NCBI GenBank assembly: GCA_018652045.1
Contig: JABICX010000005.1
Span: forward strand, 1-64,000
Reading direction: 5' to 3'
Source of the DNA: Candidatus Woesearchaeota archaeon
GTDB lineage: Archaea; Nanobdellota; Nanobdellia; UBA10117; JABICX01
Length of the DNA stretch: 64,000 bases
Program-made: the position numbers and the translations under genes
Notes under the pieces: model-generated
Database searches by the model: none
Told to the model about the DNA's origin: nothing
The model's input: only the letters and a program-made list of their open reading frames with translations
In this document: positions 1 to 64,000 of the stretch, piece by piece
Numbering within the stretch: the first letter of the stretch is position 1
Layout of the letters: every line of letters starts with the position of its first letter

Positions 1-4
1 ATAG

Positions 5-79
5 CGGGCCTAGGGGGATTCGAACCCACGATCTACAGCTTAGAAGGCTGTCGCCCTATCCAGACTAGGCTATAGGCCC
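5..79 (-). tRNA. tRNA-Arg (anticodon UCU)
   Basis: Reverse complement folds as a cloverleaf: acceptor GGGCCTA/TAGGCCC, anticodon arm ACAGC-CTTCTAA-GCTGT (anticodon TCT), T-loop GTGGGTTCGAATCCC. Confidence 0.93.
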
Positions 80-145
80 ATGTAGAAAAAGGTGCATCTG
101 GTTTTATAAAAGTATCTTTATATAATATATATTCTAGGATATAGT

Positions 146-673
146 ATGAAATTAGTGTTTCTTAATGGCGCACCTGCAACTGGTAAGTTGACTGTGGCGC
201 AAGAGCTGGCTAAATTAACCGGATTTAAGATCATGCATAATCATCTGACCGGCGATGTTGTTCGAGAGTTTTTTGACTGGGGTGATAAAGAAGGTCATGA
301 TTTGCATAAAGTGTTAAAATTTGAAATCCTAAGCTATCTCTCAAAATCTAGTATTAAAGGGATAATTATGACGTATTGCTTTGCTACGAATTCTGACGAA
401 TCAGAGGTAAAAAGATTGTTAAAATTAGCTAAGAAATGTAATTTTGAAGTATGTTTTGTTCGGCTAAGTTGTGATGTTAAAGAGCTTAAGCGGAGAGTTC
501 GGTTGGAGTCAAGAAAAAAACACCGTAAGCTTACAACGTGTAAGGATTTGGATGAGACGCTTAATCATTGGGAATTTAGTGCTGTGCCTGGGGTTGAAAA
601 CCTGGAGATAGAGAATACTACGCTATCTGCTAAGAAGGTTGCTAAAATGATAAAAGAACATTTTAAGCTTTAG
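146..673 (+). CDS. P-loop NTPase / small-molecule kinase-like protein
   Basis: N-terminal Walker A-like FLNGAPATGKLTVAQELA. Confidence 0.7.
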   Translation: MKLVFLNGAPATGKLTVAQELAKLTGFKIMHNHLTGDVVREFFDWGDKEGHDLHKVLKFEILSYLSKSSIKGIIMTYCFATNSDESEVKRLLKLAKKCNFEVCFVRLSCDVKELKRRVRLESRKKHRKLTTCKDLDETLNHWEFSAVPGVENLEIENTTLSAKKVAKMIKEHFKL

Positions 674-675
674 CG

Positions 676-1020
676 CTATACTAGACACTTGCACATACAG
701 ACACCATACTGTCTTACATATGCTTTGTAGTAATCTAAACTATCCAAACTACAGCTTGTTATACAATCTCTAATACAGTAATCATCACGCCCAACTCGAT
801 ACTTTTGAGCTAACGCAAACGCTCGGCCAGTCTCATCAGCTACAGCTTCAGTATCAGCAGTTATTAGACGATCGACCGTTTTAGGTAGGTCATCAAGATT
901 TACAGAGTCAAAATTATCCACACCTGTGACGAACCCAGTGATTTGCTCCTTTGAGAAGAATCCTGCGAATGCTAGTACGATTATGATCACACCCAATATT
1001 AGCTTGTATTTGTTTCGCAT
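676..1020 (-). CDS. Small membrane-anchored protein, one N-terminal TM followed by ITGF motif, Cys-rich C-terminus
   Basis: ORF with TM LILGVIIIVLAFAGFF then SKEQITGFVTG; C-terminus CIRDCITSCS...CMCKC. Confidence 0.65.
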   Translation of the reverse strand: MRNKYKLILGVIIIVLAFAGFFSKEQITGFVTGVDNFDSVNLDDLPKTVDRLITADTEAVADETGRAFALAQKYRVGRDDYCIRDCITSCSLDSLDYYKAYVRQYGVCMCKCLV

Positions 1021-1211
1021 AGACTTAGAATAAACTTGTTCTTTATTAATTTTATTGAAACGTAGTAGCTACTTTCAGTTTAGTGGACTGCGAAAGTAGG
1101 AATATTATCGAACTGCACAACGTGTGTTTTGTGTTTTGGCCTATCAAAAGCTTTAAATATGTTACTGTTCAGTAGATAATCAACATGGAAACACTTCGGA
1201 GTGTGTTAAAA

Positions 1212-3644
1212 ATGAAGAAATTACTAACAGTATTTACAATTTTATGCGCAGCATTATTCCTTATCCAAGGAGCTAGCGCATTAGATGCTGATGTAACTCT
1301 GAACGAATTTGTAGCTAATCCAGCAATCGGTGGAAATGAATGGATTGAGTTACATAATAGTGGAGCTACTCAGATCACTTTAACCGGATGGACTATCACG
1401 GATAGTCTTGATCAACCATTTGGAATTTTAGATGGTAAGACCATAAGTGCAGGTGGATTTTTAGCTATTGAGCACACAACTGATCTTCTAAATAATAACG
1501 TTGACAGCATTACATTAAAGAATAACAATGCTGCAACGCCACACGAGCAGACTATCTCATATGGTGCAGGCGCTACTGATTATGATGGCGTACCTACACA
1601 AGGTAAGAGTGTAGCACGATTGAATAACAAACATGCTGATAATGCTTGGGAAGAGTTTAACGTTCCAACAAGAGAAATGTCAAACTCACCAGTGGTTAGT
1701 TTTGCAACTGGTTCAGTTGCAGACGCAGCTGTTGTTACAACATCTACATTTACTGTAAAACTCGCAGTTGCTGGTGGATCTAATTTAGTCGCAGGGTACC
1801 TTTCAGACGTAAGTGGTGCTAGTTGCGATTTTGTCCTTAATAAGGGATTTTTAGAGCACACTTGTAGCGATTATGCAGATGGCGCAACGATCACATATTC
1901 TGCAACAGTAAAAGACGATCACAATCAAGTAAACACAGTAGGTCCTAGAACTGTTACAGTTAATAAAGCAAAGTCTTTTGCAATTACACCTTCTCTATCC
2001 GCAGTTTCATTAGGTACTGAGAATGTTGTTGCAGTTACAACTATTACTATAACTAATGATGGTGAAGTAGACGTTGAGTTGAACACCGCAGACTTTAGTA
2101 TGAGTAACTTAATCTTTGAGCACCTAGATAGCTCAACAAGTTATGTCTATGAAAGCGAACTTGATGAGTACAAGTTAGGTATGTATATTGATACTTCAGC
2201 AATACATTGGTCATTCCCATCAGAACTTAATACACATACTTTGGGAACTACAGACACTACTCGTACTGTTGTATTGACTGGAACAACAATAATTCCACAA
2301 GAGAACCTTCCAGAATACTATGGTAAGTACGCAGGTACTTTGAGTATTGCAGGTACTCCTACTGGTGCAACTGAGAAGACTGTAAAGACTTCAGAAGTTA
2401 GAGTTTCAGTAAACCCTGAAGGTTACAATCATAGAAGCAAGTTATCAATGAAAGACATTGACTTTGATGATGACGATCCATACTTTAGAACTGAGGAGTT
2501 CGAAGTTACAGTTACTCTTGAGAACAAGTATTCTGAAAAAGTAAAGAGTATTGAACTTAACTTAGAGATCCCAGAGCTAGATATTGAGGAAAGTTCATCT
2601 AAGTTTAGTCTTAGTGATAAGGGTGATGAGAATGAAGTAACATTTACCTTTGACATTGATGACCGTGCAGATGAAGGTGAATATCCAATGTTATTCTATC
2701 TAACTGCAGAGACCGAAACTTCAGCTGGAACAAAGATCGATATTGCAGAATACAATGTTGCAGAGAAGTTAATCGTATCTGTTGATGACGACGATCTAAT
2801 CGTAGAGTCAATTAAGTTAGATGATACCCAGTATAGAGCTGGTGATGACTTTACTGTTAGAGTAAACGTACTCAACATTGGTGATGATGAACAGGAAGAT
2901 ACTCGTGTACGAGTTAAATGTACAGACTTTGATATTACACAAATGTCTGAAGTATATGATCGAGATCTAAAGGCAAACAAAGATAATGTATTTACATTTA
3001 GCTTAGAGATTCCAACCTTCGCAAAAGATGGTGAATACTTCTGTAGCGCAGACATCATGTATGATGGTTACACTTCACAAGAAGATGATGATGACACTAG
3101 CGAACACCTAACAAAAGAGTTTGTTATTGTGGTTGCAGGTGGACTTGGTTCTGGTGAAGCACCTCAGGGTGATGGAACCGCAATTATTACAGGAACATCA
3201 GCTGGAGCAGCTATACCTGGAAGCGCAACTAAGTTTACATTACAGTTGAAGAACAACGACGTAAGTGGTTCTGCAACGTACAAACTTCTGATGGAAGACT
3301 ACTCAAGTTGGGCAAGTTCAAAGGTTGAACCGGCAGAGTTAACCATACCCGCAGGTACAAGTGTGCCATTTTACGCATACTTAACACCTAACGAGGGCGT
3401 TACTGGCACAAAGACAGCAACTGTTGCAATCTATGTTGGTGGCGAACAGGTAGCTGAGAAGACATTAACTGTTACAATTAATAGCGACGCAAACGGTGGA
3501 ATACAAGTAAATCCAATTAGTGGAATTACTGGATCTTTTGCAGGTCCTCTAGACCTACCAACTGCTATTGTGATTAGCTCAATTGTTGCAGGTATTGTAA
3601 TCTTAGGCGCAATCTATATGGTTACAATCGGTAAGAAGCTTTAA
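1212..3644 (+). CDS. Surface (S-layer-like) protein with N-terminal lamin-tail-like domain, COG1361-like repeats and C-terminal TM
   Basis: Track ORF 1185-3644; likely start at MKKLLTVF (1212) after SD-like cggag. Signal peptide; LNEFVANPAIGGNEWIELHNSG resembles lamin-tail domains; C-terminal TM preceded by SGITGSFAG. Confidence 0.8.
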   Translation: MKKLLTVFTILCAALFLIQGASALDADVTLNEFVANPAIGGNEWIELHNSGATQITLTGWTITDSLDQPFGILDGKTISAGGFLAIEHTTDLLNNNVDSITLKNNNAATPHEQTISYGAGATDYDGVPTQGKSVARLNNKHADNAWEEFNVPTREMSNSPVVSFATGSVADAAVVTTSTFTVKLAVAGGSNLVAGYLSDVSGASCDFVLNKGFLEHTCSDYADGATITYSATVKDDHNQVNTVGPRTVTVNKAKSFAITPSLSAVSLGTENVVAVTTITITNDGEVDVELNTADFSMSNLIFEHLDSSTSYVYESELDEYKLGMYIDTSAIHWSFPSELNTHTLGTTDTTRTVVLTGTTIIPQENLPEYYGKYAGTLSIAGTPTGATEKTVKTSEVRVSVNPEGYNHRSKLSMKDIDFDDDDPYFRTEEFEVTVTLENKYSEKVKSIELNLEIPELDIEESSSKFSLSDKGDENEVTFTFDIDDRADEGEYPMLFYLTAETETSAGTKIDIAEYNVAEKLIVSVDDDDLIVESIKLDDTQYRAGDDFTVRVNVLNIGDDEQEDTRVRVKCTDFDITQMSEVYDRDLKANKDNVFTFSLEIPTFAKDGEYFCSADIMYDGYTSQEDDDDTSEHLTKEFVIVVAGGLGSGEAPQGDGTAIITGTSAGAAIPGSATKFTLQLKNNDVSGSATYKLLMEDYSSWASSKVEPAELTIPAGTSVPFYAYLTPNEGVTGTKTATVAIYVGGEQVAEKTLTVTINSDANGGIQVNPISGITGSFAGPLDLPTAIVISSIVAGIVILGAIYMVTIGKKL

Positions 3645-3675
3645 TCCAGCTGCGAAATCAGTTGGCACTTTGAGC

Positions 3676-3696
3676 GTATTGGACTTTGTCCAATAC
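3676..3696 (+). terminator. Perfect 9-bp-stem hairpin 32 nt after stop codon, followed by T-rich tract
   Basis: gtattggac-ttt-gtccaatac then actttctttatttttat. Confidence 0.55.
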
Positions 3697-3773
3697 ACTT
3701 TCTTTATTTTTATAATCTAATTTGTTTTTCTTAGAATGCAAACACTTTTGAGTTGATGTATTAAGGAATTATT

Positions 3774-4199
3774 ATGCCAATACGCGATCTATTTTCGTAT
3801 GATACGTCACCTGACGAAGTTGTTATTGAAGAACCTTCTGCCGAGAAAAAAGAGTTTAACATGGAGGAACGGATTCTAACGCCGATAGAGATTAGTTTCC
3901 TGGAGAAAGTAAAAGCGATTCGGAACGGTATAGCAGGACATACTGCAGCTGAATTGTTTTATTTGGCTAAGCAAGGGGATATACCTCCAGACGTAATGCA
4001 TTATTATCAGACAGTTGGTTCTCTAGCAGATGATCAGTCTGATCTAAATAGGGCAGGTCGTAAGCTACGAGAAGCAAAGTATTACAGTGAGACGATTGGT
4101 TCACATCAGACGGTTTCTGATCTTGGGCCTGGCGAGGCTAATAGAGCAAGAGTCATAGACGAAGCGTTAATCCTGCTTACACGTAATAGACGCGTTTGA
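3774..4199 (+). CDS. Hypothetical soluble protein
   Basis: Open reading frame between two surface-protein genes; no recognised domain. Confidence 0.55.
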   Translation: MPIRDLFSYDTSPDEVVIEEPSAEKKEFNMEERILTPIEISFLEKVKAIRNGIAGHTAAELFYLAKQGDIPPDVMHYYQTVGSLADDQSDLNRAGRKLREAKYYSETIGSHQTVSDLGPGEANRARVIDEALILLTRNRRV

Positions 4200-4345
4200 G
4201 TTGTTTGTTGCAATAGACAGTTAAAAACGCTATACTGTGGCGCACAAATAAAACCAATAGCCGTAAGGTTTAAAAGCTTTTGCTACGAAACACTAGTAAC
4301 CTAATAAGTAACTCCAGTGTGGGTTATTATTCGGAGGCTAAAAAA

Positions 4346-5935
4346 ATGAATAAAATGAACGCGCTTTTGAGCGTATTATTTACTGTACTATTATTAGTAC
4401 CGGCGACAGTGTTAGCAGCAGATTACGCAGCTATTTCAAATGTTAAAGTAGCTGGAACTGTTGAAGACGATGATAGCATTGTAACACTTAGTTATACAGC
4501 ACAGAATACTGGAACAAGTAAAGTTATCGCAAGAATTACAATTGATGGCGATGGCTTGGACAGCGTTGGACATTCTGTAGTTCTTGAAGCAGGTCTAATA
4601 AACGAACAAACTAGAACTGTTAGAATACCCGTTTCAGAATTAACTGCTGGAGACCGAGAGTTAACTGCTACTATCAAAGCAACAACTGGAACTTTAGATA
4701 AAGGAGCAGAAGCTCACGTAGTAAAATACAACGTAGCATCTGCTGATCCAGACGCAGACGACGAATTACTCGATGGTTTAGTTAATGACGTAGAAGTCGA
4801 AGAAGACGAATTAACTTATGGTGACCAGATTGAGTTCGAAATTGAATTAGAGACAACTAACGAACAAAGAATTTCAGATATGATCGTTGAAGTTGAATTC
4901 GATGGAGAGACAATCGAGACACGTGAGTTTAAGATGTTCGGCGACGATGATGATAACGTTGAAGTAACACTAGATCAGGACGACTTTAAGACTATGTTGA
5001 GCATTCCAACATCTGTAGATGATATGGATGAGGGAACTTATGACTTTGAAGTTCGTGTATACGGACGAGAAGAAGTTGAAGCAGATGGTTCAGACGGTGC
5101 AAACCGATACCATTTACTAGACGCTTTTGTCATAACAGGCGCAATAGAAGTTGAGAAGATGGACGACAACCTAGCTATCGCAGGTGTAAACTTCGAGCAG
5201 CAAGGTAATGTACTTTACACAGCAGTACTTGTAGAAAACATTGGAAACAACAACGAGGAAAATGTTAGAGTTAAGGTACAGATTTCAGATCTAGAAGTAG
5301 GACAAACTTCAAACAGAGTAATTGTTTATGAAGACGACGATGCAACAATCTATGCTCCAATCGTACTACCAAGTTTCGCAACTGGCGAGTATGACGTTAA
5401 ATTAACTGTTTTCAACGACGATGTTTCAGTAGTTAGAATTGCTGAAGACGTTGAGATGGTTGGTGTAATTTCAGCACAGCCAAGTGCAGATCTAGCAATC
5501 GGTGTAGACACAGCTATTAAGACTGTATCTCCAACTGGTGCTGTATATGCTTTGACATTTACAAACAACGGCGCAGCTGCAAGATCATTTACATTAGAAA
5601 CTGCTGGTGCAGAATGGGGACAGACTAGTGTCAATCCATCAACTGTTGTTGTTGGTGCAGGTACTAGCGAGATCGCATCTGTTTTCGTAGCTCCAAATGC
5701 AGGTCAAACTGGAACAAAACAGTTTACTGTATTCGTAAAGGAAGGAAATCAAATAGTTAAGTCAGTTGGTTTAACTGCAAATGTTGAAGGTAACTCAGTT
5801 ACTGGATCAGCAGTTTACGACTTTGAGAACTTTGTTGACTCTGGACTTAAATGGATAGCCGCAATCTTGATTGTTGTCTTGATTGTTCTGTTCGTTGTGT
5901 GGAGCTGGAACAAAGCAGACGAAGAAGAGCTTTAA
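4346..5935 (+). CDS. Surface (S-layer-like) protein, paralogous to the C-terminal half of 1212-3644
   Basis: Track ORF 4280-5935; likely start at MNKMNALLSVLF (4346) after cggagg. Signal peptide, acidic Ig-like domains, C-terminal TM preceded by NSVTGSAV. Confidence 0.8.
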   Translation: MNKMNALLSVLFTVLLLVPATVLAADYAAISNVKVAGTVEDDDSIVTLSYTAQNTGTSKVIARITIDGDGLDSVGHSVVLEAGLINEQTRTVRIPVSELTAGDRELTATIKATTGTLDKGAEAHVVKYNVASADPDADDELLDGLVNDVEVEEDELTYGDQIEFEIELETTNEQRISDMIVEVEFDGETIETREFKMFGDDDDNVEVTLDQDDFKTMLSIPTSVDDMDEGTYDFEVRVYGREEVEADGSDGANRYHLLDAFVITGAIEVEKMDDNLAIAGVNFEQQGNVLYTAVLVENIGNNNEENVRVKVQISDLEVGQTSNRVIVYEDDDATIYAPIVLPSFATGEYDVKLTVFNDDVSVVRIAEDVEMVGVISAQPSADLAIGVDTAIKTVSPTGAVYALTFTNNGAAARSFTLETAGAEWGQTSVNPSTVVVGAGTSEIASVFVAPNAGQTGTKQFTVFVKEGNQIVKSVGLTANVEGNSVTGSAVYDFENFVDSGLKWIAAILIVVLIVLFVVWSWNKADEEEL

Positions 5936-5964
5936 GCTCTTTTTCTTATTTCTTTTTTATATTT

Positions 5965-6000
5965 AACGTACGGAGTCGGCGATAGCTACGCTTCTGTACT
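5965..6000 (+). terminator. 3'-UTR hairpin element (AACGYAYGGAGTCGGCGA family, copy 1)
   Basis: aacgtacggagtcggcgatagctacgcttctgtact; sequence shared with 18615. Confidence 0.4.
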
Positions 6001-6061
6001 CATACACGAAAGCTAAATAATTTTATCATAACTTATTTATGCAAGCAATAACTCTCGTTAT

Positions 6062-6817
6062 ATGGATCGTAGACATGAGATGATCATATTTTTTACCGTT
6101 CTAGGAGTACTTGCTGTGCTGGCATTATGGGCATATTCTCATCCAGTTAGTGTTAATGACAACATTTTCGATAGCATTACTGTTGGCGGTAAGGCAGATA
6201 CCTTAGATAATTACATACAAGAGACTCGTGATCGTCAGACAGAGACTCAGCGCGACAACACGATTAAGCTGTATATTAGCATGCTGGACCAAGGTAACTT
6301 CAATCGAAAGTATGCTCCAACTGGCTTTTCTGAGTCAGATCGAGTTAAGGTGTGTGCAAAAGCAAATGAATTGGCTACTAGCGCAACTAAGCTTGAACAA
6401 GCAAAGCAAATAGCTGATTTCTTAGGGAAAGAGATGGAATATGATTGGGGTAATGTTGTTATTGATGCGACAGGCAAGCCAAGGCAGGCTGCAAAGAAAG
6501 ATCCTTTAGAAGTTTTAGACGCTGGAGTGGGTCTGTGTGGAGAACTGACTAACACATATATGGTTATGACTGAATGTATTGGTGTTGACTCTTACTTTGT
6601 CTATGGTGGTGGTCATGCATGGAACGCTATAAACTTAGATGGTGTGATCTATGAGGTAGATACAACGCAGGATTGCTTTGATTGCGATGTTTCTCAGCCA
6701 GAACATAGCTATCCATTGTACGGTCTTTGCGACTTTGATAGTTGTATAACTATTACTCAGATAGCTTCACTAGCTATGGCACAAGAGAGCATCTTTGATC
6801 AGGCAATTAAGCGATAA
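6062..6817 (+). CDS. Membrane-anchored transglutaminase-like protein
   Basis: N-terminal TM; Cys/His/Asp triad context GVGLCGELTNTY ... YGGGHAWNAI ... VDTT. Confidence 0.8.
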   Translation: MDRRHEMIIFFTVLGVLAVLALWAYSHPVSVNDNIFDSITVGGKADTLDNYIQETRDRQTETQRDNTIKLYISMLDQGNFNRKYAPTGFSESDRVKVCAKANELATSATKLEQAKQIADFLGKEMEYDWGNVVIDATGKPRQAAKKDPLEVLDAGVGLCGELTNTYMVMTECIGVDSYFVYGGGHAWNAINLDGVIYEVDTTQDCFDCDVSQPEHSYPLYGLCDFDSCITITQIASLAMAQESIFDQAIKR

Positions 6818-6941
6818 TCTATTCTGTTCTAAATAAATCGTTATATAGTAACTTTGGAAATCAATAACTAGAGATTGGCATTAGAGGTGCAACGAAGCAG
6901 AGCTTCGCTGAACCCCTCGCAAACTCGAAGGTGTTTGGATA

Positions 6942-9446
6942 ATGAAAAGAAGACTATTAGTATTTGTAACAATGCTCTGCGTACTATTTAGCTTAGGCAA
7001 TGCGAGTGCATTGGACAGCTTTACTTTAACTTCAGAGCAATTAACTCAAGAGACTTGCCCTACGGTTTTTACTACATATCAACTAACCGTCATGAATACT
7101 GGGGATGAAGCTGATACATATACTGTCAGTAAAGCTGGCAGTGCTGCGTCGTGGGCGCTTATTTCTCCACCTGGTTTTGCTTTAAAGCCCGGTAGATCTC
7201 AAAACATTTTTGTATATGTGACTCCGAGCAAGAGCGCTAAGACAGGATCATATTCTATAGATTTAACTGTTACTGGTACAAATGCTGGAGCTCAGACTGC
7301 TTCAGCCGCTCTTACAGTCAGTCAGTGCCATTCTCTTGATATTATACCTGTACAAGATTTTAGTGAGATCTGTACGGGTGAGTCAACCAGCTATGACTTT
7401 ACTGTAGAGAACTCAGGCTTATGGACAGAGAACCTAAGACTAAGTCTTTCAGGTAGTGCTGCAACATGGTCAAGTTTAAGTGAGGAATTCTTGCGATTAG
7501 ATAGTGGGGAATCGCAGACCGTCACAATCTTTGTTAATCCACAGGTTAATGAGTTAGGCGACTTTGATATTGCAGTTACAGCTCGTTCACTTGAGAGCAA
7601 TGCGTTGACTAGCGAGGACTTTGAGCTTAAGATCGCAGGTTGTTATGATGTAACAGTATCTGCAGCAGAGAGCTTTGCTTCATTTTGTGAGAATTCAGAA
7701 GTCTTGATTCCAGTAACAATCACAAACTCTGGAACTGCAAGTAATACCTATGATCTTTCTATTACTGGTGCAGAGTGGTCATCTATCGGTCAGAAACAGA
7801 TTACGTTAGCTGCAGGTGCTAGCAGGAATGTTAATGCAGTTCTTTTCCCAGGATATGGTGTTCAGGGTAAGTTCCAGTTTAATGTTAATGTGGATGCACT
7901 ACATGGTGAAGAAGACAGTTCTATTGCGTTGGAGGCCAATGTGCTTAAGTGTCATGATGTAAGTCTGGCGATAAGTGACGAATCAGATAAACTTTGTCCT
8001 ACAATTTCAAAAACATACACTGCACAGATACTGAATAGCGGAACCTCTAACGAGCGATTTTCCGTGTCATTAAGTGCGCCAGCGTGGGTTAGTATTGATC
8101 AAGCATCACTGGAGCTAGGAGCATCAGGTTCTGAAGAGATAAGCATTGTAGTAGAACCTCCAGCAAATGTTCTGAGCGCTAACTACCCAATAAACATTGA
8201 GGTAACATCTTTAGAAGCAAGCGGCATAACGGCTAAAGACTCGATGACCATCGAGGTCGCACCTAAAGACTCTTGCTTTGGAGTAAGAACTGTTGCTGAG
8301 AAAGATTACGTAAGTATCTCTTATGGTGAAGGTACACTTCTACCGATTATTGTAGAGAATGTTGGGTCTGAGACAGAGGAGTTTTCTCTTGATGTTTCAG
8401 GTAATGGCGCAGCATTTGCACAACTAAACCCTAGTTCTGTAACAATATCCGGTAATAGTGCAGAGACCATATATTTGTATGTGGCTATTCCAGAGCAGAC
8501 TGAGCGAACCTCTTACACAATCACTGTAGCTGCTCGAGATGAAGCTGGCGTTGTTTCTAGTTCCAGTACTATCTATGTATCTTTGACTGAAGAACCAACT
8601 ATTGTAGATCCTGAACCAACTGTTAATGAAACTGAGGAAGTTGGTGGTTTGTTAGATATGTTTGGTGAGGTTAGTTTACCTGACTTAGATCTACCAGACC
8701 TAAGTTTAGAAGGCCGGAATAGAACTTACCTTGGCGTAGGCATTGCAATAATAATTATCATAATAATTATCTCTGCGATCCTATCAAGAGAGGGTAGCAC
8801 ACCAAAGAAGAAAGCAAAGAAAGGTAGTGTATTCCAGAAGTTTTCTAATTGGTTAGAAGATGACGATGTTGATGAGATAGAAATCATCGATGAGTTTGAG
8901 ACTAAGCAACCTCAGAAGGAAGGAGCATGGCAGCGGTTTACAGGTTGGTTAGAGGCAGACGAAGCGCCAACAAAGTCAAAGGCTCGAACTACAGCTAAAC
9001 CTGCTAAGAAACCAGTTCAGAAGAAAGCAGAGAAGAGTATCTGGGTAAAGTTTGGCGAGTGGTTAGAAGAAGAACCTGAAGAAAAGACAAAGGTCACTGC
9101 AAGGCCACCATTTAGACCTAAGACTGGGAAGATGACTCTTAGAGAGAAGTTTAACTCTTGGTTAGATGAGCCTGATGAGTATGCAGATAAGCTAGCTGCT
9201 GAGAAAAAGTCAAAGAGTAAGACTAAGAAGACTGGTAAGAAGCGAGCTAAGACTGTCAGAACACCGGCAAGACCAAAGAAGACCAAAGGTGCTTTGTCAA
9301 AGTTCTCTGACTGGCTGAATGAGGATATTCCTGATCAGCCAAAGTCTAGATCTGTTGCGCGTAAGCCTGAACCTAAGAAAGCACCAGCTAAGAAGAAAGA
9401 AGAGTCTGGCTTAAACAAGTTTAGAAACTGGTTAGAAGAAGATTAA
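6942..9446 (+). CDS. Surface protein with tandem NEW3/COG1470-like domains, single TM and repeated cytoplasmic tail
   Basis: Signal peptide; ~4-5 repeats of C..(20)..NxG..(~70)..C; TM YLGVGIAIIIIIIIISAIL; Lys-rich tail with six F-x-x-W-L-[DE] motifs. Confidence 0.8.
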   Translation: MKRRLLVFVTMLCVLFSLGNASALDSFTLTSEQLTQETCPTVFTTYQLTVMNTGDEADTYTVSKAGSAASWALISPPGFALKPGRSQNIFVYVTPSKSAKTGSYSIDLTVTGTNAGAQTASAALTVSQCHSLDIIPVQDFSEICTGESTSYDFTVENSGLWTENLRLSLSGSAATWSSLSEEFLRLDSGESQTVTIFVNPQVNELGDFDIAVTARSLESNALTSEDFELKIAGCYDVTVSAAESFASFCENSEVLIPVTITNSGTASNTYDLSITGAEWSSIGQKQITLAAGASRNVNAVLFPGYGVQGKFQFNVNVDALHGEEDSSIALEANVLKCHDVSLAISDESDKLCPTISKTYTAQILNSGTSNERFSVSLSAPAWVSIDQASLELGASGSEEISIVVEPPANVLSANYPINIEVTSLEASGITAKDSMTIEVAPKDSCFGVRTVAEKDYVSISYGEGTLLPIIVENVGSETEEFSLDVSGNGAAFAQLNPSSVTISGNSAETIYLYVAIPEQTERTSYTITVAARDEAGVVSSSSTIYVSLTEEPTIVDPEPTVNETEEVGGLLDMFGEVSLPDLDLPDLSLEGRNRTYLGVGIAIIIIIIIISAILSREGSTPKKKAKKGSVFQKFSNWLEDDDVDEIEIIDEFETKQPQKEGAWQRFTGWLEADEAPTKSKARTTAKPAKKPVQKKAEKSIWVKFGEWLEEEPEEKTKVTARPPFRPKTGKMTLREKFNSWLDEPDEYADKLAAEKKSKSKTKKTGKKRAKTVRTPARPKKTKGALSKFSDWLNEDIPDQPKSRSVARKPEPKKAPAKKKEESGLNKFRNWLEED

Positions 9447-9482
9447 ACACCTTCTTTTTATATTTCTTTTACATATTATAAT

Positions 9483-11477
9483 ATGCTACAGATAGTTATC
9501 CTCGCATTGGTTCTTTTAGTTATAGCAATTGTTTGGGCTTTGAGTAGTATGGGTCTTGTTTATGTTAATGTTAACTCAATGATGTCTACACCAGACAATG
9601 CTGGTAAGTTGGAAGAGAAGTTAGCTTCGGTGGAAATTGGAGAATCAAAAGAAGCATTTACTAAAAAAGTTGTTGATGATTTAAAACCTTATGGCATTAC
9701 TTTTGGGAATACACCAAAAATTAATTTCGTAGCTAGAAATCCAAGTGATACAGTTATTGGTCGTCTTGTTGGAGGTTTTAATGGAGCAAGTCTTGCGGCA
9801 TATGTACCGCTATCTGGCAACATTGTAGTATATGAAGATTCCGCTAGAGAGAGTGTTATTTTTGAGGACATGCGTTCCAGAAAAGCGGCAGGTACTAAGA
9901 GCACGATAGGAAGCGATCTTAATAAAGACCTACACTACATTGCAGATGAGATTAATACGCGTGTTAAGAATGGTGACATGACACCTGAACTACAATCAGA
10001 ACTTACACACACGATCAAAGATCTTCGAGATTACGCGACAAAGAGTAAATCTGAAAGCGACACAATTAGTCGTATGGGCGAGCGTTTAGGAATAAACGCA
10101 GATATCTCGGACTTATCTGACGAGTATAAGATGATGGTGTTAGTTAAGACGGGATTAGACTTACTTGGTACTAAGAGCGAATCGCTTGACCGATATAATT
10201 CTATAATAAATACATATAACTCAAAGCTCGCTGCAGATATTGAGCATGAATTAATACATAAGTGGCAGACAGAAAATAAGTTATCTCCTGAAGACGCACA
10301 GCGACGTTTTAATGAGTTTCAGCGTATCATGTCACAATCAGATCAATACACTAATCTATCGATGTTATCAGAGTCCGAAGGTAATCTAGATAATTTCAAT
10401 ACGTTGTTTACCGGACCTTCGTATAAACTGCATCAAGGTCTACAATACGAACTTATTAAAGATAAATTAGGAGATATTCAGCGCAAGAAACAGAATTTTG
10501 CAAGAAAAGATGCTGAATGGGAAAAAATGTATGATTCGATTCTCACGCAAGAATTTGCATTAAAAGAACAAATACATGAAGAGCAACGTGGTTCTGTTGC
10601 TAAATCTGATAAGACTTATGCAGTAATGGAGAAAAAGCGAGTTAGGTTAAAAAGTGAAATATCAGGCATAAATAAACAGCTATATGGTACTGAAAAAGAT
10701 ATTACCGAAATCGACCTCGACGACGATTATGAATTACCCGATATATCTAATGAAGAACGTAACAGATTGAGCGAGCAAAAAAGTGAGCTACGTATGGAGC
10801 TGTATCATCTTGAGGATAATCAGAAAACATACTTTGACAAAAACATTGCTGAGAAGGATCGTAGAATAAAGTCCTTGGAAAAACGATCGAATCGAATTTA
10901 TGATAAGCAAGAAGCAAACCGACAGCATTGGAAGCACTTCTTGGCAGGACAGGTAGAAATGGGTATGAAGCAAGCGGAAAACGATCCGAGAATGTCGTAT
11001 TTGCTTGGCCATAGAGCTATTGCAGGTTCAGATAGACAGGATGACGCAGGTATAAGTGAAGGCTTTGCTTGGCTATGGACAACCTATAAGGACGGATTCA
11101 CTCCTGATTCAATTCAGTATGCTTCAAATATTCTTGGCGAATACAGTGGTAGAGATACACCACAATACAAAGAGATGTTTAACGATCTGATTGGTCTGCG
11201 CTCGAAGTTGAAAGATGCGAGGGATATTGATGATGCAGATGTTATGAAAATACTTCTGCCAATACAAAACGGTATGGATGTAAAAATGCAAAAAGGTCAT
11301 ATTCGAGATAGTTCAGTAAGACAATTAACTGAAGACCCTCGCGCATTTAAACAGTTGTTAGATTACGTAGATACTACGCAAGATAAAACGCGTGTTGCAA
11401 AACAGATACTTGGCTGGTTAGATGCTCAAAAAAGAAGTATGCATGGAAAATTACAGCATAGCCCTCGAGCGATCTAG
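9483..11477 (+). CDS. Membrane-anchored putative zinc metallopeptidase with coiled-coil insert
   Basis: N-terminal TM; HELIH at 10245-10259 (in frame); long charged helical region; later GISEGFAWLW. Confidence 0.6.
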   Translation: MLQIVILALVLLVIAIVWALSSMGLVYVNVNSMMSTPDNAGKLEEKLASVEIGESKEAFTKKVVDDLKPYGITFGNTPKINFVARNPSDTVIGRLVGGFNGASLAAYVPLSGNIVVYEDSARESVIFEDMRSRKAAGTKSTIGSDLNKDLHYIADEINTRVKNGDMTPELQSELTHTIKDLRDYATKSKSESDTISRMGERLGINADISDLSDEYKMMVLVKTGLDLLGTKSESLDRYNSIINTYNSKLAADIEHELIHKWQTENKLSPEDAQRRFNEFQRIMSQSDQYTNLSMLSESEGNLDNFNTLFTGPSYKLHQGLQYELIKDKLGDIQRKKQNFARKDAEWEKMYDSILTQEFALKEQIHEEQRGSVAKSDKTYAVMEKKRVRLKSEISGINKQLYGTEKDITEIDLDDDYELPDISNEERNRLSEQKSELRMELYHLEDNQKTYFDKNIAEKDRRIKSLEKRSNRIYDKQEANRQHWKHFLAGQVEMGMKQAENDPRMSYLLGHRAIAGSDRQDDAGISEGFAWLWTTYKDGFTPDSIQYASNILGEYSGRDTPQYKEMFNDLIGLRSKLKDARDIDDADVMKILLPIQNGMDVKMQKGHIRDSSVRQLTEDPRAFKQLLDYVDTTQDKTRVAKQILGWLDAQKRSMHGKLQHSPRAI

Positions 11478-12373
11478 ACATTTACGATCATAAAGTCTTT
11501 TGCTAGTGTGGTGTTCTTGAATACTGAAGTGGCCTCTTTTTTTAGTTCAGAAACATCTTTGTAGCGTTGGCTGAAGTGTGTGAGAACTAACTTGCTTGCC
11601 TTTGCAGATTTAGCGATCTTGGCAGCATCTTTGACAGTAAGATGACCGTAATCTTTTACTTTGTCGCGTAGCTTGTTTGAGAAAGTACCTTCACAGATTA
11701 GTAAGTCTGAATCTTTCGCGAACTTAGCTAGGTCTGCAAAAGGTGCAGTGTCGAATATGATTGTTAGTTTCTTGCCCGGGCTAGCATATGTAACATCTTT
11801 TGCTTTGATTTTCTTCCCGTTGATTGTGACATCTTGACCTTGCTGGAGTTTTGCAAGTGCAGGTAATCCTTGTACCTTTTCTTTTCTAACCCACATTTTA
11901 TCAATGCGATACCTGTCTTTTTCCTTAAACGAGTAAGCTAGACAGGGTATTCGATGCTTCAGGAACTGAACTTGAACTGCATAATCTTTGGTATTGATCG
12001 CTAGTTTCGATGTGCGTGTATCTACTTCATGTACTGATAACTTGAAGTTTGGTCTGATGTGCAGCGCTTGAAATAGGTATTTGATGGATTCTTTTGTTCC
12101 GCCCGGCCCAAAGATCTCTAATGGATCTGTTCGATTATTCATAGCCATGCTTTCTAGCAAGCCAGGTAGACCTAAGACATGATCGCCGTGCCAGTGTGTG
12201 ATAAAGATTTTAGTGATTTTCATCGGGCTCTCACCAGCAATTCTTAGCTGGCGCTGGGTTCCTTCACCGCAATCAAATAGGATTGCTTCAGGACCATATC
12301 GCAGTAAGATTGAGGTATGACTTCGTTCTCTTGTTGGGAACGAGCTTGCTGTACCCAGGAACTGAACTTTCAT
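11474..12373 (-). CDS. rnz: Ribonuclease Z (tRNA 3' processing)
   Basis: MKVQFLGTASSFPTRERSHTSILLRYG...LFDCGEGTQRQL...THWHGDHVLGLPGLL. Track ORF extends to 12418; MKVQFLG start is more likely. Confidence 0.93.
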   Translation of the reverse strand: MKVQFLGTASSFPTRERSHTSILLRYGPEAILFDCGEGTQRQLRIAGESPMKITKIFITHWHGDHVLGLPGLLESMAMNNRTDPLEIFGPGGTKESIKYLFQALHIRPNFKLSVHEVDTRTSKLAINTKDYAVQVQFLKHRIPCLAYSFKEKDRYRIDKMWVRKEKVQGLPALAKLQQGQDVTINGKKIKAKDVTYASPGKKLTIIFDTAPFADLAKFAKDSDLLICEGTFSNKLRDKVKDYGHLTVKDAAKIAKSAKASKLVLTHFSQRYKDVSELKKEATSVFKNTTLAKDFMIVNV

Positions 12374-12490
12374 ATGTTTAAGTATACAAATCTGGCTTAA
12401 AAACGTAACTATTTGCACTTACTACTCAATGCTCACAATATGTTATATATGATTAATGTTCTTCCTAAGCATGAACCATGGTGGGTAGAT

Positions 12491-15190
12491 ATGAACATTA
12501 AAAAATTAAGTTTAATATTTTGTCTGATGTTTGTCGCATCTGTTGCTTTTGCAGCAGAATGTAACGAAATCACACAAGATACGAATAACTATCGTATTCC
12601 AGTTCCCGTAGCAGACGAGAATGGTAGAAACGGTATTGTAAATGATTTTACTCCAACAGTAACAAATCAGCTCTATAAAGTAGAGCTAGATGCTAGTAAA
12701 GATTGTAAGTATATCTGGGATATCTTTGATTCAGACGGCAACGAACTTGTATGGAGACCTGCTAGTGGCGATCTTTTCGGATTAGGTTCACTCGCTGTAA
12801 CTTTGACTGCAGGTAAGACCTATTCTATGCGTGTCTGGACTATTAATGAAGGATGCTCTTTTGGTGGAACTAGCTCTGGAGATCTATATTACAAATTATA
12901 TTTTAGTAGTTCTGGAACTGCTTGTTCAGATTCTTGTGTAAATCTGGATCATGACGCAGATGATCAGTATGCTGAGTATTTTATAGCAAGTACTTGTACG
13001 GATTCTCTCGGAACAAAGACCGATTATGTAGAAACATCGGGCACACCTCATGAGTATGTATGTGACGTGAATAATCGATGTATTTCTAATACCTATCCCG
13101 GAGATGATTATCATTGTCCATATGGTGTAAATGATGATTTTACTGCTTGTGCTAAAGCACCAGAGAATAGTTGTAGCGTAGATGCTGCAGGTGTATGTAC
13201 TGATTCCGAAGGTAATGTGAAGAATCCTACCTGTGATGGTAAGTTTCACATTATTGGGTATGAATGCTATCAAAGTAAGACTTGTGTAGAAAATAAAGTT
13301 GAATGTCAATCTGGTTATGAATGTGATGGTGATGTAACACCTGCTGTTTGTGTAGAGTCAGATACGGGTGATATTGAAACAAAATGTACTGTAACTAAGA
13401 CTTATTCAGCAACACAGGCAACCGATGGTATATGTACTTATTTATGGGACGAAACTATTGAAGGTATTTCGTCAAAAGGCGATGCAGATTGTAAAGCAGA
13501 CGCAGGATTTAATTCTAAAGAAGATTTGTATGTAACGTTCAGTCAGACTTATTCTGGCCAGGAAAGTGTAACAATAAATCGAATAGACAAATCAGGTCTG
13601 AATGAGTTGGATGGTGATGAACTTGTCTCTATTGATGTAGACTATGATTTTGTGTATGATATGCGGGAAAATGGATATACTAACGGGGTTATAACGCGAA
13701 TAGTTTCAAGTGGAAATCGTCAAGATAAAGAGCGATTTAATTTCTGTACTTTAGAAAGTAGTTGTGGTTCTAACGAAGATGTTCAATATGTTCGTAATAA
13801 AGCTGCCTATACATATGACGGTGGAGATATTAACGTGTATGGTGATTTAAGTAAGCTTAGCTTAGTTCCAAAGTATAATGGTGATGATTACTGGGGTAAA
13901 CGAAATCGTCCAACAACTTTCAAGGAAGTACGTGTGACGTATAATTACTGTGCAAAAGAAGGAGGGTCTGATGATCAGCAATTCCTTATGAATGATATAT
14001 TGCCTTGGAAGAGTCTTTCTGAAGGTGACTACGATGCAGCAGTTGAAGTTTCAAGTTCTTCTGGAGACGGGTACGATGTAGAGGTAAGAGTTAATCAACC
14101 CGATAACGGTATATGTAGTTATACACTTAGTAAGAATAATAACGCAATAACTGAAAATAAGCCAAACCGTTACGGTCGAATTACTAGCGTAAAAGACGTA
14201 GATGTTGATCTACCGCAACCACCTACTGGAAAGCAAGTTAAATCTGTGGACATCAAGTATGATTATCTTCCAGGTACAACCAAGGGATCAGTTAGTACTA
14301 TGTTAGATGGTGTAGAGACCGACAACAATGCTTTTTGCTCAGATAGATTAGGAACTGTTCGAGACGAGTCCTGTCATGGGCGTAATTTTTATTCAAGTGT
14401 TATTGATGAAAATGGATATAACTCGAACACACGTATAGCTTGTAGTTATAGTTGTGGCGATGATAATAAATGTCGCCTTGCTTCAAATAGTAAATATAAA
14501 TCTATTGGATCAACTCCTGTTGACTGTACCGATGATTGTACGCCTGCAACAACCGCACCTACCTGTGACGGAGATACGATATTGAATCAATGTGTAATGC
14601 AAAAAGATGGTTGTTACAACAGTGTTCCTACAACGTGTGTAAATGGATGTGAAAGTGGAAGATGTAACTTATGTGCTGAAGCAGTTAATACGCGGGATGG
14701 ATATCAAACGCAAGAGATACACGCAGATGTTTCAGATCTCTCAAGCATTACGTTTGAGGGCGAAGGATCATATTACCTACGAAATATGTTTGTTACATTG
14801 AATTATTGTGATGATACAACAAAAGGATATACTTGTGATGGTGATGGTGACTGTTATGTAATGTCTAGCGAAGATTCCTTTGGATTTATTGTCAAGGGTG
14901 TGTTAGCTGACGAAAGTGTGACTGTTGGCGAGTACCTAGACTCAGCTATTCGAGTATCTGAAAGTCGTCAGAGAGTACCAGATTCACTTGGACGAAGAAG
15001 ATATACAAATATATATGATGTATATGTTGATACATCTGGCACAGGTTCATTTGGAATAGGACTTCCATCTGCAAATAATCGATTCCTTATTGGAATAGGT
15101 CTCGCGATGGTACTTGCAATTGCAGCAGGAAGCTGGCACTTTGGTAAGAAGCCAAGAACGAAACGATCTAGAAGAAAGAGGCGCAGATAA
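12491..15190 (+). CDS. Cys-rich surface protein with C-terminal TM and poly-basic tail
   Basis: Track ORF 12413-15190; signal peptide starts at MNIKKLSLIFCLMFVASVAFA (12491); many Cys pairs; ends GKKPRTKRSRRKRRR. Confidence 0.75.
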   Translation: MNIKKLSLIFCLMFVASVAFAAECNEITQDTNNYRIPVPVADENGRNGIVNDFTPTVTNQLYKVELDASKDCKYIWDIFDSDGNELVWRPASGDLFGLGSLAVTLTAGKTYSMRVWTINEGCSFGGTSSGDLYYKLYFSSSGTACSDSCVNLDHDADDQYAEYFIASTCTDSLGTKTDYVETSGTPHEYVCDVNNRCISNTYPGDDYHCPYGVNDDFTACAKAPENSCSVDAAGVCTDSEGNVKNPTCDGKFHIIGYECYQSKTCVENKVECQSGYECDGDVTPAVCVESDTGDIETKCTVTKTYSATQATDGICTYLWDETIEGISSKGDADCKADAGFNSKEDLYVTFSQTYSGQESVTINRIDKSGLNELDGDELVSIDVDYDFVYDMRENGYTNGVITRIVSSGNRQDKERFNFCTLESSCGSNEDVQYVRNKAAYTYDGGDINVYGDLSKLSLVPKYNGDDYWGKRNRPTTFKEVRVTYNYCAKEGGSDDQQFLMNDILPWKSLSEGDYDAAVEVSSSSGDGYDVEVRVNQPDNGICSYTLSKNNNAITENKPNRYGRITSVKDVDVDLPQPPTGKQVKSVDIKYDYLPGTTKGSVSTMLDGVETDNNAFCSDRLGTVRDESCHGRNFYSSVIDENGYNSNTRIACSYSCGDDNKCRLASNSKYKSIGSTPVDCTDDCTPATTAPTCDGDTILNQCVMQKDGCYNSVPTTCVNGCESGRCNLCAEAVNTRDGYQTQEIHADVSDLSSITFEGEGSYYLRNMFVTLNYCDDTTKGYTCDGDGDCYVMSSEDSFGFIVKGVLADESVTVGEYLDSAIRVSESRQRVPDSLGRRRYTNIYDVYVDTSGTGSFGIGLPSANNRFLIGIGLAMVLAIAAGSWHFGKKPRTKRSRRKRRR

Positions 15191-15337
15191 GCCTCTTACT
15201 TTTTACTTTTATTTTACTTCTATTATATGGTGTAATATAGATACTACTAACTCTAGATTACAAACTAGATATTGCGAAATATAATTCTTTAAGAAGAATT
15301 CCCGTGTACGGTTGCTAGAAATCCTATTGGTGGGAAA

Positions 15338-16540
15338 ATGAAATTAACAAAGAGGCGAATAATATTAAGTACAGTATTTTTAGTTGCTGTTTTTTCATTA
15401 GTGTTTGTAAGTAGTGCATATGTTAATGGACAGGCAGTGGTATCTAATCCAAAGGTTACGTGGGTATCCCACACAGAATATTGGAGCGGAGATGACGTAT
15501 CTACAATCGTAAGACTGACTGACTATCTAGGTAGACCTTACCAAGATATTGTTGGTTGTCGAGTAACAATCATGTATCCAGATAAAACTGTTTGGGTATC
15601 CGATGCTTTGATGGGCGAATCAACTGTAGCAGGTAACTACTATCATATTGAGGTAGCACCTTATACACAGGGAACATATGAGCAAGAGGTAAGGTGTACA
15701 TATGGTGCAGGTGAGGTAATAACAACATCACAATCCTTCCACGTAAATCCCGCGCTGACTCGAATCCAGAATATAAGTGCAGACTTGATTTCACAAACAG
15801 CACTTCTAACTGATGTTCATACAAGTATTACAGCACAGATAACAGATACAAATCAATCAGTTAACACAAATATAGATGAATCTGAGACAACAATTACAAC
15901 TTTGATAAATACCGTTGATACAGACCTAACAAATCAGATGACTACGTTAGGTGTTGATGTTGATACAAAGCTAACTGATGTAAATGAAAGTATAAGTGCT
16001 CAGCTATCTGATACACAGATATCTATTGAAGCTAATTTAGGGAGTACTGAGACTACCTTGAGTAATCTTATGACAACTTTAAATAGTGATTTGCAAAGCT
16101 ATCTAACTGAATACTTGGACGAATTAAATACTACATTAAATGCAGTTTATACCGATACACAGTGGATCTCGACCAACGCAATGAATCAAGATAATGCTGC
16201 AGCAATAGATGCAAGATTTGATACAGTTGATAATAATCTTGCGTTAATCGAAGACTTTTGTAGTAACCCACAAACAAGTGGTTCAGATTTATGTGTAGAG
16301 ATCGATCAGCTAAGAGTGGTTGTAGATACTATGCGAACTGAGCAAACAACGTATTACAATGATTTAGACACAACTACGACAAGTACCTGGGATTTATTGA
16401 GTGGATCAGTATCTACAAACATAGATACATTGTTAGTTGATGTAGGTGTTATCGGAACACAGACAACAGAGATCAACGAGACACTTGCTCAGATAAGAAC
16501 AGAACAAGTTGAGAGAATAAATATGCAAGTAATATCTTAA
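15338..16540 (+). CDS. Surface stalk protein A: N-terminal anchor, Ig-like domain, long coiled coil
   Basis: N-terminal hydrophobic segment; WVSHTEYWSGDDVSTIVRLTDY domain; heptad-like ISAQLSDTQISIEANLGSTETTL repeats. Confidence 0.75.
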   Translation: MKLTKRRIILSTVFLVAVFSLVFVSSAYVNGQAVVSNPKVTWVSHTEYWSGDDVSTIVRLTDYLGRPYQDIVGCRVTIMYPDKTVWVSDALMGESTVAGNYYHIEVAPYTQGTYEQEVRCTYGAGEVITTSQSFHVNPALTRIQNISADLISQTALLTDVHTSITAQITDTNQSVNTNIDESETTITTLINTVDTDLTNQMTTLGVDVDTKLTDVNESISAQLSDTQISIEANLGSTETTLSNLMTTLNSDLQSYLTEYLDELNTTLNAVYTDTQWISTNAMNQDNAAAIDARFDTVDNNLALIEDFCSNPQTSGSDLCVEIDQLRVVVDTMRTEQTTYYNDLDTTTTSTWDLLSGSVSTNIDTLLVDVGVIGTQTTEINETLAQIRTEQVERINMQVIS

Positions 16541-16571
16541 TCTCTTAACTTATTATTTATTTTTTATTACA

Positions 16572-17246
16572 ATGGATCAAAGGAATATTAAAGCCAGACT
16601 TGGGGATTATGTTAAAAATATTCCTTTGAAACTTTCTAAGTTTAATCAAAAATATAAGCTCTCACTAGTATTCTTGGTAATCTTAGTGCCTGCTGCAGCA
16701 ATCGGAACTGGCTATTGGTACTTTTTTACAGATCCGGGTCTGGATTTACACATGGTATCTGGTACTGAGTATATCAGTAATGAAGAAGGACAGCTTATTG
16801 TAAGGATGACTGACTATACTGGCGAACCAATATCCGATGCTACTTGTTACGCAAACATCTTGTTCCCAAATAAATTTAACTTTATTACAAACCAGCCTAT
16901 GACTGAATCTACTGAATCAGGTAACTATTATTACTTATTTACCACACCATCTACGGTTGGGATATATGAGTACACTATAAAATGTAGCTATGTTAGAAAT
17001 GGGCAATTGGTTACGTCAGCAATATCTCATTCTTTTCATGTTTCTCCTGCACTTATATCTATGCTTCAGCAGTTGAATGAGACGCGTGTCCAGCTGGAAG
17101 ATGCTAAAGAAGAGTTGCTTATTGTATTGGAACTTGTAAATGAGTCTCTAGAAGCTAGTGTAACACAAAAGATCGATACTGAAGCAGATGTTCGAGATCA
17201 GAAGATGAAAGATATGGGTGATGCTATAAGTGAGATATTTACATAA
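16572..17246 (+). CDS. Surface stalk protein B: shorter divergent paralog of 15338 and 17394 genes
   Basis: TM LSLVFLVILVPAAAIGTGYWY; same domain VRMTDYTGEPISDATCYANILFPNK...SFHVSPAL; short coiled coil. Confidence 0.7.
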   Translation: MDQRNIKARLGDYVKNIPLKLSKFNQKYKLSLVFLVILVPAAAIGTGYWYFFTDPGLDLHMVSGTEYISNEEGQLIVRMTDYTGEPISDATCYANILFPNKFNFITNQPMTESTESGNYYYLFTTPSTVGIYEYTIKCSYVRNGQLVTSAISHSFHVSPALISMLQQLNETRVQLEDAKEELLIVLELVNESLEASVTQKIDTEADVRDQKMKDMGDAISEIFT

Positions 17247-17248
17247 TG

Positions 17249-17298
17249 CCATTAATCCATGACTGATTGAGGGATTGAGACCTATTGATTTTCAATAA
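17249..17298 (+). repeat. Tandem hairpin element copy (degenerate)
   Basis: gccattaatccatgactgattgagggattgagacctattgattttcaata; aligns to 43479-43530. Confidence 0.45.
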
Positions 17299-17393
17299 GT
17301 GTATGTTGTAATCTATATATTGTAATATTTAGGTTGCAGTGAATAAATTCTTTAATAACTTCTGCGATATGGTGCGATTAGGTGTAGAGTATA

Positions 17394-18599
17394 ATGAGAA
17401 TGAATAGAAAGAGAAAGATTATTTTGAGTACGGTGGTTTTAGTTGCGCTGTTTTCAGTGATTTTTGTACAATCTGCTTATGTTAATGGGAAGGAATTGAT
17501 TGATTCACCCGAGGTTATGTGGGTATCCCACACAGAATATTGGAGCGGAGATGACGTATCTACAATCGTAAGACTGACTGACTATCGTGGTGAGCCATAT
17601 AGTAATGTGCAAGACTGTACTGTTACAATCAAATATCCAGATAAAACAGACTGGATTGTGGACGCAGCGATGTCCGAGTCAACAGTTTCAGGTAATTGGT
17701 ATCACACAGATGTGGCACCATATACACAGGGAACATATGAGCAAGAGGTAACTTGTACCTATGGTGCAAGTAAGACAGTTAAAACATCGCAATCCTTCCA
17801 TATAAATCCAGCACTGACGCAGATCCAGAATATAAGTGCAGATCTTACAGCTCAGACAGCACTTCTAACTGATGTGCAGGGTTCTATTTCTGCGCAGATT
17901 GTTTCGACAAATGATACTATAAATCTGAACGTAGATGAATCTGAGACAACAATTACAACTTTGATTAATACCGTTGAGGGAGATTTATCAAATCAGATGG
18001 CTACTTTGGGAACGAATGTTGATGCACAAATAGTTGATGTAAATACAAGTTTGAGTGGTCAGTTAGGTGATACACAAGTTTCAATAGAGACTAATTTAGG
18101 TAATACTGAGACAACATTAAGTGATCTAATGACAACGCTAGATAGTAATCTGAAGACATATCTAACAGTATATCTTGACGATATTAATGGTACTTTGACT
18201 AGTGTATATACAGATACTCAGTGGTTGTCTTTGAATGCTATGAATCAAGAGGACGCAGCATTAATTCAGGCAAGGTTTGATACAGTTGATACTAATTTGG
18301 AATTAATCGAAGACTTTTGTAGCAATTCTCAGACAAATGTATCTGATCTATGTGGTGAGGTTACCAACTTGCGAATTGTTATTGATACCATGAGAGCAGA
18401 ACAGACAGGTTATTATACTGACTTGAATCAGACAACTTTGAATACATGGAACCTGTTGAGCGGAGAGATCGCAACAGAGATTGATTCATTGCTAGTAGAT
18501 ATTGGTATAATACGAACACAGACAACTGCGATCAATGAGACACTTAGTGCGATTAGACAAGAACAGCTAGAGGAGATTAGAATTCATACAATCTCCTAA
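17394..18599 (+). CDS. Surface stalk protein C: close paralog of 15338-16540
   Basis: Same architecture and length (401 vs 400 aa); patches of identical DNA. Confidence 0.75.
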   Translation: MRMNRKRKIILSTVVLVALFSVIFVQSAYVNGKELIDSPEVMWVSHTEYWSGDDVSTIVRLTDYRGEPYSNVQDCTVTIKYPDKTDWIVDAAMSESTVSGNWYHTDVAPYTQGTYEQEVTCTYGASKTVKTSQSFHINPALTQIQNISADLTAQTALLTDVQGSISAQIVSTNDTINLNVDESETTITTLINTVEGDLSNQMATLGTNVDAQIVDVNTSLSGQLGDTQVSIETNLGNTETTLSDLMTTLDSNLKTYLTVYLDDINGTLTSVYTDTQWLSLNAMNQEDAALIQARFDTVDTNLELIEDFCSNSQTNVSDLCGEVTNLRIVIDTMRAEQTGYYTDLNQTTLNTWNLLSGEIATEIDSLLVDIGIIRTQTTAINETLSAIRQEQLEEIRIHTIS

Positions 18600-18614
18600 T
18601 TCTTTTGCTTTCAT

Positions 18615-18667
18615 AACGCATGGAGTCGGCGACTTATGTCGCTCCTGTCGCTGAGCAAAGCTCAGCG
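18615..18667 (+). terminator. 3'-UTR tandem hairpins (AACGYAYGGAGTCGGCGA family copy 2 plus CGCTGAGC-AAA-GCTCAGCG)
   Basis: aacgcatggagtcggcgacttatgtcgctcc then perfect 8-bp stem at 18649-18667. Confidence 0.5.
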
Positions 18668-18815
18668 GAAGTGATTATCGTCACTGTCCTTGTTAGCAAA
18701 AGTCGTTTTTCTTTTTAATTAACTTTTTAAAGCATAATTTATAGTTATTAATATCAGATTTCAATCACTGTCTAACGCCGAGAGGTGCTAGGCGATAAGA
18801 TTTCTGAATTAAAAG

Positions 18816-19451
18816 ATGGCAAATAAGAAAGAAACTGTTGCTAAAGCTATTGTAGCTAAAGCTGACAAGAAGGCAAAAGATAAAGCTGTATCTGATGCAA
18901 TGCAAGAGATTAAACTACAGGGTCCAGTTAGGGCTAAGATCATTGGAAACAAGGTTATGGTTGAAGAAGACTATGAATTGTTCCTACCATTTTATGATCG
19001 GTCTAGCTTTGGAGAGATCCATGGAGTTAAGCAGAAACGGATTGAGCTAAGTCTATCTGAGGCGCTCTATTTAATGGAGCGAGGTAAATTAGACGTCTTT
19101 AATGGAAAAAGAAAGCTGGATCTCGAGAGTTTTGTTCGATTAGCAAAGCGTGGAGAGAAGAACTTCTGGACGCGTTATAGGGTCTATCGCGAAATGAGAA
19201 CTAGAGGATATACTCTTAAGACTGCACTGAAGTTTGGAGCAGACTTTCGCGTCTATCGAAGGGGGGTTAAACCTGGCGAAGATCATGCAAAATGGGTACT
19301 TTTCTGCGCTGATGAGAATGAAAGTTGGACCTGGAGGCAATTCTCGGCCATGAATAGAGTAGCACATTCAACTAGAAAGCACTTGCTTGTCGGAGTTGTA
19401 GATGACGAAGGAGATGTTACCTATTATGAGATCCGTTGGAAGAAGCCATGA
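18816..19451 (+). CDS. endA: tRNA-splicing endonuclease
   Basis: GADFRVYRRGVKPGEDHAKWVLF and AHSTRKHLLVGVVD, matching the Tyr/His/Lys catalytic core of archaeal EndA. Confidence 0.88.
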   Translation: MANKKETVAKAIVAKADKKAKDKAVSDAMQEIKLQGPVRAKIIGNKVMVEEDYELFLPFYDRSSFGEIHGVKQKRIELSLSEALYLMERGKLDVFNGKRKLDLESFVRLAKRGEKNFWTRYRVYREMRTRGYTLKTALKFGADFRVYRRGVKPGEDHAKWVLFCADENESWTWRQFSAMNRVAHSTRKHLLVGVVDDEGDVTYYEIRWKKP

Positions 19452-19939
19452 AAGGGTTAAAGATCAGAAAAGCAACAATTAAAGATTTAGATGTATTAAA
19501 TCACATACAGACAGCGTTATTAGATGACGAACGTGGTAAGTATACCATGGCGTTGCCTAGCGAAAAAAAGATAGATACAATGAGAGGTAGCCGGGCTAAA
19601 GAACTTCTTCAATCCAAAGACGCAGTTGTTATGTTAGCAGAGCTAGACGGACAATTTGTTGGTGGCGTATATGGTGAGATACAACCTGTAGAAGATGACG
19701 TAGGTTGGGCTAAGTATACGAAAAAAGGATACATTGGGTGGGGTTTTGTAGAGCCTGCTTATCGAAAGCAAGGCGTTGCTTATGAGCTTGTACAAGAGGT
19801 ACTACGTTGGTTTAAGTTACGTAACATAAAGCTGATGGCAGTGAGTATTATGCACAATAATAAAGCGGTTCAAGGTTTAATGAAGAAGTTTGGTTTCAAA
19901 GAATATATTGTTGATTTCAGAGCAGTTATGAATCCCTAG
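19436..19939 (+). CDS. GNAT-family N-acetyltransferase
   Basis: LKIRKATIKDLDVLNHIQ...GWGFVEPAYRKQGVAYELVQEVL...IMHNNKAVQGLMKKFGFKEY. Confidence 0.85.
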   Translation: MEEAMKGLKIRKATIKDLDVLNHIQTALLDDERGKYTMALPSEKKIDTMRGSRAKELLQSKDAVVMLAELDGQFVGGVYGEIQPVEDDVGWAKYTKKGYIGWGFVEPAYRKQGVAYELVQEVLRWFKLRNIKLMAVSIMHNNKAVQGLMKKFGFKEYIVDFRAVMNP

Positions 19940-20427
19940 AGTTCAAAGAATTGTTTTTTTAGGATATTTAACCCCGAGTTAACTATTGCAGTAGCAGCAG
20001 CTTTGTTTTTTATGTACCGTTCATCACCAGTATATACGACCAACTCAATACCTGCTACTCGACCGATATAACCTAATGTGGTTAATACCGATGGTTTTAG
20101 TTTATGAAATACTCGCATGTTTTTTTGCAGAAAAGCGAGCGCGTTTGGATGTAGTGGATTCCTTATCTCTTGCTGTGGAGTATAGTAACCTGTTGTGGGG
20201 GCGTAAATATTAGTTATTCTTTCGAGGTCATCACCATCTACTGTGTGATCTGAGTCATTGAGTTTTCGCGTAGCTTCGCTTTTAATTCTAAATAGGAATA
20301 CGGTATCAACATAAGGTGGTAGCATATATACACACCATTCACGTTTTTCATCTCTCGCTAAACCAATTATAAGCTTACTTTCATGCTCTTCCGCAAGCCT
20401 ATCGAATAGTGTTTCATTATCTTCCAT
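19936..20427 (-). CDS. Hypothetical protein
   Basis: ORF convergent with the GNAT gene; no recognised domain. Confidence 0.5.
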   Translation of the reverse strand: MEDNETLFDRLAEEHESKLIIGLARDEKREWCVYMLPPYVDTVFLFRIKSEATRKLNDSDHTVDGDDLERITNIYAPTTGYYTPQQEIRNPLHPNALAFLQKNMRVFHKLKPSVLTTLGYIGRVAGIELVVYTGDERYIKNKAAATAIVNSGLNILKKQFFEL

Positions 20428-20519
20428 TGCTATTGTATAGTTAAAAATACTGCTTAAAAGTGTTTCTTTCTAGCAAGTAGTGGGTTAAAGCTTAAATATG
20501 ATTACGATTTTATACTTTC

Positions 20520-21149
20520 ATGCGAAGACCAAATTTTAGCAAGTTAAAGGAAAGAATGCCGAAAATGCGTAGATCTGAAGGCAAGTTGAGTAGCAAAGTG
20601 ACTCGCGAAGTCGTTGTAGGAGCTTTTGTATTTATCTTACTAGCAGTTGTTGCTGTTAGTGGTACGGGTGATATAACAGGTTTTACAGTTTTAGATGACA
20701 TACAGGAGGCACTAGACTCTATCGAGGTTCCTAATATTGAAGCACCTGTCGAAGATTCGGGGGAAGGCTCATCGGAACCAGCTACCTGTGGCGAAAACTG
20801 TGGTTTAGGAAATGTACCTGTTCGGGAAGAAGGGCAGTTGACTACATTAGATACATCTGAAGATAGAACATCTTTATTTGTTAGTTCAAACCCAGCACAT
20901 GGAGCAACGGTTAGTGGTATTGGAGATGTTACTGTAACAGCCTCAACAGATATGATCGCAGGGTCATACATTAAGCTGCATAAAGGTAATGAGAATCGTA
21001 TGGTAGATCGTGGTTACACAACCGTTGATGGTGTTACTATGGCTACTGCGTCTATAGATAACAGTCCAGGTGCTTACAAAGCTGAGTACAAGATAGTGAC
21101 TGATGATGGTAGAGAAGAAGACGGTCAGTTTTCATTTACAGTTGGTTAG
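20520..21149 (+). CDS. Type II membrane surface protein (N-terminal TM, ITGF motif, extracellular domain)
   Basis: Basic N-terminus, TM VVVGAFVFILLAVVAVSG, then GDITGF; C-terminal Ig-like SSNPAHGATVSGIGDVTVTAS. Confidence 0.65.
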   Translation: MRRPNFSKLKERMPKMRRSEGKLSSKVTREVVVGAFVFILLAVVAVSGTGDITGFTVLDDIQEALDSIEVPNIEAPVEDSGEGSSEPATCGENCGLGNVPVREEGQLTTLDTSEDRTSLFVSSNPAHGATVSGIGDVTVTASTDMIAGSYIKLHKGNENRMVDRGYTTVDGVTMATASIDNSPGAYKAEYKIVTDDGREEDGQFSFTVG

Positions 21150-21370
21150 TTTTCCTTAGAAGGTCTCAATAGTTTGAGCAAAGAGCTATTGAGTTTATAT
21201 CTTATTATATATTCTTGTCCGCTTTTTTCAGCGAGCAACAAGTCATCTTCTTTTGTATTAACTAGCACCACCATGCCGAGAAAGTATTGTCCTCGAGTGA
21301 CATACCCCCTATCTCGGATTTCTTGGCAAGTGGTTCTCTCGATTATATCGTCTAGATCGCTATCGCTCAT
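21146..21370 (-). CDS. Hypothetical small protein
   Basis: Plausible composition; no domain recognised. Confidence 0.4.
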   Translation of the reverse strand: MSDSDLDDIIERTTCQEIRDRGYVTRGQYFLGMVVLVNTKEDDLLLAEKSGQEYIIRYKLNSSLLKLLRPSKEN

Positions 21371-21398
21371 TTGATCATCCCCTTAGAAGTAGTCAGCG

Positions 21399-21605
21399 TC
21401 ATCTGTGTTGGAAAACACTAAATGGAATCTGTTTGCTGAATGAGATCTGTTTAATCCAGCTTCTTTCTTTTGCAAGGTTTTTAAGTTGGTTGTATATAAT
21501 AAAGTCAATGTCGTCATTAGTTAGGTCTTTGAAAAGTTTGTTTCGTTTAATCTGCGTTCGCAGGAATTCATAAGGTAGCATCTTAGCGTATTTTTGAGAT
21601 TTCAT
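21399..21605 (-). CDS. Hypothetical small basic protein
   Basis: Open ORF in otherwise empty interval. Confidence 0.4.
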   Translation of the reverse strand: MKSQKYAKMLPYEFLRTQIKRNKLFKDLTNDDIDFIIYNQLKNLAKERSWIKQISFSKQIPFSVFQHR

Positions 21606-21790
21606 AAGAGTGTGAGTGAGCGCGTCAATGAAGACGCGCTAGGATTGGTGGGTGGTTGGTGTAGGCGTAGGTTGTTCTGAATAGAATAATCTGTTTACTT
21701 AAAAAAACATTATGAATTCTCGAGCCAGAGCATGTTTCTGGAACTAAGTTCCATAACGGCTTTATTACTAGTTACTAAATAATACATGTT

Positions 21791-22462
21791 ATGGTTACAG
21801 CTATTGGGCATGTTTGGTATTGGGATTGCGTTTTCGAGCTTTTGATGGTGGCCGTTCTGACATTGATTAGCTTGCATAGTTATTCTATATTTAGGCTGAT
21901 AAAAGAGGCAAAGTATAAGTGGTTTAGCTATTCTTTTGCAGTTATTGCATTAGCGTTTGTTGGTCGTATCGCTATGAACCTTGTCATATATACGACACAT
22001 GTTCGAAAAGTAGTTTCTGGAGCAGTGATAGCGACATTTAAACATGTTAGTGCGTCAGATATACTTTGGCACTATGGTTTGTTCACCTACCGTTCATTCA
22101 TGCTTATTGGTTTAATTGGAATCTTCTTGATTATAACTGAATCTAAGGAAAAGAAGAGCTGGATATTAATGTTGTATTTGGCCATCCTTACTGCATTTAC
22201 GAGTATGCAAGTACCGTATGTTTTCAGTCTTACTGCAGCAGTTCTTATGGGTCTGATTTTTGCTAAATTCTATCAAAATTTCGTAAATCGACCAAAAAAG
22301 AGTGCCTGGGGCGTTGCTATGGCATTTTTCTTTATATTCGCGAGTCAAGTAACCTTTATATTTGCGAGTTTTAACTACTCTTTGTACGTAGCAGGACAGG
22401 TTATACAGCTGTTAGGATACCTAATGCTGTTAGCCGTATATATTAGAATCCTACGTAGGTGA
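21791..22462 (+). CDS. Polytopic membrane protein (about 6-7 TM)
   Basis: Multiple hydrophobic helices; overlaps the start of the following HTH gene. Confidence 0.7.
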   Translation: MVTAIGHVWYWDCVFELLMVAVLTLISLHSYSIFRLIKEAKYKWFSYSFAVIALAFVGRIAMNLVIYTTHVRKVVSGAVIATFKHVSASDILWHYGLFTYRSFMLIGLIGIFLIITESKEKKSWILMLYLAILTAFTSMQVPYVFSLTAAVLMGLIFAKFYQNFVNRPKKSAWGVAMAFFFIFASQVTFIFASFNYSLYVAGQVIQLLGYLMLLAVYIRILRR

Positions 22463-22737
22463 AAATGGCTAGACGAACTCGACTAGATGTTTTGAACGAT
22501 ATGCTTACTGCTATTCAGAAAGCTCAAGGTCAGATAAAACCAACGCACTTGATGTATAAGGCGAATCTATCACATAAGCTTCTGAGTGGTTATCTAGCTG
22601 ACCTGATATCCCGAGATTTAGTTAGAGAGATTCAGAAAGACAAGCTTCACAAGCAGATAGAGATCACCGAGAAAGGCAGAGACTTCTTGATTCAGTTTAG
22701 AAAGATCAAAGAATTCCAAGATAGTTTTGGACTATAG
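22459..22737 (+). CDS. Winged-helix transcriptional regulator (HTH_45-like)
   Basis: RLDVLNDMLTAIQKAQGQIKPTHLMYKANLSHKLLSGYLADLISRDLV...ITEKGRDFLIQF. Confidence 0.8.
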   Translation: MKMARRTRLDVLNDMLTAIQKAQGQIKPTHLMYKANLSHKLLSGYLADLISRDLVREIQKDKLHKQIEITEKGRDFLIQFRKIKEFQDSFGL

Positions 22738-22800
22738 TTGTATCTATAACGTAGTTAGTTAAGTATATATATTTTGTTTCATATATCAAACAGGTTAGGT

Positions 22801-25425
22801 ATGGTTGAAAAATCTCGTTTTATGCTAATAGTGCTTATGGTCACGATATTAAGTAGCGCAATTATTGTTTATGCTGCAATGGACACCGTGAGTTTGGTAA
22901 CTCCTGAAGATAATCATGTAAATTGGAATGGTACTGTAACTTTTAGTTGTAATGTAACGAGTAATGCTACCTTAGATACTCTTTACCTATATATGAATAT
23001 TAATGGCACATGGGATACAAATGGCACCGTAGCAACCCCATCAAATCGAACGGCATATAACTTTACTAATGCTTATACTGATGTTCAGAAAGCAAACTGG
23101 ACTTGCTGGGCAAATAATACTGAAGGAGCTGAGCTATGGTCCGCAGATAATAATTATACTATAACTATCGATAATACAAATCCCGCTGGGTTTAATTTCA
23201 CAAATCCCGCAAACATGACTACAACAAACTTTACAACTAATACTACTCCACTATTAGATTGGAATGATACAGTCGATCCAAATTTCCTTAATTATACTAT
23301 TTTGATTACAGACAGTAACAACTTTGGAAGTCCAAATTATACTTACGAGGTACATAGCACAACGGTAAATGTTTCAAATAGTTCATTTAGAATTGGAACC
23401 GATACTACTGCAAACACATCTACCTCAACCGCCTTAGAAGATGGCATTTGGTTCTGGAAGGTTATTGCATATGACGGTGCTGGTGCAAATGGATCAACTG
23501 AGCAGGCTACAAACATTAGTATTGATGATGGCACTAATGTAGGATATTATGAATATCGAATTGATACTATTCAGCCAACAAAGTCAGAACCATCTAATAC
23601 TAGTACGGTATTTGATGGTAATTATACAAATGATACAACACCTGAGATTAATTGGACTGTTACAACCGAAGCTAATTTCTTAAATTATACAATTAATGTC
23701 AGTAACAGTTCTACTTTTGAGGTAATCAACTACACAACAGCAGCAACTGGAGCAATAACGAACAACTCAGTTAACCTGTCGACAATAGAGTCAGACGGAA
23801 CCTGGTACTGGAGAATTATAGTCTATGATGTAATTGGTAATTCAAATGTATCTGCTCAGAATTACTCTTTTATTTTAGATTCAATCGGACCTACTAAAGC
23901 AGAACCATCAAATACCAGTGATATAGATGATGGTACTTACACAAATGATACAACACCCGAGATTAATTGGACAGCCTCAACTGAAACAAACTTTGCGAAT
24001 TATACAATTCGAGTAAGTAATAGCTCTGCATTCGATACAACAAATTATACTACTTCAACTTTGGTAGCAACTACTAACAATTCAGTAAACCTAACATTGG
24101 AAGACGGAACATGGTATTGGAGAGTTATAGTTTATGATCTAGCAGATAACTTCAATACATCAGCTACAAATTATTCTTTCACAGTAGATACTGTAGAACC
24201 TAGTAAGGCAGAGCCTGCAACTCCTGTAGAAGGTACAAATACATCAGATAACACAACTGAGTTTAACTGGACAACTTCGGCAGAAACTAACTTTAGAAAC
24301 TATACGGTACAGATAAGTGAGGCTGCAAACTTTACAGTTATTAATTATACGGCATCAGTTACAACGAGTAATGCAACAAGGTTAGTTAACAGTAGTGCGC
24401 TTGCTGAAGGAACATGGTATTGGAGAGTTATTACGTATGATTTAGTAAATCACTCGAATATATCTAGTACTAATTTCTCATTAGTAGTTGATGTAACCAA
24501 TCCAACAGTATCGTTTAGTTGTGATAGTCGTTCAGTATATGTTAATACATTGATTACTTGTGGTTGTACTTCAACAGATAATATCGATTCAGCTCCAACA
24601 GTAACTTTCACTACCAATCCAAGTACTTCGGCTTCAGGATCATTTTCAACATCATGTACCTCAACAGATGACGCAGGTAATTCTGCTACAGAATCGATTG
24701 ATTATACCGTTGCTACAAGCCCATCGGTTGGTGGTAGTAGCACCCCTGCGAGTACTACATCAAAGTCAGTAATGTTTTCAAATGTTAGGGAAGATGATGA
24801 ATTAACTGCAACAACATCTGATGATCGAATACATATTACTGAAGTTACTGTAACTGCTGCAGAAGACGCAAATTCTGTAAAAGTCGCTTTCAAGAACTAT
24901 GACTCTAAGCCTAGCTCAGTTTCAGAACCAACTGCAAAAGTAGTCTATCAATACCTTGATGTCACTGCAGACATAGAGATTAAGCGAGCGGAGATAAATT
25001 TCGAGGTTGAAGATTCGTGGTTAACTGATAATGGAATAACTTCTGCAGACGTGGTTTTGCTGCATTATGTCGATGATGATTGGGAAGAATTACTGACTAG
25101 GCATGTTTCAGGAGAGAGCTACATGGCATCGTCGTTATCTTTGTCAACATTTGCAATAGCTGCTGGAAAAGAAAAGCCGGTTGATAAGAAAGCTGAGTCA
25201 AAACCAATTATAGAGGAAATAGTTGAAACATTTGATAAGGTCATACCTGAAGAATCATCAGTATTCTTACCTGCACTGGTTGCGGTTGGTATTGTACTTG
25301 TTGTAGTATTTTATGCATATAGTTCGTCATTTAGAAAGAGAACGGATTCCTCTAAGAAGAATATACAGACACATGTTGGTAGACTTCATAAAGAGGTTAA
25401 GCGTAAGCTAAAGAAACGTAGATAG
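22801..25425 (+). CDS. Repeat-containing N-glycosylation-rich surface protein with PGF-pre-PGF-like domain and C-terminal TM
   Basis: ~105-aa repeats (TNDTTPEINWT...TWYWRVIVYD); domain SVMFSNVREDDELTAT...AEINFEVEDSWLTDNGITSADVVLLHYVDDDWEEL...LSTFAIA; TM then KRKLKKRR. Confidence 0.75.
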   Translation: MVEKSRFMLIVLMVTILSSAIIVYAAMDTVSLVTPEDNHVNWNGTVTFSCNVTSNATLDTLYLYMNINGTWDTNGTVATPSNRTAYNFTNAYTDVQKANWTCWANNTEGAELWSADNNYTITIDNTNPAGFNFTNPANMTTTNFTTNTTPLLDWNDTVDPNFLNYTILITDSNNFGSPNYTYEVHSTTVNVSNSSFRIGTDTTANTSTSTALEDGIWFWKVIAYDGAGANGSTEQATNISIDDGTNVGYYEYRIDTIQPTKSEPSNTSTVFDGNYTNDTTPEINWTVTTEANFLNYTINVSNSSTFEVINYTTAATGAITNNSVNLSTIESDGTWYWRIIVYDVIGNSNVSAQNYSFILDSIGPTKAEPSNTSDIDDGTYTNDTTPEINWTASTETNFANYTIRVSNSSAFDTTNYTTSTLVATTNNSVNLTLEDGTWYWRVIVYDLADNFNTSATNYSFTVDTVEPSKAEPATPVEGTNTSDNTTEFNWTTSAETNFRNYTVQISEAANFTVINYTASVTTSNATRLVNSSALAEGTWYWRVITYDLVNHSNISSTNFSLVVDVTNPTVSFSCDSRSVYVNTLITCGCTSTDNIDSAPTVTFTTNPSTSASGSFSTSCTSTDDAGNSATESIDYTVATSPSVGGSSTPASTTSKSVMFSNVREDDELTATTSDDRIHITEVTVTAAEDANSVKVAFKNYDSKPSSVSEPTAKVVYQYLDVTADIEIKRAEINFEVEDSWLTDNGITSADVVLLHYVDDDWEELLTRHVSGESYMASSLSLSTFAIAAGKEKPVDKKAESKPIIEEIVETFDKVIPEESSVFLPALVAVGIVLVVVFYAYSSSFRKRTDSSKKNIQTHVGRLHKEVKRKLKKRR

Positions 25426-25459
25426 TAATTCTTAATAAGTATGTGGTTTTATTAAAACT

Positions 25460-26923
25460 ATGAAAAAGTATGAGCAAGTGATTGATCTCGCTATACGCAA
25501 GGGTATCTTTTTTCCTACTGCTGAAATATATGCCGGTCCCGCAGGTTTCTGGGATTATGGACCATATGGTGTCGCTCTTAAGCAGAATTTAATTGAACTC
25601 TGGCGTAAACATATGGTACAGAAAGATGGGATGCTGGAGATTGATGGTTGTCAGATAATGCCTGAAGAGGTTTTCAAAAACTCAGGGCATCTTAATAGTT
25701 TTCAAGATCCATTAGTAGAATGTACTAAATGTAAGAATATATTCAGAGCAGATAAGTTAATTGAAGATAAGACCAAAAAATTAACTCCTGAGGCACTGAA
25801 AGCAGCGCAGTTTGATAAATTGATTAAGAAGTATAAGATCACTTGTCCAAGTTGTAAAAAGGCTCTGAGTGATGTAAAGATGTTTAATCTTATGGTAAAG
25901 ACTTTGCTTGGACCAAAGCAAGCAGATGTCGCTTACTTGCGTCCAGAAACTTGCCAATCAATTTTCATAGATTTCCCTAGAGTGTATAAGACAATGCGAG
26001 CTAAACTTCCGATTGGTCTTGCGCAGCTAGGTAAATCATTTAGAAATGAGATCTCTCCACGTCAGAGTATCTTTAGATTAAAGGAGTTTACTCAGGCAGA
26101 AATCGAGATCTTTTTTAATCCTAAGAAAGAAAAAGACTTTGATAAATTTAATGAGGTTAAAAGTTATAAATTAAATCTCGCACTTTTAGGTAAGGAAGAT
26201 AAGACTCTAGCGATTAGTTGCTCAGATGCAGTTAAGAAGAAGCTTGTTCGTAGCAAACTGGTTGCATATTATCTCACATTATTAATGCAGTTCGTTGAGC
26301 GTGTTGGGATCGATAAGAAAAACATCCGATTTAGAGAGCTTGGTGGAGATGAGCGAGCATTCTATGCAAAAGCGGCATGGGATCTCGAGATCAAAACATC
26401 TCAAGGTTGGATGGAGACAGTTGCAAACCATTACCGAACAGATCATGATCTTGGATTACACTCAAAAGGTAGCAAGAAAGACCTATCTGTAATGGATGGT
26501 GATGAAAAGGTTCTTCCATGGGTCTGGGAGACTTCTATGGGTATTGATCGTCTGCTGTTGATGGTTTTAGATAATGCATATACTGAAGAGACGGTGAAAG
26601 GTGAAAAACGCGTTGTTCTAAAGTTGGCAAGTAAGGTTGCGCCAGTTCAGGTTGCAGTCTTTCCTCTGACAAAGAAGGATGGTCTGCCTGAGAAAGCTCA
26701 GAAGATATACAATGTCCTAGCTGAGTCGTATACCTGCCAGTATGATATAGCAGGGTCTATCGGTAAACGGTATCGAAGAATGGATGAGATTGGGTGCCCC
26801 TTTTGCGTAACGATTGATCACCAGACTCTGAAAGATAATACTGTTACTGTTCGAGAACGAGATTCTATGAAGCAAAAACGCTATAAGATCGCTAAACTTC
26901 ATACTGCTCTGAATTTTCCATAA
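25460..26923 (+). CDS. glyS: Glycyl-tRNA synthetase (class II)
   Basis: AEIYAGPAGFWDYGPYGVALKQNLIELWRK...LRPETCQSIFIDFPRVYKTMRAKLPIGLAQLGKSFRNEISPRQ. Confidence 0.95.
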   Translation: MKKYEQVIDLAIRKGIFFPTAEIYAGPAGFWDYGPYGVALKQNLIELWRKHMVQKDGMLEIDGCQIMPEEVFKNSGHLNSFQDPLVECTKCKNIFRADKLIEDKTKKLTPEALKAAQFDKLIKKYKITCPSCKKALSDVKMFNLMVKTLLGPKQADVAYLRPETCQSIFIDFPRVYKTMRAKLPIGLAQLGKSFRNEISPRQSIFRLKEFTQAEIEIFFNPKKEKDFDKFNEVKSYKLNLALLGKEDKTLAISCSDAVKKKLVRSKLVAYYLTLLMQFVERVGIDKKNIRFRELGGDERAFYAKAAWDLEIKTSQGWMETVANHYRTDHDLGLHSKGSKKDLSVMDGDEKVLPWVWETSMGIDRLLLMVLDNAYTEETVKGEKRVVLKLASKVAPVQVAVFPLTKKDGLPEKAQKIYNVLAESYTCQYDIAGSIGKRYRRMDEIGCPFCVTIDHQTLKDNTVTVRERDSMKQKRYKIAKLHTALNFP

Positions 26924-27044
26924 GAAATAACCTTATTAATGTTTTGTTATATACATAAGCATGCAGCATGCGGTAATTCCAGTAGAAACTGAAGGTGGTA
27001 TGGTCCAAACTCGATTTTAGAATTTAGAGTTTGCAATTTCGATT

Positions 27045-27064
27045 TTACAATCTCGAGATTGTAA
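27045..27064. promoter_or_regulatory. Perfect 20-bp palindrome upstream of 27128 gene
   Basis: ttacaatctcgagattgtaa is its own reverse complement. Confidence 0.45.
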
Positions 27065-27127
27065 CTAATAAATTCTTATATATGGTTTATCGCCTCTCAC
27101 TAGTAACATTCATATGGGAGAATTACA

Positions 27128-30100
27128 ATGAAATTAGCAAAAATAGTATTCGTAGTAATGATCGCCTTACTGGTGATCAATTTAGGTTTAGATGTAGCTG
27201 AAGCTGCATGTGATATAAGCGCGGTAACTATAACACCTCCAGGAGATGGTGAGGTTATAGATGGAGAGTATTTGATAAAATGGTCTGATTTAGCGTGTAC
27301 TGCTGGTGAGACTGTTGATATAAAGATCCATTGGGATGCATCTTCATGGTCTAGAATTGGTGATGATATTGACGCAAATGAACATGAATTGCTTTTCGAT
27401 ACAGATCCTGCTCCAAGTTTAGACAAATCAGAAATATACTGGCTTGAACTATTATTGGAAGATGGCGCATTTTCACGCACCGAAGACAATAGACTGTTTA
27501 CTATTGATAATTATGGTCCCGAGCAGGTAACTGGTTTGATTGCAGATCAGCCTTACGAAACATGGAGCTCAGATAATACAGTAGTATTTACGTGGGATGC
27601 TCCAGATGATGTAGGTACTTCTGGCTTAGCAGGATATAAGATTAATTGTGTTACTGATGGAGGCCCGTTCCCTGGTTGGGCTGACGCAGGTGATGAAACC
27701 TATGCATGCGAATATGAAGACGGCGATTTTAATAGATTTAATATCCGGTCTGTGGATAATAATGAAAATGAAGCATTCGGTATCTTGATTACACAGGCTT
27801 TTTGGATAGATACTACAGATCCATGGTTTAATGCAGGCGGTCTAAAGTTCTTACCAAATGATGGAATACCTGAAGATGATATGTTTTTCCGTAGAAGTCA
27901 GACAATTGGTATAATGGCGTATGTTGGAGATGCAACATCAGGTGTCGCAGGTGTTACTGCAGATATATCTGTTATTGATCCTGACTGGAGTGATGACGCA
28001 CCATTTACATATGATCCAATCGAAGACCGATGGATATTGATTACAGATTCTATTGACTCAGATATCCCTGAAGGAGAATATACTATTCCAGTTCGAGTTA
28101 CCGATTTAGCTGGAAATTCCAGAGGTAAGAGTCTGTGGATGATGATTGATAATATTGAACCTGTTCCAACTTTGAGATTTTCAGATAGCGAACCTAATGA
28201 TGGAAATGTTCCAGGTTCCGAGCGAGTTATCAAAGACGGAGACGATCTTAGAATATATGTAGACTTTATAGAAGAAGGATCTGGTGTAAAGGAGAAAAAC
28301 TATGGTGCAGATCCAACTATAGAGATAAACTGTCCAGATGGTGTTACATATAACTGGGATCTAATGGAAGAGTCTACTAATGTTTGGTATGTTGATCTTA
28401 TAGATGCAGATCTACCTGATAATGGTTGGGAAGCTACCTGTGACGTACGTATCGAAGGTGCAGACTGGGCAAACAACTACGTAGCTAATAGTAATAATGG
28501 ACAGCTTATCGAAGACGCATTTGAAATCGATAACACTGCTCCAGTTATCGACTGGGTAAAAGGAAGCCCAGGCTATTACAATGTTCCAAATACAATTTAT
28601 GCGGGATTGCACATTACAGATGATGTTGGATTTTCTTCAGATGCAGTGCATGTGAAGACTCAAGATCACAATGGTGATTATGATACACATTTTATGAACG
28701 AAGTAAGCACTGCTTTGTGTAATGCACATATTGAGCGGATAGCCCCAGATGCATATGATGTTTGTTTTGGTGTAGATCTAGATGGAGAAGAAGGCCAAGA
28801 TGTTAGAATTAATGTACAGATGTACGACTATGCAGGTCATCCAGCTACAAATATGGATGGCAGAGATAGTACTATTGTGCATACAGACTTTATACCTCCA
28901 ACAAACCCCGATATTGAGGCGTTTAATCCAGAAGAATTGATTATAGATGCAGATACTTTTGAGTTCGATTTAGATACTCAGAGTGTAGATGATCTAGAAC
29001 ACCACTGGTATACTTATGAGATAAGACTAAATGGTGGTCCTTGGGACGCGCGAATTGGACAGACTGAAGATTTTGTATTTAATCTAGTTCAGGACTTTGA
29101 CAATGAATTATGTATTCGAGGAATGGATCTAGCTACCAATCCAAGTGATGCTCCAGTAGATGTAGATACTGAATGTATTACAGTTACTGAGGATTCAACA
29201 TCACCTCGAGCAGTTACAGACTTAGTGGTATTTGATGCATTAGCGCAAAGTACCGTTACACTGGCCTGGTCTGATGTGGAAGATCCGGGTGAATATGCTT
29301 CAGGCGTAGATCACTATGATATATACATGAGAAAGATCGGCAAGTATGATAGCTGTTTTGAGAGTATAGCAGACCCAGGTGTTGACTATATTGGTTCTGT
29401 TGATCCCGGAGTTGGATTGGCTAATATAGCTGATCTATACGAGAGTAGAACCTATTGCTTTGCAGTTGTTGCTGTGGACGCAGTACATCCTGTAGGAAAC
29501 TTCTTTGAGCAGGTACACCCTGACTTTGAAGAAGATGTACTGATGGTTGTACCTGGTGCAGCATATCCAAATGAGCAGATAGATCTGATTGATGACTGGA
29601 ACTTCATATCTACACCCGTTATCTTACTCGACAATAGCATTGATTCTGTGTTTGTAAACACTGGTGGTAACCCACTACGTGACGAGACAAACATAGTATG
29701 GCATTACGATTCGTTAAATGGAAGATGGTTGAGTTGGGTACCTGATGCAGAATGTGTTGGTGATAGTTGCCTAACAACCTTTGAGCATGGAAGATCCTAC
29801 TTGGTTGATATGAATCAAGCACTTCACTTAGAGCTGTCTGGAAGATACTTAGGAATGCTTGGTGGTGGAGAGATGTTACCTGAATATGCGGTGTATGATG
29901 GATGGAACATGATTGGATACACAAAGGCAGGTAATGAGACAACATCAGACAGATGGGACTACTTCAGAAGCCTGGCTAAGGATCCAATTGTAGTGCTTAC
30001 ACGTATAGGACAGGGTCTAGCAGGTGTATCTGAGATGACATCTGGTGCAGGATACTGGGTAAATGTTGATATGGACGATACCTTTGCACCTGGATACAAT

Positions 30101-30139
30101 GGCATATATGGTCCTGACGAAACTGCTGAAGAAGAGTAG
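27128..30139 (+). CDS. Large secreted protein with FN3/Ig-like repeats and C-terminal WNFIS/WNMIG duplicated domain
   Basis: Signal peptide MKLAKIVFVVMIALLVINLGLDVAEA; DNYGPEQVTGLIAD, TSPRAVTDLVVFDALAQSTVTLAWSDV; C-terminal DDWNFISTP...YDGWNMIGYT. Confidence 0.75.
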   Translation: MKLAKIVFVVMIALLVINLGLDVAEAACDISAVTITPPGDGEVIDGEYLIKWSDLACTAGETVDIKIHWDASSWSRIGDDIDANEHELLFDTDPAPSLDKSEIYWLELLLEDGAFSRTEDNRLFTIDNYGPEQVTGLIADQPYETWSSDNTVVFTWDAPDDVGTSGLAGYKINCVTDGGPFPGWADAGDETYACEYEDGDFNRFNIRSVDNNENEAFGILITQAFWIDTTDPWFNAGGLKFLPNDGIPEDDMFFRRSQTIGIMAYVGDATSGVAGVTADISVIDPDWSDDAPFTYDPIEDRWILITDSIDSDIPEGEYTIPVRVTDLAGNSRGKSLWMMIDNIEPVPTLRFSDSEPNDGNVPGSERVIKDGDDLRIYVDFIEEGSGVKEKNYGADPTIEINCPDGVTYNWDLMEESTNVWYVDLIDADLPDNGWEATCDVRIEGADWANNYVANSNNGQLIEDAFEIDNTAPVIDWVKGSPGYYNVPNTIYAGLHITDDVGFSSDAVHVKTQDHNGDYDTHFMNEVSTALCNAHIERIAPDAYDVCFGVDLDGEEGQDVRINVQMYDYAGHPATNMDGRDSTIVHTDFIPPTNPDIEAFNPEELIIDADTFEFDLDTQSVDDLEHHWYTYEIRLNGGPWDARIGQTEDFVFNLVQDFDNELCIRGMDLATNPSDAPVDVDTECITVTEDSTSPRAVTDLVVFDALAQSTVTLAWSDVEDPGEYASGVDHYDIYMRKIGKYDSCFESIADPGVDYIGSVDPGVGLANIADLYESRTYCFAVVAVDAVHPVGNFFEQVHPDFEEDVLMVVPGAAYPNEQIDLIDDWNFISTPVILLDNSIDSVFVNTGGNPLRDETNIVWHYDSLNGRWLSWVPDAECVGDSCLTTFEHGRSYLVDMNQALHLELSGRYLGMLGGGEMLPEYAVYDGWNMIGYTKAGNETTSDRWDYFRSLAKDPIVVLTRIGQGLAGVSEMTSGAGYWVNVDMDDTFAPGYNGIYGPDETAEEE

Positions 30140-30207
30140 ATATAGTTTTATGTGAAATCCACCTATATGGTGGGTTTTCATAATCTTTTTATTGCTTTCG
30201 TGCTCTA

Positions 30208-31197
30208 TTGGTAATGAAAATGAAAGCTAAAATAGGCAGTTTAATCATGCTTACTCTCTTATTTATCATGCCTTTAGCGTTAGCAGATTCACCACCTTCA
30301 ATGCCTATTCGGTTTGATGGTGCGGTTTCTTTACGTGGAGAGGCGGTAGGTGACGGCACTACTATATCTATACAGGCAAATGAGGTTGAGATTATAAGCA
30401 CATCAACTATAAATTCACGATATACTGTACATATACCGGCAGATGCGGATGTCGGGGACGCTACACAATATGCGTTTTATGTGGCGGGAGTTGCTGCAGG
30501 CGTACATAGTATACCTGACTCGGGCTCATATGTATCCTTTGATTTAGTGGCAGATGATAATATTGAGATAACAGATGAGGGTAATGATAACCGTGTACGT
30601 AATACTGGCTCTGGCGGCGGAGGTGGTTCTGGCTATGCAGGTACTGTTCTGACAGATAGTTATCAGACATTACAGATTGGTGTTGGACGTGGTAAGGCGT
30701 TTAAGTTGGTTGGTGCGGAGCACACAGTTATGCTTGACGGCATATCAGGTAATACTGCTAAAGTAACCATACATTCTGATCCAGTTTCAGTTACTCTTTT
30801 AATGGGCGAGACAAAAGAACTAGATTTAGACCCTGACTCTGATCATCTTCTGAGTGTAAAACTAAGCACAGTTACTAGCAATGGTGCCAACGTACTGCTT
30901 AAACAGGTGGTTAGACCTGTTGAGAATCAGGCAGCCTCACCGATACAACCAATAGACGCACAAGACGACGACGTAGCTACGTTTAATGCGCCAGAAGACA
31001 ACTCGATATCATTTTCAGCGATTACTGGAGCAATCGCAGGATTACCGGATCTATCTATACTAGAAAATATATATTGGATTATAGCAGTATTTATAATGGT
31101 GGTTGGCTTATTTTTAGTAAGCAGAGGGGCAAGACAGGCTTTGAAATCAGCTCTTCGGAAAGTGCTGCGTGGTAGTAATGAGAACGATAAAAAGTAG
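30208..31197 (+). CDS. Surface protein with C-terminal ITG motif and TM
   Basis: Signal peptide; Gly-rich linker; ISFSAITGAIAGLPDLS then TM YWIIAVFIMVVGLFLV and basic tail. Confidence 0.7.
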   Translation: MVMKMKAKIGSLIMLTLLFIMPLALADSPPSMPIRFDGAVSLRGEAVGDGTTISIQANEVEIISTSTINSRYTVHIPADADVGDATQYAFYVAGVAAGVHSIPDSGSYVSFDLVADDNIEITDEGNDNRVRNTGSGGGGGSGYAGTVLTDSYQTLQIGVGRGKAFKLVGAEHTVMLDGISGNTAKVTIHSDPVSVTLLMGETKELDLDPDSDHLLSVKLSTVTSNGANVLLKQVVRPVENQAASPIQPIDAQDDDVATFNAPEDNSISFSAITGAIAGLPDLSILENIYWIIAVFIMVVGLFLVSRGARQALKSALRKVLRGSNENDKK

Positions 31198-32602
31198 TCT
31201 AATTGTCATATTTTTACTTAGTTTTATCTTATTATCTACAGGCTCGCAAGCAGTAGAAATGCGTGAGCCCACAGTTTCTGAGTGTTATAACCCTTGGCAT
31301 TATAATGCTGGAGATCATCTAGGCACCTGTTCACTTCTTTTTGATGAGAATGATACAACTGGGTATGTCTGGCGAGAGAGTAATACGTGGTTAATGCTAG
31401 AATATGCAAGCTATATGTTAGCTGCAGATCTACATACCGTTACCGCTAATGTAGTTGGTGTATCAAGTGTACCGACTGAATGTCTTCTTCATGAAGGCTT
31501 GCAGATTAATGTATCTGATCTGCATTCAATAACTTGCTGGAATGGTGCGGAATGGGTGTATTTTGGAGAGTTAGGAGGGTTCCAACCTAATGCTTTTTAT
31601 GAAGTATTCTTAGATCAGACTCCGGGTGGTACTGTTTCAGCGTATGAACTTGTACAGCCAGAGCACGAAGCAATAGACTTGTCTGTTGCACCAAGATTAG
31701 TTGTTGATGTATCTGACTTAGAGGGTCGTGAAATGTCGGTTAATTTCTATGTTTCAGTTGAAGATCCTCTGCAAGACGAGTTAATCTGTGGTCCGATATC
31801 GAGCTTTGATGGTCAGGTAAGCTGTCAATGGCGGGGTTTGGATTATGATACAGAATATGAATGGTACATTACGTTAGACAATGGTGAAGTGCTTTTTCCA
31901 AGTGATGTTTGGACATTTACAACGGGAGGTAATAGTGCACCATATATTTCTAGCATAAGTCCTGCTGACGGAGCAATAGACGCGCCACTAAATGTGGACC
32001 TTAGTTTTGTTGTTAATGATGCTGATACTGATACAATAAGTGTTAATATACAGGGTAATCTTGCGGGAGATGCAGTGGTTTTGTTTGAAACTAATATAAC
32101 TGATTTATTAGATGGAGATGCTGCGTTGGCTACCTGGACGGGGTTAGGATACAGTCTGTCGTATGAGTGGAACATAGTTGTCTCTGATGGCACACATGAT
32201 GTTTTGTACGGTCCTTTGACTTTTACTACACAGGCTAAACCAGCGCCACAGCCACCATCTAGTGGTCCAAGTAGCAGTCCAAACAGAGGTGGTGGACCAC
32301 CTGAAGACGATGAGAACGAGACAGTGGTTGTAGTGACTCCGCCATTGATTGTTGAGCCTGCGCCAAGCACACCAATCGTTCCTGAACCAACTGTTAACGA
32401 GACAGATACAGAGACTGACGTAGACGAAGGACCTGGCTTTATCAGCAGCATCACGGGAGCATTTGCAGGTGTTGGAGATCTTTCATATCTTAAGTATGCA
32501 AAGTATGTTGTCGAAGGTATTGCAATTGTATTCTTACTTCATGTAATTACTTGGAGACGAGGCCGCTTTGTTAGAAAGCTCCTAAGACTTTTTCTGAGAT
32601 AA
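31178..32602 (+). CDS. Surface protein with Ig/FN3-like domains, C-terminal ITG motif and TM
   Basis: Track ORF 31169-32602, likely start MRTIKSSLIVIFLLSFILL at 31178; ends GFISSITGAFAGVGDLSYLKYAKYVVEGIAIVFLLHVITWRRGRFVRKLLRLFLR. Confidence 0.7.
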   Translation: MRTIKSSLIVIFLLSFILLSTGSQAVEMREPTVSECYNPWHYNAGDHLGTCSLLFDENDTTGYVWRESNTWLMLEYASYMLAADLHTVTANVVGVSSVPTECLLHEGLQINVSDLHSITCWNGAEWVYFGELGGFQPNAFYEVFLDQTPGGTVSAYELVQPEHEAIDLSVAPRLVVDVSDLEGREMSVNFYVSVEDPLQDELICGPISSFDGQVSCQWRGLDYDTEYEWYITLDNGEVLFPSDVWTFTTGGNSAPYISSISPADGAIDAPLNVDLSFVVNDADTDTISVNIQGNLAGDAVVLFETNITDLLDGDAALATWTGLGYSLSYEWNIVVSDGTHDVLYGPLTFTTQAKPAPQPPSSGPSSSPNRGGGPPEDDENETVVVVTPPLIVEPAPSTPIVPEPTVNETDTETDVDEGPGFISSITGAFAGVGDLSYLKYAKYVVEGIAIVFLLHVITWRRGRFVRKLLRLFLR

Positions 32603-32630
32603 GTATTTATAAAAGTATACATATATTTAG

Positions 32631-33944
32631 TTGATAACCGTGAAAGGTGGCAAACTACTTTTATTATTTTTAGCTATAGGCCTTGCTTTTGTTTTCTTGG
32701 CTGACAATGTAACTGCAGATCGTATCGTGGAAATCGATATACCTAAAGAGATTGATTTAGAAAATGATCTTGAGGTAAATGCATGGAAAACCTATTGTGA
32801 AGATGGTTGTTGGGCAGATTGCGCATATCATACTGGCAAATTAAGTCTTGCTGATAAAATATGTCAATGCGAAGGATATGCTAGTTCTTCTGGAGCATGT
32901 TATTATGAATCTGTAGATGTTAGACCTGCACAGCGTCAGATGTTAATTGTAAACCAAGATTGTGGATATTTCGCTGTTGACGAATCTACTGGAAATGGTG
33001 GTGGATCTGGAAGTGCTCTGACTCGTATTGAATGTTTTTCTTATAATTCTGAAGCAGATTTATTTGGAGGATGTAGTGATGGTTTGGATAATGACGCAGA
33101 TGGTCGTTATGATTGTGAAGATACTTTTGAGTGCGAAGGTGTCGCACAGAATGGCGCAAAATGTCTCGAAGGTCGAATTCATGAAGACAATTGTGTTGAT
33201 GGGATAGATAATGATCATGATAATAAGATAGATTTAGAAGATAGTGACTGTTTGCAACAATGCGTAGAAGATGGATCTAGAAAAGGTTGTCATGCATATG
33301 ATAAGTCAAGTGGATATACTGAAAAGGATTGTGCGGAAAAAATCGTGTACACTGAATTACATCCAGAAGGTATTAATTGTATAGGTTCTTCAGTTAACTG
33401 TTGGCAGAAGAACTCTCCTGGCGAAGGTAGTGTAGGTGCCTATTTAACCTGTGATTCTCAAGTGCTTAGAAATCCGTCAGATAATTGTGACACTCAACCT
33501 GGATGTAAATGGGTAACGGTATCTCCAGATCCCGATCCGAATCCAGAAGAGGATACAACTCATAGAGATGATGACGTCACTTCCATTTATCCAAGTGGCA
33601 TAAATCCGTTTATGAAAGCAACGTGTTATGTTGGCGGAAACGAATATATTGACTATTGTACTGAAGGTGGCTTGGTCGAATATTATGGCCCAGATTGTAC
33701 TGAAGTGCTTGTAAAAACCGTTGATCATGAAGATATGCAGTTAGACGCAGCGTATAACTGTGAGAATGGCGCAATACAGTTACCTTATTCTGAGACAGAG
33801 GAACGTTTGGATAATCTATTTGCAGCTCCTGAATCAGTAGGTAATTGGTTATATGTTTTAGTTGCAGTAGTTATTATTGGCGTAGGCGTATGGTATTTTA
33901 CTAACAATAAGAAATCGCAATACAAGCGACGAAGAAGAAAGTAG
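32631..33944 (+). CDS. Cys-rich surface protein with two C-x-D-G-x-D-N-D metal-binding-like motifs
   Basis: GCSDGLDNDADGRYDCEDTFEC and NCVDGIDNDHDNKIDLEDSDC; C-terminal TM plus YKRRRRK. Confidence 0.75.
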   Translation: MITVKGGKLLLLFLAIGLAFVFLADNVTADRIVEIDIPKEIDLENDLEVNAWKTYCEDGCWADCAYHTGKLSLADKICQCEGYASSSGACYYESVDVRPAQRQMLIVNQDCGYFAVDESTGNGGGSGSALTRIECFSYNSEADLFGGCSDGLDNDADGRYDCEDTFECEGVAQNGAKCLEGRIHEDNCVDGIDNDHDNKIDLEDSDCLQQCVEDGSRKGCHAYDKSSGYTEKDCAEKIVYTELHPEGINCIGSSVNCWQKNSPGEGSVGAYLTCDSQVLRNPSDNCDTQPGCKWVTVSPDPDPNPEEDTTHRDDDVTSIYPSGINPFMKATCYVGGNEYIDYCTEGGLVEYYGPDCTEVLVKTVDHEDMQLDAAYNCENGAIQLPYSETEERLDNLFAAPESVGNWLYVLVAVVIIGVGVWYFTNNKKSQYKRRRRK

Positions 33945-34124
33945 TTACTCCTTCTTTTCTTTAATTATTTTTTCTAGAATTAATACACCAATATAGTTGC
34001 AGTTAAGGCACTTATACTTGCCAGTATGGCCTGCTGCATCTAAGATAATATCTTCTGACTGACATACAGGACACAGTTTTCTTTTGAAAAGAAACCTGGT
34101 AAAGAAACTCTTTCTTTTTATCAT
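33945..34124 (-). CDS. Small zinc-ribbon protein (59 aa), absent from supplied ORF track
   Basis: Reverse-strand reading MIKRKSFFTRFLFKRKLCPVCQSEDIILDAAGHTGKYKCLNCNYIGVLILEKIIKEKKE*; two CxxC motifs; ATGA overlap with the upstream M50 gene. Confidence 0.75.
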   Translation of the reverse strand: MIKRKSFFTRFLFKRKLCPVCQSEDIILDAAGHTGKYKCLNCNYIGVLILEKIIKEKKE

Positions 34125-34687
34125 AGTGCTAATAGGCCTGCGAGAACTTTTGCTCCATCTAGTGGACCAAATGGGATCATGTTAAAGACAAACAACCATA
34201 GGTTGATTTGCTTTGAGATGTATAATGCTCTTGCGTGCTTTCTGAACTTGCCAGACTCAATTGCTGCCCAGCTAGCTGCAAAGAGAATGAGATTTACAAG
34301 TGGACCTGCAAATGCAATAATTGCCATGTTCATCTTGTCAGCACCCTGTATGACTACGTATCCCGGTGCAAATAATAGGAAGCCAGATCCAATTACACGT
34401 AGGAATATACCTAGTCCAAGTCCCATTGGGAACATTTCATAGTGGCTAGCATAACCGAGTGCAATGCCTGCGAACTTATGACCAAACTCATGCAAAAGAA
34501 TTGCTGGAGCTACGATCATTAACGAGAACTTAAAGTCGTCCCAGTTAAGCATGTTTGCAAAACGGCTGCGACCTAGTAACTCGTCCATATTATGAAGTCG
34601 AGGTTTCTTGATATAGCCTGAAAAGATAAAACCAATAGCAAGTATTGTGATTAATATGTGAACTATTTCAGTTAGGCTAAAGACCAT
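34121..34687 (-). CDS. M50-family (site-2-protease-like) membrane metalloprotease
   Basis: LLHEFGHKFAG in a hydrophobic context and NMIPFGPLDGAKV. Confidence 0.85.
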   Translation of the reverse strand: MVFSLTEIVHILITILAIGFIFSGYIKKPRLHNMDELLGRSRFANMLNWDDFKFSLMIVAPAILLHEFGHKFAGIALGYASHYEMFPMGLGLGIFLRVIGSGFLLFAPGYVVIQGADKMNMAIIAFAGPLVNLILFAASWAAIESGKFRKHARALYISKQINLWLFVFNMIPFGPLDGAKVLAGLLAL

Positions 34688-34803
34688 AGTCTTATCTTGA
34701 TGTTAATGTTTAAGAAAGTTATGATTGGAGGAACAAAGAGCCAGACTAGTAACTCGTATAGAGTAGTCAACAATTATTATATTTGAGCACGACGCTATAT
34801 TAC

Positions 34804-35085
34804 ATGGATAGAGCGGTGGTTATAGCGGTAGTTGCGATGATGGGTCTGGTTTTTGTAATGTACGTATATGAGCCAGCAGATATTTCCGATCCGCTGTTCT
34901 GTAATTCTGATTCTGATTGCGTTCCAGCGCAAGATTGCCACCCGACGAGTTGTATTGGTCTGGGATCAAAGACGGTGTCAGATGGTGTATTTTGTACAAC
35001 AGAATGCGCGCCAGACACTATGGATTGTGGTCAGGGGAGCTGCGCATGCGTAAGCAATAGGTGCGAGGTGAACTGGCGTGAATAG
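34804..35085 (+). CDS. Small Cys-rich membrane-anchored protein
   Basis: Track ORF 34783-35085; TM then CNSDSDCVPAQDCHPTSCIGLGS...CTTECAPDTMDCGQGSCACVSNRCEV; overlaps the start of the subtilase gene. Confidence 0.65.
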   Translation: MDRAVVIAVVAMMGLVFVMYVYEPADISDPLFCNSDSDCVPAQDCHPTSCIGLGSKTVSDGVFCTTECAPDTMDCGQGSCACVSNRCEVNWRE

Positions 35086-37603
35086 GATATCTATCTTAAT
35101 AGCACTTCTACTTGTTTTTGCTATTCCTCTAGCAGTATCTAATGATCTTAGAATCGACGGTGAAGTGTTTGATGAGTTAGCACAGGAAGATACTGTAGAT
35201 GTCATAGTTGTTCTAGAAGATGATGCATCTGTTTCTGTTGATGATACTGCTGTCGAGATAAGGGATTCTGACTGGATGAGCAGAGATGATCGTATATCTG
35301 CTGAAGAAATATCTATTACTGAAGAATACTCTGCCGCTCTGAATGGTTTTGCTGCAGAGGTTACTGAAGCAGGACTTGAGCTGCTTGAAGATAGTGCTAA
35401 TGTCGATCGTATATACTATGATCAGACATATACGTTGGCTCTTGAGAATTCCGTTCCACAAGTTAATGCAGATGATGTTCATGGCTTGCAGTTAAATGGT
35501 GTTGATCTAACTGGTGCAGGTCAGACTATATGTGTTATTGATACAGGTATTAACTATAATCATAATTCTTTAGGTAGTGGCTTTGGAGTAGGATACAAAG
35601 TTATTAGTGGTGAGAACATATACAATTCATCTGTGCCAGATCCTTTAGATGATCATGGTCATGGATCGCATGTTGCAGGTATTGCTGCAGCAAGTGGTGA
35701 TATTACCGGTATTGCACCTGGCGCGAATTTGATTGCTATGAAAGTTTTTGGTGCAACTCGAAGTACGACTGCTTCAAAAGTTTTAGCTGGTATCGATTGG
35801 TGTGTTAACAATGCAACTGAGTTTAATATATCAGTTATTACTATGAGCCTAAGTCTTACTAGTTATGGTGATGAAGTTATATTCACATCAAGTTCAACAT
35901 GTGACAATTATGGTGATGGTGGGGTAGTTAATGCATCTAACAATGCTGCATCTCAAGGAATTTTAGTTTCTGCTGCAGCAGGTAATGATGGTAATACAAC
36001 AGGTATTGGTTCTCCAGCCTGCGGATCAAATGTTACGTCTGTCGGTGCAGTAAATAATGCAGATACTCTATCTTACAATCGTGGTCCAATACTGGATCTG
36101 TTGGCTCCAGGTGTTTTAGTAAACTCGACATATACGTCAGATGATTATGTTCAGATGTCCGGTACATCTATGGCAACACCGCATGTCGCAGGTGCTGCAG
36201 CAATACTTTGGCAGATCGCAGATCTTGAAGGAGCAACTGTTACTGCGCAGCAGGTCGAGAATGCACTTAAGGAAAACGCTGAGAGAGTTTATGATGCAAG
36301 TTCTAACTTTACATATTCTAGAATAGACCTTCTTTCAGCAGCGAACTTCTTTATCTATCCAAACTTGACGTATACTGGAGCTTTGGTTGACGGTGCAAGT
36401 GTTGGTCTTAATACAACAATATTAAGTTTTAGTGCAACAGACATAAGTGAAATCGATACAGTTTGGTATAGCAATGGGACAGATGACTTCTTCGACATGT
36501 ATACTAATACTTCGGGATTGTATTATGTTGACGCATACTGGCCAGCGGGTGAGTATAATCTAACTTTCTATGCTAATGACTCGCTTAACAATGTTGCAAA
36601 TGTAACGTTTAATATTGTTATTAGTAGCGCACCGGTTATTGGTGATTGGGCATGGTATAACTCAACAGCAACATCGGTTAATGCGACTACAATCTTGATT
36701 GATGAGAATAATTCGTTATCTATTTTGATTAATGTAACGGACAGTGATTCAGATACACTTACATATAATTGGACCATAGATGGCGTTACAGTAAGTACAA
36801 TTCAAGACCTATCCTATGATTTTGATGTTAACTCGCAAGGTAATCGTGCTTTGCTGTTTGTTGTAATGGATGAAGTAAACCAAAGTGTTACGCAAAGTTG
36901 GACAGTTACTGTTGGCGATCATGTCGCACCAAGGTGGAACGCAACGATTCCAGATACTGATGCAGATGAAGAGGTAGCTTGGGAATATAATGTATCTGAC
37001 TATGTATCTAGTTTGGATAACGACACATTAATCTATAGTGTATCTTCGGGATATTCTATATCTTCTTCAGGAACGATTAGCAGAACTTTTGATTGTGATG
37101 ATGATGGTGAATATACTGTAACGGTAACAGTGTCAGATGGTATTAATCCAGCTTCAACAACGTTTAGTGTTGATGTACAAGATACAGAGTCTTGTTCTAG
37201 CTCAGGTGATGATGACGAAGGCGGTGATTTTGATGATGGTCAACAAAGTGGCGGAATGGGCGACACAGATGATACGGATGATAATACTACAACAACAAAT
37301 ACGACAACAGCTTCAGATACAACAACTTCAAATACTTCTACTGAAGAGACGTATACTTTAACAAATGATACTGCTGATGAAGCTGAAGAAGGTGGCGTCT
37401 TTTCGCGAGGATTAAGTGGGGCAACTTTTTCAGGATTGAATTTTGATTTTGGTGAGAACGAACAATATGTTGCACCGTCAGTTGCGATGGCAATAGCTTT
37501 CTGTCTATATGGAGTATACCACCGTTCAAATAGTCGAAAAGGCAAGAAAGTGAAATTTGAAATTTCTTCAGCTAGTTTTAAGCGATATTGGCATAGAAGG
37601 TAA
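35078..37603 (+). CDS. Membrane-anchored subtilisin-like serine protease (S8)
   Basis: Catalytic contexts ICVIDTGIN, DDHGHGSHVAGIAA, MSGTSMATPHVAGAAA; I9-like propeptide; Thr-rich linker and C-terminal TM. Confidence 0.92.
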   Translation: MNRISILIALLLVFAIPLAVSNDLRIDGEVFDELAQEDTVDVIVVLEDDASVSVDDTAVEIRDSDWMSRDDRISAEEISITEEYSAALNGFAAEVTEAGLELLEDSANVDRIYYDQTYTLALENSVPQVNADDVHGLQLNGVDLTGAGQTICVIDTGINYNHNSLGSGFGVGYKVISGENIYNSSVPDPLDDHGHGSHVAGIAAASGDITGIAPGANLIAMKVFGATRSTTASKVLAGIDWCVNNATEFNISVITMSLSLTSYGDEVIFTSSSTCDNYGDGGVVNASNNAASQGILVSAAAGNDGNTTGIGSPACGSNVTSVGAVNNADTLSYNRGPILDLLAPGVLVNSTYTSDDYVQMSGTSMATPHVAGAAAILWQIADLEGATVTAQQVENALKENAERVYDASSNFTYSRIDLLSAANFFIYPNLTYTGALVDGASVGLNTTILSFSATDISEIDTVWYSNGTDDFFDMYTNTSGLYYVDAYWPAGEYNLTFYANDSLNNVANVTFNIVISSAPVIGDWAWYNSTATSVNATTILIDENNSLSILINVTDSDSDTLTYNWTIDGVTVSTIQDLSYDFDVNSQGNRALLFVVMDEVNQSVTQSWTVTVGDHVAPRWNATIPDTDADEEVAWEYNVSDYVSSLDNDTLIYSVSSGYSISSSGTISRTFDCDDDGEYTVTVTVSDGINPASTTFSVDVQDTESCSSSGDDDEGGDFDDGQQSGGMGDTDDTDDNTTTTNTTTASDTTTSNTSTEETYTLTNDTADEAEEGGVFSRGLSGATFSGLNFDFGENEQYVAPSVAMAIAFCLYGVYHRSNSRKGKKVKFEISSASFKRYWHRR

Positions 37604-37670
37604 CTACTTTGTAGTACAAAGTTGAGTATAAATAAGATTATTGTTCCATATAATTAGATAATTTACAACT

Positions 37671-40600
37671 ATGGTGGTTGGTAAGGTTAGGACGTCATTG
37701 AAGGTACTGCTGCTGCTATGTTTTTCTATCGCGCTTGTTGGATTTCTTAGTTCGAATGTTTCTGCAGTAGACTGTGGAGCACAGACTGCTCAGACTGACT
37801 GTGAGGCTGCTGGAGCTGGTAGTGAGTGTAGTTGGTGGGAAGATCCATGGGGTAGTTGGTGTTCACCAAAAAGTTGTGGAAATCTTTGGACTTCAACAGA
37901 ATGTACTAATTCGTCCAACTTGATAAATAAATCTTGTTCTTGGAGTTCAGGTTCTTCTGGTTGGTGTATGGAAGCTAATTGCTGGGCGCTGGACGGAACT
38001 AATCAATCAGATTGCGAAGCTAATTCATATGGTATCGATTGTACTTGGACTAATGAGTGTATGGGACCTTATGAAAAGCAGTGCTGGGCTTTTGAGTCTT
38101 CTGCTGAATGTACTGCGGTAGCAGGTTGTACGTGGGGTATGTGTAGTTCGCAGGGTTGTTATGATTATACTGCTTCAGCTACATGTGTTGCTAATACCGG
38201 TTACACCGGTAACGCTTGTAAATGGAATTCTCAATATGATTATTGTTACGAAGGTGGTTGTAATGATTATAGTGATAGTATAAGTTGTGCGGCAAATGAT
38301 TGTTTCTGGTCAGGTGGTGGTTGTTACAATCCATCTTGTTCAGATTATGGTTATAATAATGAAAGTTATTGTGAGAGTAATGATGTAGGTCTAAGTTGTC
38401 AGTGGAATGATCCTTGGTGTGAAGAAAAGGGATGTTGGAGTTCTACTTCGTCAGGAGCATGTGCTGCTGCAAATTCAAGTTCAGGAAGGTCTTGTGTATG
38501 GGATACTTCAGATACTGGATGGTGTGAAGAGATTGGCTGTTGGAACTGGGAGAGTTGGAACAGTGGAAGTGAGGCTGCATGTCTAGGTAATGGAACAGCA
38601 TACGGATTAAGTTGTATTTGGTCTAATGACAGTGTTGCTGATGATGGTACTGGTTGGTGTTATCAAAATACAAGTTCAACTGGTTGTTCTACGCTAACGA
38701 TTGATCGAGATTGTATGGATACATTTTATTGCATGTGGAATTATACTGCATCTGCTTGTCAAGAACCAGGTACAGGTTCAATGGAGACAACTTTTAGTGC
38801 ATGGTATCCGGGATGTTATATATTTGATACTGCTGGGCAGAGTGCTTGCGGAAATGTTACTGGTTGCGATTGGATTGCTGGTGAAGATATAAAATGTCGA
38901 GGTAATGCCACAATTAATTCAACAGACTCATCGATAGGGGGCATACGTTGTGAGTATATTAATAATTCTAATATGTGTAAGAAAATGACCATGATGCCTA
39001 GCTGCTGTGAGTGGCAGGGCGAGGGTTGTGTAGAAAATAAGTTTACAAGTGCGTGTTGGGATGATATGCAAGATACGCCTGAAGGCGCAGACTATTGTGA
39101 AGATTATAATGCGTATACAGATAAGACACTGTGTGAGCAGATCGCAGGAGAGCCATGGTATATGCCATGTAGGTGGAATAATCAAAGTACTGTTGCAGAA
39201 GATGATGATCGATGTACATTCAAATTTGAAAATGTTTTTGAGGTTGGTAAGGAAAATGTTATGTTCTTAGATAGCAAACAGAGTTGTGAAGCTGCGGGTG
39301 GTAATTGGATTACTGATACGTATTGTAGTTCAAATGATGCAGCTACTGCTGTAGCACTTCCTGTTGGAAGGTGTGAGTATAAGTTTAATGAAGAGCGAAA
39401 CTGTGACAAAGAATGTTACGCTTGTGATTATAAGACTGATGGAACTAATTGGACAAATGCACAAAAAGCAAAAGATGCATGTATAAGTTCAGTGTTAGGT
39501 ATTTGTGGATTTACTTCAGATACAACTAAGCCAAATGGTTTTGGGACATGTGATCCAAAAGAAGAGTTTAAGACAGGAATCGCAACTAACTGCGATGAAG
39601 ATTGCGGTTCATGTACACATATGGGAGATTCAACTGCATCAGATGCAGACAATAAGCCATCTGCTTTTTGTAAGAGTAGTAAGAAGACTGGCGGTTGTAA
39701 ATGGATCCCTGATATAGATTCGCCTACTGATGAAGCAAAAGGTAGGTGCGCTTCAAAAGCAGAAAAGACTTGTGAGAGTAAGTGTGACCTATGTTTTGAT
39801 GAGACAAACTGTGTAAATAAGGGGTCTAAGAATGGTAATACTACGTTAGATACACAATGTTCTTGGAATGATAATTTGTTTATGTGTCTTCCTACATCAG
39901 GTGCAGATCAGATGGAAGTTTGTTGGGATGGAATAGATAATAATAATAATGGAAAGATGGATTGTGCAGATTCAATGTGTTTCTCAGATCCATTCTGCGG
40001 TGCTTGGTGTATGGCTGGATTTGGTGGAATGGATTGTTTTGGTTATGATGCACAGACTGATTGTGAAGGTGGCGGTTGTGTATGGATAAATGAAAACTGG
40101 GGAAGTTGGTGCGATATGCCTGGATCAAACTGTTGGAGCAATGATGGTAATCAGACCCTTTGTGAAGCAGATGGTAACTGTAGTTGGCACTCTGGCTTTG
40201 GTGGATTCTGTGAAGATGATTGGTCATCAACAGATAGTTGTATGAATCTCGATAATGTCACTTGCGGAAATTCTACAGGTGTAGGACTTAACTGTACGTG
40301 GGTTGTAGATAGCTACTTCTCTGAGTATGGTGATAGTGGTTCAATGGGCTGGTGTGATCCAAACTGGAATTTCTATGGCGACTGGCCAGGAGATAATTAC
40401 TGTCAGGGCTTTAGTGATGATGGTGAGTCTACATGTGGTACTTCAGGTACTGTTGATGTTGGTGGTAACTATCCTTGTCAGTGGTTTAACTCATCAGGTG
40501 GAATGGCTTCTGGTGGCGGAGGCGAAGCATATGGTGGTGGTTGGTGTGACCATCGTAAGTATGCATGTCATCAATTCCAAGACCAATCTGATTGCGAAGA

Positions 40601-43475
40601 TCAGACTAATGCTTCATATAATCATAGCGAATTCTGTTACTGGCAACAGGATGATTGGGGCGGCTGGTGTGACGGTAAGATGATGGGCGGATCAGATAAT
40701 TCAGATAGTTGTTGGAATAATATTAATCAGACAGATTGCGAAGCATCCAGTTGTAACTGGGTTGAAGGTTTCTGCGACCCTGCTGGATTTGGTAGTGATT
40801 CTGGATTTGGTGGAGTAGCTGGCGGAACTGGCTTTGGCGGATCTGGCGGCGGAGGCGGCGGAGGCGGCTCTTTTGTAGCAATGGGCGGCTTTGGCATGAA
40901 CTGTATGCAACATGATGGTAATCAGACTGGATGTGAGTTAGTACAAGGATGTGGTTGGATGGCCGAATCAAACCCAACCTGTAGTGTAAGTTTTGCAAGT
41001 CAATGTCCACAATATAGTTACAATGCGACTCTTTGTAATGAACAGTCAAAGTGTGTATATGATCCTAATAATAACTTTTGCGACGAGAAAGTATTCTCTT
41101 GTTTCTGGAATAGTTCATTGAATACACAGACTCCTTGTGAAGCTACAGGCTTCTGTTATTGGTCTGACTGGAATAGTTGTGAACCATTATGTTATAATTC
41201 AAGTTTAACTTCTGGAAACTGTGGAACTGCAACCGCAACTAATGGATCACTTGCCGAATCAGTCTGTTCTTGGAACGATGGTTGGTGTAATCCCGGAGCT
41301 GCGTCAACATTCTTTAAGGAAATGGAAGGTGGAGCACCAATACCTTTGGGTACAGATACATCTGGAGATGCAACACCTCCGGAAGTGGATATCGTAGACT
41401 TTGGAATGAAAGATATGGGACCTGCATTTGGATTTGGTATCCGTGTATTAAGCGTTGAGAATGCTTCAATGTGTAATGGTATAATGGGACCTGGTGGAAT
41501 GTCTGGAACTGGTAAGAATGAAACGAAGTTCTACTGGTACTTGGATACAGATGATACTCGAACAGGTGGCTGCGCAATCCAACATGATGCGACACAGGTT
41601 GGTTATGAGTTCTACTTTAAGAGTGCATGGTCATGGAGTAGCAGCGGAGAGGCTGTAGAGAGTACTGAGGCTTATCAATGTAGTAGTAATACTTGGCAGA
41701 AGGCGCCAATTCCAATATCGAGTGTAAAACAGAAAGCTTGCCAAGAGGTTGGTGGTGGAACAATCGCAGTTCAGAAGACTGAACTTGAGAAGTTCCCAAC
41801 ATTATATACTTCAGGATCAGATATACGAGTTACGGTTGCAACCGCGTCTGCATTGGGTAATATCACAAATCCGGCAGATAATATTAGTTCAGATACAGTC
41901 GGTTATGCAACGCCGGGCGCATTTGACCAAGATATTGATGTTCTAGACTTGTTTAAGTTTAAGTCAAATACCTCTGATAAAGTAGGTCAGGGTGCAAGTA
42001 AAGGATATGTTAGTTATGATGATATAGATTGTTGGACTGCTGCAGGATGTGCAGATTATCAGTGTATGGGACATCCTTATTGTACAGATAATACATATGG
42101 TGTTGAGGCCGCATCCTTTGTTGACACAAGAGTTCCAAAGGTTATTGGGTTGATTAAGGAGAGCTATCCAGACGCTGCTTTGATAACATTCTTCACAGAT
42201 AAACCTTCTAACGGTAGTCTGGAGTTATTTGGATCTAATGCAGGTTGTCCTGCTTCGTCAATACAGACTGTTGTTAATGATACAGGTGTCGATAACGCCT
42301 ATGTTCGAGACTTTAGATTGTGGCACATGATCGAACTTAATAGCGATACTTTAGGGTCTGCTATGACTGCAGGTACTGAGTATTATTATAAGTTGATCTT
42401 CTGTGACGAGAATGATAAGTGTGGTATAAGTAAATGTTCAAAGATGGTTGTTGAAAATACAACAGATTCTTGCGCATTCTGCGACTTTGTTACAAAGGTA
42501 GATGTTCCAACTGGCTGGAATGTATCATATGATCTTGATCAAGACGGTACATATGAACATGTTCAGGGAACTATCTGTGGTGCGAATGCCGGAATGAAGA
42601 CTAATTACACCGATGGAAGACGAGCAAACATTAAGTTGGTTACTGCAGATAACGCTAGCTGGTTTGAATTTATTGATGTAAAGTTGACAAAGACGGGATT
42701 GGGTACGAAGACTAGATCAATTAGCACAACTGGCGCAATAAATGTAAGTACAACAACAGATGCTGCTGGAAACTCTTTGGGCTTTGCAGGAATGGTAGAA
42801 GATACGCGGGATAAGATTGTTCATAATCTATATCCTGAGCGATGTTTGATTAAGATTCCAAAAGGCGATACAAATTGTGACGACCTATGGCACTGTGATA
42901 ATACTCTAACTAATTGTGTAAATAGAACTTCAGAAGCAACCCTTAATCTAAGTGAGACTACTTCATGTATATGGGAGATTCCATATTGTGAGTTCTCCGC
43001 ATGGGCTGGTGGTGAGCCAGCTGTAGCTGAAGATGATGATTCTAGCTCTAGCTCTAGCTCCGGAGGCGGCGGTGGCGGCGGCGGTGGCGGCGGCAACACC
43101 ACAACAAATGCCACTACAACTGACGATGAATCTGATGATGAAGAGGACGATGATTTCGCACCGCCAACTGGTGCAGCGACTTCTGAAACAAAGAAGAGCT
43201 CATTATCTCTACCAAGCATAGATGCTGAAGCACTTGGTGATTGGAGACTTATTGTCGGTATTATAGCAGTTATCGCAGTAATTGGATATGGTATGAGTAG
43301 AAAGAAGTCTGGATCAACCTATCGACGACCAAGAACAACTTCATTTAGCAAGCGGAGAAACCTTTCTGCAAGCCTGGGCGCATTAAGAGATAGACTGCCT
43401 AAGAAAAAGAAGACGTACCGTAGTCGAGGTTCTAGTCGGAACTTGGAATCATATGGTTTTAAGATACGGCGATAA
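37671..43475 (+). CDS. Giant Cys/Trp-repeat surface protein (1934 aa) with C-terminal TM
   Basis: Signal peptide; dozens of C-x(n)-C-x-W-x(n)-W-C units; poly-Gly runs; C-terminal TM LIVGIIAVIAVIGYGM and basic tail. Confidence 0.8.
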   Translation: MVVGKVRTSLKVLLLLCFSIALVGFLSSNVSAVDCGAQTAQTDCEAAGAGSECSWWEDPWGSWCSPKSCGNLWTSTECTNSSNLINKSCSWSSGSSGWCMEANCWALDGTNQSDCEANSYGIDCTWTNECMGPYEKQCWAFESSAECTAVAGCTWGMCSSQGCYDYTASATCVANTGYTGNACKWNSQYDYCYEGGCNDYSDSISCAANDCFWSGGGCYNPSCSDYGYNNESYCESNDVGLSCQWNDPWCEEKGCWSSTSSGACAAANSSSGRSCVWDTSDTGWCEEIGCWNWESWNSGSEAACLGNGTAYGLSCIWSNDSVADDGTGWCYQNTSSTGCSTLTIDRDCMDTFYCMWNYTASACQEPGTGSMETTFSAWYPGCYIFDTAGQSACGNVTGCDWIAGEDIKCRGNATINSTDSSIGGIRCEYINNSNMCKKMTMMPSCCEWQGEGCVENKFTSACWDDMQDTPEGADYCEDYNAYTDKTLCEQIAGEPWYMPCRWNNQSTVAEDDDRCTFKFENVFEVGKENVMFLDSKQSCEAAGGNWITDTYCSSNDAATAVALPVGRCEYKFNEERNCDKECYACDYKTDGTNWTNAQKAKDACISSVLGICGFTSDTTKPNGFGTCDPKEEFKTGIATNCDEDCGSCTHMGDSTASDADNKPSAFCKSSKKTGGCKWIPDIDSPTDEAKGRCASKAEKTCESKCDLCFDETNCVNKGSKNGNTTLDTQCSWNDNLFMCLPTSGADQMEVCWDGIDNNNNGKMDCADSMCFSDPFCGAWCMAGFGGMDCFGYDAQTDCEGGGCVWINENWGSWCDMPGSNCWSNDGNQTLCEADGNCSWHSGFGGFCEDDWSSTDSCMNLDNVTCGNSTGVGLNCTWVVDSYFSEYGDSGSMGWCDPNWNFYGDWPGDNYCQGFSDDGESTCGTSGTVDVGGNYPCQWFNSSGGMASGGGGEAYGGGWCDHRKYACHQFQDQSDCEDQTNASYNHSEFCYWQQDDWGGWCDGKMMGGSDNSDSCWNNINQTDCEASSCNWVEGFCDPAGFGSDSGFGGVAGGTGFGGSGGGGGGGGSFVAMGGFGMNCMQHDGNQTGCELVQGCGWMAESNPTCSVSFASQCPQYSYNATLCNEQSKCVYDPNNNFCDEKVFSCFWNSSLNTQTPCEATGFCYWSDWNSCEPLCYNSSLTSGNCGTATATNGSLAESVCSWNDGWCNPGAASTFFKEMEGGAPIPLGTDTSGDATPPEVDIVDFGMKDMGPAFGFGIRVLSVENASMCNGIMGPGGMSGTGKNETKFYWYLDTDDTRTGGCAIQHDATQVGYEFYFKSAWSWSSSGEAVESTEAYQCSSNTWQKAPIPISSVKQKACQEVGGGTIAVQKTELEKFPTLYTSGSDIRVTVATASALGNITNPADNISSDTVGYATPGAFDQDIDVLDLFKFKSNTSDKVGQGASKGYVSYDDIDCWTAAGCADYQCMGHPYCTDNTYGVEAASFVDTRVPKVIGLIKESYPDAALITFFTDKPSNGSLELFGSNAGCPASSIQTVVNDTGVDNAYVRDFRLWHMIELNSDTLGSAMTAGTEYYYKLIFCDENDKCGISKCSKMVVENTTDSCAFCDFVTKVDVPTGWNVSYDLDQDGTYEHVQGTICGANAGMKTNYTDGRRANIKLVTADNASWFEFIDVKLTKTGLGTKTRSISTTGAINVSTTTDAAGNSLGFAGMVEDTRDKIVHNLYPERCLIKIPKGDTNCDDLWHCDNTLTNCVNRTSEATLNLSETTSCIWEIPYCEFSAWAGGEPAVAEDDDSSSSSSSGGGGGGGGGGGNTTTNATTTDDESDDEEDDDFAPPTGAATSETKKSSLSLPSIDAEALGDWRLIVGIIAVIAVIGYGMSRKKSGSTYRRPRTTSFSKRRNLSASLGALRDRLPKKKKTYRSRGSSRNLESYGFKIRR

Positions 43476-43480
43476 CGCCA

Positions 43481-43529
43481 TTAGTCCGTAGGACTAATTG
43501 CGGGATTGAAAATTTCTGATATTTTCAAT
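43481..43529 (+). repeat. Tandem hairpin element copy 1
   Basis: ttagtcc-gta-ggactaa, then cggg, then attgaaaat-ttctgat-attttcaat. Confidence 0.6.
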
Positions 43530-43576
43530 AGATCGCTTTTGCTATTTTAATGATAAAAATAAAGTAAAAAGAAATT

Positions 43577-43777
43577 CTAATCAGTAGCGCCGATAGCTGC
43601 TACTAACAGCCCTGCAAACATAATTGCTAGGCCCAATCCACCTTTGATAAGACGGACTAAGTCGTGCCACCATGGATATCCACCTATGTGTGTCAGTGTA
43701 TATGTATAGATACCTATAACGATTATAAATAATCCAAGCACAATCTTAAGATACTTTCCTGCATTAATCTTAGCCAT
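43577..43777 (-). CDS. Small membrane protein (two TM)
   Basis: YLKIVLGLFIIVIGIYTYTL and GGLGLAIMFAGLLVAAIGA. Confidence 0.55.
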   Translation of the reverse strand: MAKINAGKYLKIVLGLFIIVIGIYTYTLTHIGGYPWWHDLVRLIKGGLGLAIMFAGLLVAAIGATD

Positions 43778-43850
43778 ATATCTTCACCTGATGCTTATTG
43801 TATAACAAAAAGCTTTTTAATGGTTGTTATACACCAGTATATAAATATCG

Positions 43851-43903
43851 CTATTGGACGTTACCAATAGCGGGATTGAAAATCTAATAAGGGTTTTCAA
43901 TAG
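43851..43903 (+). repeat. Tandem hairpin element copy 2, in the L15e 5' leader
   Basis: ctattgg-acgtta-ccaatag, then cggg, then attgaaaa...ttttcaat; 17 nt before the ATG of 43921. Confidence 0.6.
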
Positions 43904-43920
43904 CTTAACGGAGAGACAAA

Positions 43921-44436
43921 ATGTACAGATATATACAAAAACTATGGAGGCAACCTACGAAAAATATGAAGGAAGCCTACAAAGAGCATCTTATTGAATG
44001 GCGTAAGGAGGCCGCAGTTGTTAGAATCGCTAAACCTACTCGTCTGGATCGAGCTAGAAACCTCGGATATCGTGCTAAGCAAGGTATTGTTGTGGTTCGA
44101 GCGAGAGTTCGTAAGGGAGTCACAAAAAGGCCAGCTGTAACGCATGCTCGAAGACCAAAAAGACACGTTATGCTGAAATTACCTGTTGCAAAGAGCAAGC
44201 AACGGATCGCAGAAGAAAGATCTGCTAGAAAATACCCTAACATGGAAGTTCTGAACTCATATTGGGTAGGAGATGACGGAAAGAGCGAGTTTTACGAGAT
44301 AATTATGGTTGATCCAAATCATCCAGGTATATTTAGAGACCGTAATCTGAATTTCTTGTGTAAGAAGACAGCAACTCGAAGAGTCCACCGTGGTCTGACT
44401 AGCGCAGGTAAGAAGAGTCGAGGAATACGTAAGTAA
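43921..44436 (+). CDS. rpl15e: 50S ribosomal protein L15e
   Basis: YPNMEVLNSYWVGDDGKSEFYEIIMVDPNHPGI...RRVHRGLTSAGKKSRGIRK. Confidence 0.93.
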   Translation: MYRYIQKLWRQPTKNMKEAYKEHLIEWRKEAAVVRIAKPTRLDRARNLGYRAKQGIVVVRARVRKGVTKRPAVTHARRPKRHVMLKLPVAKSKQRIAEERSARKYPNMEVLNSYWVGDDGKSEFYEIIMVDPNHPGIFRDRNLNFLCKKTATRRVHRGLTSAGKKSRGIRK

Positions 44437-44467
44437 TTCTTTTAAGTCCTGATTTGTTTACTTTATC

Positions 44468-45028
44468 ATGCAAGATATAGTTCTACCTAAGAAGAATGAA
44501 GATCAGCTGTTAGCTAAGGCTAAAGAGCTTGGATCTGAACCTATGTTTGCGTATAGTATTTGCGATTGGACACCCGGTTCCGGGCTACATATAGCTGCTT
44601 CAAAGCCAAAAGAGCTAGATTCAGTTAGAAAAAAAGCTAAGCAAGCAGCCTTTGTGGTGGCTAGTTCAACTGATGAGAAGACTATTCGCATGATTATGGA
44701 TGCTAAGTGGATCAAATACTTCACTAACATTGAAACCTCTACTGGTAGCGACCATTCACACTATCGTAGAAGCAACTTTAACCAAGTTCTTGCGAAGTTA
44801 GCTAAAGATACTAGCAAGACCTATCTTGTTGATTTCTCACATATACTTAAGATCGAAGGTAAGAAGCGTAAACTTTTGCTAGGTCGAATAGCTCAGAACA
44901 TCAAGATCTGTAAGAAGTACAAGGTTCCTGTAGGAATAGCAACCTTTGCAACAGATCCATATGAGCTAAGAAACCCATCAGACCTTAAGGCTTTCCTGAG
45001 GACGCTGAAAGCAGGTAAGATCGCATGA
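44468..45028 (+). CDS. rnp3: RNase P protein component 3 (Rpp30)
   Basis: HYRRSNFNQVLAKLAKDTSKTYLVDFSHIL...KYKVPVGIATFATDPYELRNPSDLKAFLRTL. Confidence 0.85.
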   Translation: MQDIVLPKKNEDQLLAKAKELGSEPMFAYSICDWTPGSGLHIAASKPKELDSVRKKAKQAAFVVASSTDEKTIRMIMDAKWIKYFTNIETSTGSDHSHYRRSNFNQVLAKLAKDTSKTYLVDFSHILKIEGKKRKLLLGRIAQNIKICKKYKVPVGIATFATDPYELRNPSDLKAFLRTLKAGKIA

Positions 45029-45843
45029 TGAAACTAAAAGAGATAGAATCCAAATCAATCTTGGTGAAGAGTGGGTTGAGTACTGTGGATTATGTAGTTA
45101 ACCCCTACATTGGTTGTATGCATGGTTGCATCTTTTGTTATGCGCGATTTATGAAGCGATTTACAGGCCACAAAGAAGAATGGGGGCAGTTTGTAGATGC
45201 AAAGGTTAATGCTGCAGATTTAGTTAAGAATGGTGAGAAGTATCGTGGTAAATCAGTTTTCTTCTGTTCAACTACCGATCCATATCATCCACCTGAAGCT
45301 CGTTACAAACTAACGCGTCAGGTTCTGGAGAAACTAATACCTCATCAGCCAAACATATCTGTACAATCTAAGTCTGATCTGATTGTTAGAGACATTGATC
45401 TATTCAAACAGTTCAAGCATATAATTGCAGGTATATCCATATCAACATTAGATGAAAGCATTCAGAAGAAGGTTGAGCCACTTGCTTCATCTCCGAAAAG
45501 AAGGATAGCTGCTCTGAAGAAGATGAAGAAGTCAGGGTTGAAAACTTACTGCTTTGTCTCACCAATTTTTCCAGGCATAACTAACTGGAAAGCAATCCTG
45601 CGCAAGACAAAGAGTTTTGTAGATGAGTATTGGTTTGAGAACCTAAATTTCTATCCATCAATCCGTGCGAATATGTATAACTTCTTAGAAGAATATGATC
45701 CGAAGTTAGTTGATAAGTACCGAGAGATCTATACCAAAGGAAATTCTTATTGGTATGATGTTGAGAAAGAGATAGCTAGTTACTGTAAGAAGAACAAGAT
45801 CAAGTGTAAGATCTACTTCCATCATAAAAGTATGACTAAATAA
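45025..45843 (+). CDS. Radical SAM protein (SPL-like family)
   Basis: NPYIGCMHGCIFCYARFM (CxxxCxxC) and FFCSTTDPYHPPEARYKLTRQVLE. Confidence 0.88.
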   Translation: MMKLKEIESKSILVKSGLSTVDYVVNPYIGCMHGCIFCYARFMKRFTGHKEEWGQFVDAKVNAADLVKNGEKYRGKSVFFCSTTDPYHPPEARYKLTRQVLEKLIPHQPNISVQSKSDLIVRDIDLFKQFKHIIAGISISTLDESIQKKVEPLASSPKRRIAALKKMKKSGLKTYCFVSPIFPGITNWKAILRKTKSFVDEYWFENLNFYPSIRANMYNFLEEYDPKLVDKYREIYTKGNSYWYDVEKEIASYCKKNKIKCKIYFHHKSMTK

Positions 45844-46804
45844 CTCCGTAGAACTTGTATGCAACGTAACCAACATATGCGAGAGCTAGAATAACTGCTT
45901 CATGTTTGTCTAGTCTGTTGTTGTTTCTGAAGAACAGAAGTGCGAGTGCGGAGATGCCGAACCAAAATGGTATGTCAAACCAAGTAAGTGTAGGAGCGAT
46001 TGTGTAGCCAGAGATCGCTGCTCCGATTCCCAAAGCAAGCATTGGGTTTGTGATGTTTGAACCAATGAGTACTCCCAGTGACATTGACTTAGCTCCTTTC
46101 ATAACTCCGCGCACAGCAGTTGTTAGCTCTGGCAGAGCTGTGCTCACTCCAATCACAACAAGTCCAATGAAGGTTTGCTCAATTCCAAAATGATTCGCAA
46201 AGAACAAAGTGTTGTTCACAACCCATGTTGCGCCAGCACCAAGCAGTGCGAGACCAAAAAGTACTTCGCTAATGTCTAACATTATGTGGTGTCTTTTTGT
46301 CTTTCCGATTGGTTTATGATGTGGATCAATAAGTGCTTTGATTGACTTTTCGTTTCTTGAGATGTAGTAGATGTAGATTACGTAAAGAGCGGCTAATAAG
46401 ATCCCCTCTATCCTCGATATAAAACCGTTCAATCCAAGTAACCACAGTAGTGCGATAGCTCCTAACATTATAGGACCATCGCGTCTCTGGATTTGTTTTG
46501 ACGATTTGATTGTTGCTAAGATGCCAACAATACCTAAGATTAAAGTGATCTGTATAATGTTTGAACCAATGTTTGTTCCAACTGCAACACCTGACGCTTC
46601 AATACCATTTAGTATTTTCCAACTAGATGCAACATGTGTAAAGATCTCAGGTAAAGAAGTTCCAATTGAAAGAATTGTAAGTCCAACAAAAAGGTAGGAT
46701 ATCTTAAGTTTCTTAGCTATCTCTGTTGCGCCATTTATCGTGATGCCAGCACCTATCCATAGACCTAGTATTCCTACTATGAAGAGAATTATCTCTGCTT
46801 TCAT
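45836..46804 (-). CDS. CaCA-family Na+/Ca2+ exchanger-like protein
   Basis: Duplicated ILSIGTSLPEIFTHVASS...GVAVGTNIGSNI and VIGVSTALPELTTAVRG...LGVLIGSNITNP. Confidence 0.9.
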   Translation of the reverse strand: MKAEIILFIVGILGLWIGAGITINGATEIAKKLKISYLFVGLTILSIGTSLPEIFTHVASSWKILNGIEASGVAVGTNIGSNIIQITLILGIVGILATIKSSKQIQRRDGPIMLGAIALLWLLGLNGFISRIEGILLAALYVIYIYYISRNEKSIKALIDPHHKPIGKTKRHHIMLDISEVLFGLALLGAGATWVVNNTLFFANHFGIEQTFIGLVVIGVSTALPELTTAVRGVMKGAKSMSLGVLIGSNITNPMLALGIGAAISGYTIAPTLTWFDIPFWFGISALALLFFRNNNRLDKHEAVILALAYVGYVAYKFYGVI

Positions 46805-48072
46805 AACTCTAAAATTTCGCCAGGCTTTGGTGCTAGACCTTCAATGTTAAAACGTCCCTTAAGTTCTGTTGCAAACCGATGGCATTGATCTCCATGCATA
46901 CAGATTACTTTTTTAGGTCTGATTTTCTGTACAAATCTAAGTAACTCTGTTCTGTCTGCATGTCCTGAGAAACTTAGTTGATGAAGTTGCATTCCTAACT
47001 TAAGATCGAATTCATCTGTGACATATCGCCCAGTTTCTACTAAATAATTTCCTGCTGATTTTGGAAATTGGAATCCAGTTAAAATTAATGAACAATCTTT
47101 CTTTGCGTAGAGATGTTTTAGATAACTAACAATTGGTCCACCATCTAAAGTACCGCCCGTCGTTACAATTACACATGGGTGCGCGAGTATTTTTGTGCGT
47201 TCAATATGTTGTTTAATCATACGTACTTTAGATACTGCTTTCTTAAGTTCTATGGAGTTACGTAAGAACTGTGGGTGTCTTAGCGCTATTTCTGTCGCCT
47301 TTCTCGCCATACCGTCTAAATACATTGGCACTTTAATTTTTTGTTTGTTTAGTACCATTATTATTTCTGGAGCTCTTAGCGCAAAACTTGGTATTACTGC
47401 AATCCCACCTTTTGAGACCGTTTTATCGATTATTCTTCCAAGTTCTTTTTCTGTCGCACTTCGATCTGTTTGCTCTCGTGCAGAATAGGTTGTTTCCATT
47501 AAAATAATATCAATCTTTTTTAAGTCGATCTTTGCACCAGATCCAGCTCTTGTTGGATTAAGTTTAAAGTCTCCTGTGTAAAGAATTCGTTTACCATCCA
47601 TGTTAAGCACGAACATTGCAGATCCAGATATGTGTCCTGCATCATAAACCTCAACAGTTGATTTACCAATTTTTATTTTTTGATTATATCGTACATTATT
47701 CCAATTTCTAAACATCTTTGATACATTCGCAGGATTGAATGCTCGAGGTGTTTTGTTTATTTTCGCGATCTTTAGGCTATCTTTTAGAAGCATTTCTGCG
47801 TTATCTCTTGTCGGAGCGGTTCCGTAGATTGGAAAGTTCCATTTCTGATATAGAATTGGAATAGAACCTAGATGATCAAGATGACCATGCGATAGGAACA
47901 TTGCATCGGGTTTAACTTTTAGTGGTAGTGGATCTACACCACCTTCGATTTTAAAACCATACTCAAATAAGATCTTTTCAGTCTTACCTTCTATTAATAC
48001 GGCGTTTCTTCCAACTTCTCGGAATCCGCCAAGACAATGTATTTTTATTGTGTTTTTTGCTTTTTTTATCAT
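46801..48072 (-). CDS. Beta-CASP metallo-beta-lactamase ribonuclease (RNase J-like)
   Basis: FLSHGHLDHLGSIPILYQKW, GHISGSAMFVL, FSGHADRTELLRFV, VICMHGD. Confidence 0.88.
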   Translation of the reverse strand: MIKKAKNTIKIHCLGGFREVGRNAVLIEGKTEKILFEYGFKIEGGVDPLPLKVKPDAMFLSHGHLDHLGSIPILYQKWNFPIYGTAPTRDNAEMLLKDSLKIAKINKTPRAFNPANVSKMFRNWNNVRYNQKIKIGKSTVEVYDAGHISGSAMFVLNMDGKRILYTGDFKLNPTRAGSGAKIDLKKIDIILMETTYSAREQTDRSATEKELGRIIDKTVSKGGIAVIPSFALRAPEIIMVLNKQKIKVPMYLDGMARKATEIALRHPQFLRNSIELKKAVSKVRMIKQHIERTKILAHPCVIVTTGGTLDGGPIVSYLKHLYAKKDCSLILTGFQFPKSAGNYLVETGRYVTDEFDLKLGMQLHQLSFSGHADRTELLRFVQKIRPKKVICMHGDQCHRFATELKGRFNIEGLAPKPGEILEL

Positions 48073-48109
48073 ATTATACTATAGTATACGGGTTTATAAG
48101 GTTGCCTTA

Positions 48110-48436
48110 CTATTTTTGTACGTGCATTGGTTTTGTAAAGAATTCATGTAAACATTTTCTAAAGTATGTTCCAAGTACAAATATGCCGATTATTTGAGCG
48201 ATATCCGAATATGGCCAAAGTCTTCCAAATGAGCTTACTGCAAAAGCCCCTACTGTAATGAAAATACCCATTGTTAGCGTCCCGGCGTATTTAGTCATCA
48301 CCTGACCAAGTGCTTTGAACCGTCGGTGTAAGAAAAGTACATCATAGCTATATATCATAGTGAAAAGGGATACAACAATTTTGATAATCAGTAACGTACC
48401 TTCAAGTCCTTCAAATGCTACTGACTCAAATGCCAT
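48110..48436 (-). CDS. Small multi-TM membrane protein
   Basis: Three or more hydrophobic segments; no domain recognised. Confidence 0.6.
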   Translation of the reverse strand: MAFESVAFEGLEGTLLIIKIVVSLFTMIYSYDVLFLHRRFKALGQVMTKYAGTLTMGIFITVGAFAVSSFGRLWPYSDIAQIIGIFVLGTYFRKCLHEFFTKPMHVQK

Positions 48437-48495
48437 ACTAAAAAGAGTCCTTGGGAATATATAAACTTTAGTATCAATATGTTTTTAATACAAAA

Positions 48496-48840
48496 GTGAT
48501 TAAGCTGCATATGGTACAATGCCTACGATGTGAGACAGACTGCGAGGATATTGATAATTATTGTTGTCATTGCGGTGCTCCCTTAAGCAAAGCTATTGCA
48601 GATATGATACAGAAAGCCTATGAACAGCGTAGGCAAGACGCCGTGCATAATATTCTAAATGTTTTGGTTAAGGAAGGATGTATTAATCAGGCAAAGCTAG
48701 ACGATCTTATGTCTAACTTAGAGAAGATATATGGTGCTGAAGCAGATGTACTGGAGTCTACCGATGAATCTGAAACCCTTGCTGAACCGAGCTCAGTAGA
48801 GCCTTTACCTGAGGCCAAAGGTAAATCTGTCTCCGAATGA
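48496..48840 (+). CDS. Zinc-ribbon protein
   Basis: CLRCETDCEDIDNYCCHCGAPL. Confidence 0.6.
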   Translation: MIKLHMVQCLRCETDCEDIDNYCCHCGAPLSKAIADMIQKAYEQRRQDAVHNILNVLVKEGCINQAKLDDLMSNLEKIYGAEADVLESTDESETLAEPSSVEPLPEAKGKSVSE

Positions 48841-49161
48841 GACGGGCTTTTGTTTTAGCGTTCCTTTGGGTAGTTCTAGAATGTATCTGGCAAACTTTTT
48901 TGGATCTTTTAGCGTGAATGGTTTAACATCTTCTATGGATTCAACAACTAGTTTTTCTGAGTTGAGCCAGATCACATCAATCGGGAAGTTGACGAAGAAC
49001 ATATGTATGCCTGCGCTTCGATCTTTGTGAAGGTCGATCAGTAGAGCCTGACCTTTCTGTAGCTCTTTACGAAACATAAGACCGCGCATTGACAACCAGA
49101 CATTGTCACATATAATAACATCTTTAGCTAGCACTTTTGACTTTGTCTCATTAGTAATCAT
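48805..49161 (-). CDS. DUF192 family protein
   Basis: MRGLMFRKELQKGQALLIDLHKDRSAGIHMFFVNFPIDVIWLNSEKLVV. Confidence 0.85.
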   Translation of the reverse strand: MITNETKSKVLAKDVIICDNVWLSMRGLMFRKELQKGQALLIDLHKDRSAGIHMFFVNFPIDVIWLNSEKLVVESIEDVKPFTLKDPKKFARYILELPKGTLKQKPVSFGDRFTFGLR

Positions 49162-49193
49162 GTCAGTACATAAAAACTGTAGAATAAAAGGCT

Positions 49194-49787
49194 TTATTCC
49201 ATGAAGTCTTCAGGAGTCTTATCAATTGTCTTCTTTTTAGGAAGATCTCCTCGTTCGTGTAGGTACTCATTAGCTAGAATCCAGTAGATCAAAGCAAGAG
49301 ATTTTGCACCTTTGTTGTTACAGGGTATGACTATATCCACTGCTCGAGTTGTGTTATTTGAGTCACAAAGAGCGACAATTGGTACACCTATCTTTACTGC
49401 GTCACTGATCGCATTTTTATCTGGCCAAGGATCTGTGATAAGCATGACTTTTGGTTCAGTGAAGGTCTCAAGGTTTGGGTTTGTTATAACACCTGCAGGA
49501 TATCGTCCTGCAAAGAACTTTACACCAGTTGCTTTAGCGAACATCTTAACTGCTTTCCAACTGTTTTCTCTTCGTCCGATAACGAGTATATCTTTTGGAT
49601 CGTATCGTGATAAGAATTTTGCAGCAGTCTTTAATCGTTCATCTATCTTTTGAACATTCATAATAGCAAGACCTGCAGGATTTATCTTATAGATAAATGG
49701 AGCCATGCTGGCTGTTTTTACCTTGGTTCCTATGTGAACCCCTGCTGATAGGTATTTATCAATTTCAACAAGATTTTCAGATGCCAT
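49194..49787 (-). CDS. rps2: 30S ribosomal protein S2
   Basis: YLSAGVHIGTKVKTASMAPFIYKINPAGLAIMNVQKIDERL...VPIVALCDSNN. Confidence 0.95.
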   Translation of the reverse strand: MASENLVEIDKYLSAGVHIGTKVKTASMAPFIYKINPAGLAIMNVQKIDERLKTAAKFLSRYDPKDILVIGRRENSWKAVKMFAKATGVKFFAGRYPAGVITNPNLETFTEPKVMLITDPWPDKNAISDAVKIGVPIVALCDSNNTTRAVDIVIPCNNKGAKSLALIYWILANEYLHERGDLPKKKTIDKTPEDFME

Positions 49788-49788
49788 T

Positions 49789-49983
49789 TTATATCTTAAT
49801 ATTTAATTTAACCGGCCTAGGTCGTTTAACTGTGATCGGTAGTACACCTTTATTGAACTCATCCATCGCGATCTTGATAGTATCTATTTCAGTTTTTGCA
49901 CGCTTTATCAAAATCGGAGCACCTTGAGCTAATTGTAGAGCTCTAGCGCCAATGATTCTTGCCTTCTCGTATTTTGTGTACAT
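49789..49983 (-). CDS. rpoK: DNA-directed RNA polymerase subunit K
   Basis: [24 protein letters not shown]...[24 protein letters not shown]. Confidence 0.93.
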
Positions 49984-50008
49984 CTTAGCTACAGCTCCTT
50001 TTTTAGCT

Positions 50009-50797
50009 TTAAAAATGTTTCCGTAGGTCCTTACTTAGACTTTGTGCTTTCTTAACTAGCTCAAAGACCTCAGTGTCAGTAAATGTTCCTTCACCACCCT
50101 TTTGCATGGCGCAAACATTACCTTTCTTGTTAAGACCTATGGACAACCTGCAGTCAGCAACCTTGTTTTCTCTTCGTGTTGCGTCGACAAATATTTCACC
50201 GTCTAACTTCCAGAAGGTGCACATTACAGGTTCCTCTGATAGAGGTACTTTTTCTTTTGTAAGTGTTCGATAATCTACCTTACCTGTTTTTTTATCAAAT
50301 GCTGGCATTCTCGCAGTCTTTAGAGCAGCTATTGCTCCTAATAATCCTGCGTCAAATAGATTACCATCTTCATTAAGTGGGTAGACATCTACAAAGACCA
50401 TCCAAACCTTCTCTCCAGGTTCTATACATAGTTTAGATGTATCGATTGTTCCAGACTCTCTTATTGCACGGTCAATAACTCTTGATACTTCTATTGATCG
50501 TGGACTTGGAGGTCCAGTTTCGAAATCTTCCGATGCTAGTGGAGATAGTTCGCCATTAACCATTAAGACACCATCATTTGGCGTATCTGGAAATGGTGAA
50601 CCTAATCCTACCTTTACACCAACAAAGACTTCAGCATCACCGAACTTGACTCTCGCAGAGCCATTAGCTTGTGATAGAACATCCGTCTCAATCTTGATGT
50701 TTCGGTATTCGAAAGGCTTTCTTCCACCCTCTCTTAAGTTCTTCTTAAGAAGGCTAGCTATATATTTTCTTAGACTTACGTCTTCTTTACTATTCAT
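50009..50797 (-). CDS. rrp42: Exosome subunit Rrp42
   Basis: RNase PH-like fold, [41 protein letters not shown]; adjacent to Rrp41. Confidence 0.93.
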
Positions 50798-51527
50798 CGT
50801 TATTCCCTCCTTCTTGTTTGTATTTGTTTACAATTGCCTCTCTCTGTAGTTTAGCAATCTTCTGACAAGCTTTTATACACATACCAAATGCTTTCTTGAC
50901 TTCATCGGGAGTCATATCTCCATCCATTTGAATCAAACTAATTTCGTTTGTTCTTGGAAGGATCGCAACTGGTAAGTCTGCCTGTCCAAAGTTATCTTCA
51001 TCTTGCATTAGGTCTAAGATTACTTGCCCTTCTACTTTACCTGCAGCTACAGATGTTACTATATCTCTCATCTCAATACCTGCGTCAACAAGTGCTACAG
51101 ATGCAGCATTTATAGCAGCAGTTCTTGTACCTGCGTTGGCGTTTGTAACTTCTATGTATACACTGATCTCGGTCTGAGGATACTTATCAAGGTCTACAGC
51201 GTTTGCTAGTGACTCTTTTATAACCTTAGAGATCTCTGTGCTTCTTCTACTTGGTCCCGGTCTATTTCTTTCTGAGGTTGCGAACGCAGCCATAAAGTAA
51301 TAAACTTTTAGGTAAGCACGTGTGCTTTCTTCATATCTTCGAGGTAAAACCTTTTTTGGCCCATAAACCGCAGCAATAACTTTTGTCTCACCGAATTGAA
51401 CTTCGCATGAACCATCAGCTTGCTTAATAACACCGGCAGTTATTTTTATTGGACGCATATCTTCAGCGCCTCGACCATCTAATCTTTTTCCTTTAACTAT
51501 AAGGGTTTTATCTGATTTCATTCCCAT
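50790..51527 (-). CDS. rrp41: Exosome subunit Rrp41
   Basis: RLDGRGAEDMRPIKITAGVIKQADGSCEVQFGETKVIAAVYGPKK...RNRPGPSRRSTEISKVI. Confidence 0.95.
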   Translation of the reverse strand: MGMKSDKTLIVKGKRLDGRGAEDMRPIKITAGVIKQADGSCEVQFGETKVIAAVYGPKKVLPRRYEESTRAYLKVYYFMAAFATSERNRPGPSRRSTEISKVIKESLANAVDLDKYPQTEISVYIEVTNANAGTRTAAINAASVALVDAGIEMRDIVTSVAAGKVEGQVILDLMQDEDNFGQADLPVAILPRTNEISLIQMDGDMTPDEVKKAFGMCIKACQKIAKLQREAIVNKYKQEGGNNDE

Positions 51528-51528
51528 T

Positions 51529-52224
51529 TTATTTGCCTCCTTTAAGCAGCTTCGCGACTTTTTCAGTTAAGCCAGTCTTGTGGCTATCTGTTTCAATCAG
51601 CTTTATGGCATTTACCATAATCATCTGCTTTTCTGGGTCGTCGTTTTTAATCCAAACCAATCCGTTTTGACCAACTAATATATCGCATCCAGAGCTTTCT
51701 TTGAGCATCTTAATCATGCTACCCTGCTTTCCAATAATGCGCGGTATTTTTGTTGGTGATACTTCTATAACGATTCCGTCATGAAGTTTGCGGTAAGGTC
51801 TATTCCTTGCGCTTAATCTTACGAATCTTCGATTGGATACTTCTGTAACATTTGCAAAAATAAAGTCACCAACCGCAAAGAACTTGCTCATTGGGTATCT
51901 ATTTGTATCTAAGTAACTGTGCGATGCTTCTGCAATAGGTAGATCTGCGTCAAATGGACAACGTATATTAGTCATCCAACCAAATTTTGCAGACCCAGTT
52001 ATTTTACCAATAACTGCATCGCCTCTTTTTGGGATATATCTGCCAGCTAAAGGTATTACTTTAACTACGTGCCCTTTGATACTAGTTAAACCTAAAGATA
52101 CTGAAATTATATTCTTATCTTCACGAATAGCTTTACCACTTGGTATATAGCTCATACCTTCTGCTAACACATCACCAGGAATTACTATTTCCCTATCTTT
52201 TACATGTATTTTTTCATTAGCCAT
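51529..52224 (-). CDS. rrp4: Exosome subunit Rrp4 (S1/KH)
   Basis: RYIPKRGDAVIGKITGSAKFGWMTNIRCP...ISPTKIPRIIGKQGSMIKMLKESSGCDILVGQNGLVWI-like S1/KH organisation. Confidence 0.93.
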   Translation of the reverse strand: MANEKIHVKDREIVIPGDVLAEGMSYIPSGKAIREDKNIISVSLGLTSIKGHVVKVIPLAGRYIPKRGDAVIGKITGSAKFGWMTNIRCPFDADLPIAEASHSYLDTNRYPMSKFFAVGDFIFANVTEVSNRRFVRLSARNRPYRKLHDGIVIEVSPTKIPRIIGKQGSMIKMLKESSGCDILVGQNGLVWIKNDDPEKQMIMVNAIKLIETDSHKTGLTEKVAKLLKGGK

Positions 52225-52225
52225 T

Positions 52226-52945
52226 TTATTTTAGCTCCTCTATACTTACTTCACCATTTGTTAGTTTGTTAAGTAATGAATATAAATCGTTGCGCTCTCC
52301 AGCTACAACTTCAAGTTCGATCTGAACTGAACCATCTGTTCGCCATAGATCTCCACTTGCTTTGTACTTGTTTTTAATTGCACTATATGCACGTCCCGCA
52401 TGTGCTGATGGAATAACCACTCGGAGTTTTAGGTGCTCAAAAGACATAGGTAGAACTGGCCGCAACTTTTCAATGATCTTTTCCATTTGATATTCAACAC
52501 GATCTGTTGGATCAACATGCACACCTGCTTGTTTCATAGCAAGTTCGATTCTTTGCATTGGTAATGGAAGTTTTGTTTTAGGCTCTGCTGCGTTTCGATG
52601 AATGTAATTTAGAACCTGTTGAGTTTTTTGTTCTAGAATCTTTTTACGTTGTTCTGCAGTAAGTTGAATCTCACCATTTTTGATTATGATTTCAGCAGCT
52701 TTACGATGATCTTCAGTACCCAACCACTGTTTCATAGAACCTTCAGTAGTTTTTTCTGCACTATGTGCGTTCTTAAAGATTAGATCTCCATTCATGACAT
52801 CTGAGACTTCGATATTTTTCCCTGCCTTGAGATCAATAGCTTTGTCAATGTCATCTAGGATAACTTCAAATGTTTCCCCGCCTTTCTTTAGGCGAGCAAT
52901 GTTGAGATGTAATTTCTCCTTAGCATATGTCTGTTGATATTGCAT
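52226..52945 (-). CDS. sdo1: Ribosome maturation protein SBDS homolog
   Basis: LHLNIARLKKGGETFEVILDDIDKAIDLKAGK...VDPTDRVEYQMEKIIEKLRPVLPMSFEHLKLRVVIPS. Confidence 0.93.
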   Translation of the reverse strand: MQYQQTYAKEKLHLNIARLKKGGETFEVILDDIDKAIDLKAGKNIEVSDVMNGDLIFKNAHSAEKTTEGSMKQWLGTEDHRKAAEIIIKNGEIQLTAEQRKKILEQKTQQVLNYIHRNAAEPKTKLPLPMQRIELAMKQAGVHVDPTDRVEYQMEKIIEKLRPVLPMSFEHLKLRVVIPSAHAGRAYSAIKNKYKASGDLWRTDGSVQIELEVVAGERNDLYSLLNKLTNGEVSIEELK

Positions 52946-52946
52946 T

Positions 52947-53651
52947 TTATTTAGTTAGTGCAGTAGGTGCAATCGATTCAGTTCCTTTTATTGTTATAAT
53001 TGAGGTTTCTAACCGCGTGATTGCAAATTGCTTGCCAAGTGCTTTCTTAAATGCAGATACACCTAATTTCATAGCAGCTTTAAGCTCCATGTTTTCTTTG
53101 TATCCTTTTTCTAGCATCTTATTAACTTCATCTTCCTGATTAGTTCCTACTGCTTTTGCTTTGTACTTAAAGTAGATTCCACTAGGTTCTATCAGAAATA
53201 AACTTGGCTTAGTGCCTTCGCAGCCTCCGATAAGTAATGAGACTCCAAAAGGTCTAATTCCTCCATATTGAGTATAAGCTTGTTCTGTATCGGCAAGGTA
53301 CTTAACCAAACCTTCTACATCCATTGGTTCGCCATAGGTCATCTTATGTTGCTGTGCTCTTAGGCGAGCTTTTTTTACAATAACTCTAGCGTCTGAGATA
53401 AATCCCGCAGAAGTCATGCCTATGTGCTCTTCAATCTTAAAGACTTTCTTAACAGAGTCAGGTATGAGTAGTTTGTCTGTTCGGTAACGGTCTGCCATTA
53501 GCAAAACTCCACCTTTGAATACAATACCTAGGGCTAAAGCTCCTAAGCTAACTGCTTTTTTAGCATATTCTACTTGTAGTAGTCGTCCATCTGGTGAGAA
53601 TACCGTAATTGTACGGTCGTATCCCATTACTTGATTTGGCATAAATTGCAT
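52947..53651 (-). CDS. psmA: Proteasome alpha subunit
   Basis: GYDRTITVFSPDGRLLQVEYAKKAVSLGALALGI...GGIRPFGVSLLIGG. Confidence 0.96.
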   Translation of the reverse strand: MQFMPNQVMGYDRTITVFSPDGRLLQVEYAKKAVSLGALALGIVFKGGVLLMADRYRTDKLLIPDSVKKVFKIEEHIGMTSAGFISDARVIVKKARLRAQQHKMTYGEPMDVEGLVKYLADTEQAYTQYGGIRPFGVSLLIGGCEGTKPSLFLIEPSGIYFKYKAKAVGTNQEDEVNKMLEKGYKENMELKAAMKLGVSAFKKALGKQFAITRLETSIITIKGTESIAPTALTK

Positions 53652-53655
53652 TTTT

Positions 53656-53991
53656 TTACCTCGTCTCTTTCAGTTTCTTAATTGATCCTGACGTTGAAAT
53701 TGTACTGACTGTCGCTTTCTTGCCGTCGATCTTTTTGATCAATGCAAGAGCAGATTTGGTTTGGTCTACCCAATTATGACCTGTTTTAATTATTCCCGTT
53801 TGTGTTTTTATATCCCAGGTTTTGTGCATAAACATCACGCCTGCCTCCGCGCAGCCGAATTCTCCTAGAAACCGCAAGCAAACTTCAGTGCATTGCATTG
53901 CAACAGTTTCTTCATTCAACTTATTACTAGAATCTATTTTAAAGAGTATATAACGCTTTCGCTCCTTTAAAGTTGGCGATAAAACTTTCAT
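53656..53991 (-). CDS. rnp2: RNase P protein component 2 (Pop5/Rpp14)
   Basis: PTLKERKRYILFKI...QCTEVCLRFLGEFGCAEAGVMFM; next to psmA as in the archaeal exosome superoperon. Confidence 0.85.
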   Translation of the reverse strand: MKVLSPTLKERKRYILFKIDSSNKLNEETVAMQCTEVCLRFLGEFGCAEAGVMFMHKTWDIKTQTGIIKTGHNWVDQTKSALALIKKIDGKKATVSTISTSGSIKKLKETR

Positions 53992-54040
53992 TATATTATA
54001 TCTAAATAAGTTAATCTATTTAAACTCCCCGGTTGGAAGT

Positions 54041-54223
54041 TTACTTCTTAAGGACCTGTTTAAGCTTAGCACTCCATTTGTGTTTTGCTGGATTTCTCTT
54101 AAGAATTAACATGTTCTTTTCACACTTTCGTGAGCAAAACCAAAGTACTTTACCATTATTCTTAACTAGCATCTTGCCAGTTCCAGGAGCTATCTTTGAT
54201 TTACAAAAACTACAGTCGGACAT
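54041..54223 (-). CDS. rpl24e: 50S ribosomal protein L24e
   Basis: CSFCKSKIAPGTGKMLVKNNGKVLWFCSRKCEKNMLILKRNPAKHKW. Confidence 0.95.
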   Translation of the reverse strand: MSDCSFCKSKIAPGTGKMLVKNNGKVLWFCSRKCEKNMLILKRNPAKHKWSAKLKQVLKK

Positions 54224-54501
54224 TATTTACGACCCCCTTTTAGTGGAGTTGCTTCTATTTCAGTCTGTCTAAGCATTAATATGTCTCCAACTCTGACAGG
54301 TCCATAGACATTTCGTCGCATTACTTTACCGACTTCACGTCCATCTAAGATCTTACAACGAACTTGTTTTCCACCCTGTTTTGTTCCAAGTCCAGAAATT
54401 ATTTCAACAACTTCTGCAGGAGTTGCATGTTGGCCTTCGCTTATGCCTTTTACGCCGCTGTCTCCTCCAATTTTTGTCTTTTTACCTTGTTTACTGCTCA
54501 T
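54223..54501 (-). CDS. rps28e: 30S ribosomal protein S28e
   Basis: ATPAEVVEIISGLGTKQGGKQVRCKILDGREVGKVMRRNVYGPVRVGDILMLRQTEIEA. Confidence 0.95.
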   Translation of the reverse strand: MSSKQGKKTKIGGDSGVKGISEGQHATPAEVVEIISGLGTKQGGKQVRCKILDGREVGKVMRRNVYGPVRVGDILMLRQTEIEATPLKGGRK

Positions 54502-55145
54502 TTTTCTTCAGGTTTCTTTTCTTCAGCTGTTTTTTCAGTTTTAGTTTCTTCAACAGGTGCTTCTGTTGACTCAGCTTTTGGTTCGTCTGTTTTAGATGCC
54601 TCTTCTTTCTTTTCTTCCACCTTAGCAGGCTCTTCTTTTGGCTTAGCTGAACTTTGTTCAGTTGAATCAGTAGGTTTTTCGTCTGTTTTTGGCTCTTCCT
54701 TGGGTGCCTCTTCTACTTTTGGCTCATTCTTTTCTTCTTTTGGAGCCTCAGCAGGTTTTTCTTCCACCTTTGGAGCTGGTTCTGAACCTTTTGCTTCAGC
54801 TTTCTTTAGATTTTCAAGATCTTTAAGAATAGTTATTAGCTGCTTTTTTCCATCGCCAGGGTTTACAATAGCTACGGAGCTAGTTGAAATTGGCATTCCA
54901 GCTGCAGCGCCTAACTCAGATTTTGATGGGATTTCTACGTAAGGAATACTCTTCTCTTCACATAGAACTGATAGATGCATGATTATCTCTTTTGGGCTTA
55001 CATCTCCGGCTGTAATTACAAGTTGTGCTTCTGATTTTTCGACAGCCTTAGTAGTTTCATTAGTACCCTTTCGTAACTTGCCGTCTACTTTAACAGATTC
55101 AACTAGTTTGTATACTTTTTCTGTCATTTCTTTTGGTACTTCCAC
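54498..55145 (-). CDS. rpl7ae: 50S ribosomal protein L7Ae with long acidic/Lys-Pro-Glu C-terminal extension
   Basis: GTNETTKAVEKSEAQLVITAGDVSPKEIIMHLSVLCEEKSIPYVEIPSKSELGAAAGM, then ~100 aa of K/E/P/A-rich sequence. Confidence 0.93.
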   Translation of the reverse strand: MEVPKEMTEKVYKLVESVKVDGKLRKGTNETTKAVEKSEAQLVITAGDVSPKEIIMHLSVLCEEKSIPYVEIPSKSELGAAAGMPISTSSVAIVNPGDGKKQLITILKDLENLKKAEAKGSEPAPKVEEKPAEAPKEEKNEPKVEEAPKEEPKTDEKPTDSTEQSSAKPKEEPAKVEEKKEEASKTDEPKAESTEAPVEETKTEKTAEEKKPEEK

Positions 55146-55257
55146 TTTTGATCACCTGTTTTAGGGTATTTTAGACTGTTTATAAGCTTTTCCGCCAAGA
55201 TTTCAGCCCCAGCTAGTTGGAACACAACTATTATATTGCTGAAGCATATAGTTTACT

Positions 55258-56928
55258 ATGGATACGAGTTTCATAGTTTTGGCTACGATGTTGAGCGCAG
55301 CAGTTTTCTGGATGGTATCTAGCATGGGACTTGTTAAGCGGAAACATAGTATGTTTGATGGAGTTGTAGGACCGCCTAACGAAGAAGCTTCTGCAGATCT
55401 ACTTCCAGAACCAGAAGTTCCGCGTGTTATGTCAATTACTGAAGAAGAAGAGCAGTTTTTGCAACAGGTTAGAGCTATGCGGAGTGCAGGACAACTTCCA
55501 CCTGCAGGAGCACCTGCTCCAGCACCGGAAGCGATACCTGAACCCGAACCTGTTCCTGAAGTGGTTAAACTTCCGAAAACACACCCAATACGTGATAAGA
55601 TCGGCGGTGGTATCAAAAGTGTAGGTAAGCAGGCTGGAGGAGCTCTTTGGGATACGCTTAAAGCAGGCGGTCGCGGTGCATATAATGCAGGAGGTAGCTT
55701 AAGAGAGGCTATTTTTGAAGAAAAAGAGGTGCAAGGTTTACCACCAATACGACCTATTCAAGATCCAGTAAATATTCCAGCACCAATAGGAGCACCTGTA
55801 GGAGCACCAACGGGTTTACCTCCAACCGTTTATCATATACCTCCAGCTCCATCTTCTGAAGATTCATCTCCCGCAGATCCACCTACAACCATATATCGAA
55901 ATATTCTCTCACCTCCAGACCCAGCGCCTACAGCTGAAGATGATCTTATTCCAATTGAGGATCCTGTATTAGATGATACATCCGTTTTAGAGTCTGATGA
56001 TGAGTTGGTTCCATTAGAAGATACAGTAAGGCGAGGCCGAGCCGAGCGTATCGATGCAGATACTGGTCAGGTTTATACTGTTAGTAAAAGAACAGGTAAT
56101 CGGCATTATCTTTCGAAATGGCGAGAAAGAGAGGTAGGCATAGATGTAGATAACATGCCAACAGCAGTGCTTTCTGAAAAAGTACCTGATCCAGTTACCG
56201 GTCAGATGTATCGGCTAGATCAAGCTACAGGTAAAAAACAGTATCTTCAAGAGTATGTTTCAATGCGCGGTCAAGCACCTGCACCAGCAGATGCCCCTAC
56301 CACGCCTTCAGACGCACCTTCTCAAGAAGGCACACAACAAGAAGGCTTTTACCGATCTAGAGATGGTCATGTTCTTCATGTAGATGATCCGGCGTTTAGA
56401 CAACAGATTGTACGTACGCCCGACGGTAAACTTCAAATATATGAGATGCAGCGGACACAGACAATAGATCCAGTTCAGCAACCACAACAACCACAAGATA
56501 ATATATATCAGGGAAGAAGAATGACTCGAAGAACAACTCCGCAAGCACCTGCAACTGACAGTGATATATATAATCGGGAGATAAGAATTATACGTGGACA
56601 AGAAACAGACTCTACACGGTTAGATGATATTTTGAATGACGCTGATCCGGCTCCAAGAAGACGGATTAAGCGGGCAAAACGTCCAGATAGTATACGTCGT
56701 GATCTTATGGATCCAGGTAGTGTGTATGATGGAACAGCTAAGACAGGTAAACCTGCTCAGTTTGTGGATCCTGAAACAGGAGATTATATACATAGAGATG
56801 TTGATGGTAATGTTCATATGATCGACGGGACAGACGGCAGTATTATCGATAAAGACACGCGAGGTAACATTCATATAAGAGATGGTACGAGTGGAGATTA
56901 TATACGTACTATTGGTAAGAAAGCCTAA
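55258..56928 (+). CDS. Membrane-anchored Pro-rich repeat protein
   Basis: N-terminal TM ending SSMGLVKRKHSMF; Pro/Ala-rich middle; repeats DPxTGxxYxxxxxTGxxxYL and C-terminal GN(V/I)H repeats. Confidence 0.65.
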   Translation: MDTSFIVLATMLSAAVFWMVSSMGLVKRKHSMFDGVVGPPNEEASADLLPEPEVPRVMSITEEEEQFLQQVRAMRSAGQLPPAGAPAPAPEAIPEPEPVPEVVKLPKTHPIRDKIGGGIKSVGKQAGGALWDTLKAGGRGAYNAGGSLREAIFEEKEVQGLPPIRPIQDPVNIPAPIGAPVGAPTGLPPTVYHIPPAPSSEDSSPADPPTTIYRNILSPPDPAPTAEDDLIPIEDPVLDDTSVLESDDELVPLEDTVRRGRAERIDADTGQVYTVSKRTGNRHYLSKWREREVGIDVDNMPTAVLSEKVPDPVTGQMYRLDQATGKKQYLQEYVSMRGQAPAPADAPTTPSDAPSQEGTQQEGFYRSRDGHVLHVDDPAFRQQIVRTPDGKLQIYEMQRTQTIDPVQQPQQPQDNIYQGRRMTRRTTPQAPATDSDIYNREIRIIRGQETDSTRLDDILNDADPAPRRRIKRAKRPDSIRRDLMDPGSVYDGTAKTGKPAQFVDPETGDYIHRDVDGNVHMIDGTDGSIIDKDTRGNIHIRDGTSGDYIRTIGKKA

Positions 56929-56941
56929 ATGTCCTAGATAT

Positions 56942-57352
56942 TTATTTTAGATCAGATTGAATATCGAGATTATTTCTAAGCCATTGTAGGCCATGTCCGA
57001 TTTCTTCATCAACATATTTCTTAAAAAATTCTTCAAAGCTAAGCCACTGAATCTCAGTGATCTCATCGTGCGTTATTTCTGCTTCACCTTCAGCGTCAAC
57101 CGATACAAAGTACAGTGTTTTGTCTTCACCTTCAACGTTAAAGTGTCTTTCATGTAAGACATTAAATGATTTAACTTTAAGTGCTAGTTCGTGCCAAGCA
57201 CATCGTTTTACTGCAGCTTCAACACCTTCGTCACGTATGATCTTGTCCGCAGGGAGGCTCCATCTGTTTGGAAGTGATGTTCGCCACTTTGCTCTCTTGG
57301 CAAATAGCACCTTCCCTTCTCTTTGTATGATCAATACAACTGCTCGTATCAT
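56942..57352 (-). CDS. Nudix-like hydrolase with degenerate Nudix box
   Basis: RAVVLIIQREGKVLFAKRAKWRTSLPNRWSLPADKIIRDEGVEAAVKRCAWHELAL. Confidence 0.75.
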   Translation of the reverse strand: MIRAVVLIIQREGKVLFAKRAKWRTSLPNRWSLPADKIIRDEGVEAAVKRCAWHELALKVKSFNVLHERHFNVEGEDKTLYFVSVDAEGEAEITHDEITEIQWLSFEEFFKKYVDEEIGHGLQWLRNNLDIQSDLK

Positions 57353-57382
57353 ATATACACTTGTAAAAATGTGTTTTTAAAC

Positions 57383-59059
57383 TTACTGATGGCCCCAGAT
57401 GAACGTTAATCTATCTTTTTCTTTCTTATCTAAACGGCAGAACCCAAAGCGTTCAAACTGAACCATTGTTCCAACTGTAAGATTAGATATGTTCCTTTCA
57501 GCAAAGCCACTTGTTGTCTTTCCATTTGTTAGAAGAACGTCTACGAGAATGTGATCAGTTGGCACCCATTGGATGATTGGTAGACCATACTTTGGCGCAG
57601 CGCCACTACATAGTACTTTTTTATGTATAACTCCGGGTTTCGCAGGTATAACTATGTTACAAAGACCTTTCAGTCTAACCTCTTGTTTGAGATGATCTAC
57701 CAGATCTTTTTTTTCTACGAAGAGGTGCTTACTGGCTTTAATCTGTCGAGTTTGCGGTTTATCTGGATGTATCTTAAGCTTTGCAAACTTGATGTTTGGC
57801 ATATGATCAATGTGTATCTTAACCGGATCTGCGACAAAAAAGTATCGAGGTGTAACTGGATCAATAATCTTTCTGTTAATGGCACCCAGTGTTTTTTCAT
57901 CAATTTTTGTAGGAGTCTTTGATAGACCGACTTGCTTTGCAAGCTCATAGAAAGTTTCCTTGACAAAACCACGTCGTTCTAGAGCTAGTAGAGTTGGCAT
58001 TCGAGGATCATCCCATCTAGCACCTTTTGAGACCATTGCGCGTAGTACTCTACCTTGTGATTTTTCTAATCCAGATACGTTGAAACGACCATATTGAATA
58101 TAATATTTATCTTTGAAACCAAGTAGTTTAGCGATATGTTTTTGCAATTCAATTCGTTCGTTTCCGAATTCATTGCTCCTTAGAACGTGTGTTATTCCAC
58201 ACCATTCTTCTTCACATGTGACTGCGAGATCATATGCTGGCCAAACGATGTATTTTGCTTTCTGTTTGTAGTGGGGTGTGAGATTGATTCTTGCAATAAC
58301 GGGGTCTCTAAGGGTAGCATTGTTCGCATCCATCTTTCCGATTAATCTTGTAGTGTATTCATTTTGCTTGAACTTACCTGCAAGCATCTTTTTCCATAAT
58401 TCCAGGTTCTGTTTCGTGGTTTGAGATCTGTGTTCACAAGCTTGTTTCTTTCTTCTGAGCTTTGAGATCTTATCTGCAGAACAAGCACAAAGATATGCTT
58501 GATTCTTGTTGAGTAGTTTCTCAATTTCTTTGTACATCTTTGGAATATCGTCGCTAACAAAGACGGTTTTTGAAGGTTTTATCGAAAGATAACGAAGGAT
58601 TCCATCTCTAAATGAATCAACTGCTTCTTGATTATCTTTGTCGGGGTTAGTGTCTTCGACACGTAATACACATTTGCCCTTATACTTTTGCGCATAGATA
58701 TAGTTGATTAGGAATGAAAGTGCGTGACCTGCAGTCATATAATTACTTGGACCAGGTGGCATTCTAGTAACTACTTTGCCCATAACTGCGCCAGGTAGTT
58801 CAGACAAGCCTCGTTCTTTCTTCTCACGATGGAAGAACTTTGGCCAGATTTTCTTAAGTAGAGACTTCTGTTTCTCAGCAGGTAGCTTGTTAATCTCTTT
58901 GATAGTTTCATGAATCTGTGGTACAATCTGCTTCATGTTGGCTTTTGCTTTAGGATCTTCGGCTAGAATCTTGCCAACAATCGCTCCAGGCTGTGCTTTT
59001 CCTTTGTGTTGGACTGCGTTAGCCAGAACATGTTTCTGAATAGTCTTCTTATCGACCAT
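57383..59059 (-). CDS. gltX: Glutamyl-tRNA synthetase (archaeal type)
   Basis: TRMPPGPSNYMTAGHALSFLINYIYAQKYKGKCVLRVEDTNPDK...GARWDDPRMPTLLALERRGF. Confidence 0.93.
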   Translation of the reverse strand: MVDKKTIQKHVLANAVQHKGKAQPGAIVGKILAEDPKAKANMKQIVPQIHETIKEINKLPAEKQKSLLKKIWPKFFHREKKERGLSELPGAVMGKVVTRMPPGPSNYMTAGHALSFLINYIYAQKYKGKCVLRVEDTNPDKDNQEAVDSFRDGILRYLSIKPSKTVFVSDDIPKMYKEIEKLLNKNQAYLCACSADKISKLRRKKQACEHRSQTTKQNLELWKKMLAGKFKQNEYTTRLIGKMDANNATLRDPVIARINLTPHYKQKAKYIVWPAYDLAVTCEEEWCGITHVLRSNEFGNERIELQKHIAKLLGFKDKYYIQYGRFNVSGLEKSQGRVLRAMVSKGARWDDPRMPTLLALERRGFVKETFYELAKQVGLSKTPTKIDEKTLGAINRKIIDPVTPRYFFVADPVKIHIDHMPNIKFAKLKIHPDKPQTRQIKASKHLFVEKKDLVDHLKQEVRLKGLCNIVIPAKPGVIHKKVLCSGAAPKYGLPIIQWVPTDHILVDVLLTNGKTTSGFAERNISNLTVGTMVQFERFGFCRLDKKEKDRLTFIWGHQ

Positions 59060-59089
59060 ATTTAGAATAGACTTGAGAAGTATTTAAGC

Positions 59090-60211
59090 TTAGCGAGTAA
59101 CTCGTAGTCGTTGTAGTTCAGTAAGCATCTTATTGTATTTTGGTTTTGCAAAGTGGTCTCTTGCAGGTTTAAGAATCTCTACCAGCGCTTCAGCTACAGC
59201 ATTCTTTAGGTCCATTGGGTGTATTTTGTTTTGTCCGTATGCTCGCGTTAGATCTGAATATGAGTTGAAGGTTATGTTTCCACCAAACTTTTCAGGGCGT
59301 TTGATTACAAGTTTAGGTCTGCATCTAAATACAATGTGCTTTGTCCAATCAAGTACAGGATTAAATCCAACTTCACCAGCAGGACAGAAAGCTTTTTCCA
59401 TCTTTCTACGAATGTCTGCTTCAGAATCGTGTATGAATACTGCAGAGTCTGGAATTGACTTGCTCATCTTCATAGTACTCCATATCTCCTGTAGTTTGTC
59501 TTTTGGTACTGGCCACATCGGAGGCTTTTGCAGACCTAAGACAAGATGATGTTGGATTGTAACTGGTTTGATCTGTTTACCTTTTACTATAAGTGGATTT
59601 GTACTGATCTTTAGCGCGACATCTCTAGCAACTACATGCGCTTTTCTTTGATCCATACCTGCGTGTGCAATATGTAATCCTTGAGCAAAGATGTCTGCAA
59701 CTTGCATTGGTGGGTAGAAGTACTTTGCTAGATCATGATCTTCACCTTCTTTTCGACCCATGATCGTAATAGATCGCTTTGCTCTTCCAACAGACATATG
59801 CTTAGCTACGTCAATCATTGTCTGCCAGTATAAGTCATTGTTGTGGTAAAGCTGTGATCCCAGTACAAACTTGATCTTACTGGTGTCTGCGCCCATTATC
59901 TTGGCGCTGATCTTCATACCTTCCTTAAAGTAACCTACAGCGACCCTCTGAATCGTAGCCATATCTCCACCAAGTTTGTTATTAATCCAGCTATGCCAGT
60001 CTGCTAAGAATATACTGCATTGGACACCTGCTTTTTGTAAGTCTGCGATTACTGCTCCAGCCATTAGACCTGTACCTAAGTGTATAAGACCCGATATCTC
60101 GAAGCCAATATAGTGCTTTAATTGTATCTTTGAAGCAAGTAGTTTTTTTAGATCTTCTGGTTTGAATATCTCTTCAACAGGTGCTCTTGCAATCAAACTA
60201 AATTTATCCAT
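59090..60211 (-). CDS. tyrS: Tyrosyl-tRNA synthetase
   Basis: LKHYIGFEISGLIHLGTGLMAGAVIADLQKAGVQCSIFLADWHSWINNKLGG and KMSKSIPDSAVFI. Confidence 0.92.
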   Translation of the reverse strand: MDKFSLIARAPVEEIFKPEDLKKLLASKIQLKHYIGFEISGLIHLGTGLMAGAVIADLQKAGVQCSIFLADWHSWINNKLGGDMATIQRVAVGYFKEGMKISAKIMGADTSKIKFVLGSQLYHNNDLYWQTMIDVAKHMSVGRAKRSITIMGRKEGEDHDLAKYFYPPMQVADIFAQGLHIAHAGMDQRKAHVVARDVALKISTNPLIVKGKQIKPVTIQHHLVLGLQKPPMWPVPKDKLQEIWSTMKMSKSIPDSAVFIHDSEADIRRKMEKAFCPAGEVGFNPVLDWTKHIVFRCRPKLVIKRPEKFGGNITFNSYSDLTRAYGQNKIHPMDLKNAVAEALVEILKPARDHFAKPKYNKMLTELQRLRVTR

Positions 60212-60254
60212 TTTATATTATCTCCTCACTTTTTATTAAGCTTTACTTAAATTA

Positions 60255-60602
60255 TCAAGCGTTAGGATTAGCTTGTATAACCCTAACGCCTTTGCGGTTC
60301 ATTGATATTGTGATATCAATGTTTCTGATTCCGCTCTGGTTAAGCTCCTCGGTTTTTAGATGGTAGTCAAAACCGTTGTTGTCTACAGTTGTATGTGGCT
60401 CTCTCCACAAACTCTTGTGCGGGATCTGTTCTGCTCTAGTTGAGAGTTCATCAAATAACTCTTCCGGATTTCCGTTTACGTATATCCGTCTACAGTCGTT
60501 GATATGGTCCTCAGTTATATCCAATCCCTTGACAAGTTTGGAGCTCTCTGCGAAGTTTTGATGTCGTTTCCATGCTTCGCTTACTTTTTGTTTCAAATTC
60601 AT
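60255..60602 (-). CDS. Hypothetical protein
   Basis: Plausible ORF overlapping the upstream HTH ORF by ATGA. Confidence 0.5.
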   Translation of the reverse strand: MNLKQKVSEAWKRHQNFAESSKLVKGLDITEDHINDCRRIYVNGNPEELFDELSTRAEQIPHKSLWREPHTTVDNNGFDYHLKTEELNQSGIRNIDITISMNRKGVRVIQANPNA

Positions 60603-60940
60603 TTCGTGTTTCCTCCTGCCTTTCGGCGAGTCCCGAGAGCAGGATTTGCACCTACAACCTTGCGGTTTACAGCCGCCTGCTCTACTGTTGAGCTACCTCG
60701 GGATAGTATTTCACCTATTTTTGTTAGCGTGATCGTTGAATCAAATAAAACTGCGCCAGAATCTCTTAGCTTTCGAGTATTGTGCCAGACTGTAGATTTT
60801 GGTATGTTGTTTTTAGAGCTGAAGCTAGATACAAATTGTGTTGTGTTTAGATCAGTCTGAGAGATTTCTAGAAGTAGTCTTTGTTGGAGATCGCTAAGTC
60901 TAGCTAAAGAGCATAATTGACGTATGATACGGAGAATCAC
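60599..60940 (-). CDS. HTH-domain protein whose ORF reads through tRNA-Tyr
   Basis: LQQRLLLEISQTDLNTTQFVSSFSSKNNIPKSTVWHNTRKLRDSGAVLFDSTITLTKIGEIL looks like a winged-helix domain; the rest is tRNA-derived (SSTVEQAAVNRKVVGANPAL). Confidence 0.5.
   Translation of the reverse strand: MILRIIRQLCSLARLSDLQQRLLLEISQTDLNTTQFVSSFSSKNNIPKSTVWHNTRKLRDSGAVLFDSTITLTKIGEILSRGSSTVEQAAVNRKVVGANPALGTRRKAGGNTK
60631..60702 (-). tRNA. tRNA-Tyr (anticodon GUA)
   Basis: Reverse complement CCCGAGG-TA-GCTC...GAGC-A-GGCGG-CTGTAAA-CCGC...; acceptor CCCGAGG/TCTCGGG with C1-G72 and A73 as in archaeal tRNA-Tyr. Confidence 0.9.
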
Positions 60941-61045
60941 CTACAAAACTAATAGGGATGGTTACAGCTAGACGCGTTTCCTCGGATGGTTGTTAGCTGT
61001 ATATTTGTCATGAAAATAGTTAGATTTGGAGGTTTATAAGGCTTT

Positions 61046-61065
61046 TGTGCAACGTTTATTGCACA
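61046..61065 (-). terminator. Hairpin directly after the 61066-61626 stop codon
   Basis: Minus-strand reading tgtgcaa-taaacg-ttgcaca followed by aaaa. Confidence 0.4.
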
Positions 61066-61626
61066 TTAATCCAAGAATGGTGTGAGATCTTCATCAAGTC
61101 CTACGAGTTTTTCTTTGATGTTAAGCTGCTTGTTTTCCCAGAGAGCCAGTAGGAAGAGAAGGTCAGATAATTTGTTTATGTATGTTAGAATGCGGGGATT
61201 AACCTCTTTTTCTTGGCTATGTTGTACTAGTTGAGTCTCTGCGCGTCTACAGATTGTTCTTGCAACATGTAATTCTGCCGCAGAAGGTGCTCCGCCAGGA
61301 AGAACAAACTTAGTTAGTTTAGGCAGTTTTTCTTCTAGAGCTGTGATGAGATTCTTTAGAAAGTCAATGTCTTCCACTGAGATTCGGTTCTGTTTCGTAA
61401 ACGGTGGAGTTGATAGATCTGCGCCGAGCTTGAAAAGTTCGTGTTGGATTTTATCTAAAATGTCTCGTGTTTTTTTGTTGACCTCCAGAGTTAAGATAAC
61501 ACCCAGTTGTGAGTTAAGCTCGTCAATAACACCAATAGAGGTTATACTGGTGCAGCACTTGTCTTTTTTGTCGCCTATGCTATTTGTAGTTTCACCTGTG
61601 TCCCCTTTACCTGTAGAAATTACCAT
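61066..61626 (-). CDS. ATP:cob(I)alamin adenosyltransferase (PduO-type)
   Basis: STGKGDTGETT...SIGVIDELNSQLGV...FVLPGGAPSAAELHVARTICRRAE. Confidence 0.92.
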   Translation of the reverse strand: MVISTGKGDTGETTNSIGDKKDKCCTSITSIGVIDELNSQLGVILTLEVNKKTRDILDKIQHELFKLGADLSTPPFTKQNRISVEDIDFLKNLITALEEKLPKLTKFVLPGGAPSAAELHVARTICRRAETQLVQHSQEKEVNPRILTYINKLSDLLFLLALWENKQLNIKEKLVGLDEDLTPFLD

Positions 61627-61637
61627 TTAGTTAACCT

Positions 61638-63866
61638 CTAACCACACTTACTAAACCCACAGTTGTGGCATTTCGAACACCCTTCTTCATGTATTAATGG
61701 TCCACTGCAGTCTGGACAGACTCCAACAACGTTTCCTTTTGGCTTCTTTTTACCATTCATGAATTCACTTAGTGTTGCAACATCTTGTACTACTTCTTCG
61801 CTACTTGCTCCAATCTTCTTTTTTATTGCTTTAGCAATAGCATCGGGACAGGATAATACAAGTCCTTCTGGCTGCCAACATGGAGCTGGACAGCGTATAC
61901 CTTCAAGCTGCGCAACAATCTGCTCTGTGCGAATACCTGTTTGCATCGCAAGTGAGATTAGCCGACCAATCGCCTCTGTTTGGGTTGCTGCGCAACCTCC
62001 AGACCTGCCGAGTCGCGCAAAGACCTCTAGAGGTCCTTCTTCATCTTCATTGATTGTAACATATAGACTTCCGCACCCAGTACCTACTTTGTTAGTTATA
62101 CCTTGAACTGTATTTTTTCGTTCACGCATCTTTTTTGGAGTTTCTTCAAGTACTTCTTTTTTCTTTTTACCAATATCAATAACTTGTATACTACGACTAC
62201 CATCTCGATAGACTGTCAGACCTTTACAGTCTTGATCATATGCTAACATGTAAGCATTTTCAATATCCTCTTTTGTTGCAGAGTTTGGAAAGTTGATGGT
62301 TTTAGACACAGCATTGTCTGTGTACTTCTGAAATGCGGCTTGCATCTTGACGTGCCATTCAGGTGATATATCGTGTGATGTGACAAAGACCTCTCGAACA
62401 TCTGCAGGTATTTCTTCGATCTTCTGTATCGATCCAGAATCTGCGACTTTTTCCATAAGTTCTTTAGAGTAGAATCCTCGGCTCTTTGCTATCTCTTCGA
62501 AAAGTTCATTAACATAAAGTAGGCCTTCTTTCTCAAGAACATTCTTTCTGAAAACCAGTGAGAAGAAAGGTTCTATACCGGAAGATGCATTTGCAATCAT
62601 ACTGATCGTTCCTGTTGGTGCGATAGTTGTTACTGTTGCATTGCGCATGTGTTTAATACCCTTTTCAGGGAATACGCTTTTATCATAGTTTGTGAAATTG
62701 CCTCGGACTTTTGCAAGTTCAGTAGACGCTTTTTTACCTTCATCCCGTACAAACTTCATAACCTGTAGCGCAGTTTTCACACCTTTTTCTGAGTTGTACG
62801 GTATTCCAAGTTTGATTAGCATATCTGCGAAACCCATAACACCCATACCAATCTTTCTATTTGCTTTTGTGTTATCTTCGATCTGCTTTAATGGAAAGTT
62901 ATTCATGTCAATAACATTGTCTAAGAAATGAACTGCTGCCCAAGTAACCTTGCCGAGATGGTCAAAGTCGATCTTGCCCGTCTTAACCATATTTGATAGA
63001 TTAATTGATCCTAAGTTACAAGACTCGTAAGGTAAAAGTGGTTGTTCTCCACAAGGATTTGTGCTTTCTAATCGTCCGACCTTTGGAGTTGGATTGTACT
63101 TGTTGATTCTATCGATAAATATAATACCGGGCTCACCATTGCGCCATGCACCATCCACGATCTTATCAAAGACCTCTCTCGCATTTAGTTTACCGACGGG
63201 TTTGCCATAGCGCGGGTTTAATAAATCGTAATCTGCTTTTTTCTTTACTGCTTGCATAAAAGTGTCCGTTAGTGCAACAGAGAGATTGAAGTTGTTAACT
63301 GAGACTTCATCTTCTTTACAGGTTATAAACTCCATAATGTCTGGATGGTCCACATTTAATATACCCATGTTTGCACCACGTCGTTTACCACCTTGTTTGA
63401 TTACCTCTGTGCTTGCATTGAAGACTTTCATAAACGAGACTGGCCCAGATGCAACACCTTTGGTTGAGTGTACGAGGTCGTTCTTTGGTCGTAGGTGTGA
63501 GAAGTTGAAACCAGTTCCACCTCCACTTTGGTGAATTAGTGCAGTGTGTTTGATTGAGTCATATATATCAGACATACTGTCTTCAACCGGTAGGACAAAG
63601 CAGGCAGCTAGCTGTTGTAGCTTGTTTCCTGCGTTCATGAGTGTTGGAGAATTTGGCATGAAATCTAATGTAGACATAATCTTGTAGAATTCTTGTTCCG
63701 CTGTTTTAGGATCTTGACCATATGATTTATCTGCGAGAGATATATTCTTCGCAACTCTTCTAAAAAGCTGTTCAGGAGTTTCGTTGACTTTTCCATGATC
63801 GTCACGTAGCAGATATCGATGAGTTAGTACGCTAAGCGAGTTTTCAGGGAGATTTAGGGATGCCAT
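61638..63866 (-). CDS. nrdJ: Adenosylcobalamin-dependent (class II) ribonucleotide reductase
   Basis: [52 protein letters not shown]-terminal [26 protein letters not shown]. Track ORF starts at 63887; MASLNLP start at 63866 is likely. Confidence 0.95.
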
Positions 63867-64000
63867 ATTAAAATCAAAAACGCACAACTGCGTTATGACG
63901 CTCCAGTAGAGGAGATCTAAAATTTAACACGCGACTTTTAAAAGAATTTATCTGGTATACGAGCCACTTTTTATAAATCTGTGTTTCTTGTTCAGGGGAG

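Follow-up and report, generated by a model that had tools for sequence, protein, structure and literature searches.

A repeated aromatic-acidic motif in the predicted cytoplasmic tail of an Ig-like surface protein from a Woesearchaeota genome

How the archaeal coat is coordinated from inside with division, growth and host contact is an open problem, and DPANN cells are almost impossible to manipulate genetically. A gene in the DNA analysed here (the window, a stretch of 64,000 nucleotides from Candidatus Woesearchaeota archaeon) may bear on this problem: it encodes a surface protein with a repeated short motif in its tail. The initial annotation had reported six F-x-x-W-L repeats in a Lys-rich tail, and all six peptides that it quoted are present in the translation of 6942-9446. 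The features of this gene, whose product we call the tail protein, and of its neighbours are collected in Table 1.

Table 1. Features of the tail-protein gene and of neighbouring genes in the window
Feature	Position	Strand	Basis or remark
Putative S-layer protein	1185..3644	+	NF033506 PACE-CTERM-PROT, 135.6 bits, above the cut-off of 110
Ig-like single-TM surface protein	4280..5935	+	NF033506, 78.6 bits, below the cut-off of 110
Ig-like single-pass surface protein gene with motif array (tail protein)	6942..9446	+	834 aa
N-terminal signal peptide MKRRLLVFVTMLCVLFSLGNASA	6942..7010	+	Read from sequence
Ectodomain, repeated Ig-like domains (Pfam FixG_C, HYDIN Ig, NPCBM_assoc), conserved Cys	7011..8732	+	
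Transmembrane helix LGVGIAIIIIIIIISAIL	8733..8786	+	Hydropathy; helix in single-sequence AF2 model
Motif copy 1, VFQKFSNWLEDD	8829..8864	+	Relaxed-motif search and position counts; AF2 helix
Motif copy 2, AWQRFTGWLEAD, weakest match	8925..8960	+	Translation and position counts
Motif copy 3, IWVKFGEWLEEE	9039..9074	+	Relaxed-motif search and position counts
Motif copy 4, LREKFNSWLDEP	9138..9173	+	Relaxed-motif search; AF2 helix
Motif copy 5, ALSKFSDWLNED	9291..9326	+	Relaxed-motif search; AF2 helix
Motif copy 6, GLNKFRNWLEED, exact C-terminus	9408..9443	+	Relaxed-motif search; AF2 helix
tRNase Z, convergent neighbour	11474..12418	-	Named by reading the sequence; synteny conserved in the order

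The tail protein is made up, in order, of a signal peptide, an ectodomain of about 570 residues, a single Ile-rich transmembrane (TM) helix and a Lys-rich tail of 219 residues. This arrangement, in which the signal peptide and the TM helix were assigned from hydropathy, would place the tail on the cytoplasmic side; the N-terminal hydrophobic stretch is also present in orthologues. Three Pfam domains of the ectodomain score above their gathering thresholds, namely FixG_C (85 bits against 25.6), HYDIN Ig (51.3 against 25.5) and NPCBM_assoc (34.1 against 24.4). Two named surface-protein families are approached but not reached. The match to NF033506 (54.2 bits, cut-off 110) is weak, runs through the Ig-like domains and excludes the tail, while the choice-of-anchor T family NF041740, whose description holds no cytoplasmic motif array, matches the N-terminal Ig-like domains just below its cut-off (67.2 against 70 bits). 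The tail alone gave nothing credible in a Pfam search (best E 0.015), the PDB sequence search with the tail-protein profile (A1) had zero matches at E <= 0.01, and the motif was not described in the literature searched (PACE-CTERM, Woesearchaeota surface proteins, and S-layer TM anchors with cytoplasmic tails). The earlier statement that no described family has such an array therefore holds for these three sources.

The NF033506 similarity is shared with the two upstream genes, fully with the putative S-layer gene and partially with the Ig-like gene that follows it. Relatives of these upstream Ig-like genes precede the tail-protein gene in the genomes of the window's order, and in the other families of the class the tail gene again lies downstream of an Ig-like gene. 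Together, the ectodomain and the neighbours point to a role in the cell coat, as far as can be judged from the sequences. The abundance that the initial annotation ascribed to the surface protein has this S-layer-like neighbourhood as its sole basis. The product of the putative S-layer gene also carries a Lamin Tail Domain (PF00932). A membrane-anchored transglutaminase-like protein (PF01841) is encoded at 6062-6817, inserted between the surface genes of the window, and no counterpart of it was found at the loci of the order relatives examined.

The Phe codons of the six motif copies lie at 8841, 8937, 9051, 9150, 9303 and 9420. Lys or Arg directly precedes the Phe in all six, and an acidic residue stands two residues past WL in five, copy 2 reading WLEADE. 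When the motif is relaxed but must still have two acidic residues behind WL, it is matched by five of the six copies; shuffled tails average 0.02 matches, and none of 500 shuffles reached five. The linkers between the copies are strongly basic. At the DNA level, the mean pairwise identity of the copies is 66% in the eight motif codons as compared with 38-39% in the flanks, which argues that the array is old and kept by protein-level selection, and is not a fresh tandem duplication. A genome-wide search with the corresponding DNA pattern returned the array copies and one FSEWFQE in a stop-filled frame on another contig; at that stringency, the motif is thus specific to the tail-protein gene.

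Orthologues of the tail protein are present in all 18 genomes of the window's order, including the partial genes at contig ends in G014 and G001. The initial annotation had made conservation of the repeat in orthologues one test of its proposal, and the repeat withstood it: 17 of the 18 tails contain the motif, with 44 copies against 0.57 expected from shuffled tails, the copy counts depending on the regular expression used. The exception (G006) ends in KKIRELLEDEEE, where the layout is kept with Leu replacing the aromatic residues. The number of copies per protein ranges from one to eight, and the linkers are divergent. Nine of the proteins have their last copy at the C-terminus or a few residues from it. 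Counting from the Phe of F-x-x-W-L as position 0, the copies have F at 0 (37/44), L at +4 (41/44), E at +6 (42/44), K or R at -1 (39/44) and W at -3 (26/44); an aromatic residue at +3, a position imposed by the search rule, is W in 36 copies and F in the other eight. In three congeneric species, W-x-[RK]-F-V-D-W-L-E-E is retained through several synonymous codon changes. The motif codons of these species differ mostly synonymously, and the Pro/Ala/Gln linker varies freely.

Outside the order, the motif takes another form. A profile search covered 382 genomes of the class, sampled evenly from a larger group, and we read the tails of 46 high-scoring orthologues from its other families. A single copy of [IV]-x-x-F-F-E-E-E (for example, VADFFEEE) was found in 37 of the 46, against 0.95 expected, and it sits past the TM helix, 2-8 residues inside the membrane. 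These copies have F at +3 in 37/37 and at +4 in 36/37; since both positions and the acidic ones are partly selected by the search rule, the sharper evidence lies in two features that the rule did not require, the preference for F instead of W and the richness in E past +7. Nine tails lack a standard match. In one of them FFEEE is kept and the first motif position holds Ala, two run as far as FF and are ended there by a stop codon, and the remaining six are real losses, all in one family (f9). The motif-less clade of f9 (L228, L230, L231, L233, L236 and L243) retains the ectodomain, and would be useful in phylogenetic profiling for a partner. Among more distant homologues, the motif was seen in 1 of 18.

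In a tree of the ectodomains, the proteins of the order fall in one clade (100/99), to which multi-copy tails are confined, with single-copy lineages interleaved among them. On the simplest reading, an ancestral juxtamembrane motif would have come away from the membrane and exchanged its FF for WL, and would either have multiplied on more than one occasion or have multiplied and been lost again; the direction of these changes is read from the tree. The window's array would accordingly go back to one [IV]xxFFEEE next to the membrane, a form that much of the class has, and this relation was missed in the initial annotation. The switch from FF to WL could serve as a co-evolution signal for locating a binding groove.

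The motif appears suited to form a helix. Single-sequence AlphaFold2 modelling of the TM helix and tail placed helices over four of the six copies and left the rest mostly unstructured, at low confidence (mean pLDDT 59). The hydrophobic residues at -4/-3, 0, +3 and +4 make an amphipathic helix, with W, F/I, F/W and L/F on one face, three acidic residues after them and Lys before. The short amphipathic helices proposed earlier are supported in that helices are predicted over several copies, less so in that the hydrophobic moments of some copies are only moderately above composition-shuffled controls. Two consensus peptides of the motif read KKGIWQKFSDWLEEEDE and KYWKKIVDFFEEEIEEE.

We infer from these observations a helical docking motif, a cytosolic partner and a link from coat to cytoplasm. 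Specifically, the explanation that we favour, and judge to be somewhat more probable than all others together, is that the tail motif forms a short helix on which a conserved cytosolic partner docks, and that the array makes this docking multivalent. The docking motif, with the consensus W-x-K-[FI]-x-D-[FW]-[FL]-E-E-E, would fold on binding into an amphipathic helix of two to three turns recognised by a putative conserved cytosolic protein. The ancestral state would be one copy right under the membrane, on an Ig-like protein that is probably part of the S-layer as its anchor or stalk. Within the window's order, this motif would have left the membrane, acquired WL in place of FF, and increased to up to eight copies along a flexible tail rich in Lys; the extra copies may strengthen binding through avidity or let each surface protein hold more partners. 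A deeply conserved motif of ten residues, found on one coat-associated protein in many genomes, offers a concrete bait for such a partner.

The same amphipathic helices could instead act as in-plane membrane anchors that lie on the inner leaflet, with the Lys-rich linkers binding anionic lipid. The strongly basic linkers and the ancestral copy, which runs straight on from the TM helix, agree with this, as does the spacing of the motif, which we take to resemble that of the C-terminal helix of FtsA. The residues, however, are near-invariant in identity and not merely hydrophobic, and such acidic and aromatic conservation argues against a plain membrane-binding helix. Furthermore, the conserved acidic residues E-E-E/D (+5 to +7) would face repulsion from an anionic bilayer, and the protein is already anchored by its TM helix. 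Near-invariance, restriction to a single protein and persistence of the motif away from the membrane together favour a protein groove over plain lipid binding, and we regard membrane anchoring as unlikely, if far from negligible.

The alternation of acidic-aromatic motifs with basic linkers, in variable copy number, is also that of a sticker-and-spacer polymer. The tails might then cluster by self-association of aromatic/acidic motifs and Lys-rich linkers into a layer or condensate under the membrane and so give the coat its organisation from within. Relatives mostly carry just one copy, next to the membrane, where multivalent self-clustering would be weak, and the near-invariance of single residues suits a specific groove better; self-association is, in our estimate, rather improbable.

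Gene linkage suggests a further candidate for the partner. Past the tail gene, most members of the order share a convergent tRNase Z, a tRNA-splicing endonuclease (EndA) and glycyl-tRNA synthetase (GlyRS), names that rest on sequence reading. In the other families of the class, 17 of 20 loci (L260-L279) have an SMC gene close to the tail-protein gene and convergent with it; Pfam confirms SMC in two. The tail might therefore link the coat to the chromosome, through SMC or a nucleoid protein. Convergent genes, however, are not co-transcribed, the order has tRNase Z in that place instead, and the best SMC match in the window's genome is on another contig (C12), so that the linkage is a lead only and we give a chromosome link very little weight. 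The conserved neighbours of both groups are housekeeping genes, and the linkage shifts between clades. A direct scan of GTDB contigs for named orthologues of the tail protein found none, and when the neighbouring tRNase Z was used instead, the tail protein adjoined it in none of the 80 archaeal loci obtained. These relatives are mostly labelled Woesearchaeota, Pacearchaeota or Nanoarchaeota, which places the window in that part of DPANN.

Aromatic residues are common at membrane interfaces, and the motif could be an ordinary juxtamembrane flank, an aromatic belt with charges that has no specific function and drifted into repeats, but acidic residues just inside the membrane contradict the positive-inside rule, and conservation over dozens of genomes with arrays away from the membrane would be so hard to reach by drift that we find this scarcely credible.

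Three specific identities of the motif were rejected. A sorting or other general motif is at odds with the absence of the pattern from the other proteins of the genome; FFEEE matches in other proteins of the class stand in unrelated contexts, none juxtamembrane, and are attributed to chance. The PCNA-binding (PIP) box has a similar h-x-x-a-a spacing, but on inspection the position of its Gln is taken by Trp or Leu, followed by acidic residues. Mimicry of the SepF-binding C-terminal peptide of FtsZ was dismissed because the FtsZ copies of the genome end in DLSEHLGIEFVD and SELGIDMIR, unlike the motif. The window's genome encodes two FtsZ copies and one SepF, and no Snf7-type protein was detected in it.

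Among known systems, the tail protein is nearest in function to SlaB, a likeness that comes without a demonstrated sequence relation. SlaB is the membrane anchor of the Sulfolobus S-layer, a secreted protein with Ig-like domains, a C-terminal TM helix and a separate S-layer protein as partner (PMC10903991, PMC6805947). In S. acidocaldarius, this helix is predicted at the C-terminus, at residues 448-470 (PMC10903991). Silencing of SlaB disturbs cell division, and the possibility has been raised that SlaB directly contacts CdvA, a division protein of the cytosol (PMC6805947). The tail protein likewise combines an Ig-like ectodomain, a C-terminal TM helix (from hydropathy) and S-layer gene neighbours. 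It differs in that a coiled-coil stalk is not in evidence and in that it has a putative cytoplasmic docking array, which the portions of the SlaB papers used here do not mention for SlaB.

Parallels to the motif itself come from other proteins. The membrane-targeting sequence of FtsA and the N-terminal helix of SepF are short amphipathic helices with W and L similarly spaced, to which the tail motif adds a conserved acidic EEE, many copies and attachment to a TM protein. EPYC1 is a multivalent tail in which a short helical motif is repeated in a disordered basic linker; its motif is different, and the array described here is on the predicted cytoplasmic tail of a surface protein. A wider proposal, which we put forward tentatively and think rather less probable than its negation, is that a short motif on the tail of an Ig-like anchor protein serves specifically to wire the DPANN S-layer to a cytosolic scaffold, and that one order made this single contact a multivalent array. 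If true, this would be a way of coupling inside and outside for which the literature searched gives no example among archaeal S-layers.

Some further features of these loci deserve mention. Genes for the origin-associated OapB/OapC lie near the tail gene in some of the L260-L279 loci. In the window, 15338-16540, 16572-17246 and 17394-18599 encode a group of three related proteins, secreted or in the membrane, which have a domain in common at the N-terminus and a long region of coiled-coil-like repeats; the first protein matches an Apolipoprotein profile. Several single-motif orthologues (L201, L206, L210 and L215) end in a C-terminal FY or YY, and the endings YY, YW or YWK are seen in some of the Ig-like surface proteins encoded next to such genes (L082-L086).
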